From contig CANFST010000006.1 in NCBI GenBank assembly GCA_947449695.1, positions 1 to 64,000 on the forward strand: a stretch of 64,000 bases of DNA, given 5' to 3'. This DNA comes from Chitinophagales bacterium. GTDB lineage: Bacteria; Bacteroidota; Bacteroidia; Chitinophagales; CAIODY01. The first letter of the stretch is position 1, and each line of letters opens with the position of its first letter. The notes under the pieces are model-generated. The model was not told the DNA's origin, did no database searches, and saw only the letters and a list, made by a program, of their open reading frames with translations. Position numbers and translations under genes: made by a program. Positions 1-64,000 of the stretch are shown here, one piece after another.

Positions 1-161
1 CCAACTTTTGGTGCTTTTTTCAAACGGATAGATGCCGGAACGGTTTCATCAATCAGTTTGTCAACCGTTTTAACGCCAATGGTTTGCAACATTTGAAACT
101 CATCATCATGGTTGATACCGATATGACGATTTTGAAATTGGTCAGGGAATAAATGATTCAT
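1..161 (-). CDS. gcvP: Glycine dehydrogenase (decarboxylating) P-protein, N-terminal fragment
   Basis: The leftward frame starts at an ATG at 161 and runs off the left edge, giving about 53 residues. It reads MNHLFPDQFQNRHIG followed by DDEFQMLQTIG and LIDETVPASIRL. The RHIG motif, the ML..IG segment and the LID.TVP..IR segment are the conserved N-terminus of the glycine cleavage P-protein, the PLP enzyme that decarboxylates glycine and passes the aminomethyl group to H-protein. The PLP-binding region lies outside the window. A TAnnTTTG promoter element is found about 75 bp upstream. Family assignment is confident despite the short fragment. Confidence 0.9.
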   Translation of the reverse strand, partial: MNHLFPDQFQNRHIGINHDDEFQMLQTIGVKTVDKLIDETVPASIRLKKAPKV

Positions 162-235
162 TAATTATGTAAGATTTTGTGATTTAGAAACGAATTCAAG
201 CAGGAATTGTTTAGAACAAATCTGTTTTGAGGCCG

Positions 236-243
236 CAAATGTA
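236..243 (-). promoter_or_regulatory. Promoter -7 element upstream of gcvP
   Basis: On the minus strand this reads TACATTTG, a perfect TAnnTTTG Bacteroidota -7 element. The -33 position, 20 bp upstream, has TTC rather than TTG. It would give a 5' UTR of about 68 nt before the gcvP ATG. Confidence 0.5.
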
Positions 244-325
244 ATTCATACAAATGGCTTTGAGAAATGAGATTAAACAGGAAATGTGGAGAAGTGGAAA
301 ACGTAAACAAAGAATTGACCAAAAT

Positions 326-1744
326 TTAGACCTCAATATTCCTTAACTCTGCTTTTTCAGATTCCTTTTTTTTAGAATATCCAATATAGTCTATCACGTA
401 GATTGTAGCCATATAATAAGACATACAAGGAATTTTATATCGAGCTAACGCCCCGAAATTATAACTTGATAAACCAACTGCAAATGCAAAAATCATGGAA
501 AAAATAAAAGTAAAAATCAGCAATGGTTCTTCGCCAATAATTCTAAAAAAATTAAATACCCCTACCCTGTAAAATGTTCTTAAGGTAAGCAAAATGAACC
601 ACATACTTTCCAAAGCCGATAATAGAATAATTGGTTTTCGTGATTCCCAAATATATGGCCTGAAATAAGTTACATTAACAGCTAAGGGAAATTTTTTAAG
701 AATTCCAAATGTGCTATAGTCAGAGCTACCTAAAGAGTAAACTGAAGCTCCATACAATTCTTTTTCGGCAAAATGCCATTCCTGAAATTGCTGCATGGTA
801 GTTGTAAGATTTTCAATAGCATATTTTCCCATTTGTTTTTTTAAAGAATTTGCCATTAAATAGGTGAAGGCAATAAATACTGAAATTAAAAAAGGCATCA
901 TCAATGCTTTTAAAAAAGGAAGATTTACTTTCTTTAAGTGAGAGAATAAAATCAACAACATGAGACCAGGCAAAACTGATAGAAAAATGTAAGGTTTGAT
1001 TTGCAAAACCAAAAAACTGCTAACGCCCAAAGCTATCATATACTTTGGATAGAATTTTAATTGCACAAACAATCTATATGACGAGTAAACAACCAAACAT
1101 AAACCTCCAAAAGTGATTGGATCTTTCAATAACCCTGAGCCCCAAAAAATAATAGATGGGATATAAAAACAAGCTATTGCAAATTGCTTTTCTAAAGCCG
1201 GATAAACTTCAGATAGCAAATTAAATAACTTCCAACTTCCATACAATGAAAACATAGAAAAAAACAAGGAATTAGCAATAAATGAATGAAATGTAACCAA
1301 CGAAATAAGTCCGCTAATTTTAATTACGGTAAATTCTGCAGTTGAAAAAAAGTGTCGTGAATAAATGTAGGAATAAAAAAGTTGGTTATCTGGGTCATAA
1401 TAATCAATCTTTTTTAAATCGTTTGAATTGGCAAAAAGCATCCTGAAGAAAATATCAGGATGATTGAAAAACGACACTAAAAAACTTTTTGCTCCCCAGA
1501 AATAAGATTCCATATCTCCACCCCCGTAATAAAATTCGTAAATCAAACAAATTGCAATAGTTCCTAAAACTTTTAACCAATAAGCGGTCATCAAAGTTTT
1601 GCCACGATAATCATTATTGAATTTTACTTCTTTTAAATATTTTATTAAACGATAAAATAAATAAATATAAAGTGGCCCGAAAAATAAATCAGAGTACTGT
1701 ATAAAAATCAGCCCAGTAGAGGCGCCGTAATAAACCTTTTCCAT
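326..1744 (-). CDS. Multi-pass membrane protein of unknown function
   Basis: This is a 472-residue, very hydrophobic protein with about ten predicted membrane segments and no cleavable signal peptide. Aromatic-rich loops carry a YYGGGDMESYFWGAKSF motif near residues 72-88 and, further on, PSIIFWGSGLLKDPI. A GT-C type glycosyltransferase or polysaccharide-associated membrane protein would fit the layout of large loops between helices and the neighbouring sugar-related genes, but no catalytic motif is recognised. It lies head to head with asnB, starting 78 bp from it. The start is an ATG. Function is left open. Confidence 0.7.
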   Translation of the reverse strand: MEKVYYGASTGLIFIQYSDLFFGPLYIYLFYRLIKYLKEVKFNNDYRGKTLMTAYWLKVLGTIAICLIYEFYYGGGDMESYFWGAKSFLVSFFNHPDIFFRMLFANSNDLKKIDYYDPDNQLFYSYIYSRHFFSTAEFTVIKISGLISLVTFHSFIANSLFFSMFSLYGSWKLFNLLSEVYPALEKQFAIACFYIPSIIFWGSGLLKDPITFGGLCLVVYSSYRLFVQLKFYPKYMIALGVSSFLVLQIKPYIFLSVLPGLMLLILFSHLKKVNLPFLKALMMPFLISVFIAFTYLMANSLKKQMGKYAIENLTTTMQQFQEWHFAEKELYGASVYSLGSSDYSTFGILKKFPLAVNVTYFRPYIWESRKPIILLSALESMWFILLTLRTFYRVGVFNFFRIIGEEPLLIFTFIFSMIFAFAVGLSSYNFGALARYKIPCMSYYMATIYVIDYIGYSKKKESEKAELRNIEV

Positions 1745-1793
1745 TGGAGGTAAAAATAAACTAAAAATTAAAAATCCATCAAAACTATTCTCT

Positions 1794-1801
1794 TATTTTT
1801 G
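1794..1801 (+). promoter_or_regulatory. Promoter -7 element of asnB
   Basis: TATTTTTG matches the TAnnTTTG consensus and lies 21 bp before the asnB ATG, giving an expected 5' UTR of about 15 nt. Several other genes in this window show the same close spacing. Confidence 0.55.
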
Positions 1802-1822
1802 AAAAGTTAATTTTAAAAAAAT

Positions 1823-3712
1823 ATGTGTGGAATTGCTGGGTACTTTTTATTCAATCAACCCAATGAAATTTATCAACAAAAATTAAAAAATGCTTCAAAA
1901 ACATTAGCATTAAGAGGTCCTGACCATGAAGGCTTTTTCTTTCATCAACAAATTGGCTTAGCCCATCGTAGATTATCTATAATTGATACTTCGTCATCAG
2001 CTAATCAACCATTTGCCATTGATAATCGTTACACGATAATTTTCAACGGCGAAATTTTTAATTACAAGCAATTACAAACCAAATATTTGGCTGTTGAAAA
2101 GCTAAACACTACTTCAGATACAGAAGTGTTATTGCGGCTATTTATCCGCTACGGAACGAAATGTTTTGAATGGCTTAATGGTTTTTTTGCTTTTGCTATT
2201 TATGATTTAATTGAAAACAAACTAACTATTGCACGTGACAGATTTGGCAAAAAGCCTTTATTGTTTTGCACGAATGATGACGGGTTTTTCTTTGCTAGTG
2301 AAATGAAAGCTTTGCTTCAGTTTGGTATCAAAAAAGAAATTGACAAAGCATCATTAGCACAATATTTCCAGTTTAATTATTTGCCACCCAATATTAGTAT
2401 TTTAAAAGGAGTTGAAAAATTGCAAGGTGGTAATTTTATCGAAATCAGCAATCAAACAATTATCACAACACAATTTTATAAATTAGAAATCGACTACAAT
2501 GTAAATGAAAATTTAAATTACGACCATGCACAAAAAAGGTTAGTTGATTTAATGAGCATGGCTGTTGAAAAGCGCATGGTGAGTGATGTTCCGCTAGGTG
2601 CGTTTTTAAGTGGAGGTATTGATTCATCTGTAATTGTTGCAATAGCTTCGCAATTGAAAAAAGGCTTACATACTTTTTCAATTGGTTATAAAGACGAACC
2701 ATTTTTTGATGAAACAAAATATGCCGAATTGGTTGCTAATAAATATCAAACCAACCATACAGTTTTTAAATTAAGTAACGATGATTTCTTGAATCATGTA
2801 TTTGATGTATTGAATTACATCGATGAACCATTTGCCGATTCATCAGCTTTGGCAGTTTATATTTTAAGTCATCATACCCGAAAGCATGCAACAGTAGCAT
2901 TAAGCGGCGATGGGGCTGATGAAGTTTTTGCTGGTTACAATAAATATGCTGCTGAATATAAAATGAGGCAAGGTGGTTTTAAAAACGATGTTGTAAAAAC
3001 TCTTTCACCACTTTGGAAAGTTTTGCCCAAATCACGTAATCATAAAACAACCAATTTATTCCGACAATTAAATCGGTTTGCCGAAGGAGCTAAATTGCCT
3101 ATTGCTGAAAGGCATTGGCGTTGGTGTAGTTGGATGAGCGAAGAAAATGTAAAAGCTTTATTGAAAGAAAATGAATCAACAATTAAAGAAGAATTGAAAA
3201 AAAGAAAATCAATTCTTCTTCAAAATTTTTCTTCAAAAAACGATTTCAATGAAGTGCTTTTAACAGATGTAAACTTGGTTTTGAAAGGTGACATGCTTGT
3301 AAAGGTTGATTTAATGAGCATGGCAAACAGTTTAGAAATCCGTTCGCCATTTTTAGATTTCAATGTAGTTGATTTTGCATTTAGTCTGCCCACAGAATAC
3401 AAAATTAATGGCTCCATAAAGAAACGAATTGTACAAGATGCTTTCAGAGAATATTTACCTGAAGAATTATATAACCGCCCCAAACATGGCTTTGAAGTGC
3501 CTCTATTGAAATGGTTCAGAAACGAATTACGTTCATTAATTGACGATGACTTGTTAAATGATAAATTTATTTTAGAACAAAATATTTTCAACTTAGCATT
3601 TATTCAACAATTGAAAAAACAGTTGCACAGCAACAACCCAGGCGATGCCGCTGCTAATATCTGGGCTTTGATTGTTTTTCAATGGTGGTGGAAAACATAT
3701 TTCTTAAATTAA
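1823..3712 (+). CDS. asnB: Asparagine synthase (glutamine-hydrolysing)
   Basis: This 629-residue enzyme makes asparagine from aspartate, ATP and glutamine. The N-terminus MCGIAGYF provides the class II glutamine amidotransferase nucleophile Cys2 once Met is removed. RGPDHEG, the HRRLSIID segment and FNGEIFNY are further amidotransferase motifs. The synthetase half carries the ATP-binding SGGIDSS loop near residue 265 and the LSGDGADEVFAGY motif. Length fits the AsnB family of about 600-630 residues. Some relatives in polysaccharide loci modify sugars or peptides, so a role outside amino-acid synthesis is possible, but no such cluster is seen here. Confidence 0.93.
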   Translation: MCGIAGYFLFNQPNEIYQQKLKNASKTLALRGPDHEGFFFHQQIGLAHRRLSIIDTSSSANQPFAIDNRYTIIFNGEIFNYKQLQTKYLAVEKLNTTSDTEVLLRLFIRYGTKCFEWLNGFFAFAIYDLIENKLTIARDRFGKKPLLFCTNDDGFFFASEMKALLQFGIKKEIDKASLAQYFQFNYLPPNISILKGVEKLQGGNFIEISNQTIITTQFYKLEIDYNVNENLNYDHAQKRLVDLMSMAVEKRMVSDVPLGAFLSGGIDSSVIVAIASQLKKGLHTFSIGYKDEPFFDETKYAELVANKYQTNHTVFKLSNDDFLNHVFDVLNYIDEPFADSSALAVYILSHHTRKHATVALSGDGADEVFAGYNKYAAEYKMRQGGFKNDVVKTLSPLWKVLPKSRNHKTTNLFRQLNRFAEGAKLPIAERHWRWCSWMSEENVKALLKENESTIKEELKKRKSILLQNFSSKNDFNEVLLTDVNLVLKGDMLVKVDLMSMANSLEIRSPFLDFNVVDFAFSLPTEYKINGSIKKRIVQDAFREYLPEELYNRPKHGFEVPLLKWFRNELRSLIDDDLLNDKFILEQNIFNLAFIQQLKKQLHSNNPGDAAANIWALIVFQWWWKTYFLN

Positions 3713-3725
3713 TAAATATGTTTTC
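3691..3725. terminator. Inverted repeat at the 3' end of asnB
   Basis: GAAAACATATTT (3691-3702) and AAATATGTTTTC (3714-3725) form a perfect 12-bp stem around an 11-nt loop that contains the asnB stop codon. The stem is AT-rich and lacks a clean T-tract, so terminator function between the convergent genes is possible but not certain. Confidence 0.45.
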
Positions 3726-3751
3726 AAACGCAAATAAGGAAATTTAGAAAA

Positions 3752-5194
3752 TTACATTTTTGCAACCCTAGCCACATATTTTTTATGATTGCTCTCTGCT
3801 TCAATAAAATAAATACCGGATGGAATTTCACCCACATGAATTTCATTGTTGAAGAATTGAATGGATTCTATTTTTTGCCCCAGCATATTTTTCATTTCCA
3901 CTTTTGAAATTGTTGCATTATTTGGCAACGAAATGAAAATTGTGTTTGCAATTGGATTCGGATAAACATACAATGCATTTTTGTAATCATCAGCAATTCC
4001 GCTTCCCATGCAGCTTTGAATAGTATTGATAGCTATTGGTGAAAATAATTTGGCTACTGAATCGCAACGAACAGAAACATAATCAATATTATGCCCTTGC
4101 CCAGCTTGTGCAGTATTATAACAATCAACTAAAGTATTACCCGTCCAATTGTTTACAAATTCAAACTTGTATTTTTTGAAATTAATAGATTGAAAATAAG
4201 AAGCGATGTCGCATGAACCAATAGCTAAAGGAACATTGCTGTATGGCACACAATCATTTACACCTAAGTTGACATATTGAATACATTGATTCATGGTCAT
4301 AATAGGTCGGGCTGTATTACAACTAACTACAAAATCATTGCCTTGATGAAACATATAAATGAATGGCGTATCAGTTCCATTCAACCAATCTTTTGATTTG
4401 CCTTGCAAAAAAATTGCACCATAAAAAGCTGCTACACCTTTTACTTTCGAGTTGAAACCATTCAAATTTGTTTTGCCTTCTACACTTCCTAAATCAGGGC
4501 GATTGTAATGTGGTGTTTGCCCAGCTGGCAAATGATTAAATAAATTCTGACAAAAACTTAGGTTACTATTCGAAGTTGGTGCATTGGCAATCGCATTGCA
4601 TTCATCAAAGCGTTCTGATTGTTTATCCAACAAAGTTGCGCCCAAAGCGGTGAATGCACCTGCACTTTCACCTGAAATAAAAACTGCATCGGAACAGGTT
4701 GAATCTTGAATGCTTCTTGCCTTCATAAATCGAATAGCAGATTTTGCATCTTGCATTGCTCTGAAACTTGCACGTAAAACTTCTGCTGTATCTGATATAT
4801 AGGCACATTGCCCATTACCAGCAATCAATGGGCAATTCACTCCTGGTGTAACATTCGGGTTGGTATGCATTCCCATTCGATATTGAATATTTGCCACCAC
4901 ATAACCACGTTGTACAAATTCCTGACTGATTTGCGATGGATAATAATCATTCGGCACACCTGCCAACCATGAGCCGCCATGCACATAAACTAATATTGGT
5001 CGGTGTAAATTATTATCGCCAATGGGTTTGTAAATATGCATGGTAAGTATTTCTGGATAGCCCAAATAGTTGGTATCAGTAGCATATACTACATTGCTAT
5101 CAACTCGAAAAGAAAATTGTTTTTGTACAAATTGTTGCGCTATTGCTAATTGCGAAATGCAAATACAAAACAAAAGAGTGAGAAAGATTTTCAT
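3752..5194 (-). CDS. Secreted alpha/beta-hydrolase (carboxylesterase-like) with T9SS sorting domain
   Basis: This 480-residue protein has a signal peptide (MKIFLTLLFCICISQLAIAQ, residues 1-20). The hydrolase domain shows the oxyanion-hole motif HGGSW (72-76) and the nucleophile elbow GESAG with Ser177. The catalytic His is probably the one in GQGHNIDYV near residue 366. The last 75 residues are a type A T9SS C-terminal domain, beginning ALYVYPNPIANTIFI and ending IYFIEAESNHKKYVARV, so the enzyme is expected to be exported through the outer membrane and anchored or released. The fold resembles BD-FAE or type B carboxylesterases. The substrate is unknown. It is convergent with asnB. Confidence 0.85.
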   Translation of the reverse strand: MKIFLTLLFCICISQLAIAQQFVQKQFSFRVDSNVVYATDTNYLGYPEILTMHIYKPIGDNNLHRPILVYVHGGSWLAGVPNDYYPSQISQEFVQRGYVVANIQYRMGMHTNPNVTPGVNCPLIAGNGQCAYISDTAEVLRASFRAMQDAKSAIRFMKARSIQDSTCSDAVFISGESAGAFTALGATLLDKQSERFDECNAIANAPTSNSNLSFCQNLFNHLPAGQTPHYNRPDLGSVEGKTNLNGFNSKVKGVAAFYGAIFLQGKSKDWLNGTDTPFIYMFHQGNDFVVSCNTARPIMTMNQCIQYVNLGVNDCVPYSNVPLAIGSCDIASYFQSINFKKYKFEFVNNWTGNTLVDCYNTAQAGQGHNIDYVSVRCDSVAKLFSPIAINTIQSCMGSGIADDYKNALYVYPNPIANTIFISLPNNATISKVEMKNMLGQKIESIQFFNNEIHVGEIPSGIYFIEAESNHKKYVARVAKM

Positions 5195-5355
5195 GAAAGC
5201 GAAGTTACAATTTTAAAATTGGAATGAATCTTTTTTAGAATTAAGTAAATCACCTCAAGCTTTTACAGCAAACAACCGATTACGCCTGTCCCACAAGATT
5301 TTCACATTTGTTTCGATAATTAAACCACAAACAGATTTTTAATTATTGAATCAAA

Positions 5356-8300
5356 ATGAAAAAGTTTTTAGCCTTATTAATTGTTTCGATGTTTTTGTGT
5401 TGGCATTATAGCCAAGCCCAAGTTGGCATTGGCACTACATCACCGCTTTCAACATTAGATGTAAGAGGTTCTGCTTCATTTAATGTGGCAGCAAAAACAA
5501 CATCTTACACTTTGTCAACAAATGATAATACAGTAGTATTCAATGGTTCAGCAAATGCAACATTTACATTGCCTTCTGCAACAGCTTGCACTGGAAGGGA
5601 GTATTGGATAAAAAATTCAAGCACCTATACTTTAACCATTGCTACATCATTATCGCAAAGTATTGATGGCAATTCAACTTGGGTGATGAGCAATCAATAT
5701 GAAGCAGTCATGTTAATGAGTGATGGAGCGAACTGGATAGTGAAACAACAAGCCGTCCCAACACAAGGTGCTGGATGGGTTCCAGGTGGCAACTCAGTTT
5801 CCTCTACAAAAAATCTGGGAACAACATCTAATATTGATTTACCAATTATCACTAACAATACTGAAAGAGTAAGAGTTTTGAATAGTGGCAATATGGGCAT
5901 TGGCACAACTACACCAAGTGAAAAATTAGAAGTGAATGGAAATATCAAAGCCACCAACATTCGTACTTATGGCTTGACAAGAACAGTTCCAACAACTTTG
6001 AATGATGCAGTAGATATTGGTTCTTTTGCATTAACTAATGGCGGTGCTTTTTTCGATATTTCGATTGTAGTGCCAGCCTCTGGTTTTTCTGTTTCAAAAT
6101 ACTATTCGTTACCCATAAAATATTCGCAAACAGGTGGTGCTTGGAATATTGCAACACCAACTACATCTTCAGGCAGTTATGGTGGGAATGATTTTGATAT
6201 GGATTTGAATGTAAATGGTGGAACTTGTTCTTTAAGAGTTCGTCGAAGCCTTGGCAACACAACTGGCACAGCTTATATTACCATCAAACATCAAGGTGTG
6301 GTGAGTGATGTGTTCACAGCATCAACAACAGTTAATTCAGTTGCTGCGCCATTAACATCTTACTCTGGTTTAGCATCAAGTTCAACAACAGTTAGCAATA
6401 GTTTATCTGGAACAAATTTAACAACAACAGTAAATGGTGTTGCTGCAACAGCACTTGATATTGCACCAGCTATTAACTCAACAGCATGGAGCAAAACTGG
6501 TAACAGTGGCTCAACCGCAGGCACAAATTTTATCGGCACAACTGATGCAGTTGATTTTGTTACTAAAACAAATGCAGCTGAAAGAATGCGAATCACCAGC
6601 GCAGGCAATGTAGGCATCGGCACTTCAAGCCCAGCGGAAGCATTGGACGTAAATGGAAATATCAGAGCTACCAACATTCGTACTTATGGTGTAACCCGTG
6701 GAATGCCAACAACCATCAATGATGCAGTAGATATTGGCTCATTTAATTTTTCAAATGGCGGTGGATTTATTGATGTATCGATTGTTGTTCCATCATCAGG
6801 TTTTTCTGTTTCAAAATATTATGCTTTGCCAATTAAATATTCACAAACATCGGGTTCATGGGTAATTGTAACACCAACGTCTAATTCAGGCAGTTATGGT
6901 GGCAATGATTTTGATATGGATTACAATGTGAATGGCGGTACTTGTTCACTGCGCATTCGCAGAAGTGCAGGCGGCACACCTGGAACTGCATATGTTACTA
7001 TCAAACATCAAGGAGTAGTTACCGATGCGTTTACAGCATCTACTACAGTTACTTCTGTTTCAACTCCATCAACCAGTTCAAATCCAGTAACAAATAATAA
7101 CTGGAGTCAAACTGGAACAAGTGGTACCAATGCTTCTACCAATTTTATTGGAACAACTGATGCAGTAGATTTTGTTACCAAAACTAATAATACAGAGGTG
7201 ATGAGAGCAACCAGCGGAGGCAAAGTTGGCATTGGTGTTACATCTCCTGCCGAAGTATTAGATGTAAATGGAAATTTAAAAACGAGTTATATGAGAACAA
7301 ATGGTTTCACTCGAACAGTGCCAACTGTTGTGAATGATGCTGTTGATATAGGTTCATTTAACTTTACAAATGGTGGCGGTTATGTTGATATTTCAATAGT
7401 TGTTCCTTCGTCAGGTTTTTCTGTTTCAAAATATTACTCGTTGCCCATAAAATATTCGCAAACTTCTAACACTTGGGTAACGGTTACACCAACACAAAAC
7501 ACAGGAAGTTATGGTGGAAATGATTTTGATATGGATTATAATGTGAATGGCGGAACTTGTTCTTTCAGAATTCGCAGAACAGTTGGAAGCACTGCTGGCA
7601 TAGCTTACGTGAGCATTCGCCAACAAGGTGTGATAAATGATGCGTTCACTGCATCAACCACTGTCAATTCTGTAACAGCTCCAACAACCACTTCAAATCC
7701 AGCAGCAGCCAATACCAATTGGAGTCAAACAGGTAATGCAGGATTAACTGCTGGCACAAATTTTATCGGTACAACCGACGCTGTTGACGTAGTTACAAAA
7801 TCAAACAATACTGAAGTGATGAGAGCAACATCATCGGGCAAAGTGGGCATTGGTGTTACATCTCCAGCTGAAGTATTGGATGTAAACGGAAATATCAGAG
7901 CAACAAATTTGAGAACAATAGGTGTTACCCGAACAGTGCCAACCACTGTAAATGATGCCGTAGATATAGGTTCATTTGGTTTTTCAAATGGTGGTGGAGT
8001 TTTAGATGTTTCAATTATTATTCCAAGCGGTGGTTTTTCTGTTTCAAAAAAATATTTACTAGCAGTGAAATATTCACAAACAGGCGGTGCTTGGGTGATT
8101 GCATCACCAACATCAAATTCTGATAGTTATGGCGGCAATGATGTTGATTTAGATGTGAATGTAAATGGTGGAACAACAAATTTACGCTTACGTCGAAGTG
8201 CTGGAACAACGGCTGGTACTGCTTACATCACCATTATTCAAACAGGAATCAACACCGATGCCTTTACTTCGTCTACAACAGTAAATTCAGTAACTGCACC

Positions 8301-8664
8301 AACAAGTTATTTCGGTTCGTCAGTGATTAATCAAAGTAGCGGAAACGTAGGTGTAGCGACGTCTTCACCGCTTTCTACTTTTGATGTAACAGGTTCGCAA
8401 GGCGCAAGTATTACAACCACTTCTACAAACATTTCATTAAACGCAACTCATTCAACAGTGATTTTAACAAGCGGAACACCAGTAGTTACGCTACCTTCAG
8501 GCAGTAGCTGCACCCGAAGAATTTATACCATTGTGAATAATACGGGAAGTAATTGTACAATTAGTTCTTACGTTCCTTTCGGTGGTTCAACCTCTACAAG
8601 CCTTGCCAATGCAACATCTTACACATTGCAAAGCGATGGGATAAATTGGTATAGAGTGAAGTAA
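5356..8664 (+). CDS. Large secreted repeat protein with tail-fibre-like VGIGTTSP motifs
   Basis: This 1102-residue protein has a signal peptide ending AQ (residues 1-22). It opens with VGIGTTSPLSTLDVRG (23-38), a motif common in Bacteroidota surface and fibre-like proteins. The motif returns at about residues 181, 420, 625 and 831, each time leading into a copy of a beta-rich domain of about 125 residues (NDAVDIGSF, then SGFSVSKYY, then SYGGND, then CSLR.RR). A last header, VGVATSSPLSTFDVTG, lies near 998. The C-terminus ends NWYRVK. It has neither a recognisable T9SS domain nor an S74 intramolecular chaperone, so the export route beyond the periplasm is unclear. A trimeric or fibrous surface adhesin is the best guess; the repeated domain is not recognised. 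Confidence 0.75.
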   Translation: MKKFLALLIVSMFLCWHYSQAQVGIGTTSPLSTLDVRGSASFNVAAKTTSYTLSTNDNTVVFNGSANATFTLPSATACTGREYWIKNSSTYTLTIATSLSQSIDGNSTWVMSNQYEAVMLMSDGANWIVKQQAVPTQGAGWVPGGNSVSSTKNLGTTSNIDLPIITNNTERVRVLNSGNMGIGTTTPSEKLEVNGNIKATNIRTYGLTRTVPTTLNDAVDIGSFALTNGGAFFDISIVVPASGFSVSKYYSLPIKYSQTGGAWNIATPTTSSGSYGGNDFDMDLNVNGGTCSLRVRRSLGNTTGTAYITIKHQGVVSDVFTASTTVNSVAAPLTSYSGLASSSTTVSNSLSGTNLTTTVNGVAATALDIAPAINSTAWSKTGNSGSTAGTNFIGTTDAVDFVTKTNAAERMRITSAGNVGIGTSSPAEALDVNGNIRATNIRTYGVTRGMPTTINDAVDIGSFNFSNGGGFIDVSIVVPSSGFSVSKYYALPIKYSQTSGSWVIVTPTSNSGSYGGNDFDMDYNVNGGTCSLRIRRSAGGTPGTAYVTIKHQGVVTDAFTASTTVTSVSTPSTSSNPVTNNNWSQTGTSGTNASTNFIGTTDAVDFVTKTNNTEVMRATSGGKVGIGVTSPAEVLDVNGNLKTSYMRTNGFTRTVPTVVNDAVDIGSFNFTNGGGYVDISIVVPSSGFSVSKYYSLPIKYSQTSNTWVTVTPTQNTGSYGGNDFDMDYNVNGGTCSFRIRRTVGSTAGIAYVSIRQQGVINDAFTASTTVNSVTAPTTTSNPAAANTNWSQTGNAGLTAGTNFIGTTDAVDVVTKSNNTEVMRATSSGKVGIGVTSPAEVLDVNGNIRATNLRTIGVTRTVPTTVNDAVDIGSFGFSNGGGVLDVSIIIPSGGFSVSKKYLLAVKYSQTGGAWVIASPTSNSDSYGGNDVDLDVNVNGGTTNLRLRRSAGTTAGTAYITIIQTGINTDAFTSSTTVNSVTAPTSYFGSSVINQSSGNVGVATSSPLSTFDVTGSQGASITTTSTNISLNATHSTVILTSGTPVVTLPSGSSCTRRIYTIVNNTGSNCTISSYVPFGGSTSTSLANATSYTLQSDGINWYRVK
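5893..8300 (+). repeat. Four long in-frame repeats inside the 1102-residue protein gene
   Basis: Copies start at about 5893, 6610, 7228 and 7846. Each encodes a VGIG header and one domain copy. The last two intervals are both about 206 codons; the first is about 240 because an extra linker is present. Stretches such as the codons for SGFSVSKYY are almost identical at DNA level, which suggests duplication by recombination. Boundaries are approximate. Confidence 0.8.
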
Positions 8665-8684
8665 TTTTAAAACATTAATTTTAA

Positions 8685-9386
8685 TTAAAGATTGATTTGC
8701 TTTAATATAGATGCAGCAATAATTCCAGCAGTTTCTGTTCTAAGTTTGTTATTCCCTAACAAAACTGTTTGAAATTTATTTTTTGATGCCAAATCAATTT
8801 CATGATTACTAAAACCTCCTTCAGGACCAATCATAATCAAGGTTTTTAAATGTGGTTTTGCAATTTTAATAAGCTGAATAGTTGATGGAGGCAGATTGTG
8901 GCAAATAAAGGATTGTTGATAGTCATTTTGATAATGAATTAATTTCTCGAAATCAATCATAGGTTTTAAAATTGGTAACCAAGCTTGATTAGATTGTTTT
9001 ATTGCAGCTAACAATACTTTTTGTAAACGATCAATTGCCACATTTGATTTTTCGCTATATTGTGTTTTAATTAATTGAATTTCATCAATTCCAATTTCAG
9101 TTGCTTTTTCAAAAAACCATTCTAATCTTTCTCGATTTTTTGTTGGCGCAATTGCAATACTAATGTAGTGTTTGGGTTTATCAATTGAAATTATTTTAAT
9201 AATTTCAACCACACATTTTTTTTTATTTATTTCAATAATTTTCGATTCAAAAAAATCGCCTTTTCCGTTTGTTACTTTTAATTCATCTCCAATTTTATAT
9301 CGTAACACATTCAATAAATGATGTGCTTCCGATTCAGGCATTTCAATTAAATTTCCTACAATCTGATTTGAAAAAAATAATTCCAT
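8685..9386 (-). CDS. rsmE: 16S rRNA (uracil1498-N3)-methyltransferase
   Basis: At 233 residues this is the usual length for RsmE, a SPOUT-class SAM-dependent methyltransferase that modifies U1498 of 16S rRNA. An N-terminal PUA-like part (MELFFSNQIVGNLIEMPESEAHHLLNVLR written in pieces: SEAHHLLNVLR, GDFFESKI) precedes the knot domain with PTKNRERLEWFFEKATEIG, the conserved IGPEGGFSNHEI and LGNNKLRTETA. These last two motifs form the SAM-binding trefoil knot. The gene follows the convergent repeat-protein gene by 20 bp and lies 14 bp downstream of the ABC permease, so it is probably co-transcribed with it. Confidence 0.94.
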   Translation of the reverse strand: MELFFSNQIVGNLIEMPESEAHHLLNVLRYKIGDELKVTNGKGDFFESKIIEINKKKCVVEIIKIISIDKPKHYISIAIAPTKNRERLEWFFEKATEIGIDEIQLIKTQYSEKSNVAIDRLQKVLLAAIKQSNQAWLPILKPMIDFEKLIHYQNDYQQSFICHNLPPSTIQLIKIAKPHLKTLIMIGPEGGFSNHEIDLASKNKFQTVLLGNNKLRTETAGIIAASILKQINL

Positions 9387-9400
9387 TTTAAAATTTTATA

Positions 9401-10639
9401 TTATTCATGCCGTAGTGCACTAATTGGATTAAGCCTAGCTGCAATACGAGCAGGGTATGTACCTGCTGCTATCCCAACCACAAAACAAACTGCTAAACCC
9501 AATAATAACCATATCCATGGAATAAAGAAACTACTACCCATCATACTCGATACCAAATTGCCAATTAATAATCCTAAAATAATTCCCAACAATCCTCCTA
9601 ACTGGCAAATCATAATTGCTTCGGTTAAAAATTGTTGTTTAACAATTTTGTTTGTTGCTCCAATTGCTTTACTTATGCCGATTTCACGGGTTCGTTCGTT
9701 TATACTTACCAACATAATATTCATTAAACCAATAGCTGCGCCTATCAAAGTAACGATTGCAATAAAAATACAAGCCCATGTTACATATTGAAGATTACTA
9801 ATAAGCTCATTTGCTAAGTCATCACTTCGCATTATTTCAAAATCATTTTCTTCAGCCAACGGAGTTTTTCTAACTACACGAAATAAGCTCTGTGATTCAC
9901 TTACTGCGGCTTCTAACAACTGATAATGATTTACAGCAATAGAAATCGTGTAAGAACTGTTAGCACTTAAACTCCAGTTCCTTTTCCCATTTAATACAGG
10001 AATAAATGCATTATTATCTGAACTCAAAAATTTACTTACTCCTTTGCTGGCAAGCACTCCAACTACCCTATATTTTTTTGAGCCAACTGTTATCATTTCA
10101 TTTACGGCCTGACTAGATTTTTTAAATAATCGGATAGCAATATCACTACCTAAAACAATTACAGCTGAGCCTTCATTAACTTCGTGATTACTAAATCCAC
10201 GTCCATATTGAATATCATAACCTGAAACTTTTAAATAATTTTCGTCAATTGAAATTAATCCAACATTTGGATTTGTTTTTTTTTCTCCAAATTCAATTGA
10301 TGCGATACTACTTACCCTTACTGATATTGCAACAGTTGCAGGAAATTGAAACTCGTTTTTAAATCTTTGTGCTTCGTCATAAGTAATTGCTTTGAATACT
10401 TTAGGCTTTCTTCCACCCTCACCCATTCTGACAACCATCTCTTTATTTCTAATGCTAAAACTATTGGCACCCATACTGGTAAAACTATCACTAATACTGC
10501 GTTTCATGCCATCTACTGCTGTTAAAATACCAACCAATGCGGTAATTCCCAATGCAATAATTATCACAGTTAAAACTGTACGAAGCTTTGTAGAAGTAAT
10601 AGAACGGAACGCTAACTTTATTTGTTCAAAGAATTGCAT
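9401..10639 (-). CDS. ABC transporter permease of the MacB/FtsX type
   Basis: This 412-residue protein has one N-terminal membrane helix (about 18-42, TVLTVIIIALGITALVG), a large periplasmic MacB-like domain (about 45-285) and three C-terminal helices. The conserved motif NERTREIGISKAIGA precedes a C-terminal helix pair, and the protein ends with the typical TYPARIAARLNPISALRHE. MacB-type permeases act as mechanotransmission exporters with an ATPase and often a membrane-fusion protein. No ATPase gene lies beside it, so the partner must be encoded elsewhere. It is probably co-transcribed with rsmE. Confidence 0.88.
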   Translation of the reverse strand: MQFFEQIKLAFRSITSTKLRTVLTVIIIALGITALVGILTAVDGMKRSISDSFTSMGANSFSIRNKEMVVRMGEGGRKPKVFKAITYDEAQRFKNEFQFPATVAISVRVSSIASIEFGEKKTNPNVGLISIDENYLKVSGYDIQYGRGFSNHEVNEGSAVIVLGSDIAIRLFKKSSQAVNEMITVGSKKYRVVGVLASKGVSKFLSSDNNAFIPVLNGKRNWSLSANSSYTISIAVNHYQLLEAAVSESQSLFRVVRKTPLAEENDFEIMRSDDLANELISNLQYVTWACIFIAIVTLIGAAIGLMNIMLVSINERTREIGISKAIGATNKIVKQQFLTEAIMICQLGGLLGIILGLLIGNLVSSMMGSSFFIPWIWLLLGLAVCFVVGIAAGTYPARIAARLNPISALRHE

Positions 10640-10796
10640 GAGTTAAATACAATAAAACATTCTGCAATATTGCATCGCTTTTTTGAATTAGTGAAATAAA
10701 AAGTTACTCTTTTATTTTAGTTGTAGAAGAAATAAAACTTATCAAAATCAAAAAAAATTAACCACCTTTTTCGATTTTCGTTTTATCTTGCCCTCC

Positions 10797-11411
10797 ATGG
10801 TAGAAGCACTCATCAGTGGATTAGCATTGGGTTTTATTTTGATGTTATCAGTTGGTCCTGCATTTTTTGCAGTGATAGATACCAGCATTAACAAGGGTTT
10901 CCGAACCGCTTTGTTTTTTATCATCGGTGTTTCCATCAGTGATATTTCTTACATTTTACTCACCAATTTTGGCGCAACAGAATTGCTGACACAAAAAATA
11001 AAAGCCGTTTATTTTATTGGTGGAATTGCGTTGATGGTGATTGGAATATTCATGTTTGTTAAAAAACAAAAGGACGAAGTAGAGCACATTGAAATCAAAA
11101 AAGGCGATTTGGTAAAATCATTTATCAAAGGCTGGATAATCAATACCACTGCGCCTGGTGTTATTCTATTTTGGACGGCAGCAGCTTTACATTTAGCTAA
11201 CGAAGGTTACACCATCCAACAAAAATTTGTGTTTTTCGCTGCCGCAATTTCAATTGTTGTAAGCGCAGATATTGGTAAAGCGTTCACAGCGCAAAAGCTA
11301 AAAGATAGATGGCTTAATCAATCTGTGATTCATTGGATAAATAAATTGAGCGGTTTGGGCATGATGCTTTTTGGATGTTTTATGTTGTACAAAGGTTTTA
11401 AAACTTTATAG
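10797..11411 (+). CDS. LysE/RhtB-family exporter
   Basis: This is a polytopic inner-membrane protein of about 204 residues with six hydrophobic segments. The N-terminal helix contains LGFILMLSVGPAFFAVIDTSINKG, broken here as LGFILMLSVGPAFF; the GP within helix 1 is typical of the LysE family, which exports amino acids and related small molecules. I chose the ATG at 10797 because the in-frame TTG nine bases upstream overlaps a promoter-like TTATCTTG. The flavin reductase gene starts 3 bp after the stop, and the heptosyltransferase follows, so the three genes probably form one transcript. The substrate cannot be read from sequence. Confidence 0.85.
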   Translation: MVEALISGLALGFILMLSVGPAFFAVIDTSINKGFRTALFFIIGVSISDISYILLTNFGATELLTQKIKAVYFIGGIALMVIGIFMFVKKQKDEVEHIEIKKGDLVKSFIKGWIINTTAPGVILFWTAAALHLANEGYTIQQKFVFFAAAISIVVSADIGKAFTAQKLKDRWLNQSVIHWINKLSGLGMMLFGCFMLYKGFKTL

Positions 11412-11414
11412 TGG

Positions 11415-11939
11415 ATGCAAAATGAATGGTTGATAATTTCTGGCACATCAAGAAAAGGAAGCAAATCGTTGCAAGTTGCAAAAGCTTATCAGCAGTTGCT
11501 TTCAGCAAAAAATCTCGAAAGTAAAATTTTAGCTTTAGAAAATTTACCGCATCCTATTTTCAATATTAATTCAAAATCTGAAGAATTAAAACAGTTGGAA
11601 AATTCAACGATCATTCCTGCTCAAAAAATAATTTTTGTGGCTTCGGAATACAACGGGAGTTTTCCAGGCTCATTAAAAATGTTGTTCGATTGTTGTGATA
11701 TCCGAAATTGTTTTTGGAATAAAAAAGCAGCATTAATAGGTCTTTCGGATGGTCGAAATGGAAACCTTCGTGGCTTAGACCATTTAACAAGTGTTTTGAA
11801 TTACTTGAAAATAAACGTGCTGCATTATAAAGTTACTATCCCAACTATTTCAAAAACGATGAACGAAAACCTTGAAATTATTGATGCACAAATCATCAAT
11901 ACCATCCACAAACAAATTGAGGAGTTTGAAAAATTTTAA
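11415..11939 (+). CDS. NADPH-dependent FMN reductase family protein
   Basis: This 174-residue flavodoxin-like protein has the phosphate-binding start ISGTSRKGSKSLQVAKAY (residues 8-25) and the flavin-ring loop FVASEYNGSFPGSLKMLFD (about 75-93), which match the SxRxxS and PEYNxSxPgxLKnxiD motifs of the FMN_red family. Such enzymes reduce quinones, azo compounds or chromate; the physiological substrate here is unknown. Spacing to the upstream exporter is 3 bp, and to the downstream GT9 gene 12 bp. Confidence 0.87.
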   Translation: MQNEWLIISGTSRKGSKSLQVAKAYQQLLSAKNLESKILALENLPHPIFNINSKSEELKQLENSTIIPAQKIIFVASEYNGSFPGSLKMLFDCCDIRNCFWNKKAALIGLSDGRNGNLRGLDHLTSVLNYLKINVLHYKVTIPTISKTMNENLEIIDAQIINTIHKQIEEFEKF

Positions 11940-11951
11940 ACAAATTTTGTC

Positions 11952-12923
11952 ATGCGAATTTTAGTTCGATTACCCAACTGGCTTGGCGATTTGGTAATGA
12001 GTGTTGGCTTTATCAATGTGTTGAACAAAAAATTTCCTGATGCTAAAATTGATGTGATTTGCAAAAAAGGAATGGAAGATTTACTCGATTTTTTTCCGAC
12101 TATTTCTAAGCGTTTTATTTTTTCAAAACAAGAATTTGATGGAATTTTCGGCGCCTATAAATTTGGCAGAAAAATAAAACGAACCGAACAATACGATTTG
12201 TTCTTTTGCTTACCTAATTCATTTTCATCAGCATTGATGGGCTTTGCAAGCGGAGCAAAAAGAAGAATTGGTTTTAAAAATGAGGGCAGAAATTTTCTAT
12301 TTACTCAATCTTTTTCACAACCCAAAAATCTGCATCGAGCAGAAGAATACATTTTTTTGTTAGAGAAATTTCTTGAAGAACAATTAGAAAAGCCAAATAT
12401 TTTTTTCAACGTAAAAAAAGAAATCATTAAAAATCAAATCATCGTCAATTTCAATTCTGAAGCAGCTTCGCGACGAATGCCAATGTTGAAAGCAATTTCA
12501 ATTCTTGAAAGAATCTCAAACGAGTTTTCAAACGATATTTTATTGATAGGCGCACCAAAAGATAAAGATTATGTTGATGAATTATGTCGCTTGCTCAATA
12601 ACAATCGCGTAAAAAATTTGGCAGGGAAAACTTCTTTAAAAGATTTAGCAATTTTAATGGCGAATAGTAAAGGCATGTTGAGTGTAGATTCTGGCCCATC
12701 ACATCTATGCAATGCCCTGCAAACAAAAGTTGTGGTGTTGCATGGTGCTGATGATGAAAATAACACAGAAGCCTACAACAAAGATTTTGTGGATGGGATG
12801 CGCAATGGTAAATTGCCTTGCGAACCTTGTGTTAAAAATGTTTGCAAACCTTACGGTTCTCCTAAATGTTTAGAAATGCTAGATGAAAATTTGATAATAG
12901 AGAAAATATCAAGAATTATGTGA
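11952..12923 (+). CDS. Glycosyltransferase family 9 (lipopolysaccharide heptosyltransferase-like)
   Basis: This 323-residue protein starts MRILVRLPNWLGDLVMS, the acceptor-side motif of ADP-heptose:LPS heptosyltransferases (GT-B fold). The C-terminal half has the donor-binding segment SVDSGPSHLCNAL and VVVLHGADDE. A cysteine cluster near the C-terminus (CEPCVKNVCKPYGSPKC) is typical of the family. It probably adds a heptose or related sugar to the LPS core. WaaF-like is the closest description, but GT9 members differ in acceptor and the symbol is left empty. It is the last gene of the exporter-reductase-GT9 run. Confidence 0.88.
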   Translation: MRILVRLPNWLGDLVMSVGFINVLNKKFPDAKIDVICKKGMEDLLDFFPTISKRFIFSKQEFDGIFGAYKFGRKIKRTEQYDLFFCLPNSFSSALMGFASGAKRRIGFKNEGRNFLFTQSFSQPKNLHRAEEYIFLLEKFLEEQLEKPNIFFNVKKEIIKNQIIVNFNSEAASRRMPMLKAISILERISNEFSNDILLIGAPKDKDYVDELCRLLNNNRVKNLAGKTSLKDLAILMANSKGMLSVDSGPSHLCNALQTKVVVLHGADDENNTEAYNKDFVDGMRNGKLPCEPCVKNVCKPYGSPKCLEMLDENLIIEKISRIM

Positions 12924-12924
12924 C

Positions 12925-12949
12925 ATTCTATTTTTGCTACAAATAGAAT
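12925..12949. terminator. Hairpin after the GT9 gene
   Basis: ATTCTATTT and AAATAGAAT form a perfect 9-bp stem with a 7-nt loop just after the stop codon. It precedes a stronger terminator hairpin and may act with it. Confidence 0.4.
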
Positions 12950-12957
12950 TATGAATA

Positions 12958-12996
12958 AAAAAATCCATCCTAAAAAATTAAGATGGATTTTTATTT
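12958..12996. terminator. Bidirectional terminator between the GT9 gene and rplQ
   Basis: AAATCCATC (12961-12969) pairs with GATGGATTT (12982-12990) and is flanked by A-rich sequence on one side and a T-tract on the other. It can terminate both the rightward GT9 transcript and the long leftward ribosomal operon, which converge here. Confidence 0.8.
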
Positions 12997-13016
12997 TTCA
13001 TTAAAAACATTTTCAA

Positions 13017-13544
13017 TTATTCTTCAGTTTTACCTTCTCCATCAGTTTCAACTTGAGGAGTTGAATCAGCTTTAGGAGCAGCTTTCTTAGCCGCTTTAGT
13101 AGCACCACCAGCTCTACGAGTACGTTTAGCAGCAGGTTTAGCAGTAGCAGCAGCACCTTTTTTGTTAGCTGTTCCTTTATATGTTTCGTTAAAATCAACC
13201 AACTCGATCATAGCTATTTCAGCGCTATCACCTGGGCGAAAGCCCATTTTAATGATACGAGTATAACCACCTGGACGAGTTGCAATTTTTTCAGAAACTA
13301 CACCAAACAATTCTTTAATGGATTCTTTATTTTGCAAATAGCTGAACACAACACGACGATTGTGTGTGCTGTCTGTTTTAGCACGAGTTAATAAAGGCTC
13401 AATAAAACCTCTTAAAGCCTTTGCTTTAGCAACTGTAGTAACAATTCGTTTGTGTTTAATCAACGAATCAGCCATATTTCCCATCAAAGCATCGCGGTGT
13501 GCTTTTGTTCTACTCAACTGATTTACTTTTCTTCCGTGTCTCAT
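13017..13544 (-). CDS. rplQ: Large-subunit ribosomal protein bL17
   Basis: The first 115 or so residues are canonical L17 ([20 protein letters not shown], then [11 protein letters not shown], then RPGGYTRI and [11 protein letters not shown]). The remaining 50 residues are a low-complexity tail rich in Ala and Lys that turns acidic at the end (TDGEGKTEE). L17 is about 120-130 residues in many bacteria, so this is an extended form, as is common in Bacteroidota. It is the last gene of the ribosomal block, 109 bp after rpoA, followed by a terminator. Confidence 0.97.
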
Positions 13545-13653
13545 CTTTTTTTGAATTAGGAATTAAGAATTAGAAATTATGAGTTCCAAGATGCTTAATT
13601 CAATTATTGTTTATTTTTGTCTTAATACTTTGTAATTAACTTGAAATCAAAAA

Positions 13654-14646
13654 TTAGTCTTCTATTTTATATTTAGCCAAGTCCATTCCAAAATGCAATC
13701 CTTTGTCGATTACCATTTGTTCAATTTCAGTTAAAGATTTTTTACCGAAGTTGCGGAATTTCAACAAGTCGTTCATATCATATTTCACCAATTCACTCAA
13801 GCTATTGATTTTTGCTGTTTTCAAGCAGTTGTATGCACGTACGCTTAAATCTAAATCTTCTAATGGAGTTTTCAACAATTTACGCATATGTAAAACTTCA
13901 TCATCAACAACTTCGTGGTGTTCATCTGAAGTATCATCAAACGTAATTCTTTCGTCGCTGATTAACATTAAATGTTGAATCATGATTCTTGCAGCTTCTT
14001 TCACCGCTTCTTCCGGATGAATAGTACCATCAGTTTTCACATCCATGATTAATTTTTCATAATCAGTACGTTGTTCAACACGTGTATTCTCAATAGCGTA
14101 TTTAACGTTTTTAATTGGCGTATGAATAGAATCAATTGCAATTGTTCCTAATGGAGCGTCTTTAGTTTTGTTATCTTCAGCAGGCACATATCCTCTTCCT
14201 TTTGAAATAGTAAATTCAAAAGTTAAATTTACAGATGATTCCATTCTGCAAATTAATTGCTCTGGATTAGTTACCTTAAAAGTAGTAGTATGTTTTTCAA
14301 TTGTTTCAGCTAATAATTCTTCTTTTCCTTTAAATGCTAAAACGATTTTTTCAGTATTAACATCAGTATCAACAATCTTTTTGAAACGAATTTGTTTCAA
14401 GTTTAAAACGATTTCAGTAACATCTTCCATCACCCCTTTTATGGTGCTGAATTCGTGGTCAACACCCGAAATTTTTACAGCAGTAATTGCATATCCTTCT
14501 AAAGATGATAACAAAATACGGCGCAATGAATTACCAATTGTAACACCAAAGCCAGGTTCTAAAGGGCGGAATTCGAAAGTGCCTTCAAAATCAGTTGCTT
14601 TGTTTAAAACTATTTTATCTGGTTTTACAAAATTTAAAACTGCCAT
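13654..14646 (-). CDS. rpoA: RNA polymerase alpha subunit
   Basis: 330 residues. The N-terminal dimerisation domain shows [30 protein letters not shown]. This is split here as [17 protein letters not shown], the segment that contacts beta. The C-terminal domain (about 250-325) shows [16 protein letters not shown] and [16 protein letters not shown], the helix-hairpin-helix DNA and activator contact surface. Complete, with an ATG start and normal length. It sits between rpsD and rplQ as in most Bacteroidota. Confidence 0.98.
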
Positions 14647-14729
14647 TTTTATTATTTAGTTTGTTTAATTTAAATTAATGAGTTGAAAAGTTCAGTTAGA
14701 CAATTCAATATTGACCATTCCCTATTCAA

Positions 14730-15335
14730 TTATTTAGAGTACAATTCTACAATTAATTGTTCTTTGATAGTTTCGGGAATTGCCTCACGTTCAGGCATAG
14801 CTAAAAATTTGCCTTGCATTGTATCTGAATTCCATTCTAACCAAGTGAATGATTTTCCTTTTCCTGCAATTGAATTTTTGATTACTTCCATTCCTTTCGC
14901 ATTTTCAGCTAAACCAATAGTATCACCTGGTTTCAAAGTATAAGAAGCCGAATTGGTAATATGCCCATTCACTGTGATATGTTTGTGACCAACCAACTGA
15001 CGAGCAGCACGACGTGTAGGTGCAATACCCAAACGGAAAACGGTGTTATCTAAACGAGCTTCTAACAATTTCAATAAGTTTTCACCAGTTACCCCGTGTA
15101 AACGAACTGCTTCAACAAAAATTTTACGGAACTGGCGTTCTAAAATACCGTAAGTATATTTAGCTTTTTGCTTTTCTTTCAACTGAACAGAAAATTCACT
15201 TGGTTGTTTTTTCTTACGTGATTGACCATGCATTCCACTCGGGTAGTTTTTTCTATCAAATGCTTTATCAGCACCGAAAATTGGTTCACCGAAATTTCTT
15301 GCAATCTTTGAACTTGGACCTGTATAACGAGCCAT
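14730..15335 (-). CDS. rpsD: Small-subunit ribosomal protein uS4
   Basis: 201 residues, beginning MARYTGPSSKIARNFGE. The S4 RNA-binding domain is clear at LLEARLDNTVFRLGIAPTR and the following RQLVGHKHITVNG. The N-terminal zinc-binding cysteines of the C+ form are missing, so this is the cysteine-free type. Primary 16S rRNA binder and, in other bacteria, an autogenous regulator of the alpha operon; no such regulatory site could be demonstrated here. Confidence 0.97.
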   Translation of the reverse strand: MARYTGPSSKIARNFGEPIFGADKAFDRKNYPSGMHGQSRKKKQPSEFSVQLKEKQKAKYTYGILERQFRKIFVEAVRLHGVTGENLLKLLEARLDNTVFRLGIAPTRRAARQLVGHKHITVNGHITNSASYTLKPGDTIGLAENAKGMEVIKNSIAGKGKSFTWLEWNSDTMQGKFLAMPEREAIPETIKEQLIVELYSK

Positions 15336-15425
15336 TGTTTGTTTCTATTTTTTGTTTAAAAATTTGATTATTGTTGTTTTAAATTTTTCAAGCATAATCA
15401 CACCTGAAAAATTATATTTTATTGA

Positions 15426-15836
15426 TTATACTCTTCTTGCTTTTGGCGGACGGCAACCGTTGTGAGGCATTGGTGTAATATCACGGATGATAGTTACTTC
15501 GATGCCTGATTGGCTAATTGCTCTGATAGCACTTTCTCTTCCAGCACCTGGTCCTTTTACCATTACTTCGCATTTACGCATTCCTGCATCAAAAGCCACT
15601 TTAGCACAATCTGATGCTGCCATCTGCGCTGCATAAGGAGTGTTTTTCTTTGAACCTTTGAATCCCATTTTACCAGCTGAAGACCATGAAATAACTTGCC
15701 CTGCTTTGTTGGTTAATGAAACAATGATATTGTTGAAAGAAGCCTGAATGTGAGCTACACCTTCTGGTTCAGCTTTAACATTTTTCTTTTTTACAACTTT
15801 TTTTCCGGCTCCTGCGCCTGCTGATTGCTTTGCCAT
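15426..15836 (-). CDS. rpsK: Small-subunit ribosomal protein uS11
   Basis: 136 residues. The core is canonical ([18 protein letters not shown], then [18 protein letters not shown], then [12 protein letters not shown]) and ends with [15 protein letters not shown], the conserved C-terminus that lies near the mRNA exit. The N-terminal 20 residues are a short Ala/Gly/Lys extension. Its leader contains the recurrent AATAAC/ATTAAC-type sequence found before several genes of this block. Confidence 0.97.
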
Positions 15837-15945
15837 TTTATCTTTTGTTATTCGTTATTTGTTATTTGTTAATCGTTTTAAGAAAATGGTATTTAGAATT
15901 ATGATTTGTATTTCCTAATAACTAATAACCATTAACTATTAACTT

Positions 15946-16326
15946 TTATTTAGTTGGTGTTTTCTTTTTACCTGCAACTGTTTTACGTTTACCTTTACGT
16001 GTACGGCTGTTAGTACGAGTACGTTGACCACGTATAGGTAATCCTTTACGATGACGAACACCACGGTATGAACCAATATCCATCAAACGTTTAATGTTCA
16101 ATTGAATTTCAGAACGCAATGCACCTTCTACTTTCCATTCGTTAGTGATGATGGTACGAATTTTATTCAAATCTTCATCGTCCCAATCTTTTACTTTTTT
16201 TTGCGTATCAATACCAGCTTGATTTAAGATTTTTTTTGCGCCGCTTCTGCCTACGCCAAATAAATAACCTAAACCAACTTCGCCGATTTTATTTTTTGGT
16301 AAATCTACACCTGCTATACGAGCCAT
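15946..16326 (-). CDS. rpsM: Small-subunit ribosomal protein uS13
   Basis: 126 residues, starting [13 protein letters not shown]. The helix-two-turn-helix segment and the conserved [21 protein letters not shown] motif identify S13, which contacts 16S helix 42, tRNA and the B1 bridges to the large subunit. The tail is Lys/Arg-rich ([14 protein letters not shown]). Normal length. Confidence 0.97.
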
Positions 16327-16366
16327 GTTTTATGTTTAATTTTTTACTTTTTGATTATTAATTCAA

Positions 16367-16483
16367 TTATCCTTGACGTTGTTTAAAACGAGGATTTTTT
16401 TTGTTGATGATATACAACTTTCCTTTGCGACGAACGATTTTGCAATCTTCGCTTCTTTTCTTAATTGATGCTCTTACTCTCAT
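16367..16483 (-). CDS. rpmJ: Large-subunit ribosomal protein bL36, zinc-free type
   Basis: A 38-codon gene reads [20 protein letters not shown], then [18 protein letters not shown] and stop. The MRVRAS start and the KQRQG end identify L36. Of the usual Cys-Cys-Cys-His zinc ligands only Cys14 remains: the others are Ser11, Asn27 and Phe33. This is therefore the C-minus form that does not bind zinc. It lies 11 bp downstream of infA. Confidence 0.93.
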
Positions 16484-16494
16484 TTTTATTATTT

Positions 16495-16713
16495 TTATTT
16501 ATACCTAAAAATTATTCTTCCTCTTGTTAAATCATAAGGCGACATTTCAATTTGAACTCTATCACCTGGTAAAATACGAATGTAGTGCATTCTCATTTTA
16601 CCTGAAATAGTTGCTAATACAGAATGTCCGTTTTCCAATCTTACACGAAACATTGCATTGCTGTTCGCATCTTCAATCACTCCATCTTGCTTTATGACGT
16701 CTTGTTTTGCCAT
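16495..16713 (-). CDS. infA: Translation initiation factor IF-1
   Basis: 72 residues with the S1/OB-fold sequence [20 protein letters not shown], then FRVRLENGH, then [16 protein letters not shown] and [17 protein letters not shown]-1 occupies the ribosomal A site during initiation. It is 7 bp downstream of map and 11 bp upstream of rpmJ, a tight cluster that is probably translated in a coupled way. Confidence 0.97.
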
Positions 16714-16720
16714 TTATTTT

Positions 16721-17530
16721 TTAGTAGTAACTACTATTCAAATTTTTATTTGCCTTTTCTGCCTGTTCAATCTTTTCAAATGAACTTAAAGTTTCTGCTC
16801 CATCTTTTCTTATTACAATTGTATGCTCATAATGCGCTGATGGTTGTCCATCTTTAGTAGCATAAGTCCAATTGTCTTCCAACACCTTCACATCTTTCTT
16901 TCCTCTGTTAATCATCGGTTCAATGGCGATGACTAAACCTTCTAATATTTTTTTCCCACTTCCTTTTCTTCCTACGTTTGGCACTTGTGGTTCTTCGTGC
17001 AATTCTCTACCCAAACCATGCCCAACCAATTCAGTTACAATTCCGTAGCCTCTCGATTGGCAATATTCCTGAACTGCAAAGCTAATATCTCCAATTCTAT
17101 TATTCACTTTCGCAGCTTCAATTCCCTTGTAAAGGCTTTCTTTTGTAACTTTCATCAGTTTTAAAGTTTCAGTATCCACATTTCCAATAGCAAATGTGTA
17201 AGCCGAATCACCAATGAATTCATTCATTAACACCCCAACATCCACCGAAATAATATCCCCATCTTTTAATTCACGTTTACCCGGTATACCATGAACCACT
17301 TCTTCATTCACACTTAAACAAGCTGAAGCAGGAAAACCTTCATAACCTTTGAACACCGGATAACCACCTTTGCTGGTAATGTAATCTTCAATTACTTTAT
17401 CAATTGCTACTGTCGTTAAACCAGGTTTCAAAATAGAAGCTACATGAGCCAATGTATCTGAAACAAGCAAAGAACTTTTTCTTATTAATTCAATCTCCTC
17501 GTTAGTCTTATAAATAATCTTATCACTCAT
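16721..17530 (-). CDS. map: Methionine aminopeptidase type I
   Basis: 269 residues. All five metal ligands of the pita-bread fold are visible in context: Asp in ISVDVG, Asp in GDSAYTF, His in VGHGLGRELHEEP, Glu in AIEPM and Glu in HYEHT. The substrate-side His is in VVHGIPG. It removes initiator methionine from nascent proteins. It sits 7 bp after secY in the same transcript, a placement that is shared by many bacteria. Confidence 0.97.
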   Translation of the reverse strand: MSDKIIYKTNEEIELIRKSSLLVSDTLAHVASILKPGLTTVAIDKVIEDYITSKGGYPVFKGYEGFPASACLSVNEEVVHGIPGKRELKDGDIISVDVGVLMNEFIGDSAYTFAIGNVDTETLKLMKVTKESLYKGIEAAKVNNRIGDISFAVQEYCQSRGYGIVTELVGHGLGRELHEEPQVPNVGRKGSGKKILEGLVIAIEPMINRGKKDVKVLEDNWTYATKDGQPSAHYEHTIVIRKDGAETLSSFEKIEQAEKANKNLNSSYY

Positions 17531-17537
17531 GCCACAA

Positions 17538-18890
17538 TTACCCTTGAGGAGTTGCTATTGCAGCATTTCCTGTTTGTCTTCCTTTAATTCTACCAGTTTT
17601 CATTAATCCATCATAATGACGCATTAATAAATGACTTTCCACTTGTTGCAATGTATCTAATATAGTTCCTACCATGATTAAGATAGAAGTACCTCCAAAG
17701 AAACTTGCAAACTGACTATTTATTTTCAACAAACCTGCAAATGCAGGTAAAATAGCTACCACAGCCAAGAATATAGAACCAGGCAATGTTATACGACTCA
17801 TAATGGTATCAATATAATGAGCAGTGCTTTTTCCTGGTTTTACACCTGGGATAAATCCACCATTCTTTTTCATTTCGTCAGCCATCATCATTGGATTAAC
17901 AATTAAAGCTGTGTAGAAATAAGTGAAAATCACCACCAACAGGCCAAACATAATGCTGTGAGTTACCGAAGTATATTGCGCCAAGTTATATAAAAATCCG
18001 CTATCAGTTTTTGGAAAAGCTTGCAATAACAAAGCTGGAACAAACATGATTGCTTGTGCAAAAATGATTGGCATTACACCAGCAGCATTTACTTTCAATG
18101 GCAAGTACTGACGAACACCACCATATTGTTTATTGCCAATAATTCTTTTTGCATATTGGATAGGAATTTTACGAGTTCCTTGAACCAATAAAACAATGAA
18201 AAATACAATTGAAATCAAGAATAACATTTCAATTAAAAACATAATCATACCTCCGCCACCAGCCGCAATTCTTCCTTGAAACTCAGCAACGATAGCACCA
18301 GGGAAACGAGCCATGATACCAATCATGATGATTAAACTCACCCCATTTCCAATTCCTTTGTCTGTAATTTTTTCGCCCATCCACAAGCAGAACATGGTGC
18401 CTGCAGTAAGAATTACCATGGTTGAAATTCTGAATAATGTTTGATTAATCATGATTCCCCCTTCAGGCAATTGCGAATTCAAATAAGTTACATAAGCAAT
18501 ACCTTGAAATGCTGTAATGATGATAGTGAAAATACGTGTGTATTGATTAATTTTTCTACGACCACTTTCACCTTCACGTTGCATTTTTTGAAACGATGGA
18601 ATAGCCATGCTCAACAACTGTACTGCAATTGATGCAGAAATGTAAGGCATAATTCCCAATGCAAAAATAGATGCACGGGCAAATGAACCACCCACAAACA
18701 AGTTGAACAATCCTAATAATCCGCTGCTACCTTTTTCGCTAAATTTGCTCAATGCAGCAGGGTTAATCCCAGGCAATACCACATAAGTTCCAAAGCGGAA
18801 AATCAACACCAACAAAATTGTGGTGATGATTCTGCCTCGAAGTTCTTCGATAGCCCAGATGTTTTTTATGGTTTCTAAAAATCGTTTCAT
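17538..18890 (-). CDS. secY: Protein translocase channel subunit SecY
   Basis: 450 residues with ten membrane helices. The plug and first helix region shows RFGTYVVLPGINP, and later motifs include FALGIMPYISASIAVQLL, MGEKITDKGIGNGVSLIIM and the cytosolic loop PIQYAKRI. Forms the SecYEG channel in the inner membrane. Located between rplO and map. Confidence 0.98.
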   Translation of the reverse strand: MKRFLETIKNIWAIEELRGRIITTILLVLIFRFGTYVVLPGINPAALSKFSEKGSSGLLGLFNLFVGGSFARASIFALGIMPYISASIAVQLLSMAIPSFQKMQREGESGRRKINQYTRIFTIIITAFQGIAYVTYLNSQLPEGGIMINQTLFRISTMVILTAGTMFCLWMGEKITDKGIGNGVSLIIMIGIMARFPGAIVAEFQGRIAAGGGGMIMFLIEMLFLISIVFFIVLLVQGTRKIPIQYAKRIIGNKQYGGVRQYLPLKVNAAGVMPIIFAQAIMFVPALLLQAFPKTDSGFLYNLAQYTSVTHSIMFGLLVVIFTYFYTALIVNPMMMADEMKKNGGFIPGVKPGKSTAHYIDTIMSRITLPGSIFLAVVAILPAFAGLLKINSQFASFFGGTSILIMVGTILDTLQQVESHLLMRHYDGLMKTGRIKGRQTGNAAIATPQG

Positions 18891-18918
18891 TTAATTTTTT
18901 TGGTTTTCCTAAATGTTA

Positions 18919-19395
18919 TTAAGCTGTAGCTTTTGCTGGTTTAGCCTCAATAATGGTAACTTTTCCGCCTTTAGCTTCAATTGCTTCTTTTGCTTTTGCA
19001 CTATAAGAATGAGCAGTAACATTCACTGCTGATTTCAATTCGCCATTAGCCAATATTTTGATTTTATCATTTTTGCTTGCCAAATGATTTTTAACTAAGA
19101 AATCCATGTTGATTTCGTTAGAACCATATTTTGCAGCAATTTCAGCCAATGAACTCAAATTGAAAACACGGAATTCAATACGGAAAATATTTTTAAATCC
19201 ACGTTTTGGCAAACGACGTTGAATTGGTGTTTGACCGCCTTCATGACCACGACGTTCGTTATGACCAGCACGAGATTGCTGACCTTTATGACCTTTTGTT
19301 GATGTGCCACCTTTTCCACTACCTTGACCACGACCTAATCTTTTTCCTTCTCTTTTTACCGAACCTTTCGCAGGTTTTAATGTATGTAAATTCAT
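18919..19395 (-). CDS. rplO: Large-subunit ribosomal protein uL15
   Basis: 158 residues, beginning MNLHTLKPAKGSVKREGKRL. The Gly/Arg-rich extension (GRGQGSGKGGTSTKGHKGQQ, then RRGHEGGQTPIQRRLPKRGF) penetrates the 23S rRNA core, and the C-terminal domain ends in an Ala/Lys-rich stretch. 28 bp before secY and 32 bp after rpmD. Confidence 0.97.
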   Translation of the reverse strand: MNLHTLKPAKGSVKREGKRLGRGQGSGKGGTSTKGHKGQQSRAGHNERRGHEGGQTPIQRRLPKRGFKNIFRIEFRVFNLSSLAEIAAKYGSNEINMDFLVKNHLASKNDKIKILANGELKSAVNVTAHSYSAKAKEAIEAKGGKVTIIEAKPAKATA

Positions 19396-19427
19396 TGTGT
19401 AAATTTCTTTTCTGTTTAAATCAAAAA

Positions 19428-19607
19428 TTAATTGTTGGTTACTGTAACCAAATGTTGAACTTTTTTCACCATTCCTAATATTTGAGGAGTAGCTTCATGT
19501 TCAACAGTGCGATGCATTTTGTTGATGCCCAAAGCTTTCAATGTAGCTTTTTGGTCATACTTTCTGTCAATCGAACTTTTAACTTGTGTTATTTGAATCT
19601 TTGCCAT
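19428..19607 (-). CDS. rpmD: Large-subunit ribosomal protein uL30
   Basis: A 59-codon gene too short for most ORF filters. It reads MAKIQITQVKSSIDRKYDQK, then ATLKALGINKMHRTVEHE and ATPQILGMVKKVQHLVTVTN. The KSxIdr..dqkaTLkaLGl.k.....eh...p.i.GMv..V.HLV pattern is L30. It lies between rpsE and rplO, as expected, and its leader contains the recurrent AATAACAATTAAC motif. Confidence 0.95.
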   Translation of the reverse strand: MAKIQITQVKSSIDRKYDQKATLKALGINKMHRTVEHEATPQILGMVKKVQHLVTVTNN

Positions 19608-19677
19608 TTTAATTTCGTTGTTTGTTAATTGTTATTTGTTAATCGTAATGGTTAAAATGCTATTAACCACTTAACTA

Positions 19678-20193
19678 CTAACCGTTGAAAACTGTTTTCA
19701 TTGAAATTGTTCTGTGATTAGCCACTGTTAATGGGTCACGAAGTTTTGCCAATGCATCAACTGTTGCTTTAACAACGTTATGCGGATTAGAAGAACCTAA
19801 TGATTTTGCTAATACGTCAGTAATACCAGCACTTTCCAAAACTGCTCTCATTGCACCACCAGCGATAACGCCTGTACCATGAGAAGCTGGAGCTATACGA
19901 ACTTTACCAGCACCAAATTTTCCTAATTGTTCGTGAGGAATAGTGCCATGTAAAATTGGAACTTTTACCAAATTCTTTTTTGCATCTTCAGTTGCTTTAG
20001 TTATTGCTTCACTTACTTCACGAGCTTTTCCCAAACCATGACCTACTACACCATTACCATCGCCTACAACAACTAAGGCAGAGAAAGTGAATGTACGACC
20101 GCCTTTAGTTACTTTCGTAACACGACCTACATTTACCAATTTTTCTTTTAATTCTAATTCGCTAGTTCTAACGCGTTGAATATTTGCTGACAT
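19678..20193 (-). CDS. rpsE: Small-subunit ribosomal protein uS5
   Basis: 171 residues. The double-stranded RNA-binding-like N-terminal domain ([20 protein letters not shown], then [19 protein letters not shown]) and the C-terminal domain ([20 protein letters not shown], then [15 protein letters not shown]) are canonical. S5 contributes to decoding accuracy and mRNA helicase activity of the 30S subunit. Confidence 0.97.
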
Positions 20194-20219
20194 TCTTTTG
20201 AATTTCTTTTGTTAATTAA

Positions 20220-20579
20220 TTAAAATTGTAAACCTGCTTCACGAGCTGCATCTGCCAATGCCTTGATACGACCATGATACAAAAAACCATTGCGGTCAAA
20301 TACTACTGACTTCACTCCCATTGCAACTGCTTTTTCGGCAATTGTTTTTCCAACTAATTTGCTCATTTCAGTTTTTGTAACCTTTGAAGCTTGCAAAGTT
20401 TTATCCATTGAAGATGCACCAGTTAAAGTTGCATTAGTAGCATCATCAATCAATTGAGCATAAATACCAGCATTACTGCGGAATACACATAAACGTGGAC
20501 GCTCTTTAGTGCCTTCTACTTTGCTACGGCTGCTCAATTTAATTCTTTCTCTTCTTGTTTTGTTATGACTAACTTTCAT
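20220..20579 (-). CDS. rplR: Large-subunit ribosomal protein uL18
   Basis: 119 residues, with [20 protein letters not shown], then [17 protein letters not shown] and the C-terminal [20 protein letters not shown] segment. L18 binds 5S rRNA together with L5. Normal length. Confidence 0.96.
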
Positions 20580-20639
20580 TTTCTAATTTATATTTAGCCG
20601 TTGTTCCAAATTTTAAACAACGATATTATTTTTTTAAAA

Positions 20640-21194
20640 TTATTTACCAGCAGTTTTACCAGCTTTACGACGTAATTGTTCGCCAACGAATTTGATACCT
20701 TTTCCTTTGTAAGGCTCTGGCTTACGGAAGCTTCTGATTTTTGCAGCCATTGCACCTAACAATTCTTTATCAAAACTTTCCATCGTTACAATTGGATTGC
20801 TCCCTTTTTCAGTTACTGCAGAAACTTTTATTTCTTTCGGCAATTGAATAATGATATTATGTGAATAACCAACTGACAAATCTAAATTTTGACCTGTTGC
20901 AGCAGCTTTAAAACCCACACCTACCAATTCCATTTTTGTAGTGAATCCATCGGTAACACCTTTCACCATGTTCGCCATCAAAGCACGATATAAACCATGC
21001 ATTGCTTTATGACGCTTTTGGTCAGTAGGACGTTCAACTAATAATTCAGCACCACTAACTTTAATAGCAATATCCGAATCAACTTTACGTTTAATTTCAC
21101 CTTTTGGTCCCTTAACTGTAACCTCGTTGTTTGCAGCTACTGTAACAGTAACTCCTTTCGGTAATGCAACGGGTTGTTTTCCTATTCTTGACAT
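20640..21194 (-). CDS. rplF: Large-subunit ribosomal protein uL6
   Basis: 184 residues, beginning MSRIGKQPVALPKGVTVTV. The duplicated L6 fold ends in the conserved FRKPEPYKGKGIKFVGEQLR. L6 lies at the base of the L7/L12 stalk near the sarcin-ricin loop. The leader carries the recurrent AATAACAATTAAC motif. Confidence 0.97.
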   Translation of the reverse strand: MSRIGKQPVALPKGVTVTVAANNEVTVKGPKGEIKRKVDSDIAIKVSGAELLVERPTDQKRHKAMHGLYRALMANMVKGVTDGFTTKMELVGVGFKAAATGQNLDLSVGYSHNIIIQLPKEIKVSAVTEKGSNPIVTMESFDKELLGAMAAKIRSFRKPEPYKGKGIKFVGEQLRRKAGKTAGK

Positions 21195-21251
21195 CTTCTT
21201 TTTGTTAATTGTTATTTATTAATCGTAAATGCTACCATTTACTATTCGATT

Positions 21252-21653
21252 TTAGAATATGTGACAAAGCACCTCACCACCAACGTTTTGAGCTTTTGCT
21301 TCTTTATCAGTCATGATACCTTTTGAGGTAGAAACTATAGCAATTCCCAATCCGCCTTTTACTCTTTTGATTTCTTTTGAACCTGCATATTTACGCAAAC
21401 CTGGTCGGCTTTCTCTTTCCAATTCACGAATAGCCGGTAATTTTGTAACCGCATCATATTTCAATGCGATTTTTATAACGCCTTGCTTGTTTGCAGAATC
21501 CTGAAAAACATATTTAGAAATATATCCTTTCTGATATAAAATTTCAGTCAACTTCTTTTTCAAATTCGAAGCAGGAATTTCAACAATGGTATGGCTTGCC
21601 ATTTGTGCATTGCGAATTCTGGTTAGGAAATCTGAAATCGGATCTGTATTCAT
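21252..21653 (-). CDS. rpsH: Small-subunit ribosomal protein uS8
   Basis: 133 residues, beginning MNTDPISDFLTRIRNAQMA. The C-terminal motif GLGIAIVSTSKGIMTDKEAK followed by VGGEVLCHIF is diagnostic. S8 binds 16S rRNA helix 21 and in Escherichia coli represses the spc operon by binding the L5 leader. Confidence 0.97.
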   Translation of the reverse strand: MNTDPISDFLTRIRNAQMASHTIVEIPASNLKKKLTEILYQKGYISKYVFQDSANKQGVIKIALKYDAVTKLPAIRELERESRPGLRKYAGSKEIKRVKGGLGIAIVSTSKGIMTDKEAKAQNVGGEVLCHIF

Positions 21654-21704
21654 TTTGTATTAATTGTTATTCGTTAATTATTAATTTATGTTGTAGAAAA
21701 AAGA

Positions 21705-21974
21705 TTACCAAGAAGCTTTTCTCATGCCAGGAATTTTGCCATTCAAAGCCAATTCACGTAATTTATTTCGGCATACACCAAAATAACGTGAATAAGAACG
21801 AGGGCGACCTGTTAATTGACAACGATTACGCAAACGTACTTTCGATGCGTTACGTGGCATTTTATCTAATGCTACGAAATCGCCTGATGCTTTTGCAGCA
21901 GTTCTTCTTTCTGCATATAAAGCAACCATTTTTTCTCTTTTACGTTGACGAGCTCTTATTGATTTTTTAGCCAT
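21705..21974 (-). CDS. rpsN: Small-subunit ribosomal protein uS14, zinc-free type
   Basis: 89 residues with [20 protein letters not shown] and the C-terminal [20 protein letters not shown], then [21 protein letters not shown]. This is the long form without the CxxC zinc knuckles of the short S14 type. Located between rpsH and rplE as usual. Confidence 0.96.
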
Positions 21975-22002
21975 TTATCTATTGAATTAAATGTTTTTGA
22001 TT

Positions 22003-22563
22003 TTATTGTTTTTCGTCTTTTTTGAAAGGCATTCCCATTTCTTGTAACAAACTTTTCGCTTCTTCATCATTAGTCGCAGTAGTTACAATAGTAATATCCA
22101 TACCGTTAATTTTACTCACTTTATCAATATCAATTTCAGGGAAAATGATTTGTTCAGTAACACCTAAAGTATAATTACCTCTGCCATCAAAACTTTTATC
22201 GTTTACACCTTTAAAGTCACGAACACGTGGCAATGAAACGGAAATTAATCTATCCAAAAATTCATACATCTTCTCTCCTCTCAAAGTTACACGAGCACCA
22301 ATTGGCATTCCTGTACGCAATTTGAAGTTCGAAATATCTTTACGTGATTTTGAAGTTACTGCACGTTGACCAGAAATAATTGACATTTCTTCTACCGCAG
22401 CTTCAATCAATTTTTTATCACCAGCAATTTTACCAAATCCTTGGTTCAAACAAATTTTCTCGATACGAGGAACTTGCATGATGCTTTTGTAAGTGTGCTT
22501 TTTCATTAATGAAGGCACAACTTCTTTTGTATATTTATCTTTTAAACGTGGAGTGTATTTCAT
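22003..22563 (-). CDS. rplE: Large-subunit ribosomal protein uL5
   Basis: 186 residues, with [20 protein letters not shown], then [16 protein letters not shown], then [20 protein letters not shown] and [12 protein letters not shown]5 binds 5S rRNA and contacts the P-site tRNA. Normal length for the family. Confidence 0.97.
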
Positions 22564-22624
22564 CTCGTTATTTATGATTTTTGATTTAATGATTGATGAA
22601 ATTTGCCATCAATCCGATTTTTAT

Positions 22625-22933
22625 TTATTTAATTACTTCTCCTGTTTTTTTAGCAAAACGAACCATTTTACCGCCTTCCAATTTTCTACCAGTACGGGTA
22701 GGTTTACCACCTACAACCAACATCAATTTTGATAAAGCAATTGGTGCTTCTTTTTTAATAATGCCACCAGTTGTATTTTGTGCATTCGGTTTTGTATGAC
22801 GGCTAACCATGTTAATGCCTTCCACAATTGCTCTGCCTTCTTTAGGCATCACTTCAATCACACGACCAGTTTTACCTTTGTTGTCGCCGCTAAGCACTTT
22901 TACAGTGTCTCCTTTTTTTATGTGCAATTTCAT
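22625..22933 (-). CDS. rplX: Large-subunit ribosomal protein uL24
   Basis: 102 residues with the KOW motif [20 protein letters not shown] near the N-terminus and [14 protein letters not shown], then [18 protein letters not shown]24 initiates assembly of the 50S subunit and lies near the exit tunnel. Confidence 0.96.
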
Positions 22934-22984
22934 TTTGCTTTTATTTTTCTGAATTGGTTAAACCAATTATTTTTTTGAATTTAA

Positions 22985-23353
22985 TTATAATACTTCTGGA
23001 GCTAATGATACAATTTTCATGTATGACTTATCACGTAATTCACGAGCTACTGGTCCAAAAATACGAGTACCACGAGGCTCATCTTGAGCTGTTAACAATA
23101 CAACTGCATTGTCATCAAAGAAAATATAACTACCGTCTTTTCTACGAAATTTTTTCTTCACACGAACAATAACAGCTTTTGAAACTGTTCCTTTTTTTAC
23201 ACCACCGTTAGGCATGGCATCTTTTACTGTTACCACAATTTTATCACCAATTGAAGCGTAACGCTGACCGCTATTTCCCAATACACGAATGCACAATACT
23301 TCTTTGGCACCGCTGTTATCTGCAACTCGTAATCTTGATTCTGTTTGTATCAT
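22985..23353 (-). CDS. rplN: Large-subunit ribosomal protein uL14
   Basis: 122 residues, starting [20 protein letters not shown], with the internal [15 protein letters not shown] and the C-terminal [15 protein letters not shown]. The leader carries the recurrent AATAACAATTAAC motif. Confidence 0.97.
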
Positions 23354-23447
23354 TTTAACTTTCGTTAATTGTTATTTGAATTTTTTGTTTCGATTTTTTT
23401 GTTGTTGATGGTCTTACTAATAACCAATAACAAGTAACCAATAACTT

Positions 23448-23732
23448 TTACTTTGCTTTTTCAACTATTTCAACTAATCTCCATCTTTTCAATTTGCTCA
23501 ATGGACGAGTTTCCATAATTTTCACTGTATCACCAATACCACACTCGTTCTTTTCATCATGAGCATGAAACTTTTTAGATTGTTTCAAGAACTTTCCATA
23601 CTTTGGATGTTTTACTTTTTTCTCAATAACAACAGTGATGGATTTATCCATTTTGTTGCTGGTAACAACACCAATTCTGGTTTTTCTTAAGTTTCTATCT
23701 GCTGTAGCTGTTGTAGCTTTTACTTCTGACAT
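23448..23732 (-). CDS. rpsQ: Small-subunit ribosomal protein uS17
   Basis: 94 residues with the OB-fold core [20 protein letters not shown], then [19 protein letters not shown], then [21 protein letters not shown] short N-terminal extension ([14 protein letters not shown]) precedes it. Normal place between rpmC and rplN. Confidence 0.96.
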
Positions 23733-23775
23733 TTTTTTATTTTTTCTTGTATTTGAAATACCTTAATCTTTTTAA

Positions 23776-23976
23776 TTAAGCCTTGTTTGCACGTTGGTTG
23801 ATTTCAGTCATATAACGAGCAATGTTTCTGCGGATATTGCGAATCTGCATTGGATTCTCAATCTGCGAAACTTTGTGGTTGAATTTCAAACGTGTAATTA
23901 ACGCTTTTTCTTCAGCCAGATGAGTTTGCAAATCTGCATCACTCAATGATTTTACTTCTACTTTATTTTTTGCCAT
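23776..23976 (-). CDS. rpmC: Large-subunit ribosomal protein uL29
   Basis: 66 residues of two helices with LKFNHKVSQIENPMQIRNIR, the diagnostic L29 segment. L29 lies at the tunnel exit and helps bind signal recognition particle and trigger factor. Confidence 0.95.
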   Translation of the reverse strand: MAKNKVEVKSLSDADLQTHLAEEKALITRLKFNHKVSQIENPMQIRNIRRNIARYMTEINQRANKA

Positions 23977-24018
23977 TTTTATAATGGTTGTTTTTTATTT
24001 AATTAATTTTCAAAAATC

Positions 24019-24438
24019 TTATTCTACGTAATCAGGGCGAACAACAAATTTTGTTAACACTGGCAATTTTTGAGCCGCCAAAGCTAACGCTTCTTTTGCA
24101 GTTTTCAAAGGCACACCGTCTGCTTCGAATAAAATTCTTCCTGGGCAAACAGTTGCAACCCACAATTCAGGGTTACCCTTACCTTTACCCATACGCACTT
24201 CGGCAGGTTTTTTAGTGATTGATTTATCTGGGAAGATACGAATCCAAACATTTCCTTCACGTTTCATATGACGGGTTAAAGCCACACGAGCCGCTTCAAT
24301 TTGTCTGTCAGTAATCCAACAGGTATCTAAACTTTTCAATGCAAAAGAACCAAAAGAAATAGTTGCACCACGTTTAGTGTTGCCTTTCATTCTTCCTTTC
24401 TGCTGTTTGCGATATTTAACTTTTTTCGGTTGTAACAT
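24019..24438 (-). CDS. rplP: Large-subunit ribosomal protein uL16
   Basis: 139 residues: [19 protein letters not shown], then [19 protein letters not shown], then [20 protein letters not shown]. The arginine in EVRMGKGKG matches the one hydroxylated by YcfD in E. coli. L16 organises the A-site region of the 50S subunit. Confidence 0.97.
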
Positions 24439-24535
24439 TTTAAAAAATAGTTTTTTGTTGTTGGTTTCTTATTTCTTGTATTCTTTATCTTCATTACAAG
24501 CAACCAGAACTTGCAATAAGATATAATCAATTCAA

Positions 24536-25363
24536 TTATCTACCACGACCGGCACCGCCACCTCTTCTATCTCCACCACCAGCATTACCACCGCGGCGAT
24601 CACCACCACCTCTTCTATCTCCACCGCCACGTCTGTCGTTTCTATCAAAACCTCCGCCTCTTCTTTCACCACCACCTTCGGTACCAGTGAAATTGCTATC
24701 AGCTTTAGTTCCGAAATTCATATTCAAATCACGTTTGCCAAATACATCTCCACGGCAAACCCATACTTTAATACCAATAATACCATAAACTGTCAATGCT
24801 TCTGCATGTGCATAATCAACATCAGCACGGAATGTATGTAAAGGCACACGACCTTGTTTTACTTCTTCAGTACGAGCGATTTCAGCACCACCCAAACGAC
24901 CACCGCATTTAATTTTAATCCCTTCAGCTCCCATTCTCATTGTACTTTGAACTGACATTTTCATGGCACGTTTAAAGTTGATACGGCTTTCAATTTGTTT
25001 TGCAATTGTATCTGCAATGATTTGTGCATCCAATTCCGGACGACGAATTTCAACAATATTGATTTGAACTTCTTTTGAAGTTACTTTTTTCAATTCTTCT
25101 TTAATTCTATCTACTTCGCCACCACCTTTACCGATAATGATACCAGGACGTGAAGTGTGAATAGTAACGATGATTCGTTTCAATGTACGCTCAATCACTA
25201 ATTTTGAGATACCACCTTTCTGGATACGAGCTTTCAGATATTCTCTGATTCTTCCGTCTTCCATTAATTTTTCAGCAAAATCTTTTTTGCTTCCGTACCA
25301 GCTGGATTCCCATCCACGAATGATTCCTAATCTATTTCCTATCGGATTGGTTTTCTGACCCAT
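24536..25363 (-). CDS. rpsC: Small-subunit ribosomal protein uS3 with Gly/Arg-rich tail
   Basis: 275 residues, against about 230 in E. coli. The KH domain ([19 protein letters not shown]) and the C-terminal S3 domain ([20 protein letters not shown], then [15 protein letters not shown], then [15 protein letters not shown]) are canonical. From about residue 230 the protein runs into a tail of [19 protein letters not shown] and repeated GDRRGGG units. The tail has an RGG-like composition expected to bind RNA or stay disordered. No internal repeat disrupts the reading frame. Confidence 0.96.
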
Positions 25364-25393
25364 TCTTTTTAGTTATTTATATTCGTTATTTGA

Positions 25394-25759
25394 TTATTTA
25401 GTTTTTGGTGCTTCAACAGCTTTACTATCAACCACCAATGTTACGTGATTTGAACGTTTACGCAAACGATACATTCTGCCTTGTGGCGCATTCAAATATC
25501 TTTTGATGGTAACACCTTGGTCAACCATAATTGTTTTCACAACTAAGTTGCTATCTTCTGGGCGTTTGCCTTCGTTCTTTTGTTTCCAATTGTCAATTGC
25601 ACTCAACAACAATTTGTACATTGGTGTTGAAGGGTGCTTTGTGCTATATTGCAACAAACCTAATGCTTGTTCAACTTGCTTACCACGAATCATATCAGCT
25701 ACCAATCTCATTTTACGAGTGGAGGTGGGATGATTTCTTAATTTAGCTACTGCTTCCAT
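25394..25759 (-). CDS. rplV: Large-subunit ribosomal protein uL22
   Basis: 121 residues: [20 protein letters not shown], then [19 protein letters not shown] and the tunnel hairpin region [21 protein letters not shown]22 lines the peptide exit tunnel together with L4. Confidence 0.96.
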
Positions 25760-25816
25760 TTTATATTTCTTTTGTTAATGGTTGAGATTAACTTTTCTTT
25801 TTAAAAATTTAATGTC

Positions 25817-26086
25817 TTACGATTTACTTTGTGTGTGACCACGGAACTGACGAGTTGGTGCAAATTCACCTAATTTGTGTCCTACCATATTTTCACCTAC
25901 ATACACAGGGATAAATTTATTACCATTGTGAACTGCGAAAGTATGACCTACAAATTCTGGCGTAATCATGCTTCTTCTGCTCCAAGTTTTAATAACCGCT
26001 TTTTTTGCGCCTTCTGCATTCATTTTATCCAATTTGCCTTGCAAATTGTGGTCAACATAAGGTCCTTTTTTTACTGAACGTGCCAT
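25817..26086 (-). CDS. rpsS: Small-subunit ribosomal protein uS19
   Basis: 89 residues from the ATG at 26086, starting [20 protein letters not shown] and continuing [20 protein letters not shown] to [15 protein letters not shown] longer in-frame start at 26131 would add 15 Lys/Asn-rich residues, but S19 proteins begin at MARS.KKGP and the added bases are the AT-rich leader type seen before the neighbours, so the shorter start is used. Confidence 0.96.
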
Positions 26087-26152
26087 TTTATTTTTATTTT
26101 TGTTCTTAATTCTTCTTTTAAGGAAGAACAAGTTAACTTATTGATAATTAGA

Positions 26153-27001
26153 TTAGTTAGTGCTTAATTTTTTACCATTTCTACGAGTAATGATAAAACG
26201 ATTTGTTGGATTTTTAGGTGCACGTGTTTTGTATCCTTTTGCTTTGATACTTGTACGTGAACGTGGATGTCCACCTGAAGCTTTACCTTCACCACCACCC
26301 ATCGGATGATCTACTGGGTTCATCGCTACGGCTCTGTTTCTTGGTTTGATACCTTTCCAACGGTTTCTACCAGCTTTACCCATTTGTTGTAAGCCATGGT
26401 CAGGGTTTGATGTAGAACCAATTGTTGCTTGGCAATCCATCAAAATCATTCTTGTTTCACCACTTGGCAATTTGATAGTAGCATAACGAGTATCTTTTGC
26501 CGCTAATTGTCCGTAAGTGCCAGCACTACGAGCAATAGCTCCACCTTTACCAGGTTGTAATTCAATATTGTGAATAACCGAACCCAATGGAATTGATGCA
26601 ATTTTCATTGCATTACCAACTTCAGGAGTTGCTTTAGGTCCGCTCATCAATTTAGCACCTACTTTCAATCCATCAGGAGCCAAAATATATCTTTTTTCGC
26701 CATCTTTATAGTTCAACAAAGCGATGAAAGCCGAACGATTTGGATCGTATTCGATGCTTTGAACGATCGCCGGAACATCGTGTTTATTGCGTTTGAAATC
26801 AATAATACGATACAGTTTTTTATGACCACCACCAATATAGCGCATAGTTCTGCGACCTTGGAAGTTACGTCCACCTGTTTTAGAAATAAATTCTGTTAAA
26901 GATTTTTCAGGTGCTGATTTAGAAACTGTTACTTCTGCATAAGCATTGCCGATGCGATGACGAGTTCCTGCTGTAATTGGTTTATATTTTTTTAAAGCCA
27001 T
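26153..27001 (-). CDS. rplB: Large-subunit ribosomal protein uL2
   Basis: 282 residues, starting [20 protein letters not shown]. The functionally important C-terminal segment [20 protein letters not shown] is intact, including the His next to the peptidyl transferase centre. L2 is required for subunit association and peptidyl transfer. Ends with the conserved basic tail. Confidence 0.97.
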
Positions 27002-27039
27002 TTTGCTTTATTAATTTTATTGTTTGTAAACTTTAATTA

Positions 27040-27330
27040 TTAAACGTTGCCGTAGAAATCAATAGTGTCTGTTTTTGCTACTGTTACAATGGCTTTTTTG
27101 TAAGATGACTTACCTCCTACTACCATTCCTTTTTTAGTATAACGTGATTTTGTTTTACCAGGAATTACCAATGTATTTACAGCTTGAACAGATACATTAT
27201 ACATCTTTTCAACCGCTTCTTTAATTTGCAATTTGTTGGCACTTTTATCAACTACAAAACCATAACGGTGCATAGTTTCTGACATTTTAGTCATTTTTTC
27301 AGTTACCAACGGACGAATTAAAACTTTCAT
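27040..27330 (-). CDS. rplW: Large-subunit ribosomal protein uL23
   Basis: 96 residues: MKVLIRPLVTEKMTKMSETM, then YGFVVDKSANKLQIKEAVEK and VSVQAVNTLVIPGKTKSRYT. L23 is the tunnel-exit docking site for trigger factor and SRP. Normal length. Confidence 0.96.
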   Translation of the reverse strand: MKVLIRPLVTEKMTKMSETMHRYGFVVDKSANKLQIKEAVEKMYNVSVQAVNTLVIPGKTKSRYTKKGMVVGGKSSYKKAIVTVAKTDTIDFYGNV

Positions 27331-27356
27331 TTTTCAGTTTATTATTTGTTATATTC

Positions 27357-27983
27357 TTATCCTAATGATTCTTCAATTTTTTTCACTGCATCAACAGTCA
27401 AAATCAACTTTTCAGCATTCAAAATTGAATAGGTATTCAATGTGTCAGCAGTAGTTGTTTTTACTTTTTCAATGTTACGAGCAGATAATACCAAATTCTT
27501 TTTCACTTCACCAGTTACCATCAATGTTTTAGTATTAGTCAATTTCAAATTGCCCAAAAACTGAATAAATTGTTTAGTTTTTGCTGCATCAAAATCGAAA
27601 TCTTCTACTACACAAATATTGTTAGCTTTAGCTTTATCGCTTAATACTGATACACGAGCTAAATCTTTTACTTTAGTATTCAAACGGAAACGATAATCAC
27701 GAGGGTGAGGACCGAAAGCACGAGGACCACCAGGGAATTGAATATTTTTTACAGAACCTTTACGAGCTCCGCCTGTTCCTTTTTGTTTGTGCAATTTTTT
27801 TGTAGAACCACTTACAGCCCAACGCTCTAATGAACTTGCTGTACCTTGACGTTGATTAGCCAAATATTGTTTTACAGTTAAATAAACCACATGCTCATTT
27901 GGTTCAGCACCAAACACTGCATCGTTCAAAGTGATTTCTTTGCCCGTTGGTTTACCTTCTTTATTTAAAATTTCTAATTTCAT
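27357..27983 (-). CDS. rplD: Large-subunit ribosomal protein uL4
   Basis: 208 residues. The extended loop reads QGTASSLERWAVSGSTKKLH, then KQKGTGGARKGSVKNIQFPG and GPHPRDYRFRLNTKVKDLA, and the core domain follows. In E. coli L4 represses its own operon through the S10 leader RNA; here the operon starts at rplC, with a long structured leader upstream. Confidence 0.96.
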   Translation of the reverse strand: MKLEILNKEGKPTGKEITLNDAVFGAEPNEHVVYLTVKQYLANQRQGTASSLERWAVSGSTKKLHKQKGTGGARKGSVKNIQFPGGPRAFGPHPRDYRFRLNTKVKDLARVSVLSDKAKANNICVVEDFDFDAAKTKQFIQFLGNLKLTNTKTLMVTGEVKKNLVLSARNIEKVKTTTADTLNTYSILNAEKLILTVDAVKKIEESLG

Positions 27984-28021
27984 TTTTAAATGTTTTATCT
28001 AAATACTTGCGTACTAAATTA

Positions 28022-28639
28022 TTATTTTTCGATTACTACAAAAGTTCCTTTTGAGCCTGGGATTGCGCCGCTGACAACAATTAAGTTTTGTTCAGGGAAA
28101 ATTTTAACTACTTTTAAGTTTTTAATTTTCACACGGTTTTGTCCCATTCTGCCTGCCATACGCATACCTTTCATTACACGACTTGCATCAGATGAGTTAC
28201 CCAATGAACCCGGTGCACGACTTCTATCATGCTGACCGTGAGTAGCCTGACCTACCCCACTGAATCCATGACGTTTTACAACACCTTGGAAACCGCGACC
28301 TTTGGTTTTGGAAATGATATTCACTTTTTCACCTTCGGCAAATACAGAAGTATCCACGATGTCGCCCAATGCTTTTTGCATTTCGGCATCGCGAATTTCG
28401 TGTAAATATGTTTTTGGTGCTGAATTAGCTTTTGTAAAATGTCCTTTGGCGCCTGCTGAAGTGTTTTTTTCTTTCTTATTGCCAAAGCCTAATTGGAGGG
28501 CGTTGTATCCGTCGGTTGCTACGGTTTTAACTTGTGTAACTACGCATGGACCTGCTTCAATTACAGTACAAGCAATGTTTTTGCCTGCTGCATCAAATAT
28601 GCTGGTCATACCAACCTTTTTTCCTAGAATTGCTTTCAT
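28022..28639 (-). CDS. rplC: Large-subunit ribosomal protein uL3
   Basis: 205 residues, starting MKAILGKKVGMTSIFDAAGK, with the conserved KGRGFQGVVKRHGFSGVGQA (modified Gln region in other bacteria), then THGQHDRSRAPGSLGNSSD and GRMGQNRVKIKNL. It is the first gene of the leftward block: no rpsJ precedes it. A promoter with perfect -33 and -7 elements lies about 210 bp upstream. Confidence 0.97.
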   Translation of the reverse strand: MKAILGKKVGMTSIFDAAGKNIACTVIEAGPCVVTQVKTVATDGYNALQLGFGNKKEKNTSAGAKGHFTKANSAPKTYLHEIRDAEMQKALGDIVDTSVFAEGEKVNIISKTKGRGFQGVVKRHGFSGVGQATHGQHDRSRAPGSLGNSSDASRVMKGMRMAGRMGQNRVKIKNLKVVKIFPEQNLIVVSGAIPGSKGTFVVIEK

Positions 28640-28841
28640 TCTATGTTGTTATTGTTAGAATTTAATTTTTCGGGTTCATCGAACGGCTAAACGAACATTT
28701 GTTCGCCGTCTTAAACCATTTTTGAAATCAGAGAAATTGTTTCGTACCGCATAAAATCAGTACCTCTTATTTTTCTGTTTCGCCAAAACACTTGATTTTA
28801 CTATGCTTTCAAAGCATTTAAAGTATCCACTCGTTTTTTGG
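28640..28841 (-). promoter_or_regulatory. Long 5' leader of the rplC ribosomal block
   Basis: From the predicted start near 28841 to the rplC ATG there are about 200 nt without a reading frame of note. Other promoters of this window start 12-25 nt before their genes, so this leader is unusual. It contains a small hairpin ATGCTTT/AAAGCAT near 28804-28818 and a longer one at 28683-28709. An autogenous ribosomal-protein control site is a reasonable inference but no known leader family was recognised. Confidence 0.55.
28683..28709 (-). promoter_or_regulatory. Hairpin in the rplC leader
   Basis: In the transcript, ACGGC (28709-28705) pairs with GCCGT (28687-28683), and inside it GAAC pairs with GTTC around an AAAT loop, leaving a five-base bulge GTTTA on the 3' side. 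It lies about 45-70 nt before the rplC start codon. There is no U-tract, so it is not a terminator. Confidence 0.6.
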
Positions 28842-28846
28842 GACTG

Positions 28847-28877
28847 CAAAAGTAATACACTATTCTTATTTGTGCAA
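28847..28877 (-). promoter_or_regulatory. Promoter of the ribosomal protein block
   Basis: On the minus strand TTG (28877-28875) is followed after exactly 20 bp by TACTTTTG (28854-28847), which matches the TTG/TAnnTTTG consensus of the Bacteroidota primary sigma factor. The bases after it, GCAGTCC then an A-run, are shared with the tRNA promoter at 42381-42410. Confidence 0.85.
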
Positions 28878-29044
28878 ATAATTTTCAGATTTTTTTTAAA
28901 GATTTTTTAATACGGGCAAGACTAATTGACTTTTCACCTTGAATGAAGCACCTAATTGGTGTTAAACTGATTGAATAAAATAATTTCATCATTCTATTCG
29001 ATAATCTGTTTCGATACTCATCATCATTGCTTGATAGCCATTAA
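28878..29044. other. Intergenic region upstream of the rplC promoter
   Basis: This AT-rich stretch holds no reading frame of convincing length. In many Bacteroidota rpsJ and fusA stand here; neither is present. Confidence 0.6.
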
Positions 29045-29080
29045 TAAAAAAGCCATCTCCTTATGCATCAAGAAATGGCC
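29045..29080 (-). terminator. Terminator of the small basic protein gene
   Basis: The minus strand reads GGCCATTTCT, a nine-base loop, then AGGAGATGGC followed by TTTTTT. GCCAT pairs with ATGGC and the stem extends inwards with one mismatch. It is placed 25 bp after the stop codon of the 126-residue gene. Confidence 0.8.
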
Positions 29081-29093
29081 TTTATCCCCTATC

Positions 29094-29121
29094 ATCAGCT
29101 TGCCTTAAGCTGATTTTTTAG
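29094..29121 (+). terminator. Hairpin with T-tract overlapping the 3' end of the small gene
   Basis: ATCAGCTT (29094-29101) pairs with AAGCTGAT (29107-29114), followed by TTTTTT on the plus strand. It could stop antisense transcription entering the small gene from the left. It overlaps the stop codon at 29105. Confidence 0.5.
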
Positions 29122-29485
29122 GCTTCCGCACAGGGCGCTTGCGGTCGTCTTTTCGGGTGCCGCCTAATTGTTCCAACTCATTACTGTTTCTGCCAAATTT
29201 TGCAGCCGCTGCTGCTAAAATACCTACATTCATATCGTTCAATTTCACCTCTGCTGTTTCTATATTGTTTTTCAACGCATCAGCTTGGTCGAGCAATTGA
29301 TTGTAATTGGCTATCAAAGCAGTGTAGGCTGTGATTTGAGTAGCATATACAGCTTTTGTAAGTACATTACCTACATCGCCATAATCTACCACACGAGCCT
29401 TATCGGTATCAATCTGGGTCATAGCTGCCAAACGTATTTGCGCTATATCCAACACCTTTCCGCCAGTTTTTTTCCTGTAGCTCAT
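29105..29485 (-). CDS. Small basic protein of unknown function
   Basis: 126 residues from the ATG at 29485, which is preceded by an unusually purine-rich GGGGGTG five bases upstream; an in-frame start at 29533 would add 16 residues but lies within less conserved-looking sequence. The protein reads MSYRKKTGGKVLDIAQIRLA, has a central alpha-helical part (about 30-95, NYNQLLDQADALKNNIETAE) and ends FGRNSNELEQLGGTRKDDRK followed by RPVRKPKKSA. The terminal GGTRK..RKRP.RK pattern recalls small hypothetical proteins I have seen in Bacteroidota and cyanobacteria, but no function is known to me. It has its own terminator and stands alone between two intergenic regions. Confidence 0.7.
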   Translation of the reverse strand: MSYRKKTGGKVLDIAQIRLAAMTQIDTDKARVVDYGDVGNVLTKAVYATQITAYTALIANYNQLLDQADALKNNIETAEVKLNDMNVGILAAAAAKFGRNSNELEQLGGTRKDDRKRPVRKPKKSA

Positions 29486-29936
29486 TGTTTTACACCCCCT
29501 TTTTGATAGTGGTTTTATCAATGCTTTTAACAACCTTTAGCAAACACAGATACTATTCAACCCGTTTGTTTCCAAGTGCCTTAGCATTGCACTACTACTT
29601 ACTTATACGAGAAAAAGATATAAAAGGTTGCATGCAATTTTCAATTTAACAAAATATTTGCTGTATAAAGCTGTTTAATTAGTTTTCAGGGATACTTAGT
29701 TACTTCACAACTTAGGTTAAACCCTTACCAAGCTTGTGAATCAGGTAAACAAAGTGTTGAACTCATTCACGTTCCTTTCAAATCAATATAACATCTTTGT
29801 TTACTCATTTACCAAAGATATTTATTGATTAAACAACTTGTTGAAAGAACAAAACAAAGCTATTTAATTAGTTGAAAAACTTGCAAACTAATTAAACTAG
29901 ATTGTGAAAGGTGTAAACAAGATAGAGAAACAATAT
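29486..29936. other. Non-coding region with inverted repeats
   Basis: No convincing gene is present in these 451 bp. A perfect 10-bp inverted repeat, GTAAACAAAG (29745-29754) and CTTTGTTTAC (29795-29804), encloses 40 bp. A second, imperfect one (about 29859-29901) pairs TTTAATTAGTT with AACTAATTAAA. They may be operator or RNA elements for the flanking genes, or remnants; nothing decides this. Confidence 0.5.
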
Positions 29937-32900
29937 TTATTCCTTCACCACCTTGCCTCTCCACACATTACCTTGTTGCTGCACTTCAACAAAATAAATT
30001 CCTGACGATTGAGCATATAAATCAAGGGTAAATTGATTGCCACTTTGATTGGTTTTGGTTAAAACTGTTTCCCCTAACAAATTGACGAGTTGGATAGTCG
30101 CATTATTAACAGCATGCTGCAAACTGATGACAGTTGAATGATTGGTGGGGTTAGGGTAAATACACAAAGCATTTTCTTTTATAGTTGAGATGCCATTGGG
30201 TAATGAGGAAACTACATTAATGGTTACTACACTATTGGCACTATTCATTCGGCTTAAATAAGAGGAATCGCAAAAAGTAGCGGTGCAATTATTGGCATCA
30301 GTAACCGATACACAAACATTATAACCACCAGCGGCAGCATAAATATGCGCAGGTGTTGCACCTGTATCATTAGCCGAAGCATCACCCCAACTCCATGAAT
30401 AAGTTAATGGTGTTGCGCCAATGCATTGGTTTAATGCTAACCAATGATGCTGTGTTGTAGTATCAGGATAAAGCGCAAACAATGCTGTGGGCGCAGCATT
30501 GATAATGAGATTTAAAGTAACTATCGAATCACAACCTAAATAAGTATGCATGGTATCTACATAAGTGCCAGCGGCAATTAAAGTATGTCCGTTGAACACA
30601 TAAGGCTGATTGCTGCAAGTGGTATAGGTGAAAGCACTAGCTTGTGTTGGATTGATGGTAAGATGCAGCGTAACAATACTATCGCAACTTTGATAGCTGC
30701 TTAAAGTATCGGAATAATAACCTGCCGATGTTAATGTGTGCCCACCAAACACATAAGATTGATTGCTACAAATAGCCACAGCAAACGAATCGGTAATGGC
30801 TGGCTTAACCGTTAAATACAAAGTAATGATAGAATCACAACCATGATAGTTTGTGAGCGTATCGTAATAAAAGCCGCCTTGCGTAAGCGTTTGGTGATTG
30901 AAAACATAAGATGAGCCAGCGCAAATGGATAGATTGAAATTACTTGCCGAAGTTGAAATTACTTTCAAATGCAGAATGACAAATGAATCGCAACCAACAT
31001 AGTTTTGCAAAGTATCTACGTATCTTCCGCTTGAGTTTAAGGCTTGGTTATTAAATACATAAGTTTGGTTGCTGCAAATGGTTTGCAATTGACTATCAAC
31101 AGAAATAAATTTCACTTGCAAACTTAAAGTAATGATGGAATCGCAACCTGTATAATTTACCAGCGTATCATAGTAAGTGCCGCTTTGCGTAAGGGTTTGA
31201 TTGTGGAATGGAAAAGAAGAATTAGCACAAATGCTTTGATTATTTATTGAACCTGATGGATGCCCCAATAACAAATGCAACACAATTAATGAATCACAAT
31301 TATGATAATTGGTGAGCGTATCATAGTAGATACCGCTTTGTGTAAGGGTTTGGTTGTGGAATGAATAAGATGTACAAGCAGTTTTGTAAATGTTAACACT
31401 ATCATTCAACAAGGTTAAATTCAAAGTGATGATAGAATCACAGCCAACATAATTGGTGAGTGTATCATAATAAACACCGCTATGCGTAAGGGTTTTATTG
31501 TAGAAAGTAAAACTATTGCAAGTAGTTTGAGTAAGCAATAAACTGCTGCTTGAACCCACAGTTAAATTAAGTGTAACAATGGAATCGCAATGTAAATAGT
31601 TGACCAATGTATCATAGTAAACGCCGCTCTGTGTAAGGGTTCGACCAAAGAAATGATAAGAAGCTGGCGAACAAATATTTTGTGTAATGGTATCTCGGCT
31701 TGTGTTAGGACATAAAACCGAACAAGCATTTGCATTGCCCGATTGGCACAAAGGAAATGTTAACCAACTACCAGTTAAATGACCTCTGTTGGGTAAGCAT
31801 ATGATTGGTGTATTTGTAATATTTAGAGAAGAAACATTCTTTAAATCTGGTAAACAATAAAGATTAGAATCGGCAATTAATGAGAGTGCTGTTATTGAAT
31901 TAACAAGCGAAGGCAATGCGTTAATCTTGGTGCTGTCGCATATTAAATAGGTTATAGTATTGGAATTAAAATTTGGTAAACTTACAATTGGATTACTGCT
32001 GCAATTAAGACTATACAAAAACATCGATAATGTTCCAATTCTCTTTAGTTTATTATAACTACAGTTTACAATACTATTACTTTGTGTAATAGGAAAATAA
32101 ATTGAGTCCAACTGATTGTGTTGGCAATAAAAATTTTGAATTCCAATGGGTAGATACAAATAAGTTAGATTATTGTAACTGCAATCAAGAGTATGCAACA
32201 AATTTAAAACATTTCCATATGTACTAAACCTATTCAACAAATTATTTTTACAAATAACATCAGATAAAAAATGACTACTAATGCTCAATGTTTTCAGCAA
32301 ATTATTATTGCAAATGAAAGTAACAAGATTAGAATTATTGTTAGGTACAATTACAGTATCTAATAAATTATAACTACAATTTACAAGTGAATTATTCGAG
32401 CCCAATCGAAAACCAGTAAGTTGATTATGCTGGCAATAAAAGGTATCAGGGTTATCAGTATTGCTGAAGTTGATTAAACTAATATTATTGTAGCTACAAT
32501 CTAAATAGGTTAAATTATATGTGGAGGGATATGTTTGCGTTAAAATGGAATCTAAAAGATTATTACTACATAGCAAACTAACCAATGATGTGGGCAAACT
32601 TGGAATTTGGGTTAATTGATTATTGCTGCAATTAAAGTTTATCAAAGAAGTATTCAATAATGTGGGCAGGGTAGTTAATTGATTGTTTTGACAATATAAT
32701 TTTTGCATTTGAGTATTCATTGTTGGCAAACTACTTATTTGATTATGGCTACAATCTAATTGTTCAAGCCAATAACCAAACGACGGCAAGGAGGTAAGTT
32801 GATTGTTGCTACAGTTGAGCACATACAAACCCCAAGGCAAAGGCGGTAAAGAATTTAATTGATTGTTTTGGCAATATAAAAATTGCAATGATGCTGGTAA

Positions 32901-33197
32901 TTGATTTGATAAATTAAATAGACCGCAGTTGCTGCAATCTAAACTGGTTAATGATTTGAAATATTGTATTCCTGTTAAATCACTTAGTGACCAACCATAT
33001 CCAATTGTGATTGAGGTTGCACTTAACACAAAAGCATTTGTCGTATCTAATTCATTATTTGCATTAATAGCCCCAGGATAATTAACACTTATCCAATAAG
33101 CAAAATTTGGAGTTAAAGTATTTACCCATTGTGCCTTTGCATTTTTACAAACGCCAAAAACTGCAATAAAAAGAAAAAGTGTAAATACTTTTTTCAT
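29937..33197 (-). CDS. Secreted leucine-rich-repeat surface protein with eight Cys-Asp-Ser repeats, PKD-like and T9SS domains
   Basis: This 1086-residue protein has a signal peptide (MKKVFTLFLFIAVFGVCKNA, cleaved near residue 22). Residues about 80-480 are LRRs of the CS.NQL..LP.LP..L..L.C type. Residues about 495-903 hold eight units of about 51 residues with the pattern C...Y.F...TLT..G.Y.DTL..Y..CDSI..L.L. Then comes a PKD-like domain (YSWSWGDASANDTGATPAHI) and a type A T9SS domain (ALCIYPNPTNHSTVISL to YFVEVQQQGNVWRGKVV). The two conserved cysteines of each CDSI unit could pair. It is expected on the cell surface or outside, probably binding protein or glycan. The partner is unknown. Confidence 0.85.
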   Translation of the reverse strand: MKKVFTLFLFIAVFGVCKNAKAQWVNTLTPNFAYWISVNYPGAINANNELDTTNAFVLSATSITIGYGWSLSDLTGIQYFKSLTSLDCSNCGLFNLSNQLPASLQFLYCQNNQLNSLPPLPWGLYVLNCSNNQLTSLPSFGYWLEQLDCSHNQISSLPTMNTQMQKLYCQNNQLTTLPTLLNTSLINFNCSNNQLTQIPSLPTSLVSLLCSNNLLDSILTQTYPSTYNLTYLDCSYNNISLINFSNTDNPDTFYCQHNQLTGFRLGSNNSLVNCSYNLLDTVIVPNNNSNLVTFICNNNLLKTLSISSHFLSDVICKNNLLNRFSTYGNVLNLLHTLDCSYNNLTYLYLPIGIQNFYCQHNQLDSIYFPITQSNSIVNCSYNKLKRIGTLSMFLYSLNCSSNPIVSLPNFNSNTITYLICDSTKINALPSLVNSITALSLIADSNLYCLPDLKNVSSLNITNTPIICLPNRGHLTGSWLTFPLCQSGNANACSVLCPNTSRDTITQNICSPASYHFFGRTLTQSGVYYDTLVNYLHCDSIVTLNLTVGSSSSLLLTQTTCNSFTFYNKTLTHSGVYYDTLTNYVGCDSIITLNLTLLNDSVNIYKTACTSYSFHNQTLTQSGIYYDTLTNYHNCDSLIVLHLLLGHPSGSINNQSICANSSFPFHNQTLTQSGTYYDTLVNYTGCDSIITLSLQVKFISVDSQLQTICSNQTYVFNNQALNSSGRYVDTLQNYVGCDSFVILHLKVISTSASNFNLSICAGSSYVFNHQTLTQGGFYYDTLTNYHGCDSIITLYLTVKPAITDSFAVAICSNQSYVFGGHTLTSAGYYSDTLSSYQSCDSIVTLHLTINPTQASAFTYTTCSNQPYVFNGHTLIAAGTYVDTMHTYLGCDSIVTLNLIINAAPTALFALYPDTTTQHHWLALNQCIGATPLTYSWSWGDASANDTGATPAHIYAAAGGYNVCVSVTDANNCTATFCDSSYLSRMNSANSVVTINVVSSLPNGISTIKENALCIYPNPTNHSTVISLQHAVNNATIQLVNLLGETVLTKTNQSGNQFTLDLYAQSSGIYFVEVQQQGNVWRGKVVKE
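30490..31720 (-). repeat. Eight tandem about 153-bp repeats encoding CDSI units
   Basis: The codons for TLTQSGVYYDTL and CDSIITLNL recur eight times at intervals of roughly 153 bp. The units remain clearly alike at DNA level, so the array is open to copy-number change. Limits are approximate. Confidence 0.8.
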
Positions 33198-33200
33198 GGG

Positions 33201-33216
33201 CTAATAAATTTATTAG
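33201..33216. promoter_or_regulatory. Perfect 16-bp palindrome before the LRR protein gene
   Basis: CTAATAAATTTATTAG is its own reverse complement. It lies between the -7 element at 33220-33227 and the start codon at 33197-33195, so it would span the transcription start and almost the whole 5' UTR. It is a candidate operator. Confidence 0.5.
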
Positions 33217-33219
33217 TAT

Positions 33220-33227
33220 CAAAAATA
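33220..33227 (-). promoter_or_regulatory. Promoter -7 element of the LRR protein gene
   Basis: The minus strand reads TATTTTTG, a perfect TAnnTTTG. No TTG is found at the expected -33 distance, so the promoter may be weak or depend on an activator. Confidence 0.5.
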
Positions 33228-33300
33228 AGTATTTTTTTTTTTAAATGGCGTGCTGAATTTTAAAGAAAAAACACTGTGGATAAAAGGAAAAATTATTTGC

Positions 33301-34701
33301 TTAATGCTGCAATACAAAATTTACTGCATTAGACACCCCATATTCAGATTGAATGACAGCTAAATAATCACCATTGTTTAATTCAGATAAATCAAATTGT
33401 GTTTCATGATTGCTTAAGTTAAATGATTTTATAGGGTTACCCATCCTATCAATAATCTGCAATTGAGCATTGGCAGCTCCTTCATAGTCAATATTGATTA
33501 TTCCGTTGGACGGATTGGGATAGATTAGTTTTATAGCGGCTGGCGGAATAGTTAATGGCTCTCTTTTTTTGAAATAAACCAATATTGAACCAATGGAAAC
33601 TAACACAGCAAATGCAATACTGCCATAAAGCAGGTAATCCTTTTGTCTTTCTTTTTCCTGTTCCTTTTTTTCTAACAATGCCATCACTTCAGTAGGGAAA
33701 TTGGCGGCTGCTTTATTAGTAATTAAATACAAACTATCTGTATCGAATGATAATTCAATTTGCCTTGTGGTATCTGCAGTTGAAAAATTAGTTGAGCTAT
33801 AAATCAGGTTATAAAAGGCTTGTACTTTCTTGCTGATTTTAGCATAAATAGTATCTAATGATTTGGATGATTGTGTAAAGTAGAATTGTCCCTTTGTAGC
33901 ATTAGCAATCATTTTCAAGGTATCTACATTCACATCGCCTAAGCCAATGATGTAAACAGGAATTTCATTTTGATTGGCTGCTTTAATTACATCGCTCCAT
34001 TTGTTTTTCGACGAATTATCTTGCCCGTCAGTAAGCACCACCAACACTTTTATGCCCGATGATTGATTTATAAGAGTCAAACTTTGTAGCATAGCATCAT
34101 ACAAAGCAGTTGAACCATCGGCATGTAGCGTATCAATTAATGAATTGATTGCTTTAACATCTTCCGTTAATGCTAATTGACCATCTACTTTGTCGCCGAA
34201 TGCAATGATGCTGATAGAATCTTTTTTTATATTGAAACTGCTTACAAATGTTTTTACAGCTGCTTTTGCTTTTTCAATTGGTGCAACATAACTTTTGGGT
34301 ACATACAATCGATAACTCGAATCCATTTGAAATAAAGGTGTTCCGTTTTTATCATACAATTGCATATTATCAAACTCCATTGAGCCTGAATGGTCAATCA
34401 CAATACCTAAATTAATGGGCTTGTTTTTTGAAATTTGCTCAACCGAAACTACTCGGCAGCTTTGATTATTTTCATGTACGTTCATTTTGTCTTTAGTCAA
34501 ATTCCAAACCGGTTCCCCTTTTCTTGTTTCAGCTTTAAACACTACTGATACATTCGGGAATGAATCGGGATAAATATTCAGAATGGTTAAATCGGCAGTA
34601 TCTTTTACCGAAGATAGTTTGCCTTTTACTCTTTGCGGTTGACTAAATAAAGCACTGGCAGAAAACAACAATGTAATAAAACAGAGAGCGATATTTTTCA
34701 T
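33301..34701 (-). CDS. VWA-domain membrane protein with a C-terminal sorting-domain-like module
   Basis: This 466-residue protein has a signal peptide (1-20, ending SALFSQ), then a short beta domain and a von Willebrand factor A domain (about 95-300) with the MIDAS motif DHSGSM and later TDGQD. A membrane helix at about 355-376 (YGSIAFAVLVSIGSILVYF) is followed by KKRE. The last 77 residues, IKLIYPNPSNGIINIDYEG to YLAVIQSEYGV, look like a type A T9SS sorting domain. By the usual rules this domain would be cytoplasmic, where the secretion system cannot reach it. It stands upstream of the LRR gene on the same strand, 103 bp away. Function unknown; adhesion or aerotolerance-type Bat proteins are possible relatives. 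Confidence 0.8.
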   Translation of the reverse strand: MKNIALCFITLLFSASALFSQPQRVKGKLSSVKDTADLTILNIYPDSFPNVSVVFKAETRKGEPVWNLTKDKMNVHENNQSCRVVSVEQISKNKPINLGIVIDHSGSMEFDNMQLYDKNGTPLFQMDSSYRLYVPKSYVAPIEKAKAAVKTFVSSFNIKKDSISIIAFGDKVDGQLALTEDVKAINSLIDTLHADGSTALYDAMLQSLTLINQSSGIKVLVVLTDGQDNSSKNKWSDVIKAANQNEIPVYIIGLGDVNVDTLKMIANATKGQFYFTQSSKSLDTIYAKISKKVQAFYNLIYSSTNFSTADTTRQIELSFDTDSLYLITNKAAANFPTEVMALLEKKEQEKERQKDYLLYGSIAFAVLVSIGSILVYFKKREPLTIPPAAIKLIYPNPSNGIINIDYEGAANAQLQIIDRMGNPIKSFNLSNHETQFDLSELNNGDYLAVIQSEYGVSNAVNFVLQH

Positions 34702-34893
34702 GCAACTGATATTATAAATGATTTTTTATTTTGTTTATTAACCAACAAAATACCTTATTTATTTTATCAAAAATAAAACATCATCAAATAAAAAAAGGAA
34801 ATTATCAATCGGAATTTAAAAATCATCTTCTGAATAAATCAGAATCAAAATTGTCGTTCAATGCTTGCCAATTGAATCTGCAAGTTTTGAAGT

Positions 34894-36351
34894 TTAAAAC
34901 TGAAAATAAATAAATGGCTGAATGTCGCTGCCTTTCACCTGTATCACCAACCAAATCATGGCAAAAACTAAAAATGCCTGTGCAGCTAAATTCAATTTTG
35001 AAATAGTTTGAATTGATTTTTCTTCTACTTGTTTCGGAAAAGCATGTGTGATAAATCCAATCATTATCAAAACAAACACCGCAGGATAAGCCACTGTCCA
35101 TTGTTTCAATAAATTAAAACTAATACCATTAGTGATTTGTGAAACAATTTGCCACGAAGTTTTAAAATCGGGGCTGCGAAAAAATATCCAGCAAAAACAT
35201 ACAAAATGAAATGTGAAAATGATTCCTAATGTTTTCATCAACCAGTTTTTTGGTAAATGCAAAAAATCAGTTTTCAATTTATCTAATGCCAACGCCAAGC
35301 CGTGCATGGCTCCCCAAAAAATAAAATTCCACGATGCGCCATGCCACAAGCCGCCAAGCAGCATAGTTGCTGATAAATTAACGTACTGACGGAATTTTCC
35401 TTTTCTGTTTCCGCCTAGCGGAATGTATAAATAATCTTTCAGCCAACTGCTTAATGAAATATGCCAGCGCCGCCAAAACTCAGTAATGCTGCTGCTTTGA
35501 TAAGGTAAATCAAAATTGATTCCTAAACGATAACCTAACAGCAAAGCAATGCCAATTGCCATATCGCTATAACCACTGAAATCACAATATATTTGAACAG
35601 CATAGCCATATACACCCATTAAATTTTCAGTACCCGAATACAAAGCCGGGTTATCAAAAATTCTATCAACAAAATTGACTGAAATAAAATCGCTGATGAC
35701 TGCTTTTTTGAAAAGCCCGGTAATAATAAGGAATACAGCCTGTGCAATATCTTCTTTTGATAGTTTAATATCAATGCCAATTTGCGGTAAAAAGTTTTTT
35801 GCTCTCACAATCGGACCAGCCACCAGATGCGGAAAGAAGGTGATGTAAAAAGCAAAATCAAGTATATTATCAGTTGGGGTAAGCTGATTGCGATATACAT
35901 CAATGGTGTAGCTCAACACCTGAAAAGTGTAGAATGAAATACCGACGGGTAAAATAATATTGAAGTAATTTATTTTAGTGTGCAGCGAATCGTTGAGTAT
36001 GCTCACAAAAAAATTAGTGTATTTGAAATAAGCCAGCAAACCTAGGTTGATGACTAAACTAAAAATCAACAATGCCGTTTTTCGTTTCTGATTTTTGGCT
36101 TCATAAATCCATTTGGCTAAATTAAAATCAACTATTGTTGACAAAATCAATAACAAGAAAAACAAACCGCCTGATTTGTAATAAAAGAAAATGGAAAACA
36201 AAGTGAGATACAACACTCTGCTTTTTTTTCGCTGATATACAAATTGATAAAAGAAAAGGAGTAATAAAAAATAAAATACAAACAATGCTGTATTGAACAG
36301 CAATGGTTCTTTTGGATTGTAGGTTAAATAATTTTGTAGGAGTTTAAACAT
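34894..36351 (-). CDS. MBOAT-family acyltransferase (AlgI-like)
   Basis: 485 residues with about eleven membrane helices. The family motifs are present: FFPHLVAGPIVRAKNFLPQI near residues 174-193, DFSGYSDMAIGIALLLGY and FWRRWHISLSSWLKDYLYIP, and the catalytic-His region LLGGLWHGASWNFIFWGAMH. AlgI-type MBOAT proteins move acetyl groups across the inner membrane for O-acetylation of exported polysaccharides, together with SGNH proteins. Two SGNH genes lie directly upstream (2 and 17 bp gaps), which supports that role. The glycan acceptor is unknown. Confidence 0.92.
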   Translation of the reverse strand: MFKLLQNYLTYNPKEPLLFNTALFVFYFLLLLFFYQFVYQRKKSRVLYLTLFSIFFYYKSGGLFFLLLILSTIVDFNLAKWIYEAKNQKRKTALLIFSLVINLGLLAYFKYTNFFVSILNDSLHTKINYFNIILPVGISFYTFQVLSYTIDVYRNQLTPTDNILDFAFYITFFPHLVAGPIVRAKNFLPQIGIDIKLSKEDIAQAVFLIITGLFKKAVISDFISVNFVDRIFDNPALYSGTENLMGVYGYAVQIYCDFSGYSDMAIGIALLLGYRLGINFDLPYQSSSITEFWRRWHISLSSWLKDYLYIPLGGNRKGKFRQYVNLSATMLLGGLWHGASWNFIFWGAMHGLALALDKLKTDFLHLPKNWLMKTLGIIFTFHFVCFCWIFFRSPDFKTSWQIVSQITNGISFNLLKQWTVAYPAVFVLIMIGFITHAFPKQVEEKSIQTISKLNLAAQAFLVFAMIWLVIQVKGSDIQPFIYFQF

Positions 36352-36353
36352 AA

Positions 36354-37628
36354 TTAATGATGTGAATTGTTATAACTATTCATCAAAGCATGATATAATA
36401 ATTTGCCTTGCACTTCATATCCTTTATTCAAAAAATGAGTCATATCATAATTTCCTAAACCCAGTTTTTTCCATTTAACCACACTTCCTAATCCGCCCAT
36501 GATGTTGTAGAAATCCCAGAAGGCATAATTATTTTTCAAACAAATTTGCTTTTCGATATTGCTCACTTTTGCTGTATTCAAATTTTTATACCTACGCATT
36601 AAATAAGTATCGGGCGGTGAAGTAACCAATACTGCTGCATTTGGTGCCACATCATTTATTTTAGCAAAAAAATTAGCCGCTTCGCCTTGTAGTGATGCAC
36701 CATCAAATTTGGATGCAATAGCTTCATTAGTACCAAGTGAAACAATTATTAAATCAGGTTGCAAAGTAGGGAGTTGTTCAAAAAAATAATCAGCAACATT
36801 ATAATGCATAAACTGAGCACCATTCACCCCTATCATATTGTATTCAATTCCTTTGGCTTTTGTGTTCTGAAGATAAATTCCAAATAAATTAAAGGCATCA
36901 CTTGATGTATCATTTTTTTCAATATTCAATCTGAAATTATTGATGGGTTTATCAATACTATAAGTTAAAGAATATGGATCTGCCGCATACTCCAATCTGA
37001 AAGGCGAAATAAATAAATTAGTTACTGGCTCTTTGATTTGTGGCTCAATGGTATAAGCAAATTTTTTATCGCAAAAAATAGTAATACGGTCGAAATCATT
37101 TTCGCCATAATTTTGAGATAGAGAAAAATCGATATTGGCATTGTTGTTAGTTTGAATCGTGATACCCGAAATACCTATCGGGATTGGAATATTTGGGAAA
37201 CAACAACGCTTTGTTTTCCAATTGCAAACACAACTGTTTAAATCTTTTACATCAAAAGGTCCGTTGGTTTTTGCAGTTCGATAAGGAAAATATAAACCTC
37301 TGCCACCATTCCCAAACTGCTGCTGAAACTGCTTTCGCATAGTTCCTGTAAAATTATCGGCCTGAATATGAGAGTCACCTATATGAACAATCACCACTTT
37401 ATTTCTTCGGCCATGTTTTAAATCATCGAGCTTTTGAAAAAAAGATTGTAATGCTTTTTCATTCGTAATTAAATTCAATTCATTGTTTACAAACGAAAAA
37501 TTATCACCTGCAAGCATTACTGAATCGCTTGAGATTATTGAATCAACCACTATTTGAGCCTTTAGTGAATTAGCCCATAAGCCAGCAATCATAAATCCAA
37601 AAAACAACTTTATGTAATTATTCCACAT
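36354..37628 (-). CDS. SGNH/GDSL-hydrolase family protein (first of two)
   Basis: 424 residues with an N-terminal signal or anchor helix (about 7-24, FFGFMIAGLWANSLKA). Block I is VVIVHIGDSHIQADNFTG, block III is IIVSLGTNEAIASK, and block V is DMTHFLNKGYEVQG, giving a Ser-Asp-His triad. Such periplasmic proteins transfer or remove acetyl groups on polysaccharides, like AlgJ/AlgX or PatB. The gene ends 2 bp before the MBOAT gene. It shares the block order with the next SGNH gene but little overall identity is evident. Confidence 0.85.
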   Translation of the reverse strand: MWNNYIKLFFGFMIAGLWANSLKAQIVVDSIISSDSVMLAGDNFSFVNNELNLITNEKALQSFFQKLDDLKHGRRNKVVIVHIGDSHIQADNFTGTMRKQFQQQFGNGGRGLYFPYRTAKTNGPFDVKDLNSCVCNWKTKRCCFPNIPIPIGISGITIQTNNNANIDFSLSQNYGENDFDRITIFCDKKFAYTIEPQIKEPVTNLFISPFRLEYAADPYSLTYSIDKPINNFRLNIEKNDTSSDAFNLFGIYLQNTKAKGIEYNMIGVNGAQFMHYNVADYFFEQLPTLQPDLIIVSLGTNEAIASKFDGASLQGEAANFFAKINDVAPNAAVLVTSPPDTYLMRRYKNLNTAKVSNIEKQICLKNNYAFWDFYNIMGGLGSVVKWKKLGLGNYDMTHFLNKGYEVQGKLLYHALMNSYNNSHH

Positions 37629-37645
37629 CCGTTTTTATTTATACT

Positions 37646-39016
37646 TTATAAATTTAATTCTCGTTTTTTTACTTCAAACAAAATAGCATCAAACAATTTT
37701 TGCCCTAACACTTCACCGCCAGCAGCATTGATGTGTGTATAATCCTTATTTGCTAATCTTGGTTTTTCATCTACCCAGTTGATCATACTGCCTTCCCCTC
37801 CCATTGCATCAAACATATTCCAAAAAGCAATTTGTTTTTTTTGTGCAATATCTTTTTGAATAGCAATAAAAATTGGTACCTGTTCCATAGTTTGATATTG
37901 CCCATCTCTTTTAATGGCTCTGTCGCAAAGCGAAAGCATTATCGTTGCTGTTTGAGGATAATAGTTTTGAATTTTTTCAATTGCTTTCGGAAAAGACTTT
38001 TGAAACCAATCGTATTTATTAGTTTTTGGAGAAACTACGTTTAACCCATATTCAAAAATCATTAAATCGTAAGGATGCAAATTTTGCCAATCAGCCAGCA
38101 ATGATTCAGGTTTCATTGCACCTATTGCAATTCCGCTTGAACCTCTTACTCCAAAATTATCTACAAACACACCGGTCTCACTTTCAAAATTAACCCCATA
38201 CACAAACATATTACTATCCGAATTAAAGCTGATTTTAATATGCTGAAATTCTTTTTGCTGACTGATTTCAATTTTTTGCAATGAATTGGAAACTGGAATT
38301 TCAAAACGTTTTGAAATCGAATTATCAATTAAAACATCTATTGATGCGACACTTTTTGAATTGTACAAATACAATTCAGCCTGATGAAAGAATTCTAAAT
38401 GTTTTTTCTTTACACCTGAATAACTCACCCAGCTTGAATTATGAGGAATAAATGCTTCACCACCTATACCTAATGGAAGCTGATGTTCACTGTTTTTCAA
38501 AATAGAAACGGTTGTCCAATCACCTGAATTTTGCGTAAAAATAGTTTGTCTAAAATTTCCAACTACAGATGTAATAGGCACAAACCCAACGCCATTACCA
38601 CCAAATTCGTTTTGCAAATTGTTTCGTAAATCTTGCACAAACAAATCCCCTTCTACCATCGAATCACCAAACCAGGCAATTCTGATTTTTGATTTTTTCT
38701 TTTTTAAAACCCGAAGTTTATCAATAAAATTATTTAGTTGATTATTATTCAAAGGATAAAAATTCTCAAAAGCTACACCTTTATAGTGGAGTGAATCAAT
38801 AGCGTTAACGTTTACATTTTGTTGCTTTGCAACTATTTTATTTTTTTCAGATTTAATTTTAGAAAAATCACTTAAAAAATCAATTGCTTTAAACTCAAAA
38901 CCAAAAATCGAAAATCCAGTAGGAAGCCAACTGGCTATGATACAAAACAAAAATACAAGTAACACCAACCAAAAAGGTCGGTAAATTTTTGTGGATTGAT
39001 TATTGAACAAAGCCAT
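37646..39016 (-). CDS. SGNH/GDSL-hydrolase family protein (second of two)
   Basis: 456 residues with one N-terminal membrane helix (about 15-35, FWLVLLVFLFCIIASWLPTG). Block I is IRIAWFGDSMVEGDLFVQDL, a middle block is LMIFEYGLNVVSP (the Asn of GTNE replaced by the less usual GLN), and the C-terminal block is DYTHINAAGGEVLGQKL with the Asp-His pair. It is the first gene of the MBOAT cluster. The altered block III could mean different specificity from its neighbour. Confidence 0.82.
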   Translation of the reverse strand: MALFNNQSTKIYRPFWLVLLVFLFCIIASWLPTGFSIFGFEFKAIDFLSDFSKIKSEKNKIVAKQQNVNVNAIDSLHYKGVAFENFYPLNNNQLNNFIDKLRVLKKKKSKIRIAWFGDSMVEGDLFVQDLRNNLQNEFGGNGVGFVPITSVVGNFRQTIFTQNSGDWTTVSILKNSEHQLPLGIGGEAFIPHNSSWVSYSGVKKKHLEFFHQAELYLYNSKSVASIDVLIDNSISKRFEIPVSNSLQKIEISQQKEFQHIKISFNSDSNMFVYGVNFESETGVFVDNFGVRGSSGIAIGAMKPESLLADWQNLHPYDLMIFEYGLNVVSPKTNKYDWFQKSFPKAIEKIQNYYPQTATIMLSLCDRAIKRDGQYQTMEQVPIFIAIQKDIAQKKQIAFWNMFDAMGGEGSMINWVDEKPRLANKDYTHINAAGGEVLGQKLFDAILFEVKKRELNL

Positions 39017-39179
39017 TAGAAATAGAGGATTATTTTAAGACGCTGAAAGATAAACGAAATGCAACAATTGCAATGCCCCATTTTATAATACAGCCTTTTA
39101 AACTCCATTAATCTTAACAAATGAAATGTGAAATTGTAGTAAAAATAAAACAGAAAAATATTAAAGGAAATGAATGGAA

Positions 39180-39887
39180 TTAATTTCCAAATCGCATTTT
39201 CCAAACACCACTAAATGCTTCATTAAATATTGCCGTACTCATTTTCGAGTTACCTTTTTCTCTGTCTTTAAAAGTGATAGGAACTTCAGCCAGCTTAAAT
39301 CCTGCTTTCCAGGCTTTGTATTTCATTTCAATTTGAAAAGCATAACCAATGAAATGAATATCATCCAAATTAATTGTTTCCAACACTTTTCGTTTGTAAC
39401 AAATAAATCCAGCAGTTGTATCGCGAATAGGAATGCCAGTAATCAAGCGCACATAAATAGATGCACCTTTACTCAACAATACTCTGTCGGTGCTCCAGTT
39501 TTCTAATTTTCCACCTTTTACATAACGGCTGCCCACCGCAATATCAGCACCATCTAAACAACATTTTTTCAGGTCAATTAATTTTTGTGGCGGATGTGAA
39601 AAATCAGCATCCATTTCACACAACAAATCAAATCCATTTTGCAAACCCCATTTAAAACCTGCTATATAAGCCGTTCCCAAGCCTTGCTTACCTTTTCGTT
39701 CCAACAAAAACAAACGATTGTTTTTTGACTGCAATTGTTTTACAATAGCAGCTGTGCCATCAGGCGAACCATCATCAACAATTAATACATGAAAATCAGT
39801 ATCTAACGCTAACGTAGTATTGATGATACTTTCAACGTTTTCTTTTTCGTTGTAAGTAGGAATAATAATAAGTGTTTTTGAATTCAA
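39180..39887 (-). CDS. GT2 glycosyltransferase, polyprenol-monophosphomannose synthase-like
   Basis: 235 residues with IIIPTYNEKENVESII at the N-terminus, the metal/nucleotide-sugar motif VDDGSPDGT (near 37-45), EMDADFSHPP and VGSRYVKGGKLENW. These match dolichyl/polyprenyl-phosphate mannose synthases of the single-domain type, with no C-terminal membrane domain. It would load a mannose or related sugar onto a lipid carrier. No ATG is available upstream of the conserved IIIPTYN: the frame opens at a TTG at 39887 and is closed by a stop five codons further upstream, so TTG is the likely start. Confidence 0.87.
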   Translation of the reverse strand: MNSKTLIIIPTYNEKENVESIINTTLALDTDFHVLIVDDGSPDGTAAIVKQLQSKNNRLFLLERKGKQGLGTAYIAGFKWGLQNGFDLLCEMDADFSHPPQKLIDLKKCCLDGADIAVGSRYVKGGKLENWSTDRVLLSKGASIYVRLITGIPIRDTTAGFICYKRKVLETINLDDIHFIGYAFQIEMKYKAWKAGFKLAEVPITFKDREKGNSKMSTAIFNEAFSGVWKMRFGN

Positions 39888-39921
39888 GTAGTGGTAATTT
39901 TATGTAATTGCTTTTAAAAAT

Positions 39922-40716
39922 TCACTTAATGCTTTGTTTTATTTCTTTCAATTTCATTTTTGTATGTAATGGAAAATCACTCTTCATCACCCAATCATAA
40001 TATTGCGGCTCACGACGCAAAACTTCCACAACAGCTTGATCTTTATATTTGCCAAAGTTAAAACAGACTTTTCCATTTTTAAAAACCAAACGTCGGGCAA
40101 CATCAATAAATTTTCCATCTTCCGAAATTTTTTCTAAATAAGCCACATCATTTTTCAAAGTATCATATCGCTTCAATTGCGCCAGCAGCACATTGTACGT
40201 GGCTTTTACATCGGCCATTGCACTATGTGCATCTTTTAAATCTTGTTCACAATAAAATTTCACAGCAGCCTCCAAATTCCTTGGTTCCATTTTATGAAAA
40301 ATGCGTTGCACATCTACGCTTTTTCTTTTTTCAATTTCTAAATTAATATCGCAACGCAACAACTCCTCCACCAACATCGGAATATCAAATCTATTGCTGT
40401 TAAAACCTGCCAAATCAGCATCACCGATAAAATCAAAAACATCTTTCGCTATTTCCGAAAATGGTGGTTTATCTTTCACCATTTCATCTGTAAAGCCATG
40501 GACATCACTTGCTTCTTTCGGAATTGGCTTCATCGGATTTACCACTTGTAAATATTCTTGTGTGCTTCCATCAGTTTCAACTCTAAGCAAAGCAATTTCA
40601 ACAATTCTATCATTATTTGTATCAATGCCCGTGGTTTCTAAATCAAAGATCACTAAAGGCTTTACCAAATTTAGTTTAAAAGATTCTGCCTGAGAAGTTG
40701 TAAATAGATCAGTCAA
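39922..40716 (-). CDS. 3'-5' exonuclease of the DnaQ/DEDDh family
   Basis: 264 residues. The exonuclease domain shows ExoI FDLETTGIDTNNDRIVEIAL, ExoII GFNSNRFDIPMLVEELL and ExoIII with DAHSAMADVKATYNVL, giving the DEDDh residues. The C-terminal 70 residues (VFNFGKYKDQAVVEVLRREP-type segment, here FNFGKYKDQAVVEVL) form the small domain found in standalone DnaQ-like exonucleases. It is either a polymerase proofreading subunit or a repair/RNase T-like nuclease. The frame opens at a TTG directly after a stop codon, with no ATG before the catalytic motif. Confidence 0.88.
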   Translation of the reverse strand: MTDLFTTSQAESFKLNLVKPLVIFDLETTGIDTNNDRIVEIALLRVETDGSTQEYLQVVNPMKPIPKEASDVHGFTDEMVKDKPPFSEIAKDVFDFIGDADLAGFNSNRFDIPMLVEELLRCDINLEIEKRKSVDVQRIFHKMEPRNLEAAVKFYCEQDLKDAHSAMADVKATYNVLLAQLKRYDTLKNDVAYLEKISEDGKFIDVARRLVFKNGKVCFNFGKYKDQAVVEVLRREPQYYDWVMKSDFPLHTKMKLKEIKQSIK

Positions 40717-40842
40717 TTATTTGTATATTTATACAACAAAGAAAACATAAAGACGGAATATTGAAAGAAGATTTTTTTATCCCTATTATTCAAACACAAG
40801 TCCTCCCCTATTTAGTAATTTAAAAAAAGAAATTTAAAATTT

Positions 40843-40850
40843 TATATTTG
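40843..40850 (+). promoter_or_regulatory. Promoter -7 element of the aldolase gene
   Basis: TATATTTG, a perfect TAnnTTTG, followed by CACCTCA, which is identical to the sequence after the pruA -7 element. The ATG is 26 bp downstream. Confidence 0.65.
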
Positions 40851-40875
40851 CACCTCATTTAAAAAATCCAATCGC

Positions 40876-41934
40876 ATGTCATTCAGCAACATTCAAAGCA
40901 TTTTGGGCAATCAAGCCGATTATTTATTGAGTTATAAAACAGATAAAATTAAAACCAACCAGATTCATCATACTGGACCAGATGTGGTAGACAGAATTTT
41001 TTCTTTAACAGATAGAAATATTCCAACGCTTAGAAGTTTGCAATCAATTTATGGGCATGGTCGCTTGGCTAATACTGGTTACATGTCAATATTGCCAGTT
41101 GACCAAGGGATTGAACACAGTGCAGGTGCCTCTTTTGCCCCTAACCCAATTTATTTCGACCCTGAAAATATTGTGAAATTGGCTGTGGAAGGCGGTTGCA
41201 GCGCAGTGGCAACTACTTATGGAGTGCTAGGAATGGTGGCAAGAAAATATGCGCACAAAATTCCTTTCGTGGTAAAAATTAATCATAACGAATTTTTGAC
41301 TTACCCTAATAAGTACGATCAAATCATGTTTGGTACCATAAAAGAAGCATGGAATATGGGCTGTGCAGCAGTTGGGGCAACAATTTACTTTGGTAGTGAA
41401 GAAAGCAGTCGTCAAATTGTAGAAGTGGCAAAAGCATTTGAATATGCTCATTCATTAGGAATGGCAACTATTTTATGGTGCTACATTCGTAATAATGGAT
41501 TCAAAAAAGATGGTGTTGATTATCATGCTTCAGCTGATTTAACGGGGCAAGCCAATCATTTAGGTGTTACCATTCAAACAGATATTATAAAACAAAAATT
41601 ACCAACCAATAATGGCGGTTATACAGCAATTAATTTTGGAAAAACTTCACCAAAAGTTTATACTGAATTAAGCAGCGACCATCCAATTGATTTGTGCAGA
41701 TATCAAGTTGCGAATTGCTACATGGGCAGAATTGGTTTAATCAACAGTGGTGGTGAAAGCAAAGGTGCTACTGATTTACAAGAAGCTGTAGCAACTGCTG
41801 TCATCAACAAACGTGCAGGTGGAACAGGATTAATCAGTGGCAGAAAAGCATTTCAAAAACCTATGAACGAAGGCATTCAATTATTAAATTCAATTCAAGA
41901 TGTTTATTTGGCTAAGGAAATTGATTTAGCTTAA
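40876..41934 (+). CDS. Class I fructose-bisphosphate aldolase (DhnA/FbaB type)
   Basis: 352 residues. The barrel carries [19 protein letters not shown], the segment [14 protein letters not shown], the catalytic-lysine region [12 protein letters not shown] and the C-terminal [17 protein letters not shown] phosphate-binding part. It cleaves fructose 1,6-bisphosphate through a Schiff base, without metal. Length and N-terminal extension match the form common in Bacteroidota. It has its own promoter and terminator and is monocistronic. Confidence 0.9.
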
Positions 41935-41962
41935 ATGTTTTTAAATTTCTACTTGCTCATAG

Positions 41963-41999
41963 AAAAGCCCTTTTTCAGTTTTGAAAAAGGGCTTTTTAA
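41963..41999. terminator. Strong bidirectional terminator after the aldolase gene
   Basis: AAAAGCCCTTTTTCA and TGAAAAAGGGCTTTT (41963-41997) form a perfect 15-bp stem with a 4-base loop, with U-runs in both directions. It separates the aldolase from the convergent tRNA transcript. Confidence 0.9.
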
Positions 42000-42093
42000 A
42001 TGTATACAAAATTTATCACGAAAATTCCATACGTCTTAATGGGCTATAAATACATGAATTAAAAGCAAAAGAAAGTTTAGGATAAAACAAAAA

Positions 42094-42132
42094 AAAAGAG
42101 CCTTTCAACTGAATTTGAAAAGGCCCTCTTTT
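42094..42132 (-). terminator. Terminator of the tRNA transcript
   Basis: The minus strand reads AAAAGAGGGCCTTTTCAAA and GTTGAAAGGCTCTTTT followed by more T residues. The stem starts directly after the tRNA-Leu 3' end. Confidence 0.85.
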
Positions 42133-42133
42133 G

Positions 42134-42219
42134 TACCTGGGACGGGAGTTGAACCCGTACGACCGTTTCGGGTCACAGGATTTTAAGTCCTGCATGTCTA
42201 CCAATTCCATCACCCAGGT
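42134..42219 (-). tRNA. tRNA-Leu (anticodon UAA)
   Basis: The minus strand folds into a class II tRNA of 86 nt. The acceptor stem is ACCTGGG with CCCAGGT and discriminator A. TGGAATTGGTAGACATG is the D arm of leucine tRNAs, the anticodon stem CAGGA/TCCTG carries loop CTTAAAA, and the T arm shows GGGTTCAACTCCC. A long variable arm is present. CCA is not encoded. Confidence 0.95.
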
Positions 42220-42240
42220 AACTGTTGTTTTTAGCCAAAA

Positions 42241-42269
42241 AAAAAGTACGATGGTAGTCGTACTTTTTT
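42241..42269. terminator. Hairpin between tRNA-Gly and tRNA-Leu
   Basis: AAAAAGTACGA (42241-42251) pairs with TCGTACTTTTT (42258-42268) around a 6-base loop. It resembles a terminator in both directions, but tRNA-Leu has no separate promoter, so it may act partly or as a processing signal. Confidence 0.7.
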
Positions 42270-42270
42270 G

Positions 42271-42343
<73 letters not shown>

Positions 42344-42380
42344 ATTAGAAAAAACTAAAGAACTTTATTTTTTCGGACTG

Positions 42381-42410
42381 CAAAGATAAATGCGATTTCA
42401 TTTTTTGCAA
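42381..42410 (-). promoter_or_regulatory. Promoter of the tRNA-Gly/tRNA-Leu pair
   Basis: On the minus strand TTG (42410-42408), 19 bp, then TATCTTTG (42388-42381): a full match to the Bacteroidota consensus. It is followed by CAGTCCG and an A-run, matching the rplC promoter. Transcription should start about 32 nt before the tRNA-Gly 5' end. Confidence 0.85.
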
Positions 42411-42450
42411 GTGCTTTGCTAAAAATTTTTAAAGATTTTTTTAAAGTGAC

Positions 42451-44406
42451 TTACATTGCTGATGTATCTGGCTTTGCCTCAACGTAATATTTTTTTACAT
42501 TGTATAAAATTTGATGCAAATTAGATGGGTCGAATGGTTTTGAAATAAATAAATCAAACCCATTTTTCAATAAATGTTCTCTTGTTTCTTTAGCTGCGTT
42601 AGCTGTAAGTGCAATAATTGCAATTTTTTTATACTTAGGGTCAGGATGATTCCGGATTCTTTGCACAGCTTCAAAACCATCCATCACGGGCATTTGCAAA
42701 TCCATCAATACTACATCGAAATCTGTTTTTACCAATTCATCTAATGCTAGTTTTCCGTTTTCAGCAAATATTGCTTCTACTTTCCATTGTTTAAAAAATT
42801 GCTTCAAAACAAATGCATTAATTTCATGGTCTTCTGCCACTAATACTTTTAAACCTTCTAATGTTCCAGATGCAGTTTTCAATCTATTCTCTTCGGTTCT
42901 ATCAACTGCTTTTGCCATTGGGAACTTTAATGTAAAAAAGAATGTTGAACCCTTGCCCAATTCACTTTCTACCTCTAACGTGCCGCCCATTAATTCAACT
43001 AACTTTTTGCTGAGTGTTAACCCTAATCCGGTGCCACCATATTTTTTATGTATCTCAGAATTTGCCTGATTAAATCGCTCAAATATTCTATCCAAATCAT
43101 TTTTGGCAATTCCAATTCCTGTATCTTTTACAACAAATTTTATAGAAGCTACATTATCTTCCTGATTTATTATTTTATAAGAAAAATTTACCTGGCCTTT
43201 TTCAGTAAATTTTACTGCATTTGACAAAAGGTTAACCAAGACTTGATTTAATCGATGAGGATCTCCAACAATCATTCTCTTCAGTGATTCATCTTCGTCA
43301 AAGAAAAGTTTCAATTCGTTTTCATTCGCCTTAAAACTATGCATTTGAACTATTTCGGTGCACACTGCGAAAAGATTAAATGGCTCTTCATCCATTTCTA
43401 AAGTGCCTGCTTCAATTTTAGAGAAATCTAAAATGTCAGACACTAAGGAAGTTAATTGGCGTGCTGAAAAATTCAACACCTTCACTAAATTGGATTGTTT
43501 ATCATCTAATTTTTCTAAAGCCAACATACTACTGATGGAAACTACAGCATTCATAGGCGTTCGCAGCTCATGACTAATGTTTGATATAAATTCAGATTTT
43601 GCTTGATCAGCACGTTCGGCTTTTTCTTTTTCATCACTTGTCAACTCTAATTCTTTAATTACTTTTCGAAGCGATTCTTCAGTTTGTTTTCTTTCATCTA
43701 CCTCCTCCATGAGTCTTCGTTTCTGACTAAACGACAATGCAATTAATCTTGATAATTGACCAAATTCATCACTTCGTTTTTCCATGTTTTCCAAATACCT
43801 TTCTTTGCCTGTACTCATAGCATTGAAAATTCCATTTAAAGGCATATTGATATAAGATGTAATGGCTAAAATCAATAGCGCCAATATACCCAAAGTGAAG
43901 GCGATGAAAAATATATTGTATTTGCCTAAAAAGGTTGAAAAGGCTGCAAAAACAGGTTGTTGAACAGCTATTTGCAAATAGGCAACTACTTCTTTTTTTA
44001 AATTTAATAATGGATAAAAAACTATAATAGTTGAGGTTGATTTATTGAAAGTATCATTATTGAAATTATTCGTTAAATGGATGGTTGAATTATCAATAAA
44101 TTTTGATAGATGCTGACAAAAATTGGTATCAACTATCTTTTGAGTTAATTTCTTTTCTTGAAAATTTTCCTGATTTGAATCATAAAGGATTTCAACTATT
44201 TTATTATCTGATTTTGAAAAATAATGAATGGAATTTGCTTCATTTTCATTCAGTAATCGTTCAATCTGTTGGCGGATTTCGAGCTTTTTATTTTCAGCTA
44301 ATTTATAACTGCTTCTGTTAATTGATTTTTGAAACACAATAGTGCCAGCCACCAAAAGCAGCAACAATGCAGAGATAATAAATGTTAATCTGGTAGTTAC
44401 TTTCAT
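42451..44406 (-). CDS. Hybrid sensor histidine kinase with receiver domain
   Basis: 651 residues. Two membrane helices (about 7-27 and 166-186) enclose a periplasmic sensor of about 140 residues. A linker with coiled-coil character (225-270) leads to HisKA with ISHELRTP and the phosphorylated His279. The HATPase domain shows NLLSNAVKFTEKG, DTGIGI and GGTGLGL. A C-terminal receiver (about 519-635) has VLMDLQMPVMDG with Asp569. No separate response regulator follows, so output probably goes through a phosphorelay. It is divergent from acs over a 342-bp region. Confidence 0.93.
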   Translation of the reverse strand: MKVTTRLTFIISALLLLLVAGTIVFQKSINRSSYKLAENKKLEIRQQIERLLNENEANSIHYFSKSDNKIVEILYDSNQENFQEKKLTQKIVDTNFCQHLSKFIDNSTIHLTNNFNNDTFNKSTSTIIVFYPLLNLKKEVVAYLQIAVQQPVFAAFSTFLGKYNIFFIAFTLGILALLILAITSYINMPLNGIFNAMSTGKERYLENMEKRSDEFGQLSRLIALSFSQKRRLMEEVDERKQTEESLRKVIKELELTSDEKEKAERADQAKSEFISNISHELRTPMNAVVSISSMLALEKLDDKQSNLVKVLNFSARQLTSLVSDILDFSKIEAGTLEMDEEPFNLFAVCTEIVQMHSFKANENELKLFFDEDESLKRMIVGDPHRLNQVLVNLLSNAVKFTEKGQVNFSYKIINQEDNVASIKFVVKDTGIGIAKNDLDRIFERFNQANSEIHKKYGGTGLGLTLSKKLVELMGGTLEVESELGKGSTFFFTLKFPMAKAVDRTEENRLKTASGTLEGLKVLVAEDHEINAFVLKQFFKQWKVEAIFAENGKLALDELVKTDFDVVLMDLQMPVMDGFEAVQRIRNHPDPKYKKIAIIALTANAAKETREHLLKNGFDLFISKPFDPSNLHQILYNVKKYYVEAKPDTSAM

Positions 44407-44748
44407 CTTTTATTTTTTTAAAGATTAAATACAAATGCTTCATTTTAAAACAATAGTATCAATCCTGATTTTTTATTTATACTATTTTCAAGTTTGAAAT
44501 ATCAAGTTTGTGTTTGAAATTTTTCTACGTTTTTCAACGTATAAATTTATGACAATACTCATGATATTATTTATTCTAAACTATTTCATTTATAACAGAA
44601 AAATAAATACTGAATAATTAAATAGATTTTTTTAATCGTAAATTTCAAAAAACAAATTTTAATATTCAGTCATAATATTAAAGTGTTGTTCAAAAACATG
44701 AATTTAACGAACTCGATTTCTATATTTACTTTTTAAAAAAATATTTCC
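44407..44748. promoter_or_regulatory. Divergent intergenic region between the hybrid kinase and acs
   Basis: No gene is seen. ACTGAATA (44609-44616) and TATTCAGT (44663-44670) are inverted at 46 bp distance and flanked by further imperfect matching, and AAGTTTG recurs twice near 44491-44510. TATATTTA about 30 bp before acs is a 7/8 match to the -7 element. Control sites for acs are plausible here but not shown. Confidence 0.45.
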
Positions 44749-46665
44749 ATGAGCTATCCTTATCAAATCAAATCACTTGAACAATATCACGAAGTTTATA
44801 AAAAAAGTGTGGAACAACCTGAAGCGTTTTGGGATAATATTGCCCAAAATTTTTTGTGGAAAAAAAAGTGGGATAAAGTTTTGGAGTGGAACTTCAAAGA
44901 GCCTAAAATACAGTGGTTTCAGGGGGCTACACTCAATATCACAGAAAATTGCTTGGATAGACATTTAGAAAAAAATGGCGATACGCCTGCCCTCATTTGG
45001 GAACCAAACGACCCTGAAGAACATCACCGTGTTTTAACATACAAGGAGCTTCATTTTAAAGTGATGCAATTTGCCAATGTGCTGAAAAATAATGGCGTAA
45101 AAAAAGGCGATAGAGTTTGCATCTACATGGGTATGATTCCTGAATTGGCAATTGCTGTGTTGGCTTGCGCAAGAGTCGGCGCCATTCATTCAGTGATTTT
45201 TGGCGGCTTTTCAGCGCAAAGCATTGCGGATAGATTGCAAGATGCACAAGCTGAATTCATAATTACATGCGATGGTGCATTTCGTGGTAACAAAGATATT
45301 CCATTGAAAGGTGTGATTGATGATGCTTTGATTGCTTGCAAATTTGTGAAACGTGTAATTGTTTGCACCCGAACTCGTACACCTGTTAGCATGATTAAAG
45401 GACGTGATGTGTGGTGGGAAGATGAAATTAAAAAAGTAGAAACACAAGGCAATCCATTTTGCCCAGCAGAAGAAATGAGTGCCGAAGATATTTTGTTTAT
45501 CCTCTACACTAGCGGTTCTACAGGCAAACCTAAAGGTGTGGTGCATACTTGCGGTGGTTACATGGTTTGGGCTAATTACACATTTGTCAATGTGTTTCAA
45601 TATCAACCTGGTGAAATACATTTCTGCACAGCCGATATTGGTTGGATTACTGGACACACTTATATAGTTTACGGACCGCTTTCCGCAGGTGCTACATCGC
45701 TGATGTTTGAGGGCATCCCAACATATCCTGATGCTGGAAGATTTTGGGAAATCACCGACAAATACAAAGTTGATATTCTGTACACAGCTCCCACAGCCAT
45801 TCGCAGCCTGATGGGATTTGGCAAGAGTCAGTTCATTGGCAAACATTTATCATCATTAAAAAAATTAGGAACAGTTGGCGAACCTATTAATGAAGAGGCT
45901 TGGCAATGGTATTTTAAAAATGTGGGCAAAGAAAAATGCCCTATTGTTGATACCTGGTGGCAAACAGAAACTGGCGCAACTTTAATTTCAAATATGGCTG
46001 GTGTTACGCCAGCAAAGCCATCTTACGCTACATTGCCGATGCCAGGTGTACAACCAGTTTTGGTAGATGAAGCTGGAAAAGAAATTGTTGGAAATAATGT
46101 AAGTGGGAATTTGTGCATCAAATTTCCTTGGCCAGGCATGTTGCGAACAACTTATGGCGACCACGAACGCTGCCGTCAAACTTATTTTTCAACTTACGAA
46201 AACTTGTACTTCACTGGCGATGGCTGTTTGAGAGATGCTGATGGCAATTACAGAATTACAGGAAGAGTAGATGATGTATTGAATGTGAGTGGTCATCGCA
46301 TTGGAACTGCCGAAGTTGAAAATGCTATTAACATGCACAATGGAGTAGTAGAAAGTGCTGTGGTGGGCTATCCGCATGATATTAAAGGACAAGGTATTTA
46401 TGCCTATGTAATTTTTTCAACCGAGATGAAACACGATGAAGATTTGATGCGAAAAGATATTTTGCAAACTGTTTCACGAATTATTGGAGCCATTGCAAAA
46501 CCTGATAAAATCCAGTTTGTAAGCGGTTTGCCAAAAACAAGAAGTGGTAAAATCATGCGCAGAATTTTACGAAAAATTGCTGAAGGTGAAACCGAAAACT
46601 TAGGTGACACAACCACTTTGCTTGACCCGAATGTTGTAGAAGAAATTAAGAAAGGGAAAATTTAA
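44749..46665 (+). CDS. acs: Acetyl-CoA synthetase
   Basis: 638 residues, normal for AMP-forming acetate-CoA ligase. The P-loop-like motif is YTSGSTGKPKGVVHT; DTWWQTETGA and YFTGDGCLRDADGNY, then ITGRVDDVLNVSGHRIGTAE follow. The lysine needed for adenylation is in PKTRSGKIMRRILRKIA near the C-terminus and is a target of acetylation in other bacteria. It activates acetate to acetyl-CoA in the cytoplasm. Confidence 0.96.
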   Translation: MSYPYQIKSLEQYHEVYKKSVEQPEAFWDNIAQNFLWKKKWDKVLEWNFKEPKIQWFQGATLNITENCLDRHLEKNGDTPALIWEPNDPEEHHRVLTYKELHFKVMQFANVLKNNGVKKGDRVCIYMGMIPELAIAVLACARVGAIHSVIFGGFSAQSIADRLQDAQAEFIITCDGAFRGNKDIPLKGVIDDALIACKFVKRVIVCTRTRTPVSMIKGRDVWWEDEIKKVETQGNPFCPAEEMSAEDILFILYTSGSTGKPKGVVHTCGGYMVWANYTFVNVFQYQPGEIHFCTADIGWITGHTYIVYGPLSAGATSLMFEGIPTYPDAGRFWEITDKYKVDILYTAPTAIRSLMGFGKSQFIGKHLSSLKKLGTVGEPINEEAWQWYFKNVGKEKCPIVDTWWQTETGATLISNMAGVTPAKPSYATLPMPGVQPVLVDEAGKEIVGNNVSGNLCIKFPWPGMLRTTYGDHERCRQTYFSTYENLYFTGDGCLRDADGNYRITGRVDDVLNVSGHRIGTAEVENAINMHNGVVESAVVGYPHDIKGQGIYAYVIFSTEMKHDEDLMRKDILQTVSRIIGAIAKPDKIQFVSGLPKTRSGKIMRRILRKIAEGETENLGDTTTLLDPNVVEEIKKGKI

Positions 46666-46772
46666 TTGAAAATAGAAGCAACCTTTTTGTCTTTATTATA
46701 CTAATAGATAAATGACTTCCCGAATTTATTTTCTAAAAATATTTCGAGAAATTAATTTTCTTTGAACCAACA

Positions 46773-47762
46773 ATGAGTCATCACCATTCACATAAAATTT
46801 GCAGCAACTGCGGAACAGAAGTTCAGGAAAGCTTTTGTAGCAAGTGTGGTCAAAAATATCTTGACCACAAAGAAACATTGGGGCATTTGTTCCTTCATTT
46901 TTTTGAAGATATTACTCATTTTGATTCTCGTTTTCACAAAAGTATTACGCCTTTATTTTTCAAACCTGGATTTTTAACAAATGAATACAATGCTGGCAAA
47001 CGTACGATGTATCTCAATCCGGTAAGGATGTATTTTTTTGTTAGCTTAATTTATTTTTTGAGTTTTTTATTACCACAAAAACCATTATTTGGCGGAAACG
47101 ATAATGACACAATAGGTTATTCCATCGAAAATGATGCATTGGTTAGAATAACCCGAAAAGAAAAAAGACAGATTGAACAATCAGAAATAAACTCTAATAT
47201 CAATTTTGGCAGTTTGATGAAACTGAGTATCAAAACTGATTCTACTAAGATTTATTCCAAACATCGTATTGAAGATTCAGTTGCGAAAATTTATGCCAAT
47301 CCTAAACTTTCATTTTTCAAAAAAGTTTCAGAGGCGCAAAGTTTTAAACTATCGCACATGGATAAGGATATTGTGAGAGAAGAAATATCTCATGATTTTA
47401 CAAAAAATATCCCTAAAATGATGTTTGTGTTGTTGCCATTGTTTGCTTTGCTGTTAAAGCTTCTATACTGGCGACGCAAAATTTATTTCATTGACCATGC
47501 AATTTTTAGTATTCATTTTCACTGTTTTGTTTTCCTGAATTTTTTGCTTCAAAACCTCATTGACTTTATTTATCCTTCATATTATATCAATACTATTTTA
47601 GGGCTTGGAATTTTTGTGTACTTATTTTGGTCAATGAAAAAAGTGTATCATCAAAAAATTGGAAAAACTTTCATCAAATATTTGATGCTCATATTTTCTT
47701 ATTTCATCTTTTTACTCATTGCCTTTTTTATTAACGGCGTCATTACTTTAATTTTATTGTAA
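46773..47762 (+). CDS. DUF3667 zinc-ribbon membrane protein
   Basis: 329 residues. The N-terminus has a double-CxxC zinc ribbon, CSNCGTEVQESFCSKCGQKY (residues 10-29), followed by the family signature HLFLHFFEDITHFDSRFHKS and KPGFLTNEYNAGKRTMYLNP. Four or five membrane helices occupy about 85-100 and 215-325. DUF3667 proteins are widespread in Bacteroidota but have no assigned function. It overlaps nothing; the enoyl-CoA hydratase gene starts 1 bp after its stop, so the two are co-transcribed. Confidence 0.85.
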   Translation: MSHHHSHKICSNCGTEVQESFCSKCGQKYLDHKETLGHLFLHFFEDITHFDSRFHKSITPLFFKPGFLTNEYNAGKRTMYLNPVRMYFFVSLIYFLSFLLPQKPLFGGNDNDTIGYSIENDALVRITRKEKRQIEQSEINSNINFGSLMKLSIKTDSTKIYSKHRIEDSVAKIYANPKLSFFKKVSEAQSFKLSHMDKDIVREEISHDFTKNIPKMMFVLLPLFALLLKLLYWRRKIYFIDHAIFSIHFHCFVFLNFLLQNLIDFIYPSYYINTILGLGIFVYLFWSMKKVYHQKIGKTFIKYLMLIFSYFIFLLIAFFINGVITLILL

Positions 47763-47763
47763 A

Positions 47764-48549
47764 ATGTCTTCAACACCTGAATTTATTATCGTTACACCAC
47801 AATACGAACCACATATTGCGCTGATTCAATTGAATCGTCCGAAAGAATTGAATGCGCTAAACCTCCAACTGATGGGCGAATTGAGAGATGCTTTGAAAAT
47901 TTTAGACAATGATGACAGTGTTCGTTGCATCATTATCACAGGAAATGAAAAAGCATTTGCGGCTGGCGCAGATATTAAACAAATGGCTGGGAAATCAGCG
48001 ATTGACATGTTGAATATTGACCAATTCAGTACTTGGGATGGCATTAAAAAAACAAAGAAACCTATCATTGCTGCAGTGAGTGGATTTGCTTTAGGTGGTG
48101 GCTGTGAATTGTGTATGACGTGCGATATGATTGTAGCAAGTGAAACAGCAAAATTTGGACAGCCTGAAATTAAAATTGGTGTAATGCCTGGTGCTGGCGG
48201 CACACAACGTTTAACTAAAGCTGTTGGAAAAGCATTGGCAATGGAAATGGTGCTGACTGGAAAATTTATTTCGGCTGACGAAGCTTTGAAAAATGGCTTG
48301 ATAAATCGGGTAGTGCCTGTTGAATTATATTTGAATGAAGCTGTGAAGCTGGCAAAAGAAATTGCTGCACAATCGCCAATTGGGGTACGTTTGGCAAAAG
48401 AAAGTGTGCTAAATGCTTTCAATTCAACATTAGATGAAGGGTTGATTTTTGAAAGAAAAAATTTCTATTTGCTTTTTGCAAGTGATGATCAAAAAGAGGG
48501 AATGAATGCTTTTGTTGAAAAAAGAAAACCAGATTTTAAAGGAAAATAA
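47764..48549 (+). CDS. Enoyl-CoA hydratase/isomerase family protein
   Basis: 261 residues with the crotonase fold. The oxyanion-hole segment AFAAGADIKQMAG, the first catalytic Glu region AVSGFALGGGCELCMTCDMI and the second in GQPEIKIGVMPGAGGTQRLT are all present, as expected for a true hydratase of fatty-acid or short-chain acyl-CoA degradation. The C-terminal helix ends AFVEKRKPDFKGK. It follows the DUF3667 gene by 1 bp. Confidence 0.93.
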   Translation: MSSTPEFIIVTPQYEPHIALIQLNRPKELNALNLQLMGELRDALKILDNDDSVRCIIITGNEKAFAAGADIKQMAGKSAIDMLNIDQFSTWDGIKKTKKPIIAAVSGFALGGGCELCMTCDMIVASETAKFGQPEIKIGVMPGAGGTQRLTKAVGKALAMEMVLTGKFISADEALKNGLINRVVPVELYLNEAVKLAKEIAAQSPIGVRLAKESVLNAFNSTLDEGLIFERKNFYLLFASDDQKEGMNAFVEKRKPDFKGK

Positions 48550-48563
48550 AATTGAATTAGTTA

Positions 48564-49685
48564 TCAGAAAATCTTCTCCACACTTTTCCAATAATCATTT
48601 GCCGATTTATCCCAACTAAAATCCTTACATCGTTGGAAGCCTTTTGCAATAAGGGTTTTGCGTAGTGATTCATCTTTGCTTAATTTTAAAATGGCATCAG
48701 CGATGGAATTAATTTCTTTTGGATTCACCAGCAATGCAGCATCGGCAGCTACTTCTGGCATTGAACTACAATCGGAAGTAATCACTGGCACACCACATTG
48801 CATGGATTCAATAATTGGAATTCCAAAACCTTCAAACAACGAAACGTACAAAGTGCCAATGGCGGCAGCTTGCAGCTTGCTAATTTTTTCGTGTGATAAA
48901 TTTTCTATTCGGATAATTGAATTTTTGTGTTGCAAATTTCCTAAAGTTTGTAGTACATCATTTTTGCCAAACATAAAATCACCAACCAAAATCAATTGAA
49001 TATTATTGTCATCGTGTTTTTTAAATTCATCAAAAGCCAACAACAAATTCACAATATTTTTTCTTGGGTGAATGGAACTCACACAAATAAAAAACTCTTT
49101 CCCATTTAAAAATTCTCGTTTTATTTTTTGTTTTTCCAATTCTTGAATTGGTTGAAAATACTGGCTTGCAGCATTATAAACCACGTCAATTTTTTGTTCG
49201 TCAATGTTGTATTGCATTACAATATCTTGCTTTGAAAAATTGGAAACCGTTGCAATTCGGCTGGCATGCTGAGCAAATTTCGGAACAAAATGTTGGTAAT
49301 ATTTTTTTACCGAAAAAGGAACTGCATCAGGAAAATGTTCAAATGCCAAATCATGAATAGTTAGGTGTGTAGGTACTTTCGAAGCCAAACTTAAATATCC
49401 GTCCATACTCAAAAATAAATCAGGTTTGATTTTACTCATTGCTGAATTAATGCTCCATTCAAACCATAAATACCACAATAACGGATGCCTTGCTTGTGGC
49501 TCAATGACGTGTGGCACAACATTTTCCCCAAAAATAAATTGTTCATCAAATTTTCTATCGAACAAAAAATGAAATTCAATTTCGGGATGTTGCTCCACAA
49601 TTCGTCTGGTAATTTCATAAGTAAATCTGCCGATTCCTTCTAATCGGTTTTTGAGCAACATTCTTGTATTTACAGCAACTTTCAT
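48564..49685 (-). CDS. Glycosyltransferase family 4-type (GT-B)
   Basis: 373 residues. N-terminus MKVAVNTRMLLKNRLEGIGR, then FTYEITRRIVEQHPE. The donor-binding domain shows FICVSSIHPRKNIVNLLLAF and the E-x7-E motif region SLFEGFGIPIIESMQCGVPV, then ITSDCSSMPEVAADAALLVN. These identify a retaining GT4-type transferase that adds a sugar to a lipid-linked or surface glycan. It is convergent with the hydratase gene and stands alone. Confidence 0.9.
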   Translation of the reverse strand: MKVAVNTRMLLKNRLEGIGRFTYEITRRIVEQHPEIEFHFLFDRKFDEQFIFGENVVPHVIEPQARHPLLWYLWFEWSINSAMSKIKPDLFLSMDGYLSLASKVPTHLTIHDLAFEHFPDAVPFSVKKYYQHFVPKFAQHASRIATVSNFSKQDIVMQYNIDEQKIDVVYNAASQYFQPIQELEKQKIKREFLNGKEFFICVSSIHPRKNIVNLLLAFDEFKKHDDNNIQLILVGDFMFGKNDVLQTLGNLQHKNSIIRIENLSHEKISKLQAAAIGTLYVSLFEGFGIPIIESMQCGVPVITSDCSSMPEVAADAALLVNPKEINSIADAILKLSKDESLRKTLIAKGFQRCKDFSWDKSANDYWKSVEKIF

Positions 49686-49752
49686 AATTTCTTGAAGTCA
49701 AAGATAATTGAGATTTAATTTAGATTATCGGAAGAGTTAAAAATCGAAATGG

Positions 49753-49760
49753 TATTTTTG
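49753..49760 (+). promoter_or_regulatory. Promoter -7 element of the GT87-like gene
   Basis: TATTTTTG, a perfect TAnnTTTG, 19 bp before the ATG. Expected 5' UTR is about 13 nt. Confidence 0.5.
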
Positions 49761-49779
49761 AAAAAATTTTATTCATCAA

Positions 49780-50988
49780 ATGCAACAGTTGTATATTTTT
49801 TTTTGGCAACGAAAAATAAATTTAGCGTTAGCAATTTTTCTTTTGCTAAATATTATTTTAGACATCATCAATCAACGATTTTGGTTGAATGATTTTAAGG
49901 TTTATTTCGAAGCTGCAACTCATTTACGAAATCATGAAAATATTTATGGTGAACTTTTCACGTTAGGTTCCGGTTACTATAAATACTCTCCTTTCGTGGC
50001 TTTTTTATTTATTCCAATTTCATTCTTGAAATATTCTTTAGCAAAAATTATTTTTTTCTGCATCAGTTCAATAGCAATAATTACTGTATTTTATTATTTT
50101 CAAAATTGGTTGCACTATTTTTTTAAAACTGAAAAGACGAATAATTATTTCCTAATCCCATTTTTCACTTTCTTGATTTGCGCTGTTCACCTGCAACGTG
50201 AATTGCATTTAGGTAATTTGAATATGCAACTCATTTGCTTATTGATTATCGCTTTTCATTTAATTATTTATCAAAAGAAATTAGCAGCTGGAATTATTAT
50301 CGGAATAGCAACTTGTTTCAAACCGCATTTTTTGATTCTACTTCCACTTTTTGTGTTGCGAAAAGAATGGAAAATTCTATTCACCACAATAATTTCTGTA
50401 TTAGTATTTTTAATTTCCCCAGCCATCATTTTAGGTTGGCAAAATAATTACAACAACCTTTCACAATGGCTTGTTACCATGCAAACACACAATGCAGGTA
50501 ATGAAGGCAATGAGCAAACTTTTCTTTACATGGCGAATCGCTTTTTCAATTTGCCAAATTCAACATTTGTTTGGCAATCACTAATTGCTTTGACAGCATT
50601 AAGTTTTGGGTTACTTTGTTTAAAACATTTTAAAGATGAGAAAGGAAATATTTCATTGCAGAAAACAGATTTTGCGATGGAATATTTCACATTAATTGCC
50701 ATCATTCCAAATCTGGTGATTACTGATACAGAACATTTTTTGTTTGCGATGCCAATTATTTTTTCACTCGTCACATTTTTATTTTTTACTAAAAACGGTA
50801 AACTGATTTCAGCGATTTCAATTTTGTTTTTGATTTTATTTGGCTTAAAAATTAATGATGTAATTGGCAATAATATTGCTGATGTTTATTTACAGAACAG
50901 CGTTTTAGGCATAAGTAACTTGGTAATTATTTTGCTTTTGAATTTTATTTTCGAAAAACAAAAACAGCAATTATCTATTTCAAAATAG
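49780..50988 (+). CDS. DUF2029/GT87-family membrane glycosyltransferase
   Basis: 402 residues with ten or so membrane helices. The first periplasmic loop has LNDFKVYFEAATHL and later GYYKYSPFVAFLFIPIS, the acidic and KYSP motifs typical of GT-C family 87 (polyprenyl-phosphate-mannose dependent mannosyltransferases). The conserved GNLNMQLICLLIIA and ATCFKPHFLILLPLF segments also match. A polyprenyl-phosphate-sugar donor could come from the GT2 synthase encoded at 39180-39887. The O-methyltransferase gene follows after 5 bp. Confidence 0.82.
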   Translation: MQQLYIFFWQRKINLALAIFLLLNIILDIINQRFWLNDFKVYFEAATHLRNHENIYGELFTLGSGYYKYSPFVAFLFIPISFLKYSLAKIIFFCISSIAIITVFYYFQNWLHYFFKTEKTNNYFLIPFFTFLICAVHLQRELHLGNLNMQLICLLIIAFHLIIYQKKLAAGIIIGIATCFKPHFLILLPLFVLRKEWKILFTTIISVLVFLISPAIILGWQNNYNNLSQWLVTMQTHNAGNEGNEQTFLYMANRFFNLPNSTFVWQSLIALTALSFGLLCLKHFKDEKGNISLQKTDFAMEYFTLIAIIPNLVITDTEHFLFAMPIIFSLVTFLFFTKNGKLISAISILFLILFGLKINDVIGNNIADVYLQNSVLGISNLVIILLLNFIFEKQKQQLSISK

Positions 50989-50993
50989 AACAG

Positions 50994-51632
50994 ATGAATA
51001 ATATTACAGAAGAAAAATTAACAAATTATATTCAGCAAAATAGCAGCAATTTAGATTCGTTGCTGGATGAATTATATCGTGAAACAAATTTAAAAACGTT
51101 GCAACCCAATATGATTTCGGGACATGAACAAGGTTTGTTGTTGCAATTTTTCAGCCGTATGATAAAACCCGAAAGAGTACTTGAAATAGGCACTTTCACA
51201 GGTTTTGCAACTATTTGTTTAGCCGCTGGTCTAAAAGAAAATGGAATAATTGACACGATTGAAGTGAATGATGAAATGCAATACTTTCACGAAAAATATT
51301 TTTCAAAAGCGAATTTGCATCAACAAATTAAAGTACATTATGGAGATGCAAGAGAAATCATTTTGAAACTAAATGCTAAATTTGACGTAATATTCATTGA
51401 TGCTGATAAAAGTTCTTATAGTTTGTATTTCGATTTGGTGATTGACAAAGTAAAAAAAGGTGGATGGATTATTGCCGATAATGTGTTGTGGAAAGGGAAA
51501 GTTTTAGAAGAAATTTTTGATAAAAAAACTTTGGCTATTGATTCGTTCAATAAAAAAGTCAGAGCTGACAATCGTGTTGAGAATTTGATTCTGCCGATAA
51601 GAGATGGATTGAACCTGATAAGAAAATTGTAA
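50994..51632 (+). CDS. SAM-dependent O-methyltransferase (COMT-like)
   Basis: 212 residues of a Rossmann-fold methyltransferase_3 protein. Motif I is VLEIGTFTGFATICLA, the acidic loop is IDTIEVNDE, and VIFIDADKSSYSLYFDLV, then KGGWIIADNVLWKGKV provide the metal ligands of cation-dependent O-methyltransferases. Normal length of about 212-220. Substrate unknown. Located 5 bp after the GT87 gene. Confidence 0.9.
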   Translation: MNNITEEKLTNYIQQNSSNLDSLLDELYRETNLKTLQPNMISGHEQGLLLQFFSRMIKPERVLEIGTFTGFATICLAAGLKENGIIDTIEVNDEMQYFHEKYFSKANLHQQIKVHYGDAREIILKLNAKFDVIFIDADKSSYSLYFDLVIDKVKKGGWIIADNVLWKGKVLEEIFDKKTLAIDSFNKKVRADNRVENLILPIRDGLNLIRKL

Positions 51633-51677
51633 CTAAATTTGAAAACTTCAATTTCAAAAACTCAAAACAAAACTAAA

Positions 51678-52652
51678 ATGAAAAATTGGATTGTAACTGT
51701 AGCGTTGAGTGTATTAAGCATTTCGGGATTTGCTCAAACTCAAGAACAAATTGATGCTTATGTTCAAAGTCATAAAAATATAGCGATTGCTGAAATGTAC
51801 AGAAGTGGAATTCCAGCCAGTATCACTTTAGCACAAGGCATTTTAGAAACAGCCGCAGGGACAAGTCCGCTTTATTTACGCTCAAACAATAATTTTGGAA
51901 TTAAATGCAAAAGCAATTGGAACGGAAAGTTCACTTACCATGATGATGATGCAAAAGGCGAATGTTTTAGAGTTTATGATAATGATTCTGCTAGTTATGT
52001 TGACCACAGCAATTTTTTAAAAACTGCATCCCGTTATAGCTTTCTATTTGAGTTAGATAAAACTGATTACAAAGGTTGGGCAATTGGTTTACGCAAAGCT
52101 GGATATGCCACAAACCCTTCTTACGCCTCAATTTTGATTAAGCATATTGAAGAAAACAATTTACAACAATACGATAATGTTAACTCAATTACTTCACACA
52201 CCATGGTGAATGGAGTTGCTGTTTCAAAGAAAATAACATCATCGCAAACAACAAGTTATGAGCATGCCAACGACAAACAAAATAGTGTTGTTGAAACTGC
52301 ACCATCAGCTAATTTACCATCAGCTGATGCAAAAGAAGAAAATGATTATCCAACAGTGCATTGGCAAGTTTCCAACGTAAGTGATGCTACAAATAGCTAT
52401 ACAGTTACACCAGTCGCTGGCAATCGTCATCCTGTGTATAGCAGCAAAACAAAAAGCAGATATACAAAAGCGAAATTGCACAATATCAGTTATGGCTCAA
52501 CAACGGCTAAAGGTAAAAAAACAAATGCCAAACAAAATGGAGCAATAGCACATAAAGCTGTCTCAGTTAAACACTCGGCAACAATTGCACAATCTGCAAA
52601 AAGAAAAACAAACAAAGGAATTGCAGCAAAGGGCGGAAAAAAACAAGCTTAG
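51678..52652 (+). CDS. Secreted glucosaminidase (FlgJ/LytG-type muramidase-like)
   Basis: 324 residues from the ATG at 51678, where a typical signal peptide begins (MKNWIVTVALSVLSISGFAQ). An in-frame TTG at 51639 would add 13 hydrophilic residues in front and hide the signal peptide, so it is rejected. The glucosaminidase domain (about 25-165) shows SGIPASITLAQGILETAAGT, then NNFGIKCKSNWNGKFTYHDD, and the YATNPSYASILIKHIEENNL end. The catalytic Glu is in ILETAAGTS. The C-terminal 150 residues are low-complexity, rich in Lys, Ser and Thr, possibly cell-wall attaching. It cleaves or remodels peptidoglycan. Confidence 0.88.
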   Translation: MKNWIVTVALSVLSISGFAQTQEQIDAYVQSHKNIAIAEMYRSGIPASITLAQGILETAAGTSPLYLRSNNNFGIKCKSNWNGKFTYHDDDAKGECFRVYDNDSASYVDHSNFLKTASRYSFLFELDKTDYKGWAIGLRKAGYATNPSYASILIKHIEENNLQQYDNVNSITSHTMVNGVAVSKKITSSQTTSYEHANDKQNSVVETAPSANLPSADAKEENDYPTVHWQVSNVSDATNSYTVTPVAGNRHPVYSSKTKSRYTKAKLHNISYGSTTAKGKKTNAKQNGAIAHKAVSVKHSATIAQSAKRKTNKGIAAKGGKKQA

Positions 52653-52665
52653 TTTTTTCTGTAAA

Positions 52666-53409
52666 TTAAATCCCCAACACCTCTTTTAACTTCAAATAAC
52701 CACTTCTGCTTACAGGAATTTTAGTTCCATTTTTCAACATAGCGATATGATTATTATTGTCGTAAGGCTCTACTTTAGTGAGTTGTGTGAGTTGAATAAT
52801 ATAACTACGATGCACTCTAAGAAATTTTTGCTCATCTAAAGTTTGTTCGTAAAACGATAAAGTTTTCTTTTTCAGTTGCATACCATCAGTGGTATAAATT
52901 TTTACATAATCGTCAAAAGCCTCTAAATACAACACATCAGACACAGGAATAATTTTGATGTTGGCACCATTCTTCACTACAATTCTGTTTTTTTCTTCGG
53001 GCTGATAATTTATTTTCTCAACAACTTTCTGCGCCGAATTTTCATTGGGCTTTTGCAATCTATTCACCAACCATTTATTCATTGCTTTGTCAAAACGCTC
53101 TTTGCTAAATGGTTTCAATAAGTAATCAATGGCATTTGCTTCAAAAGCTTTCATCGCAAATTCATCAAAAGCTGTAGTAAATATTACATCAGGCAAGGGC
53201 TCAGCAATTTCCAGCATTTCAAATCCATTAATCTTTGGCATTTGAATATCCAAGAAAATTAATTCAGGTTGATGTTGTTGAATAGCTTTTATCCCATCAA
53301 ATCCATCATTGCATTCGGCAACAATTTCTATTTCTTTAAAACTTTGTAAATATTCCCGAACAATGCTTCGGGCAAGTGGTTCATCATCAATCAAAATGGT
53401 TTTAATCAT
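52666..53409 (-). CDS. LytTR-family response regulator
   Basis: 247 residues. The receiver domain has IDDEPLARSIVREYL, the phospho-acceptor Asp54 in LIFLDIQMPKINGFEML, and FTTAFDEFAMKAFEANAIDYLLKPF. The LytTR DNA-binding domain (about 145-245) has VYLEAFDDYVKIYT-like sequence, here LYLEAFDDYVKIYTTDG, and FLRVHRSYIIQLTQL. Its first codon overlaps the end of the kinase gene by 4 bp (ATGA), so the two are translationally coupled. It is the last gene of the four-gene operon. Confidence 0.95.
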   Translation of the reverse strand: MIKTILIDDEPLARSIVREYLQSFKEIEIVAECNDGFDGIKAIQQHQPELIFLDIQMPKINGFEMLEIAEPLPDVIFTTAFDEFAMKAFEANAIDYLLKPFSKERFDKAMNKWLVNRLQKPNENSAQKVVEKINYQPEEKNRIVVKNGANIKIIPVSDVLYLEAFDDYVKIYTTDGMQLKKKTLSFYEQTLDEQKFLRVHRSYIIQLTQLTKVEPYDNNNHIAMLKNGTKIPVSRSGYLKLKEVLGI

Positions 53410-54461
53410 ATCGTTTGTGGAATTTGTAAAACAGTTTTGAAAATATTTTTCGATTGTTCAATTTTAATCAAATCGTTTCGGGCATACAATAAATACAATC
53501 TTCGTTGCACACTATTCAACCCAAAGCCTTCACCACGATTGGGTTTAGCAGTTGCTGAATCGTATGGGTTTTCAACTTCGATTTGTAAAAAGAAATTTTC
53601 TTTCTTACAATTAATTGAAATAATTACTTGCTCTGTTGTGTCGTAAAGCCCGAATTTAATGGCATTTTCAACGATAGGTTGCAACAATAGTGCAGGTAAT
53701 CTTAATTGTAAAATGTTTTCATCGGCATTAATTATTGTTTGCAAACGATGACCAAATCTAACTTTTTCGATTTCTAAATACAAATTCAAATGATGCAACT
53801 CATTTTCTAAAGTGTGCAATTGGTTATCATCCTTTTTCAAAGTGCCTCGTAAAAAATCACTCAATTGCTGAATCATTTTTCTGGCTTCTTCAGGCTTTGA
53901 ACCAACCAACGCATTGATGGAATTTAAACTGTTGAATAAAAAATGTGGTTGCAATTGCTGACGTAATTTGGTGAGTTCAGCTTCTTTCAGAAGCCTTTCC
54001 ACATCAGTATTCCGCTCTATTTTTTCATGTTGTTCAATGAAGTACATCCACATCCAAAACGAAAAAGATAGCGCAATTAAAATTTCTACATTAAACAATA
54101 AACGAAGCCAAAAAGTAGCTTGTAGAAATGTTAAATAAGTTTCGTTATTGGCAAATATCTTTTTAAGAATAAAAAATTCTACAAGTGTAAAAAACACTGG
54201 TGTTAAAAAGAAACGAATGATTCTTAGTAGTTTGTTTCGCTTTAGAGTTCCAGTAGAATAATAGAAATATTTTTCTCTAACAATTAAAAAGAAAGAGGCT
54301 GAAAAAAGCAACAAATTGGATACAACAACATCAAGCAAAATTAACTTTGTGTCGTAATAATAATGCCTTGAAATAAGCCACTGTACTATCATTAATAATA
54401 CAGCCATCGAAGACAATACGATTAAAATAACCGGAGCTGAATATTTTTTAAAATACTTCAA
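53406..54461 (-). CDS. LytS/YehU-type sensor histidine kinase
   Basis: 351 residues with four predicted membrane helices in the first 140 residues, a short coiled coil (HEKIERNTDVERLLKEAELT) and the His_kinase domain with LRQQLQPHFLFNSLNSINAL (phosphorylated His in QPHFLFN). A degenerate HATPase part has LLLQPIVENAIKFGL and GEGFGLNSVQRRL. There is no large sensor domain, so the signal probably comes from a membrane partner such as the LiaF-like protein of the same operon. The frame opens with TTG at 54461, 5 bp after the stop of the DUF4288 gene; no ATG precedes the first helix. Confidence 0.93.
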   Translation of the reverse strand: MKYFKKYSAPVILIVLSSMAVLLMIVQWLISRHYYYDTKLILLDVVVSNLLLFSASFFLIVREKYFYYSTGTLKRNKLLRIIRFFLTPVFFTLVEFFILKKIFANNETYLTFLQATFWLRLLFNVEILIALSFSFWMWMYFIEQHEKIERNTDVERLLKEAELTKLRQQLQPHFLFNSLNSINALVGSKPEEARKMIQQLSDFLRGTLKKDDNQLHTLENELHHLNLYLEIEKVRFGHRLQTIINADENILQLRLPALLLQPIVENAIKFGLYDTTEQVIISINCKKENFFLQIEVENPYDSATAKPNRGEGFGLNSVQRRLYLLYARNDLIKIEQSKNIFKTVLQIPQTI

Positions 54462-54466
54462 AGCAA

Positions 54467-54823
54467 TTAATTAGCAAATGTTTGAAATGATGGCAATGAA
54501 GATAACTGCGCCGCTCTTATTTTTGTGTTTTGAATGTAATAATCTGGCTCGTTGGTTTCGTGTGTGGTGCTGTAAATTTCCATGCCGTCTTTCATTTCGG
54601 TTACTTCGTGCAATTCAGCCACATCAATAAATTTCCAGACAATTGTTTTTTGGTTAGAAGTAGTAAAGTTTTCTTCTTCAGTTTGTCCAATTACAGAAGC
54701 TTTGTAATAAGCCTCCTGCCTGCTTCTTGCAGCTACTAATCGAAACTGTTCATCAAATTGCTTTTGATTTTCGCCTTGGTTTACATCAATATGGAAAACG
54801 ATTTTTGCAACATACCAATTCAT
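54467..54823 (-). CDS. DUF4288-like protein
   Basis: 118 residues without signal peptide or membrane helix. It starts MNWYVAKIVFHIDVNQGENQ, continues QFDEQFRLVAARSRQEAYYK and has IVWKFIDVAELHEVTEMKDG. The W(Y/F)xAKi.f....g......fdE.f.l..A.s..eA..KA pattern recalls DUF4288. Function unknown. It lies inside the operon between the LiaF-like gene (32 bp upstream) and the kinase gene, 5 bp downstream, so a link with this signalling pathway is inferred from position only. Confidence 0.72.
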   Translation of the reverse strand: MNWYVAKIVFHIDVNQGENQKQFDEQFRLVAARSRQEAYYKASVIGQTEEENFTTSNQKTIVWKFIDVAELHEVTEMKDGMEIYSTTHETNEPDYYIQNTKIRAAQLSSLPSFQTFAN

Positions 54824-54855
54824 GTTTGTAGAGGTTTAGGATTTTAAAAAATGGT

Positions 54856-55656
54856 TTAATAGCTTTTGATTTCAACACCACCCATCACTACATCACCTTT
54901 CAACACTAAAATCTTATCGCTCGGAAATACTTGATTTTGCTGCATATTCCTTTTATCTTCAACACCTCCCATAATCACATTCAATTCAGATTTTACCTGC
55001 CAATGCGCTGGAACAATTAATTTAACGCCGCCAAACACGTTATTGATTTCTAAATTAATTGTGCCCTGAATATCAGCTTGCGTAAAATTAATATCAGTAC
55101 CGCCAAACAAGTTGTTCACTTCACCACCTTTAAAATCTTTTGAAATAATGTTTTTTTTTACACCCCCAAAAACCACACTTGAGTTTATGTAATCATTGCT
55201 GTCATTAGTTTCGGTTCGGCAATCGTTCATTGAGCGATTAAACTGATGTCCCATTTGTTGATGACGCATCCAATGATTGCGCCAACGATTCCGAGGTTTG
55301 AAAATCAAAATCAATCCCAAACCAATAATCATAATGGGCCAGAATAAATTACTGAAATGAATTTCGGGTAAGAAATATTCTGCTACCAATCCAACGCCAC
55401 CAATCATAATAAGAATAAAAGCTGATGCACGTTTGAAGTTGGATTTTACGCCAATCATCAATCCGATAAAAACTAAGATGGATTGCCAACTAAACACCCA
55501 ATCTGGGATGGTGATTTGTTTCAACTCTTGCAATGCTAAAATTATTCCAGCTACAATTAAAGCAGCACCGCCTAAAATTCTTCCTCTTCTTTTTGAAGCT
55601 TCCCATTCATCAGCCCAGCTATTGATGGGGTTTTCATTTATGTTTTGATTTTCCAT
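54856..55656 (-). CDS. LiaF-like membrane protein with C-terminal beta-helix domain
   Basis: 266 residues from the ATG at 55656, chosen because a full promoter at 55675-55705 starts transcription downstream of the alternative ATG at 55677. Four membrane helices (about 25-125) contain ILGGAALIVAGIILALQEL and FWPIMIIGLGLILIF. The C-terminal part (about 160-266) repeats the motif VFGGVKKNI, LFGGTDINF, VFGGVKLIV, IMGGVEDKR and VMGGVEIKSY, the toastrack-like fold of LiaF and related proteins. In Bacillus LiaF keeps a two-component system silent until the envelope is stressed. It is the first gene of the LytS/LytTR operon. Confidence 0.85.
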   Translation of the reverse strand: MENQNINENPINSWADEWEASKRRGRILGGAALIVAGIILALQELKQITIPDWVFSWQSILVFIGLMIGVKSNFKRASAFILIMIGGVGLVAEYFLPEIHFSNLFWPIMIIGLGLILIFKPRNRWRNHWMRHQQMGHQFNRSMNDCRTETNDSNDYINSSVVFGGVKKNIISKDFKGGEVNNLFGGTDINFTQADIQGTINLEINNVFGGVKLIVPAHWQVKSELNVIMGGVEDKRNMQQNQVFPSDKILVLKGDVVMGGVEIKSY

Positions 55657-55674
55657 TTTTATAAAATTATGATG

Positions 55675-55705
55675 CAAATGTAAAGGTGGAAAATAGCAGC
55701 ATCAA
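55675..55705 (-). promoter_or_regulatory. Promoter of the LiaF-like/LytS/LytTR operon
   Basis: On the minus strand TTG (55705-55703), exactly 20 bp, then TACATTTG (55682-55675). It predicts a start about 12 nt before the ATG at 55656. Confidence 0.82.
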
Positions 55706-55774
55706 ATAGTTTTAGGCGAATGGTTAAATGAAGTAGGCGAAATGAATTACATTAATTATTTTAAGCAAATAGAT

Positions 55775-55782
55775 TACTTTTG
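55775..55782 (+). promoter_or_regulatory. Promoter -7 element of pruA
   Basis: TACTTTTG, followed by CACCTCA. The -33 position has TTA, one mismatch, at a spacing of 20 bp. The position inside the longest open frame shows that translation starts at 55802, not at 55742. Confidence 0.7.
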
Positions 55783-55801
55783 CACCTCAAAATTTTCAAA
55801 A

Positions 55802-57424
55802 ATGTTATCACAAATTCCAAAAGCGATTAACGAACCCGTTAAAAGTTACGCTCCAAACTCAGCAGAGAAAATAGATTTGAAAGCTGCATTGAAAGCTGCA
55901 AAAGCCAATGAAGTAGATATTCCGATGTATATCGGTGGCAAAGAAATTCGGACTAATAATAAAAAAGCGATTCATCCGCCACATGAAATTGCGCATATAT
56001 TGGGTTATTTTCATAAAGGCGATGCAAGTCATGCAAAAGCAGCAGTAGAAGCAGCTTTGGCAGCAAAAGAAAATTGGGAAAATATTTCGTTAGAAAATCG
56101 AGCAGCAATTTTTTTAAAAGCTGCTGATTTATTAGCGAATAAATATCGCTATGAAATGAACGCTGCAACTATGCTTGGGCAAAGCAAAAATTGCTTTCAA
56201 GCCGAAATTGACAGCGCCTGTGAATTGATTGATTTCTTACGTTTTAATGTGCAATTCATGTATGAAATGTACAACCAGCAACCGTTGAGCGGCGCAGGCA
56301 TGTGGAATCGTGTTGAGTATAGAGCTTTGGAAGGATTTATTTTGGCAGTTACGCCATTTAACTTTACGGCAATCGGCGGCAATTTGCCCACAAGTGCAGC
56401 CATGTTGGGTAATACAGTGGTTTGGAAATGTGCTAACACACAAATTTATTCTGCCAATGTGATGATGAAAATTTTGAAAGAAGCTGGTTTGCCTGATGGT
56501 GTCATCAATTTGATTTTTGTAGATGGTGCAACAGTTGGTGATGTTTGTTTGAATCATCCGATGTTGGCTGGCATTCACTTTACTGGTTCGACAGGTACAT
56601 TTAATCATATGTGGAAAACGATTGCGAACAATATCGAAATTTATAAATCTTACCCACGTATTGTAGGTGAAACTGGCGGCAAAGATTTTGTGATGATTCA
56701 TTCTTCTGCCAACTCTGATGTAGCGGCTACAGCCCTTGCTCGTGGCGCATTTGAATATCAAGGACAAAAATGTTCGGCTGCAAGTCGTGCATATTTGCCT
56801 TCTAATATTGCTGATGAAATTTTAAGTAAATTGAAATCGCAAATTCAATCTTTCAAAATGGGAACTACCGAAGATTTTAGCAATTATATCAATGCAGTGA
56901 TTGATGAAAAATCATTCGACAACATTGCAAAATATATTGATGCTGCAAAAAAATCGGACAAAGCGAAAATTATTGTGGGTGGTAATTACGATAAATCGAA
57001 AGGTTATTTTATTGAACCAACCGTGATTCAAACTACCGATGCAGCCTACGTTTCGATGTGCGAAGAAATTTTTGGACCTGTATTAACAGTGTATGTTTAT
57101 CCCGAAAATGAGTTTGAAAAAGCGATGAAAACTTTGGATGAAACTTCGCCTTATGCTTTAACAGGTGCTATTATCGCACAAGATAGAAATGCTATTGAAT
57201 TGGCTTTGCGTAAGCTTCGCCACAGTGCTGGTAATTTTTACATCAACGATAAACCAACAGGTGCAGTGGTTGGGCAGCAACCATTTGGCGGTGGCAGAAA
57301 ATCTGGCACTAACGATAAGGCAGGTTCGATTTTAAATTTGTACCGCTGGGTAAGTGCTAGAACAATTAAAGAAACTTTTGACCCACCAGCGGATTACATA
57401 TATCCATTTTTAAGTGAAGCATAA
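55802..57424 (+). CDS. pruA: L-glutamate gamma-semialdehyde dehydrogenase (1-pyrroline-5-carboxylate dehydrogenase)
   Basis: 540 residues from the ATG at 55802 (MLSQIPKAINEPVKSYAPNS). The long frame opens earlier but includes the promoter. Motifs of the P5C dehydrogenase branch of the aldehyde dehydrogenases are present: AVTPFNFTAIGGNLPTSAAM, then GNTVVWKCA, the Glu region IVGETGGKDFVMIH, and the nucleophile Cys in GAFEYQGQKCSAASRAYLP. The end PFGGGRKSGTNDKAGS also matches. It oxidises glutamate semialdehyde to glutamate with NAD in proline degradation. No proline dehydrogenase gene is adjacent. Confidence 0.94.
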   Translation: MLSQIPKAINEPVKSYAPNSAEKIDLKAALKAAKANEVDIPMYIGGKEIRTNNKKAIHPPHEIAHILGYFHKGDASHAKAAVEAALAAKENWENISLENRAAIFLKAADLLANKYRYEMNAATMLGQSKNCFQAEIDSACELIDFLRFNVQFMYEMYNQQPLSGAGMWNRVEYRALEGFILAVTPFNFTAIGGNLPTSAAMLGNTVVWKCANTQIYSANVMMKILKEAGLPDGVINLIFVDGATVGDVCLNHPMLAGIHFTGSTGTFNHMWKTIANNIEIYKSYPRIVGETGGKDFVMIHSSANSDVAATALARGAFEYQGQKCSAASRAYLPSNIADEILSKLKSQIQSFKMGTTEDFSNYINAVIDEKSFDNIAKYIDAAKKSDKAKIIVGGNYDKSKGYFIEPTVIQTTDAAYVSMCEEIFGPVLTVYVYPENEFEKAMKTLDETSPYALTGAIIAQDRNAIELALRKLRHSAGNFYINDKPTGAVVGQQPFGGGRKSGTNDKAGSILNLYRWVSARTIKETFDPPADYIYPFLSEA

Positions 57425-57450
57425 GTAAAAACAAAAAATCCCATTAAAAT

Positions 57451-57487
57451 AAAAAGCGATTTTCCCAATGCAAGAAAATCGCTTTTT
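57451..57487. terminator. Bidirectional terminator after pruA
   Basis: AAAAAGCGATTTTC (57451-57464) and GAAAATCGCTTTTT (57474-57487) form a perfect 14-bp stem with U-runs in both directions, between two convergent genes. Confidence 0.9.
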
Positions 57488-57503
57488 ATTTATATCCAAT
57501 TCC

Positions 57504-60353
57504 TTAAAACCTTACACCAGGTGGCATTCCGCCTGGAGGAATCATCCAATGATGGTGATCGCCATCAGAGCCTGGCATTTTCCCACCAAAATTTTTAAAG
57601 GTATAAGTGAACACCAACATTACATAGCGACGTAAAATTGTCGTTCTTGAATCCTCAATATAAGTATCAGTTATATTTCTTGAAATAGAAGTATTTTGAT
57701 TCAAAATATCGGTCATTACTAATCGCAAATCACCAGCTTGTTTTTTCAAGAATTTATAACCAATTCCTGCATTCCAGATTACATAATTTTTATCGTAAGC
57801 AGCTGAAAGTCCGCTATACACCTGATGTGCAACATCACTTGTAATCACCAATCCTTTCCAGGGCATTAAATTAATTTTGGCACGAGTGGTTTGTGCCCAA
57901 TAAGTTTGATTCAAATTGCTTTGTAACGAATATTTCGATTGATTGTAAGATGTATTAGATGAAATGTTGTAATCAAATCGTTCGCTGATGTTGCTGCTAA
58001 AACCTAATCCCAAAGAAGCAGAAGGATTAGTAGCATAATTGATCTGATTATTAATCATGCTTGGCGTATAATTATAATTGCCTGAAAAATTGATGTTGAA
58101 ATTCATTTTCAATTTCTTCACAGGGAATCCATACACCATAAAAGTGCGCAAATTATAATAACCGTTCAAATTCACAGGCATCGTCAAAGTCGTTCCAGAT
58201 GAAGGTTTGAATCCCCAATTATATTTTGAAGAATCTGCCGCTGAAACATAAGTGGTGCTATTCCCAATGTAATTATTCGTAAAACTTCCACCCACCATCA
58301 TAAAGAAATTGGTGTTTTTCGCTTGGTTCATGTTAAAATAGCGAATCCGTAAAGTTGCTGAGTAATCTTGCTTCAAATCAGGGTTTCCAACACTTACTTG
58401 TAAAGTATTAGAAGTGTTATACACGTTTTGTAATTGGTCAATGCTCGGAATATTATTGTTGGTAGAAATATTCATTCGCAGATTTTTTTCATTATTGAAT
58501 TTATACCTCAACTCCATAGATGGCAATACGGATGCAAATGGTTTTGTGAAACTATAATCAGCTGGAAATGTTTGCTTGTTCTGCAATTGAGCCCATTGAT
58601 AATTGATATTAGTAGTTAAATTCAATTTCTTTTTTCGCAAATTATAACCCACCCCACCAGCATGCGATTGGTAGAAACTATTGAATACATTGCTCAAGTT
58701 TTTAAAAGTATCTGTCGCATTATTCTGATTAAAAATCATTCTTTTCGAATCATTAATGTTCAAATTATTACTGTAGGTAAACATTAAAGATTGGCTGGTA
58801 TCAATAGGTTCAGTGTATGTAATGTTGCTTGAGTTGTTATACCCTTTTTTGTTTAAAGCAATTTGTTCCTGCAATGATTTTGTAGGTCTATCAGATGTAT
58901 CATACTTCAAATCAGCGTAGTTTGTTTTACCAACTTGCGAATTATACCCCGGTGTTAAATTAATAGACAATGTACGAAATTGCTTACGAAATGAATGACG
59001 CCACAACACATTACTACTAACATTCACACCAGTTTTGCTCGGAGTGCTATTGTTGGTTGAATCAATGTATTTATTGGAAAAAATATTTTTGCTGCTCGAA
59101 TAACTCATGCTATTATTTTGCTGAACCGAAATTTTTGGTTGAAATAAAATGGAGTTGAATGAATCCAATTTACTATCAATTTTAAAATTGAAACGATGGT
59201 TTTGGTTTTTATTTTCACTAAAACTTAATTGATGATAATTTAATAAATCAGATGAAACACCTGATGAAGAAAGGCTTTGATGAGTTAAATCAGTTTGATT
59301 TTTGTTATCGCCATAATTATAAAAATAGCTAGCCGTCACATCAGTTCCTTTGCCCCATTTATCTGAATAATTAATTCCTGCAGCATGTGTTTGTGTAATT
59401 CCACTTTGTTGATTGACCATAAAATTTCCCATGTTACCACCACCAAATCCGCCACTACTTGCACCACGTCCACCACTGCTGCCCATTACCCCCATCAAAT
59501 CTTCAGGAGCAAAATTTTGTTCGTTGATATTATTGCTTTGCGAAAGAATAGAAATTCTTCTCTGTCCTTTGAACATGTTGTATGTTTCGCCAGCCTTGTA
59601 TCGCATTAGGTTATCTTCATCTGCACCACCGCCTGCATAAAATTTACCAAAACTTCCGTTCCTGAATTCACGTTTTGTCACCACATTTATTGTTTTAGAT
59701 GTATTGCCATCATCAAACCCTGAAAATGCTGCCTGGTCACTCTTTGCATCATACACTTGTACTTTGTCAATTGCTTCGGCTGGTAAATTTTTTAGTGTGT
59801 TAGTGGGATCATCGCCAAAAAAAGGTTTACCATCTACCAATACTTTTTTCACTGTTTCGCCATGTGCAGTTACCGTTCCGTTTTGAGAACTGATACCTGG
59901 CATTTTATTTACCAAATCTTCTGAAGTGGCGTCTGGATTAACTTTGAAAGCTTTTGCGTTTATTTCTGTTGTGTCTCCTTTTTGCTTAGCTCTGTTTTCT
60001 TCACCAACAATCTTGACATCTTTTAATAAGGTGGCATCAGGCGTTAGTTGAATAGTGCCTGCGTTGGTAACTGAATCTTTTGCCATGAAAAATCTTAATG
60101 CATCTGTATAACCCAAGTAAGAAATTTTCAACAAAATTTTGGAATTGTTTAAGCCATCAACTCTGAAAAAACCATTCATATTGGTTGTATTGCCATTTAC
60201 AATACTTTTATCAGCTGGATTCAATACAGCTACAGTTGCACCAATCAGCGTTTGATTTTTTTCATCTATCACAATTCCTTTTATCGAATAAGATTGTGCT
60301 TGAGCATAAAATGATAAAGTAATAAAAGTGAACAGTAGAAAAATATTTTTCAC
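57504..60353 (-). CDS. Outer-membrane beta-barrel protein with CarboxypepD_reg and plug domains
   Basis: 949 residues with a signal peptide ending AQAQ (1-20). A carboxypeptidase regulatory-like domain (about 22-105, SYSIKGIVIDEKNQTLIGAT) precedes a plug-like part (ATSEDLVNKMPGISSQNGTV, then VLVDGKPFFGDDPTNTLKNL, then AEAIDKVQVYDAKSDQAAFS) and a barrel of about 700 residues of the outer-membrane protein beta-barrel family. No TonB box is evident and no SusD partner is adjacent, so it may be a receptor or an outer-membrane biogenesis protein. A Gly-rich loop (about 290-312) and a Pro/His-rich end (GDHHHWMIPPGGMPPG) are notable. Confidence 0.85.
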   Translation of the reverse strand: MKNIFLLFTFITLSFYAQAQSYSIKGIVIDEKNQTLIGATVAVLNPADKSIVNGNTTNMNGFFRVDGLNNSKILLKISYLGYTDALRFFMAKDSVTNAGTIQLTPDATLLKDVKIVGEENRAKQKGDTTEINAKAFKVNPDATSEDLVNKMPGISSQNGTVTAHGETVKKVLVDGKPFFGDDPTNTLKNLPAEAIDKVQVYDAKSDQAAFSGFDDGNTSKTINVVTKREFRNGSFGKFYAGGGADEDNLMRYKAGETYNMFKGQRRISILSQSNNINEQNFAPEDLMGVMGSSGGRGASSGGFGGGNMGNFMVNQQSGITQTHAAGINYSDKWGKGTDVTASYFYNYGDNKNQTDLTHQSLSSSGVSSDLLNYHQLSFSENKNQNHRFNFKIDSKLDSFNSILFQPKISVQQNNSMSYSSSKNIFSNKYIDSTNNSTPSKTGVNVSSNVLWRHSFRKQFRTLSINLTPGYNSQVGKTNYADLKYDTSDRPTKSLQEQIALNKKGYNNSSNITYTEPIDTSQSLMFTYSNNLNINDSKRMIFNQNNATDTFKNLSNVFNSFYQSHAGGVGYNLRKKKLNLTTNINYQWAQLQNKQTFPADYSFTKPFASVLPSMELRYKFNNEKNLRMNISTNNNIPSIDQLQNVYNTSNTLQVSVGNPDLKQDYSATLRIRYFNMNQAKNTNFFMMVGGSFTNNYIGNSTTYVSAADSSKYNWGFKPSSGTTLTMPVNLNGYYNLRTFMVYGFPVKKLKMNFNINFSGNYNYTPSMINNQINYATNPSASLGLGFSSNISERFDYNISSNTSYNQSKYSLQSNLNQTYWAQTTRAKINLMPWKGLVITSDVAHQVYSGLSAAYDKNYVIWNAGIGYKFLKKQAGDLRLVMTDILNQNTSISRNITDTYIEDSRTTILRRYVMLVFTYTFKNFGGKMPGSDGDHHHWMIPPGGMPPGVRF

Positions 60354-60492
60354 AAAATGAAAATTGTAGTGGGGAAATTTATTTAGAAATCAATTGCAAA
60401 AGTTGAAAAAAATAAGCCAATATTCATGGTGGAATAGTTAATGAAAATTAAGTGTAAGAAATTGGCTTTTAATATTCATTTTTGTTGTCGAG

Positions 60493-61164
60493 ATGAAAAA
60501 ACAATTTGCAATTATTGTAGCAGGTGGAAGTGGAACCCGAATGGGTTCATCTATTCCAAAACAATTTTTAATGTTAAATGGAAAACCAATTTTGGTACAT
60601 ACTATCCAACAATTTCTGGCTGCAAATGCTGACATGACAATTGTCGTAGTGCTTCCTGAAATTGCTATGCAACAATGGTTTCAAATAGTTTCAGATTTTC
60701 CATTTTTACAAAAAACAAAAACAGCTGTTGGTGGCGGAACAAGATTTGATTCTGTAAAAAATGGATTGGCATTATTACCAAATGAAGGATTGATTGCGGT
60801 GCATGATGCTGTTCGCCCAATGGCTTCAGTTACCTTAATTCAAAATTGTTTCCATGCTGCAGATGAATTTGGCAACGGCATAGCAGCTATTGCTTGTGTG
60901 GATACTGTTCGTCAGAAAATAAAAAATGGATTTGAGATGTTGGATAGAAATAATTTGTGGTTAATGCAAACGCCACAATGTTTTGATTTAGAAAAATTAC
61001 AATCGGCATATCAAAATACAACTTCCAATCATTTCACAGATGATGCTGAAGTATTTGCTGCGTCTGGGTTTCAACTACATTTAGTGGAAGGAGAAAAAAA
61101 TAATTTAAAAATAACATTGCCGCAGGATTTGCATTTCGCTGAATATTTAATTCACTTAAAATAA
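60493..61164 (+). CDS. ispD: 2-C-methyl-D-erythritol 4-phosphate cytidylyltransferase
   Basis: 223 residues, normal for IspD. The nucleotide-binding motif is IIVAGGSGTRMGSSIPKQFL, then VHDAVRPM, the QTPQCF segment and the C-terminal NNLKITLPQDLHFAEYLI. It catalyses the CTP-dependent third step of the methylerythritol phosphate isoprenoid pathway. The next gene begins 31 bp after its stop with its own promoter element. Confidence 0.94.
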   Translation: MKKQFAIIVAGGSGTRMGSSIPKQFLMLNGKPILVHTIQQFLAANADMTIVVVLPEIAMQQWFQIVSDFPFLQKTKTAVGGGTRFDSVKNGLALLPNEGLIAVHDAVRPMASVTLIQNCFHAADEFGNGIAAIACVDTVRQKIKNGFEMLDRNNLWLMQTPQCFDLEKLQSAYQNTTSNHFTDDAEVFAASGFQLHLVEGEKNNLKITLPQDLHFAEYLIHLK

Positions 61165-61182
61165 CATTTACTAGTTAATTTT

Positions 61183-61190
61183 TATCTTTG
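61183..61190 (+). promoter_or_regulatory. Promoter -7 element before the 333-residue membrane protein
   Basis: TATCTTTG, a perfect TAnnTTTG. Its distance places the transcription start at about 61196, where the open frame also begins with TTG. No clear -33 TTG is present. Confidence 0.45.
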
Positions 61191-61195
61191 AATTT

Positions 61196-62197
61196 TTGAA
61201 CAATTATTACAATATTACAAAGGGATTTCTATTAAACGGAATTTATTCTTACGCGTTATTTGGATTGTATTCATTGACAATTTCGCCTTTCATTACTCAA
61301 TTTTTTGCCTACGGCGAATACAATTTATTTGTTGCCATATTTGGTTTAATAATGCTATTTGCCGAATATTTTGCATTGTACTTTAAGTTGCAAATGATTA
61401 GAAGCAGAAGTGAAATAAAACGAATTAATTACAAAAAAGAAACTGGTACCGATATAGTTCCTGGATTAAGCCTGCTGACATTTTATGGTTTTTTTATGCG
61501 AATGGCATTCAGAACAGTTATACTAATGACTTGTTTAACTGCATTAGGATATAATTGTTTCGATATGAAAATGTCTCCAATAGGAACATGGATAATTTGT
61601 ATTTTTTTCTTTGCAGATATGTTTGGGTTCATTCTTATTTATGTAAATGCCGGATTGAATATAGGTTTTGAACGCAGCGCAAGTGAAATGGAAGAAGAAT
61701 TGCAAGACGATGAAGAGTGGGATGAAAAAAAATTAGAAATATCTACTATTCCTAAATATATCCGATTGGAATTTTTTGCAGATGTTATTCTTCAAATTTA
61801 TTCCGCCATGCTATTTACTGTTTTTTGGAAATACATTAATCAATGTGGCATTGATATACTGAAGGAATTGGTAGCAGATAATCAATCAGGATTTACTGCT
61901 GCCCTAGTATTATTTACGATGCTGTTTGTAGTAGTTTTGCTTGGATTAATGCCTATGCGAATTGCATATTGGATAGAAGATTCGATGGAAGCCTACTCTG
62001 TAAATGATAAATTGAATAGTCGAATTACTTTTATTTTAGTTGCAATATTTACCTGCTCCCCTGTTATCATTAAATACTTTACTACGTACATAATCTATTG
62101 CCGCACAATTCCTGATTACATCAATTACCTATTGCCCATCATATTTTTTTTATTGCTATTAATTTCAAATATAATTTTGTTTAAAAGCAAAAAATAA
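61196..62197 (+). CDS. Polytopic membrane protein of unknown function
   Basis: 333 residues with about seven hydrophobic segments (near 10-33, 38-58, 100-122, 130-152, 193-215, 232-252, 270-330). A very acidic loop lies at about 163-180 (MEEELQDDEEWDEKKLE). The frame opens with TTG, and no ATG occurs before residue 53, inside the second helix. No family is recognised. It lies between ispD and msrA on the same strand. The start is uncertain, see the finding on the overlapping promoter. Confidence 0.65.
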   Translation: MNNYYNITKGFLLNGIYSYALFGLYSLTISPFITQFFAYGEYNLFVAIFGLIMLFAEYFALYFKLQMIRSRSEIKRINYKKETGTDIVPGLSLLTFYGFFMRMAFRTVILMTCLTALGYNCFDMKMSPIGTWIICIFFFADMFGFILIYVNAGLNIGFERSASEMEEELQDDEEWDEKKLEISTIPKYIRLEFFADVILQIYSAMLFTVFWKYINQCGIDILKELVADNQSGFTAALVLFTMLFVVVLLGLMPMRIAYWIEDSMEAYSVNDKLNSRITFILVAIFTCSPVIIKYFTTYIIYCRTIPDYINYLLPIIFFLLLLISNIILFKSKK

Positions 62198-62262
62198 TTG
62201 GCGCTAATTAATTCCAAAACCATTTACCGCTTTATTTCGTTTATATTTTCAAAAATTAAAAA

Positions 62263-62940
62263 ATGAAATATTCCTTCAAAGCAATCAGTCAAACCTTATT
62301 TTTGTGCGCAGCATTTATCTTCAATGCTTGCGGACAAAACAACAATAATCATTCAACAAAAATCTCAACCAAAATGGACAAAATGGAACAATATGCAGCA
62401 GCCAAACACTTATCAGTAGCCACATTTGGTGCAGGATGTTTTTGGTGTGTAGAAACACAATTAATGCAATTACAAGGTGTTGATACTGTGATTTCAGGCT
62501 TCAGCGGTGGCTCGGTAGTCAACCCAACTTATAAAGAAGTGTGCACTGGATCTACTGGTCATGCTGAAGTTTGTCAGGTTTATTTCGATGCCGCAAAAAT
62601 TTCATTTGTTGAATTATTGAAAGCTTTTTTTGTTACACACGACCCTACACAATTAAATCGTCAGGGCAATGACGAAGGCACACAATATCGCTCTGCAATT
62701 TTTTATCATAATGAAAATCAAAAACAAGAAGCGATAAAAATTATTGCTGAATTAAATGCAGCAAAAGCTTACGAAAACCCTATTGTTACAGAGGTTACAG
62801 CGTTTTCAAAATTTTATCCTGCCGAAGATTATCATCAGAATTATTACAATGCTAACCCCGAACAAGCCTATTGCGCTTATGTGATAAAACCGAAAAAAGA
62901 CAAGTTTGAAAAGGTGTTCAAGGACAAACTAAAAAAATAA
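62263..62940 (+). CDS. msrA: Peptide methionine sulfoxide reductase A, lipoprotein form
   Basis: 225 residues. The N-terminus is a lipoprotein signal with lipobox FNAC (Cys23), so the enzyme should be anchored in the periplasm or outer membrane. The catalytic motif FGAGCFWC has Cys59 as nucleophile; RQGNDEGTQYRSAIFYHNEN and the C-terminal AEDYHQNYYNANP are conserved. It repairs oxidised methionine (S-sulfoxide) in exported proteins. MsrB is not fused or adjacent. Confidence 0.93.
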   Translation: MKYSFKAISQTLFLCAAFIFNACGQNNNNHSTKISTKMDKMEQYAAAKHLSVATFGAGCFWCVETQLMQLQGVDTVISGFSGGSVVNPTYKEVCTGSTGHAEVCQVYFDAAKISFVELLKAFFVTHDPTQLNRQGNDEGTQYRSAIFYHNENQKQEAIKIIAELNAAKAYENPIVTEVTAFSKFYPAEDYHQNYYNANPEQAYCAYVIKPKKDKFEKVFKDKLKK

Positions 62941-63027
62941 ATCAAAACGCATTAATAATATTCCGCTGATTTGAAAAATACTCGTCTTTTTTTTTATCCA
63001 ATTCATTGCTAAATATTTACTCACATA

Positions 63028-63036
63028 TTATCCACA
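63028..63036 (+). promoter_or_regulatory. DnaA box 1
   Basis: TTATCCACA, identical to the high-affinity DnaA box of E. coli. Confidence 0.6.
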
Positions 63037-63117
63037 CCCAACTTGCGAAGCCCTTATTTTATGCAGCTTTTGCCATGAAACACAACAACCGAAAGCATTT
63101 GCTCATGCAAGTATTTC

Positions 63118-63138
63118 TTATCCACACTATGTGTAAAA
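63118..63138 (+). promoter_or_regulatory. DnaA box 2 with inverted near-match
   Basis: TTATCCACA (63118-63126) is followed after 3 bp by TGTGTAAAA (63130-63138), whose complement TTTTACACA matches the box at 8 of 9 positions. The pair also contains the palindrome ACACTATGTGT. Confidence 0.6.
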
Positions 63139-63435
63139 ATTAAAAAGCGGTTGGGCTTTTTTTGAGCCTAAGTTTGGATATACATTTGTTGTCCCTCAAG
63201 CAAAGTTTTTTGCGATTAACCATCACATAAAAATTGAGCCGAAGAAACCAAGTAATACCATCTTCGCAAAATGCTAAAAGGGAAATCAAAATTGTATCGA
63301 AGAAAATTTTTGTACTGAAAATTTTCAAGGAACTAAAAAAAGTTGGTAAAGTCCGACAGGAAATTGTATCCAAAATACTTTTCTATATGATTTTATCATG
63401 AATAAATTATAAACCTAATTAAAAGGAAATTAAAC

Positions 63436-64000
63436 ATGGCAAAAACAAAAGAATCAACAAGTGGTATGAAATACAACCGCTATTACACGGTGGAGGGCAT
63501 AAACGTGTTCGACATGTTTGAGTACGAATTGCGTACTAGTGTTATTAAAGACACCAACGGAAAAAATGTGTTTGAGATGAATGGTGTGGAGGTTCCAAAA
63601 ACTTGGAGCCAAACTGCTACCGACATTTTAGCGCAAAAATATTTCCGCAAAGCTGGTGTGCCGCAACCTGATGGAACTACTGGACCTGAAAAATCAATTA
63701 AAGAAGTAGCTCACCGTATGGCAAACTGTTGGAAAGTGTGGGGTGAAAAATATGGCTATTTTGCTTCAGAGCAGGATGCACAAGTATTCTACGATGAGTT
63801 GATATATACTATTGTAGGGCAGTTTGCTGCGCCCAATTCACCACAATGGTTCAACACAGGTTTGCACGAAAGTTATGGCATTACAGGCAAACCACAAGGA
63901 CACTACTATGTTGACCCAGTGGACAGAAAATTAAAAAAATCAACTTCTGCATACGAACGTCCTCAACCACATGCTTGCTTTATATTAAGTGTGGATGATG
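63436..64000 (+). CDS. nrdJ: Vitamin B12-dependent (class II) ribonucleotide reductase, N-terminal fragment
   Basis: 188 residues are visible before the right edge. The start MAKTKESTSGMKYNRYYTVE leads to the ATP-cone-like and N-terminal reductase region; FAAPNSPQWFNTGLHESYG is the signature of the large NrdJ family, in which the substrate-binding barrel begins, and HACFILSVDD contains the first redox-active Cys region. The enzyme reduces ribonucleoside di- or triphosphates with adenosylcobalamin as radical source. The rest is outside the window. The upstream region carries two DnaA boxes. Confidence 0.88.
   Translation, partial: MAKTKESTSGMKYNRYYTVEGINVFDMFEYELRTSVIKDTNGKNVFEMNGVEVPKTWSQTATDILAQKYFRKAGVPQPDGTTGPEKSIKEVAHRMANCWKVWGEKYGYFASEQDAQVFYDELIYTIVGQFAAPNSPQWFNTGLHESYGITGKPQGHYYVDPVDRKLKKSTSAYERPQPHACFILSVDD

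Follow-up and report, generated by a model that had tools for sequence, protein, structure and literature searches.

Paired DnaA boxes before the class II ribonucleotide reductase gene nrdJ point to probable DnaA control in Bacteroidota

Background

Control of ribonucleotide reductase (RNR) genes by DnaA is established for the nrdAB genes of E. coli, which encode a class Ia enzyme, and repression by ATP-DnaA at high level has been described there (PMC8203912). DnaA has also been seen by ChIP at the E. coli class III genes nrdDG (PMC8203912, PMC11317965), and upstream of both nrdA and nrdD it binds paired boxes that are 2-3 bp apart, with tandem double boxes being required (PMC11317965). An action of DnaA on RNR genes has in addition been proposed for Bacillus subtilis and Caulobacter (PMC8203912).

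The locus that we discuss here, in a member of the Chitinophagales, has DnaA boxes paired at 2-3 bp ahead of an RNR promoter, with TTATCCACA as the strong half, and in this it resembles E. coli nrdAB and nrdDG (PMC8203912, PMC11317965). It differs from them in that the gene, nrdJ, is for a class II, vitamin B12-dependent reductase, in having a -7 element of the Bacteroidota type, and in that neither another RNR type nor NrdR was detected in the genome. Of the two pairs, the distal one has the tandem geometry to which E. coli is restricted and the proximal one is head-to-head. The likeness to B. subtilis and Caulobacter is that DnaA has been proposed to act at RNR genes, but those are in other phyla and a class II reductase was not reported there. 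There is also a likeness to the NrdR regulon, in that control is dedicated to RNR promoters, but nrdR was not found here.

We consider it probable, on the sequence evidence given below, that DnaA regulates nrdJ through these boxes. In the literature, with subscription journals incompletely covered, we found no earlier report of DnaA control of a class II RNR or of such control in Bacteroidota, and what is new here is the class II reductase, the phylum and the head-to-head pairs at a recurrent distance from the promoter.

The double boxes in the gap before nrdJ

The window, by which we mean the whole 64,000-nucleotide stretch analysed, ends within nrdJ, the 5' part of which is at 63436-64000 on the plus strand and belongs to a 1097-aa open frame on the contig. 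Between nrdJ and an msrA-type gene on the other side there is an AT-rich gap of 495 bp (62941-63435), which by simple tiling of open reading frames is the longest without genes in the window, as the preliminary description had said, the runner-up being 465 bp. The two perfect DnaA boxes that it had reported 90 bp apart in this gap are indeed exact copies of TTATCCACA, both on the plus strand, at 63028-63036 (box 1, distal) and 63118-63126 (box 2, proximal). The weaker match mentioned upstream of them is best read as TTACTCACA (63017-63025, plus strand), which has 1 mismatch in the site scan and lies 2 bp ahead of box 1. What had been taken for an inverted near-match past box 2 is TTTTACACA (63130-63138, minus strand; box 3), in fact a full match to TTWTNCACA.

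The four sites make up two double boxes, one distal and in tandem with a 2-bp spacer (63017/63028) and one proximal and head-to-head with a 3-bp spacer (63118/63130). The proximal pair forms a perfect palindrome, and is the sole exact occurrence of TTWTNCACA-N3-TGTGNAWAA in our own genome. Downstream of it there is a -7-like element of the form TAnnTTTG, TAAGTTTG (63169-63176, plus strand), which box 2 precedes by 51 bp and box 3 by 39 bp, counted start to start, and a second -7-like element, TACATTTG (63181-63188, plus strand), which alignment shows to be kept within the family.

In the congener G001 box 1 is at the same place with the same 90-bp spacing to box 2, which is also kept, and the distal tandem pair is present as well. 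The genome itself has a second nrdJ, on the 15.7-kb contig C66 (G000:C66:1681-2238; L020, L163), with 90% identity over the first 188 aa and the same box architecture. This is either contamination by a close strain or a paralogue. In the alignment of the window with G001 and contig C66, box 2 is kept on C66 and the distal tandem pair has a degenerate counterpart there, TTACCCACA and TAATCCACA, with identical spacing. The long nrdJ leader of the window also includes a perfect 9-bp inverted repeat, GAAAATTTT/AAAATTTTC (63302-63326), that is nearly intact in G001 and missing from contig C66.

A chance coincidence of two 9-mers would be the simplest explanation, and TTATCCACA is present 27 times in the genome. 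However the reversed control is present 39 times, so that there is no enrichment genome-wide and the box pair is a local feature. None of 5000 dinucleotide shuffles of the gap had two copies, and 1 in 1000 attained the score of the cluster, results that rule chance out. With a box also kept at 62 of 83 nrdJ loci, as discussed below, we put its probability at practically nil.

Conservation upstream of nrdJ

The preliminary description had proposed alignment of the gap in related genomes, and in most Bacteroidota loci there are boxes before nrdJ. The upstream regions came from whole-genome relatives and genome contigs and comprise 83 loci, nearly all labelled Bacteroidota; a separate comparison group has 15 nrdJ loci, mostly from more distant lineages. 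The 62 loci referred to above have TTWTCCACA within 350 nt upstream of nrdJ (shuffle mean 1.4, maximum 5), and the looser TTWTNCACA is found within the same distance in 70 of the 83, against 6.7 in shuffles, while 13 of the 83 have degenerate boxes only. The corresponding figures for the distant group are 2 and 3 of 15, and reversed controls are at background.

The result does not depend on a motif chosen beforehand, as the top over-represented 6-mer found de novo is TCCACA, present in 73 loci against 11 expected. After removal of similar upstream regions the box is still there in 53 of 73. Upstream of nrdJ the box density is 165 times what the remaining sequence of these loci has, and the aligned sites have 89-100% identity (the alignment being anchored on the site itself) with the flanks at 30%, which is the random level. 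Four loci, including those of Mucilaginibacter and Daejeonella (L024, L028, L032 and L087), have an extra plus box exactly 78 bp ahead of the proximal minus box.

Position relative to the promoter element

The boxes often recur at set distances from TAnnTTT[CG], which we take to resemble the Bacteroidota -7 element TAnnTTTG. The start of the box is 50 or 51 bp upstream of this element for 23 of 48 plus boxes and 38 or 39 bp upstream of it for 16 of 26 minus boxes; the two distance classes together account for 39 of 74 strong boxes and every other distance has 3 or fewer. As the halves of a pair are offset by 12 bp, boxes of both orientations occupy the same spot. In our own genome TGTGNAWAA-N28-31-TANNTTTG is found once, at nrdJ. 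Across 41 genomes the box plus -7 architecture has counts above the reversed control, and the downstream genes other than nrdJ form no consistent set. Among them are genes that by eye are ruvB-, mutS- and smc-like (L210, L213 and L228), in one genome each, and these may be due to chance.

This spacing bears on the suggestion that the boxes serve mainly to titrate or reactivate DnaA, in the manner of datA or DARS, with their position before nrdJ being incidental. In E. coli, datA and DARS are indeed characterised by strong boxes that come in pairs at places other than oriC (PMC11317965). However titration needs no such spacing, and the recurrent distance to the -7-like element, together with the fact that in one genome after another the boxes are confined to the nrdJ promoter, argues for transcription control and makes titration as the main role very unlikely.

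Pair geometry and the identity of the binding protein

With regard to the pairs themselves, head-to-head partners are enriched, with 21 at an offset of 12 (3 bp apart) and 8 at an offset of 11 (2 bp apart) against a background of about 1.5. Tandem boxes with a 13-bp period number 11 against about 1.1, and E. coli-type tandem pairs 2-3 bp apart are found in 4 loci only. The 41 genomes have 8 exact head-to-head pairs (1 for the reversed control), of which 4 precede nrdJ, 1 precedes another class II RNR gene and 1 is in a congener's putative oriC.

It could be argued from this geometry that the element is the operator of another dimeric transcription factor, which took over RNR control in Bacteroidota that lack NrdR, and that the palindrome TTWTNCACA-N3-TGTGNAWAA merely resembles inverted DnaA boxes. 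The perfect palindrome in the window, the enrichment of inverted partners at 2-3 bp and the scarcity of tandem pairs of the E. coli type would all fit, since a head-to-head proximal pair is also expected from a dimeric repressor or activator and the double boxes of E. coli are in tandem. However among the 17 loci with the minus orientation one of the two halves never varies and its partner is essentially unconserved, and conservation of one half alone disfavours a symmetric dimer. The occurrence of extra single boxes and of the tandem boxes with 13-bp period also tells against it, as does the presence of the same pair inside dense origin-like box clusters. A further point is the tolerance for particular letters: substitutions around the consensus are mainly at positions 3 (A or T) and 5 (any base), with position 4 and most others strict, and the other frequent variants are TTWTCAACA and some at positions 1 and 7. 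This pattern resembles that of a DnaA box. We therefore think another dimeric factor unlikely, though it is the alternative to which we give most weight.

We infer that the binding protein is DnaA. The genome encodes one on contig C73 (TIGR00362, 510 bits), and its DNA-binding domain is intact, with the domain IV signature GGRDHSTVIHSC. The box variants TTATCAACA and TAATCCACA recur in the putative origin of the same genome, and three genomes of the genus also have a head-to-head pair with 3-bp spacer in their putative oriC. We had considered autoregulation of dnaA as an independent DnaA target, but the region upstream of dnaA has no significant box cluster in the shuffle test and so provides no independent DnaA-controlled promoter for comparison. 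A further match to the DnaA family, weak at 27.9 bits and possibly another AAA+ protein, is located about 28 kb away from nrdJ (G000:C6:91019-91306; L023).

The replication origin

The preliminary description had offered as a possibility that the gap belongs to the origin of chromosome replication. The gap is AT-rich and gene-free, and a cluster scan, which covered 1.61 of the 3.14 Mb, ranks it second for density of DnaA boxes. However the densest cluster in that scan is elsewhere, a result that the preliminary description had itself named as telling against an origin here. It is in the 482-bp gap between nadD and nadA on contig C10, with 13 sites of 1 mismatch or fewer (0 of 1000 shuffles), and the nadD-nadA gap is also rich in boxes in the congeners G001 and G002 (0 of 1000 for each). 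Our own genome, in 99 contigs, is too fragmented for whole-chromosome skew, and GC skew was sampled instead in G025, a near-complete relative from the same order whose assembly has two contigs. The sampled values stay below zero as far as 1.22 Mb and are above it from 1.35 Mb onwards. The sign changes near 1.345 Mb, beside nadD (1.337 Mb) and about 0.5 Mb from nrdJ (0.836 Mb). Contig C6 has no lasting skew switch at the gap, and in species after species the position of the boxes follows the nrdJ promoter.

The argument from gene orientation, that nrdJ and a ribosomal gene block leave an origin here in opposite directions, is not supported either. The distance to the block exceeds 30 kb, and the genes between are on mixed strands. 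We thus regard an origin at the nrdJ gap as extremely unlikely, and the nadD-nadA gap (G000:C10:10833-11314; L188) as the likely oriC of the genus. With bacterial oriC in general the nrdJ gap shares a clustering of DnaA boxes, strong and weak, in AT-rich DNA, but its boxes are few and are locked to a promoter, and there is a denser cluster elsewhere.

RNR genes and other regulators

A search with TIGR00244 gave no match for NrdR in the genome, with positive controls, and neither NrdB nor NrdD was detected in it. Given these absences NrdJ is apparently the only RNR type of the cell. An NrdR regulon was rejected as explanation for the conserved sites, as the nrdR gene was not found and the motif conserved de novo is a DnaA-type box. 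A B12 riboswitch or other leader RNA was rejected on the Rfam results, with no covariance match to a cobalamin riboswitch or any other Rfam leader RNA close to nrdJ, whether in the window or at 19 related loci. Single-sequence folds of the leaders have no common structure.

The class I nrdB promoters of Bacteroidia have a moderate enrichment of boxes (18 of 47, against 3.8). The nrdB promoters of other Bacteroidia (L234, L235, L248-L251 and others) often have TTATTCACA on the minus strand, about 90-220 bp upstream. For NrdJ_Z, another class II subtype, the figure in the wider class is at background (2 of 30 against 2.4), which indicates that the link to the box is specific to the lineage or the gene, and NrdJ_Z was set aside as a source of independent support. 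One member of the order (G022; L130) has an NrdJ_Z gene with two head-to-head pairs about 450-530 bp upstream.

It is possible, if on balance doubtful, that in the Bacteroidota without NrdR DnaA would be a general RNR regulator, acting through a lineage-specific head-to-head double box that is common to oriC and RNR promoters and replaces the E. coli tandem.

Proposed control of nrdJ and its significance

The proposal of the preliminary description that DnaA controls nrdJ is strongly supported at the sequence level, by conservation across Bacteroidota and the fixed distance to the promoter element. We suggest that DnaA would bind the proximal, head-to-head pair (63118-63138), immediately ahead of the promoter, with the distal tandem double box (63017-63036) assisting, and that transcription of nrdJ would be set by how much DnaA there is and by its nucleotide state. 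At the ordinary level of DnaA, or in its ADP-bound form, contact with the polymerase would raise transcription. ATP-DnaA at high level may dampen it, as in E. coli nrdAB. We somewhat favour this scheme, in which DnaA mainly activates, as the pair is upstream of the -33 region and not over the promoter. The presence of the same sites at the same place in most relatives suggests that the supply of dNTPs is probably coupled to the start of chromosome copying.

The footprint of about 20 bp and its exact spacing make the proposal testable in relatives that are available in culture, for example Chitinophaga, Mucilaginibacter and Niabella, and the analysis has as a by-product a candidate oriC, nadD-nadA, for the genus. 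If DnaA does control nrdJ, then the direct coupling of initiation to dNTP supply would extend to the class II reductases with their dependence on B12, and also to a phylum in which little is known of RNR regulation.
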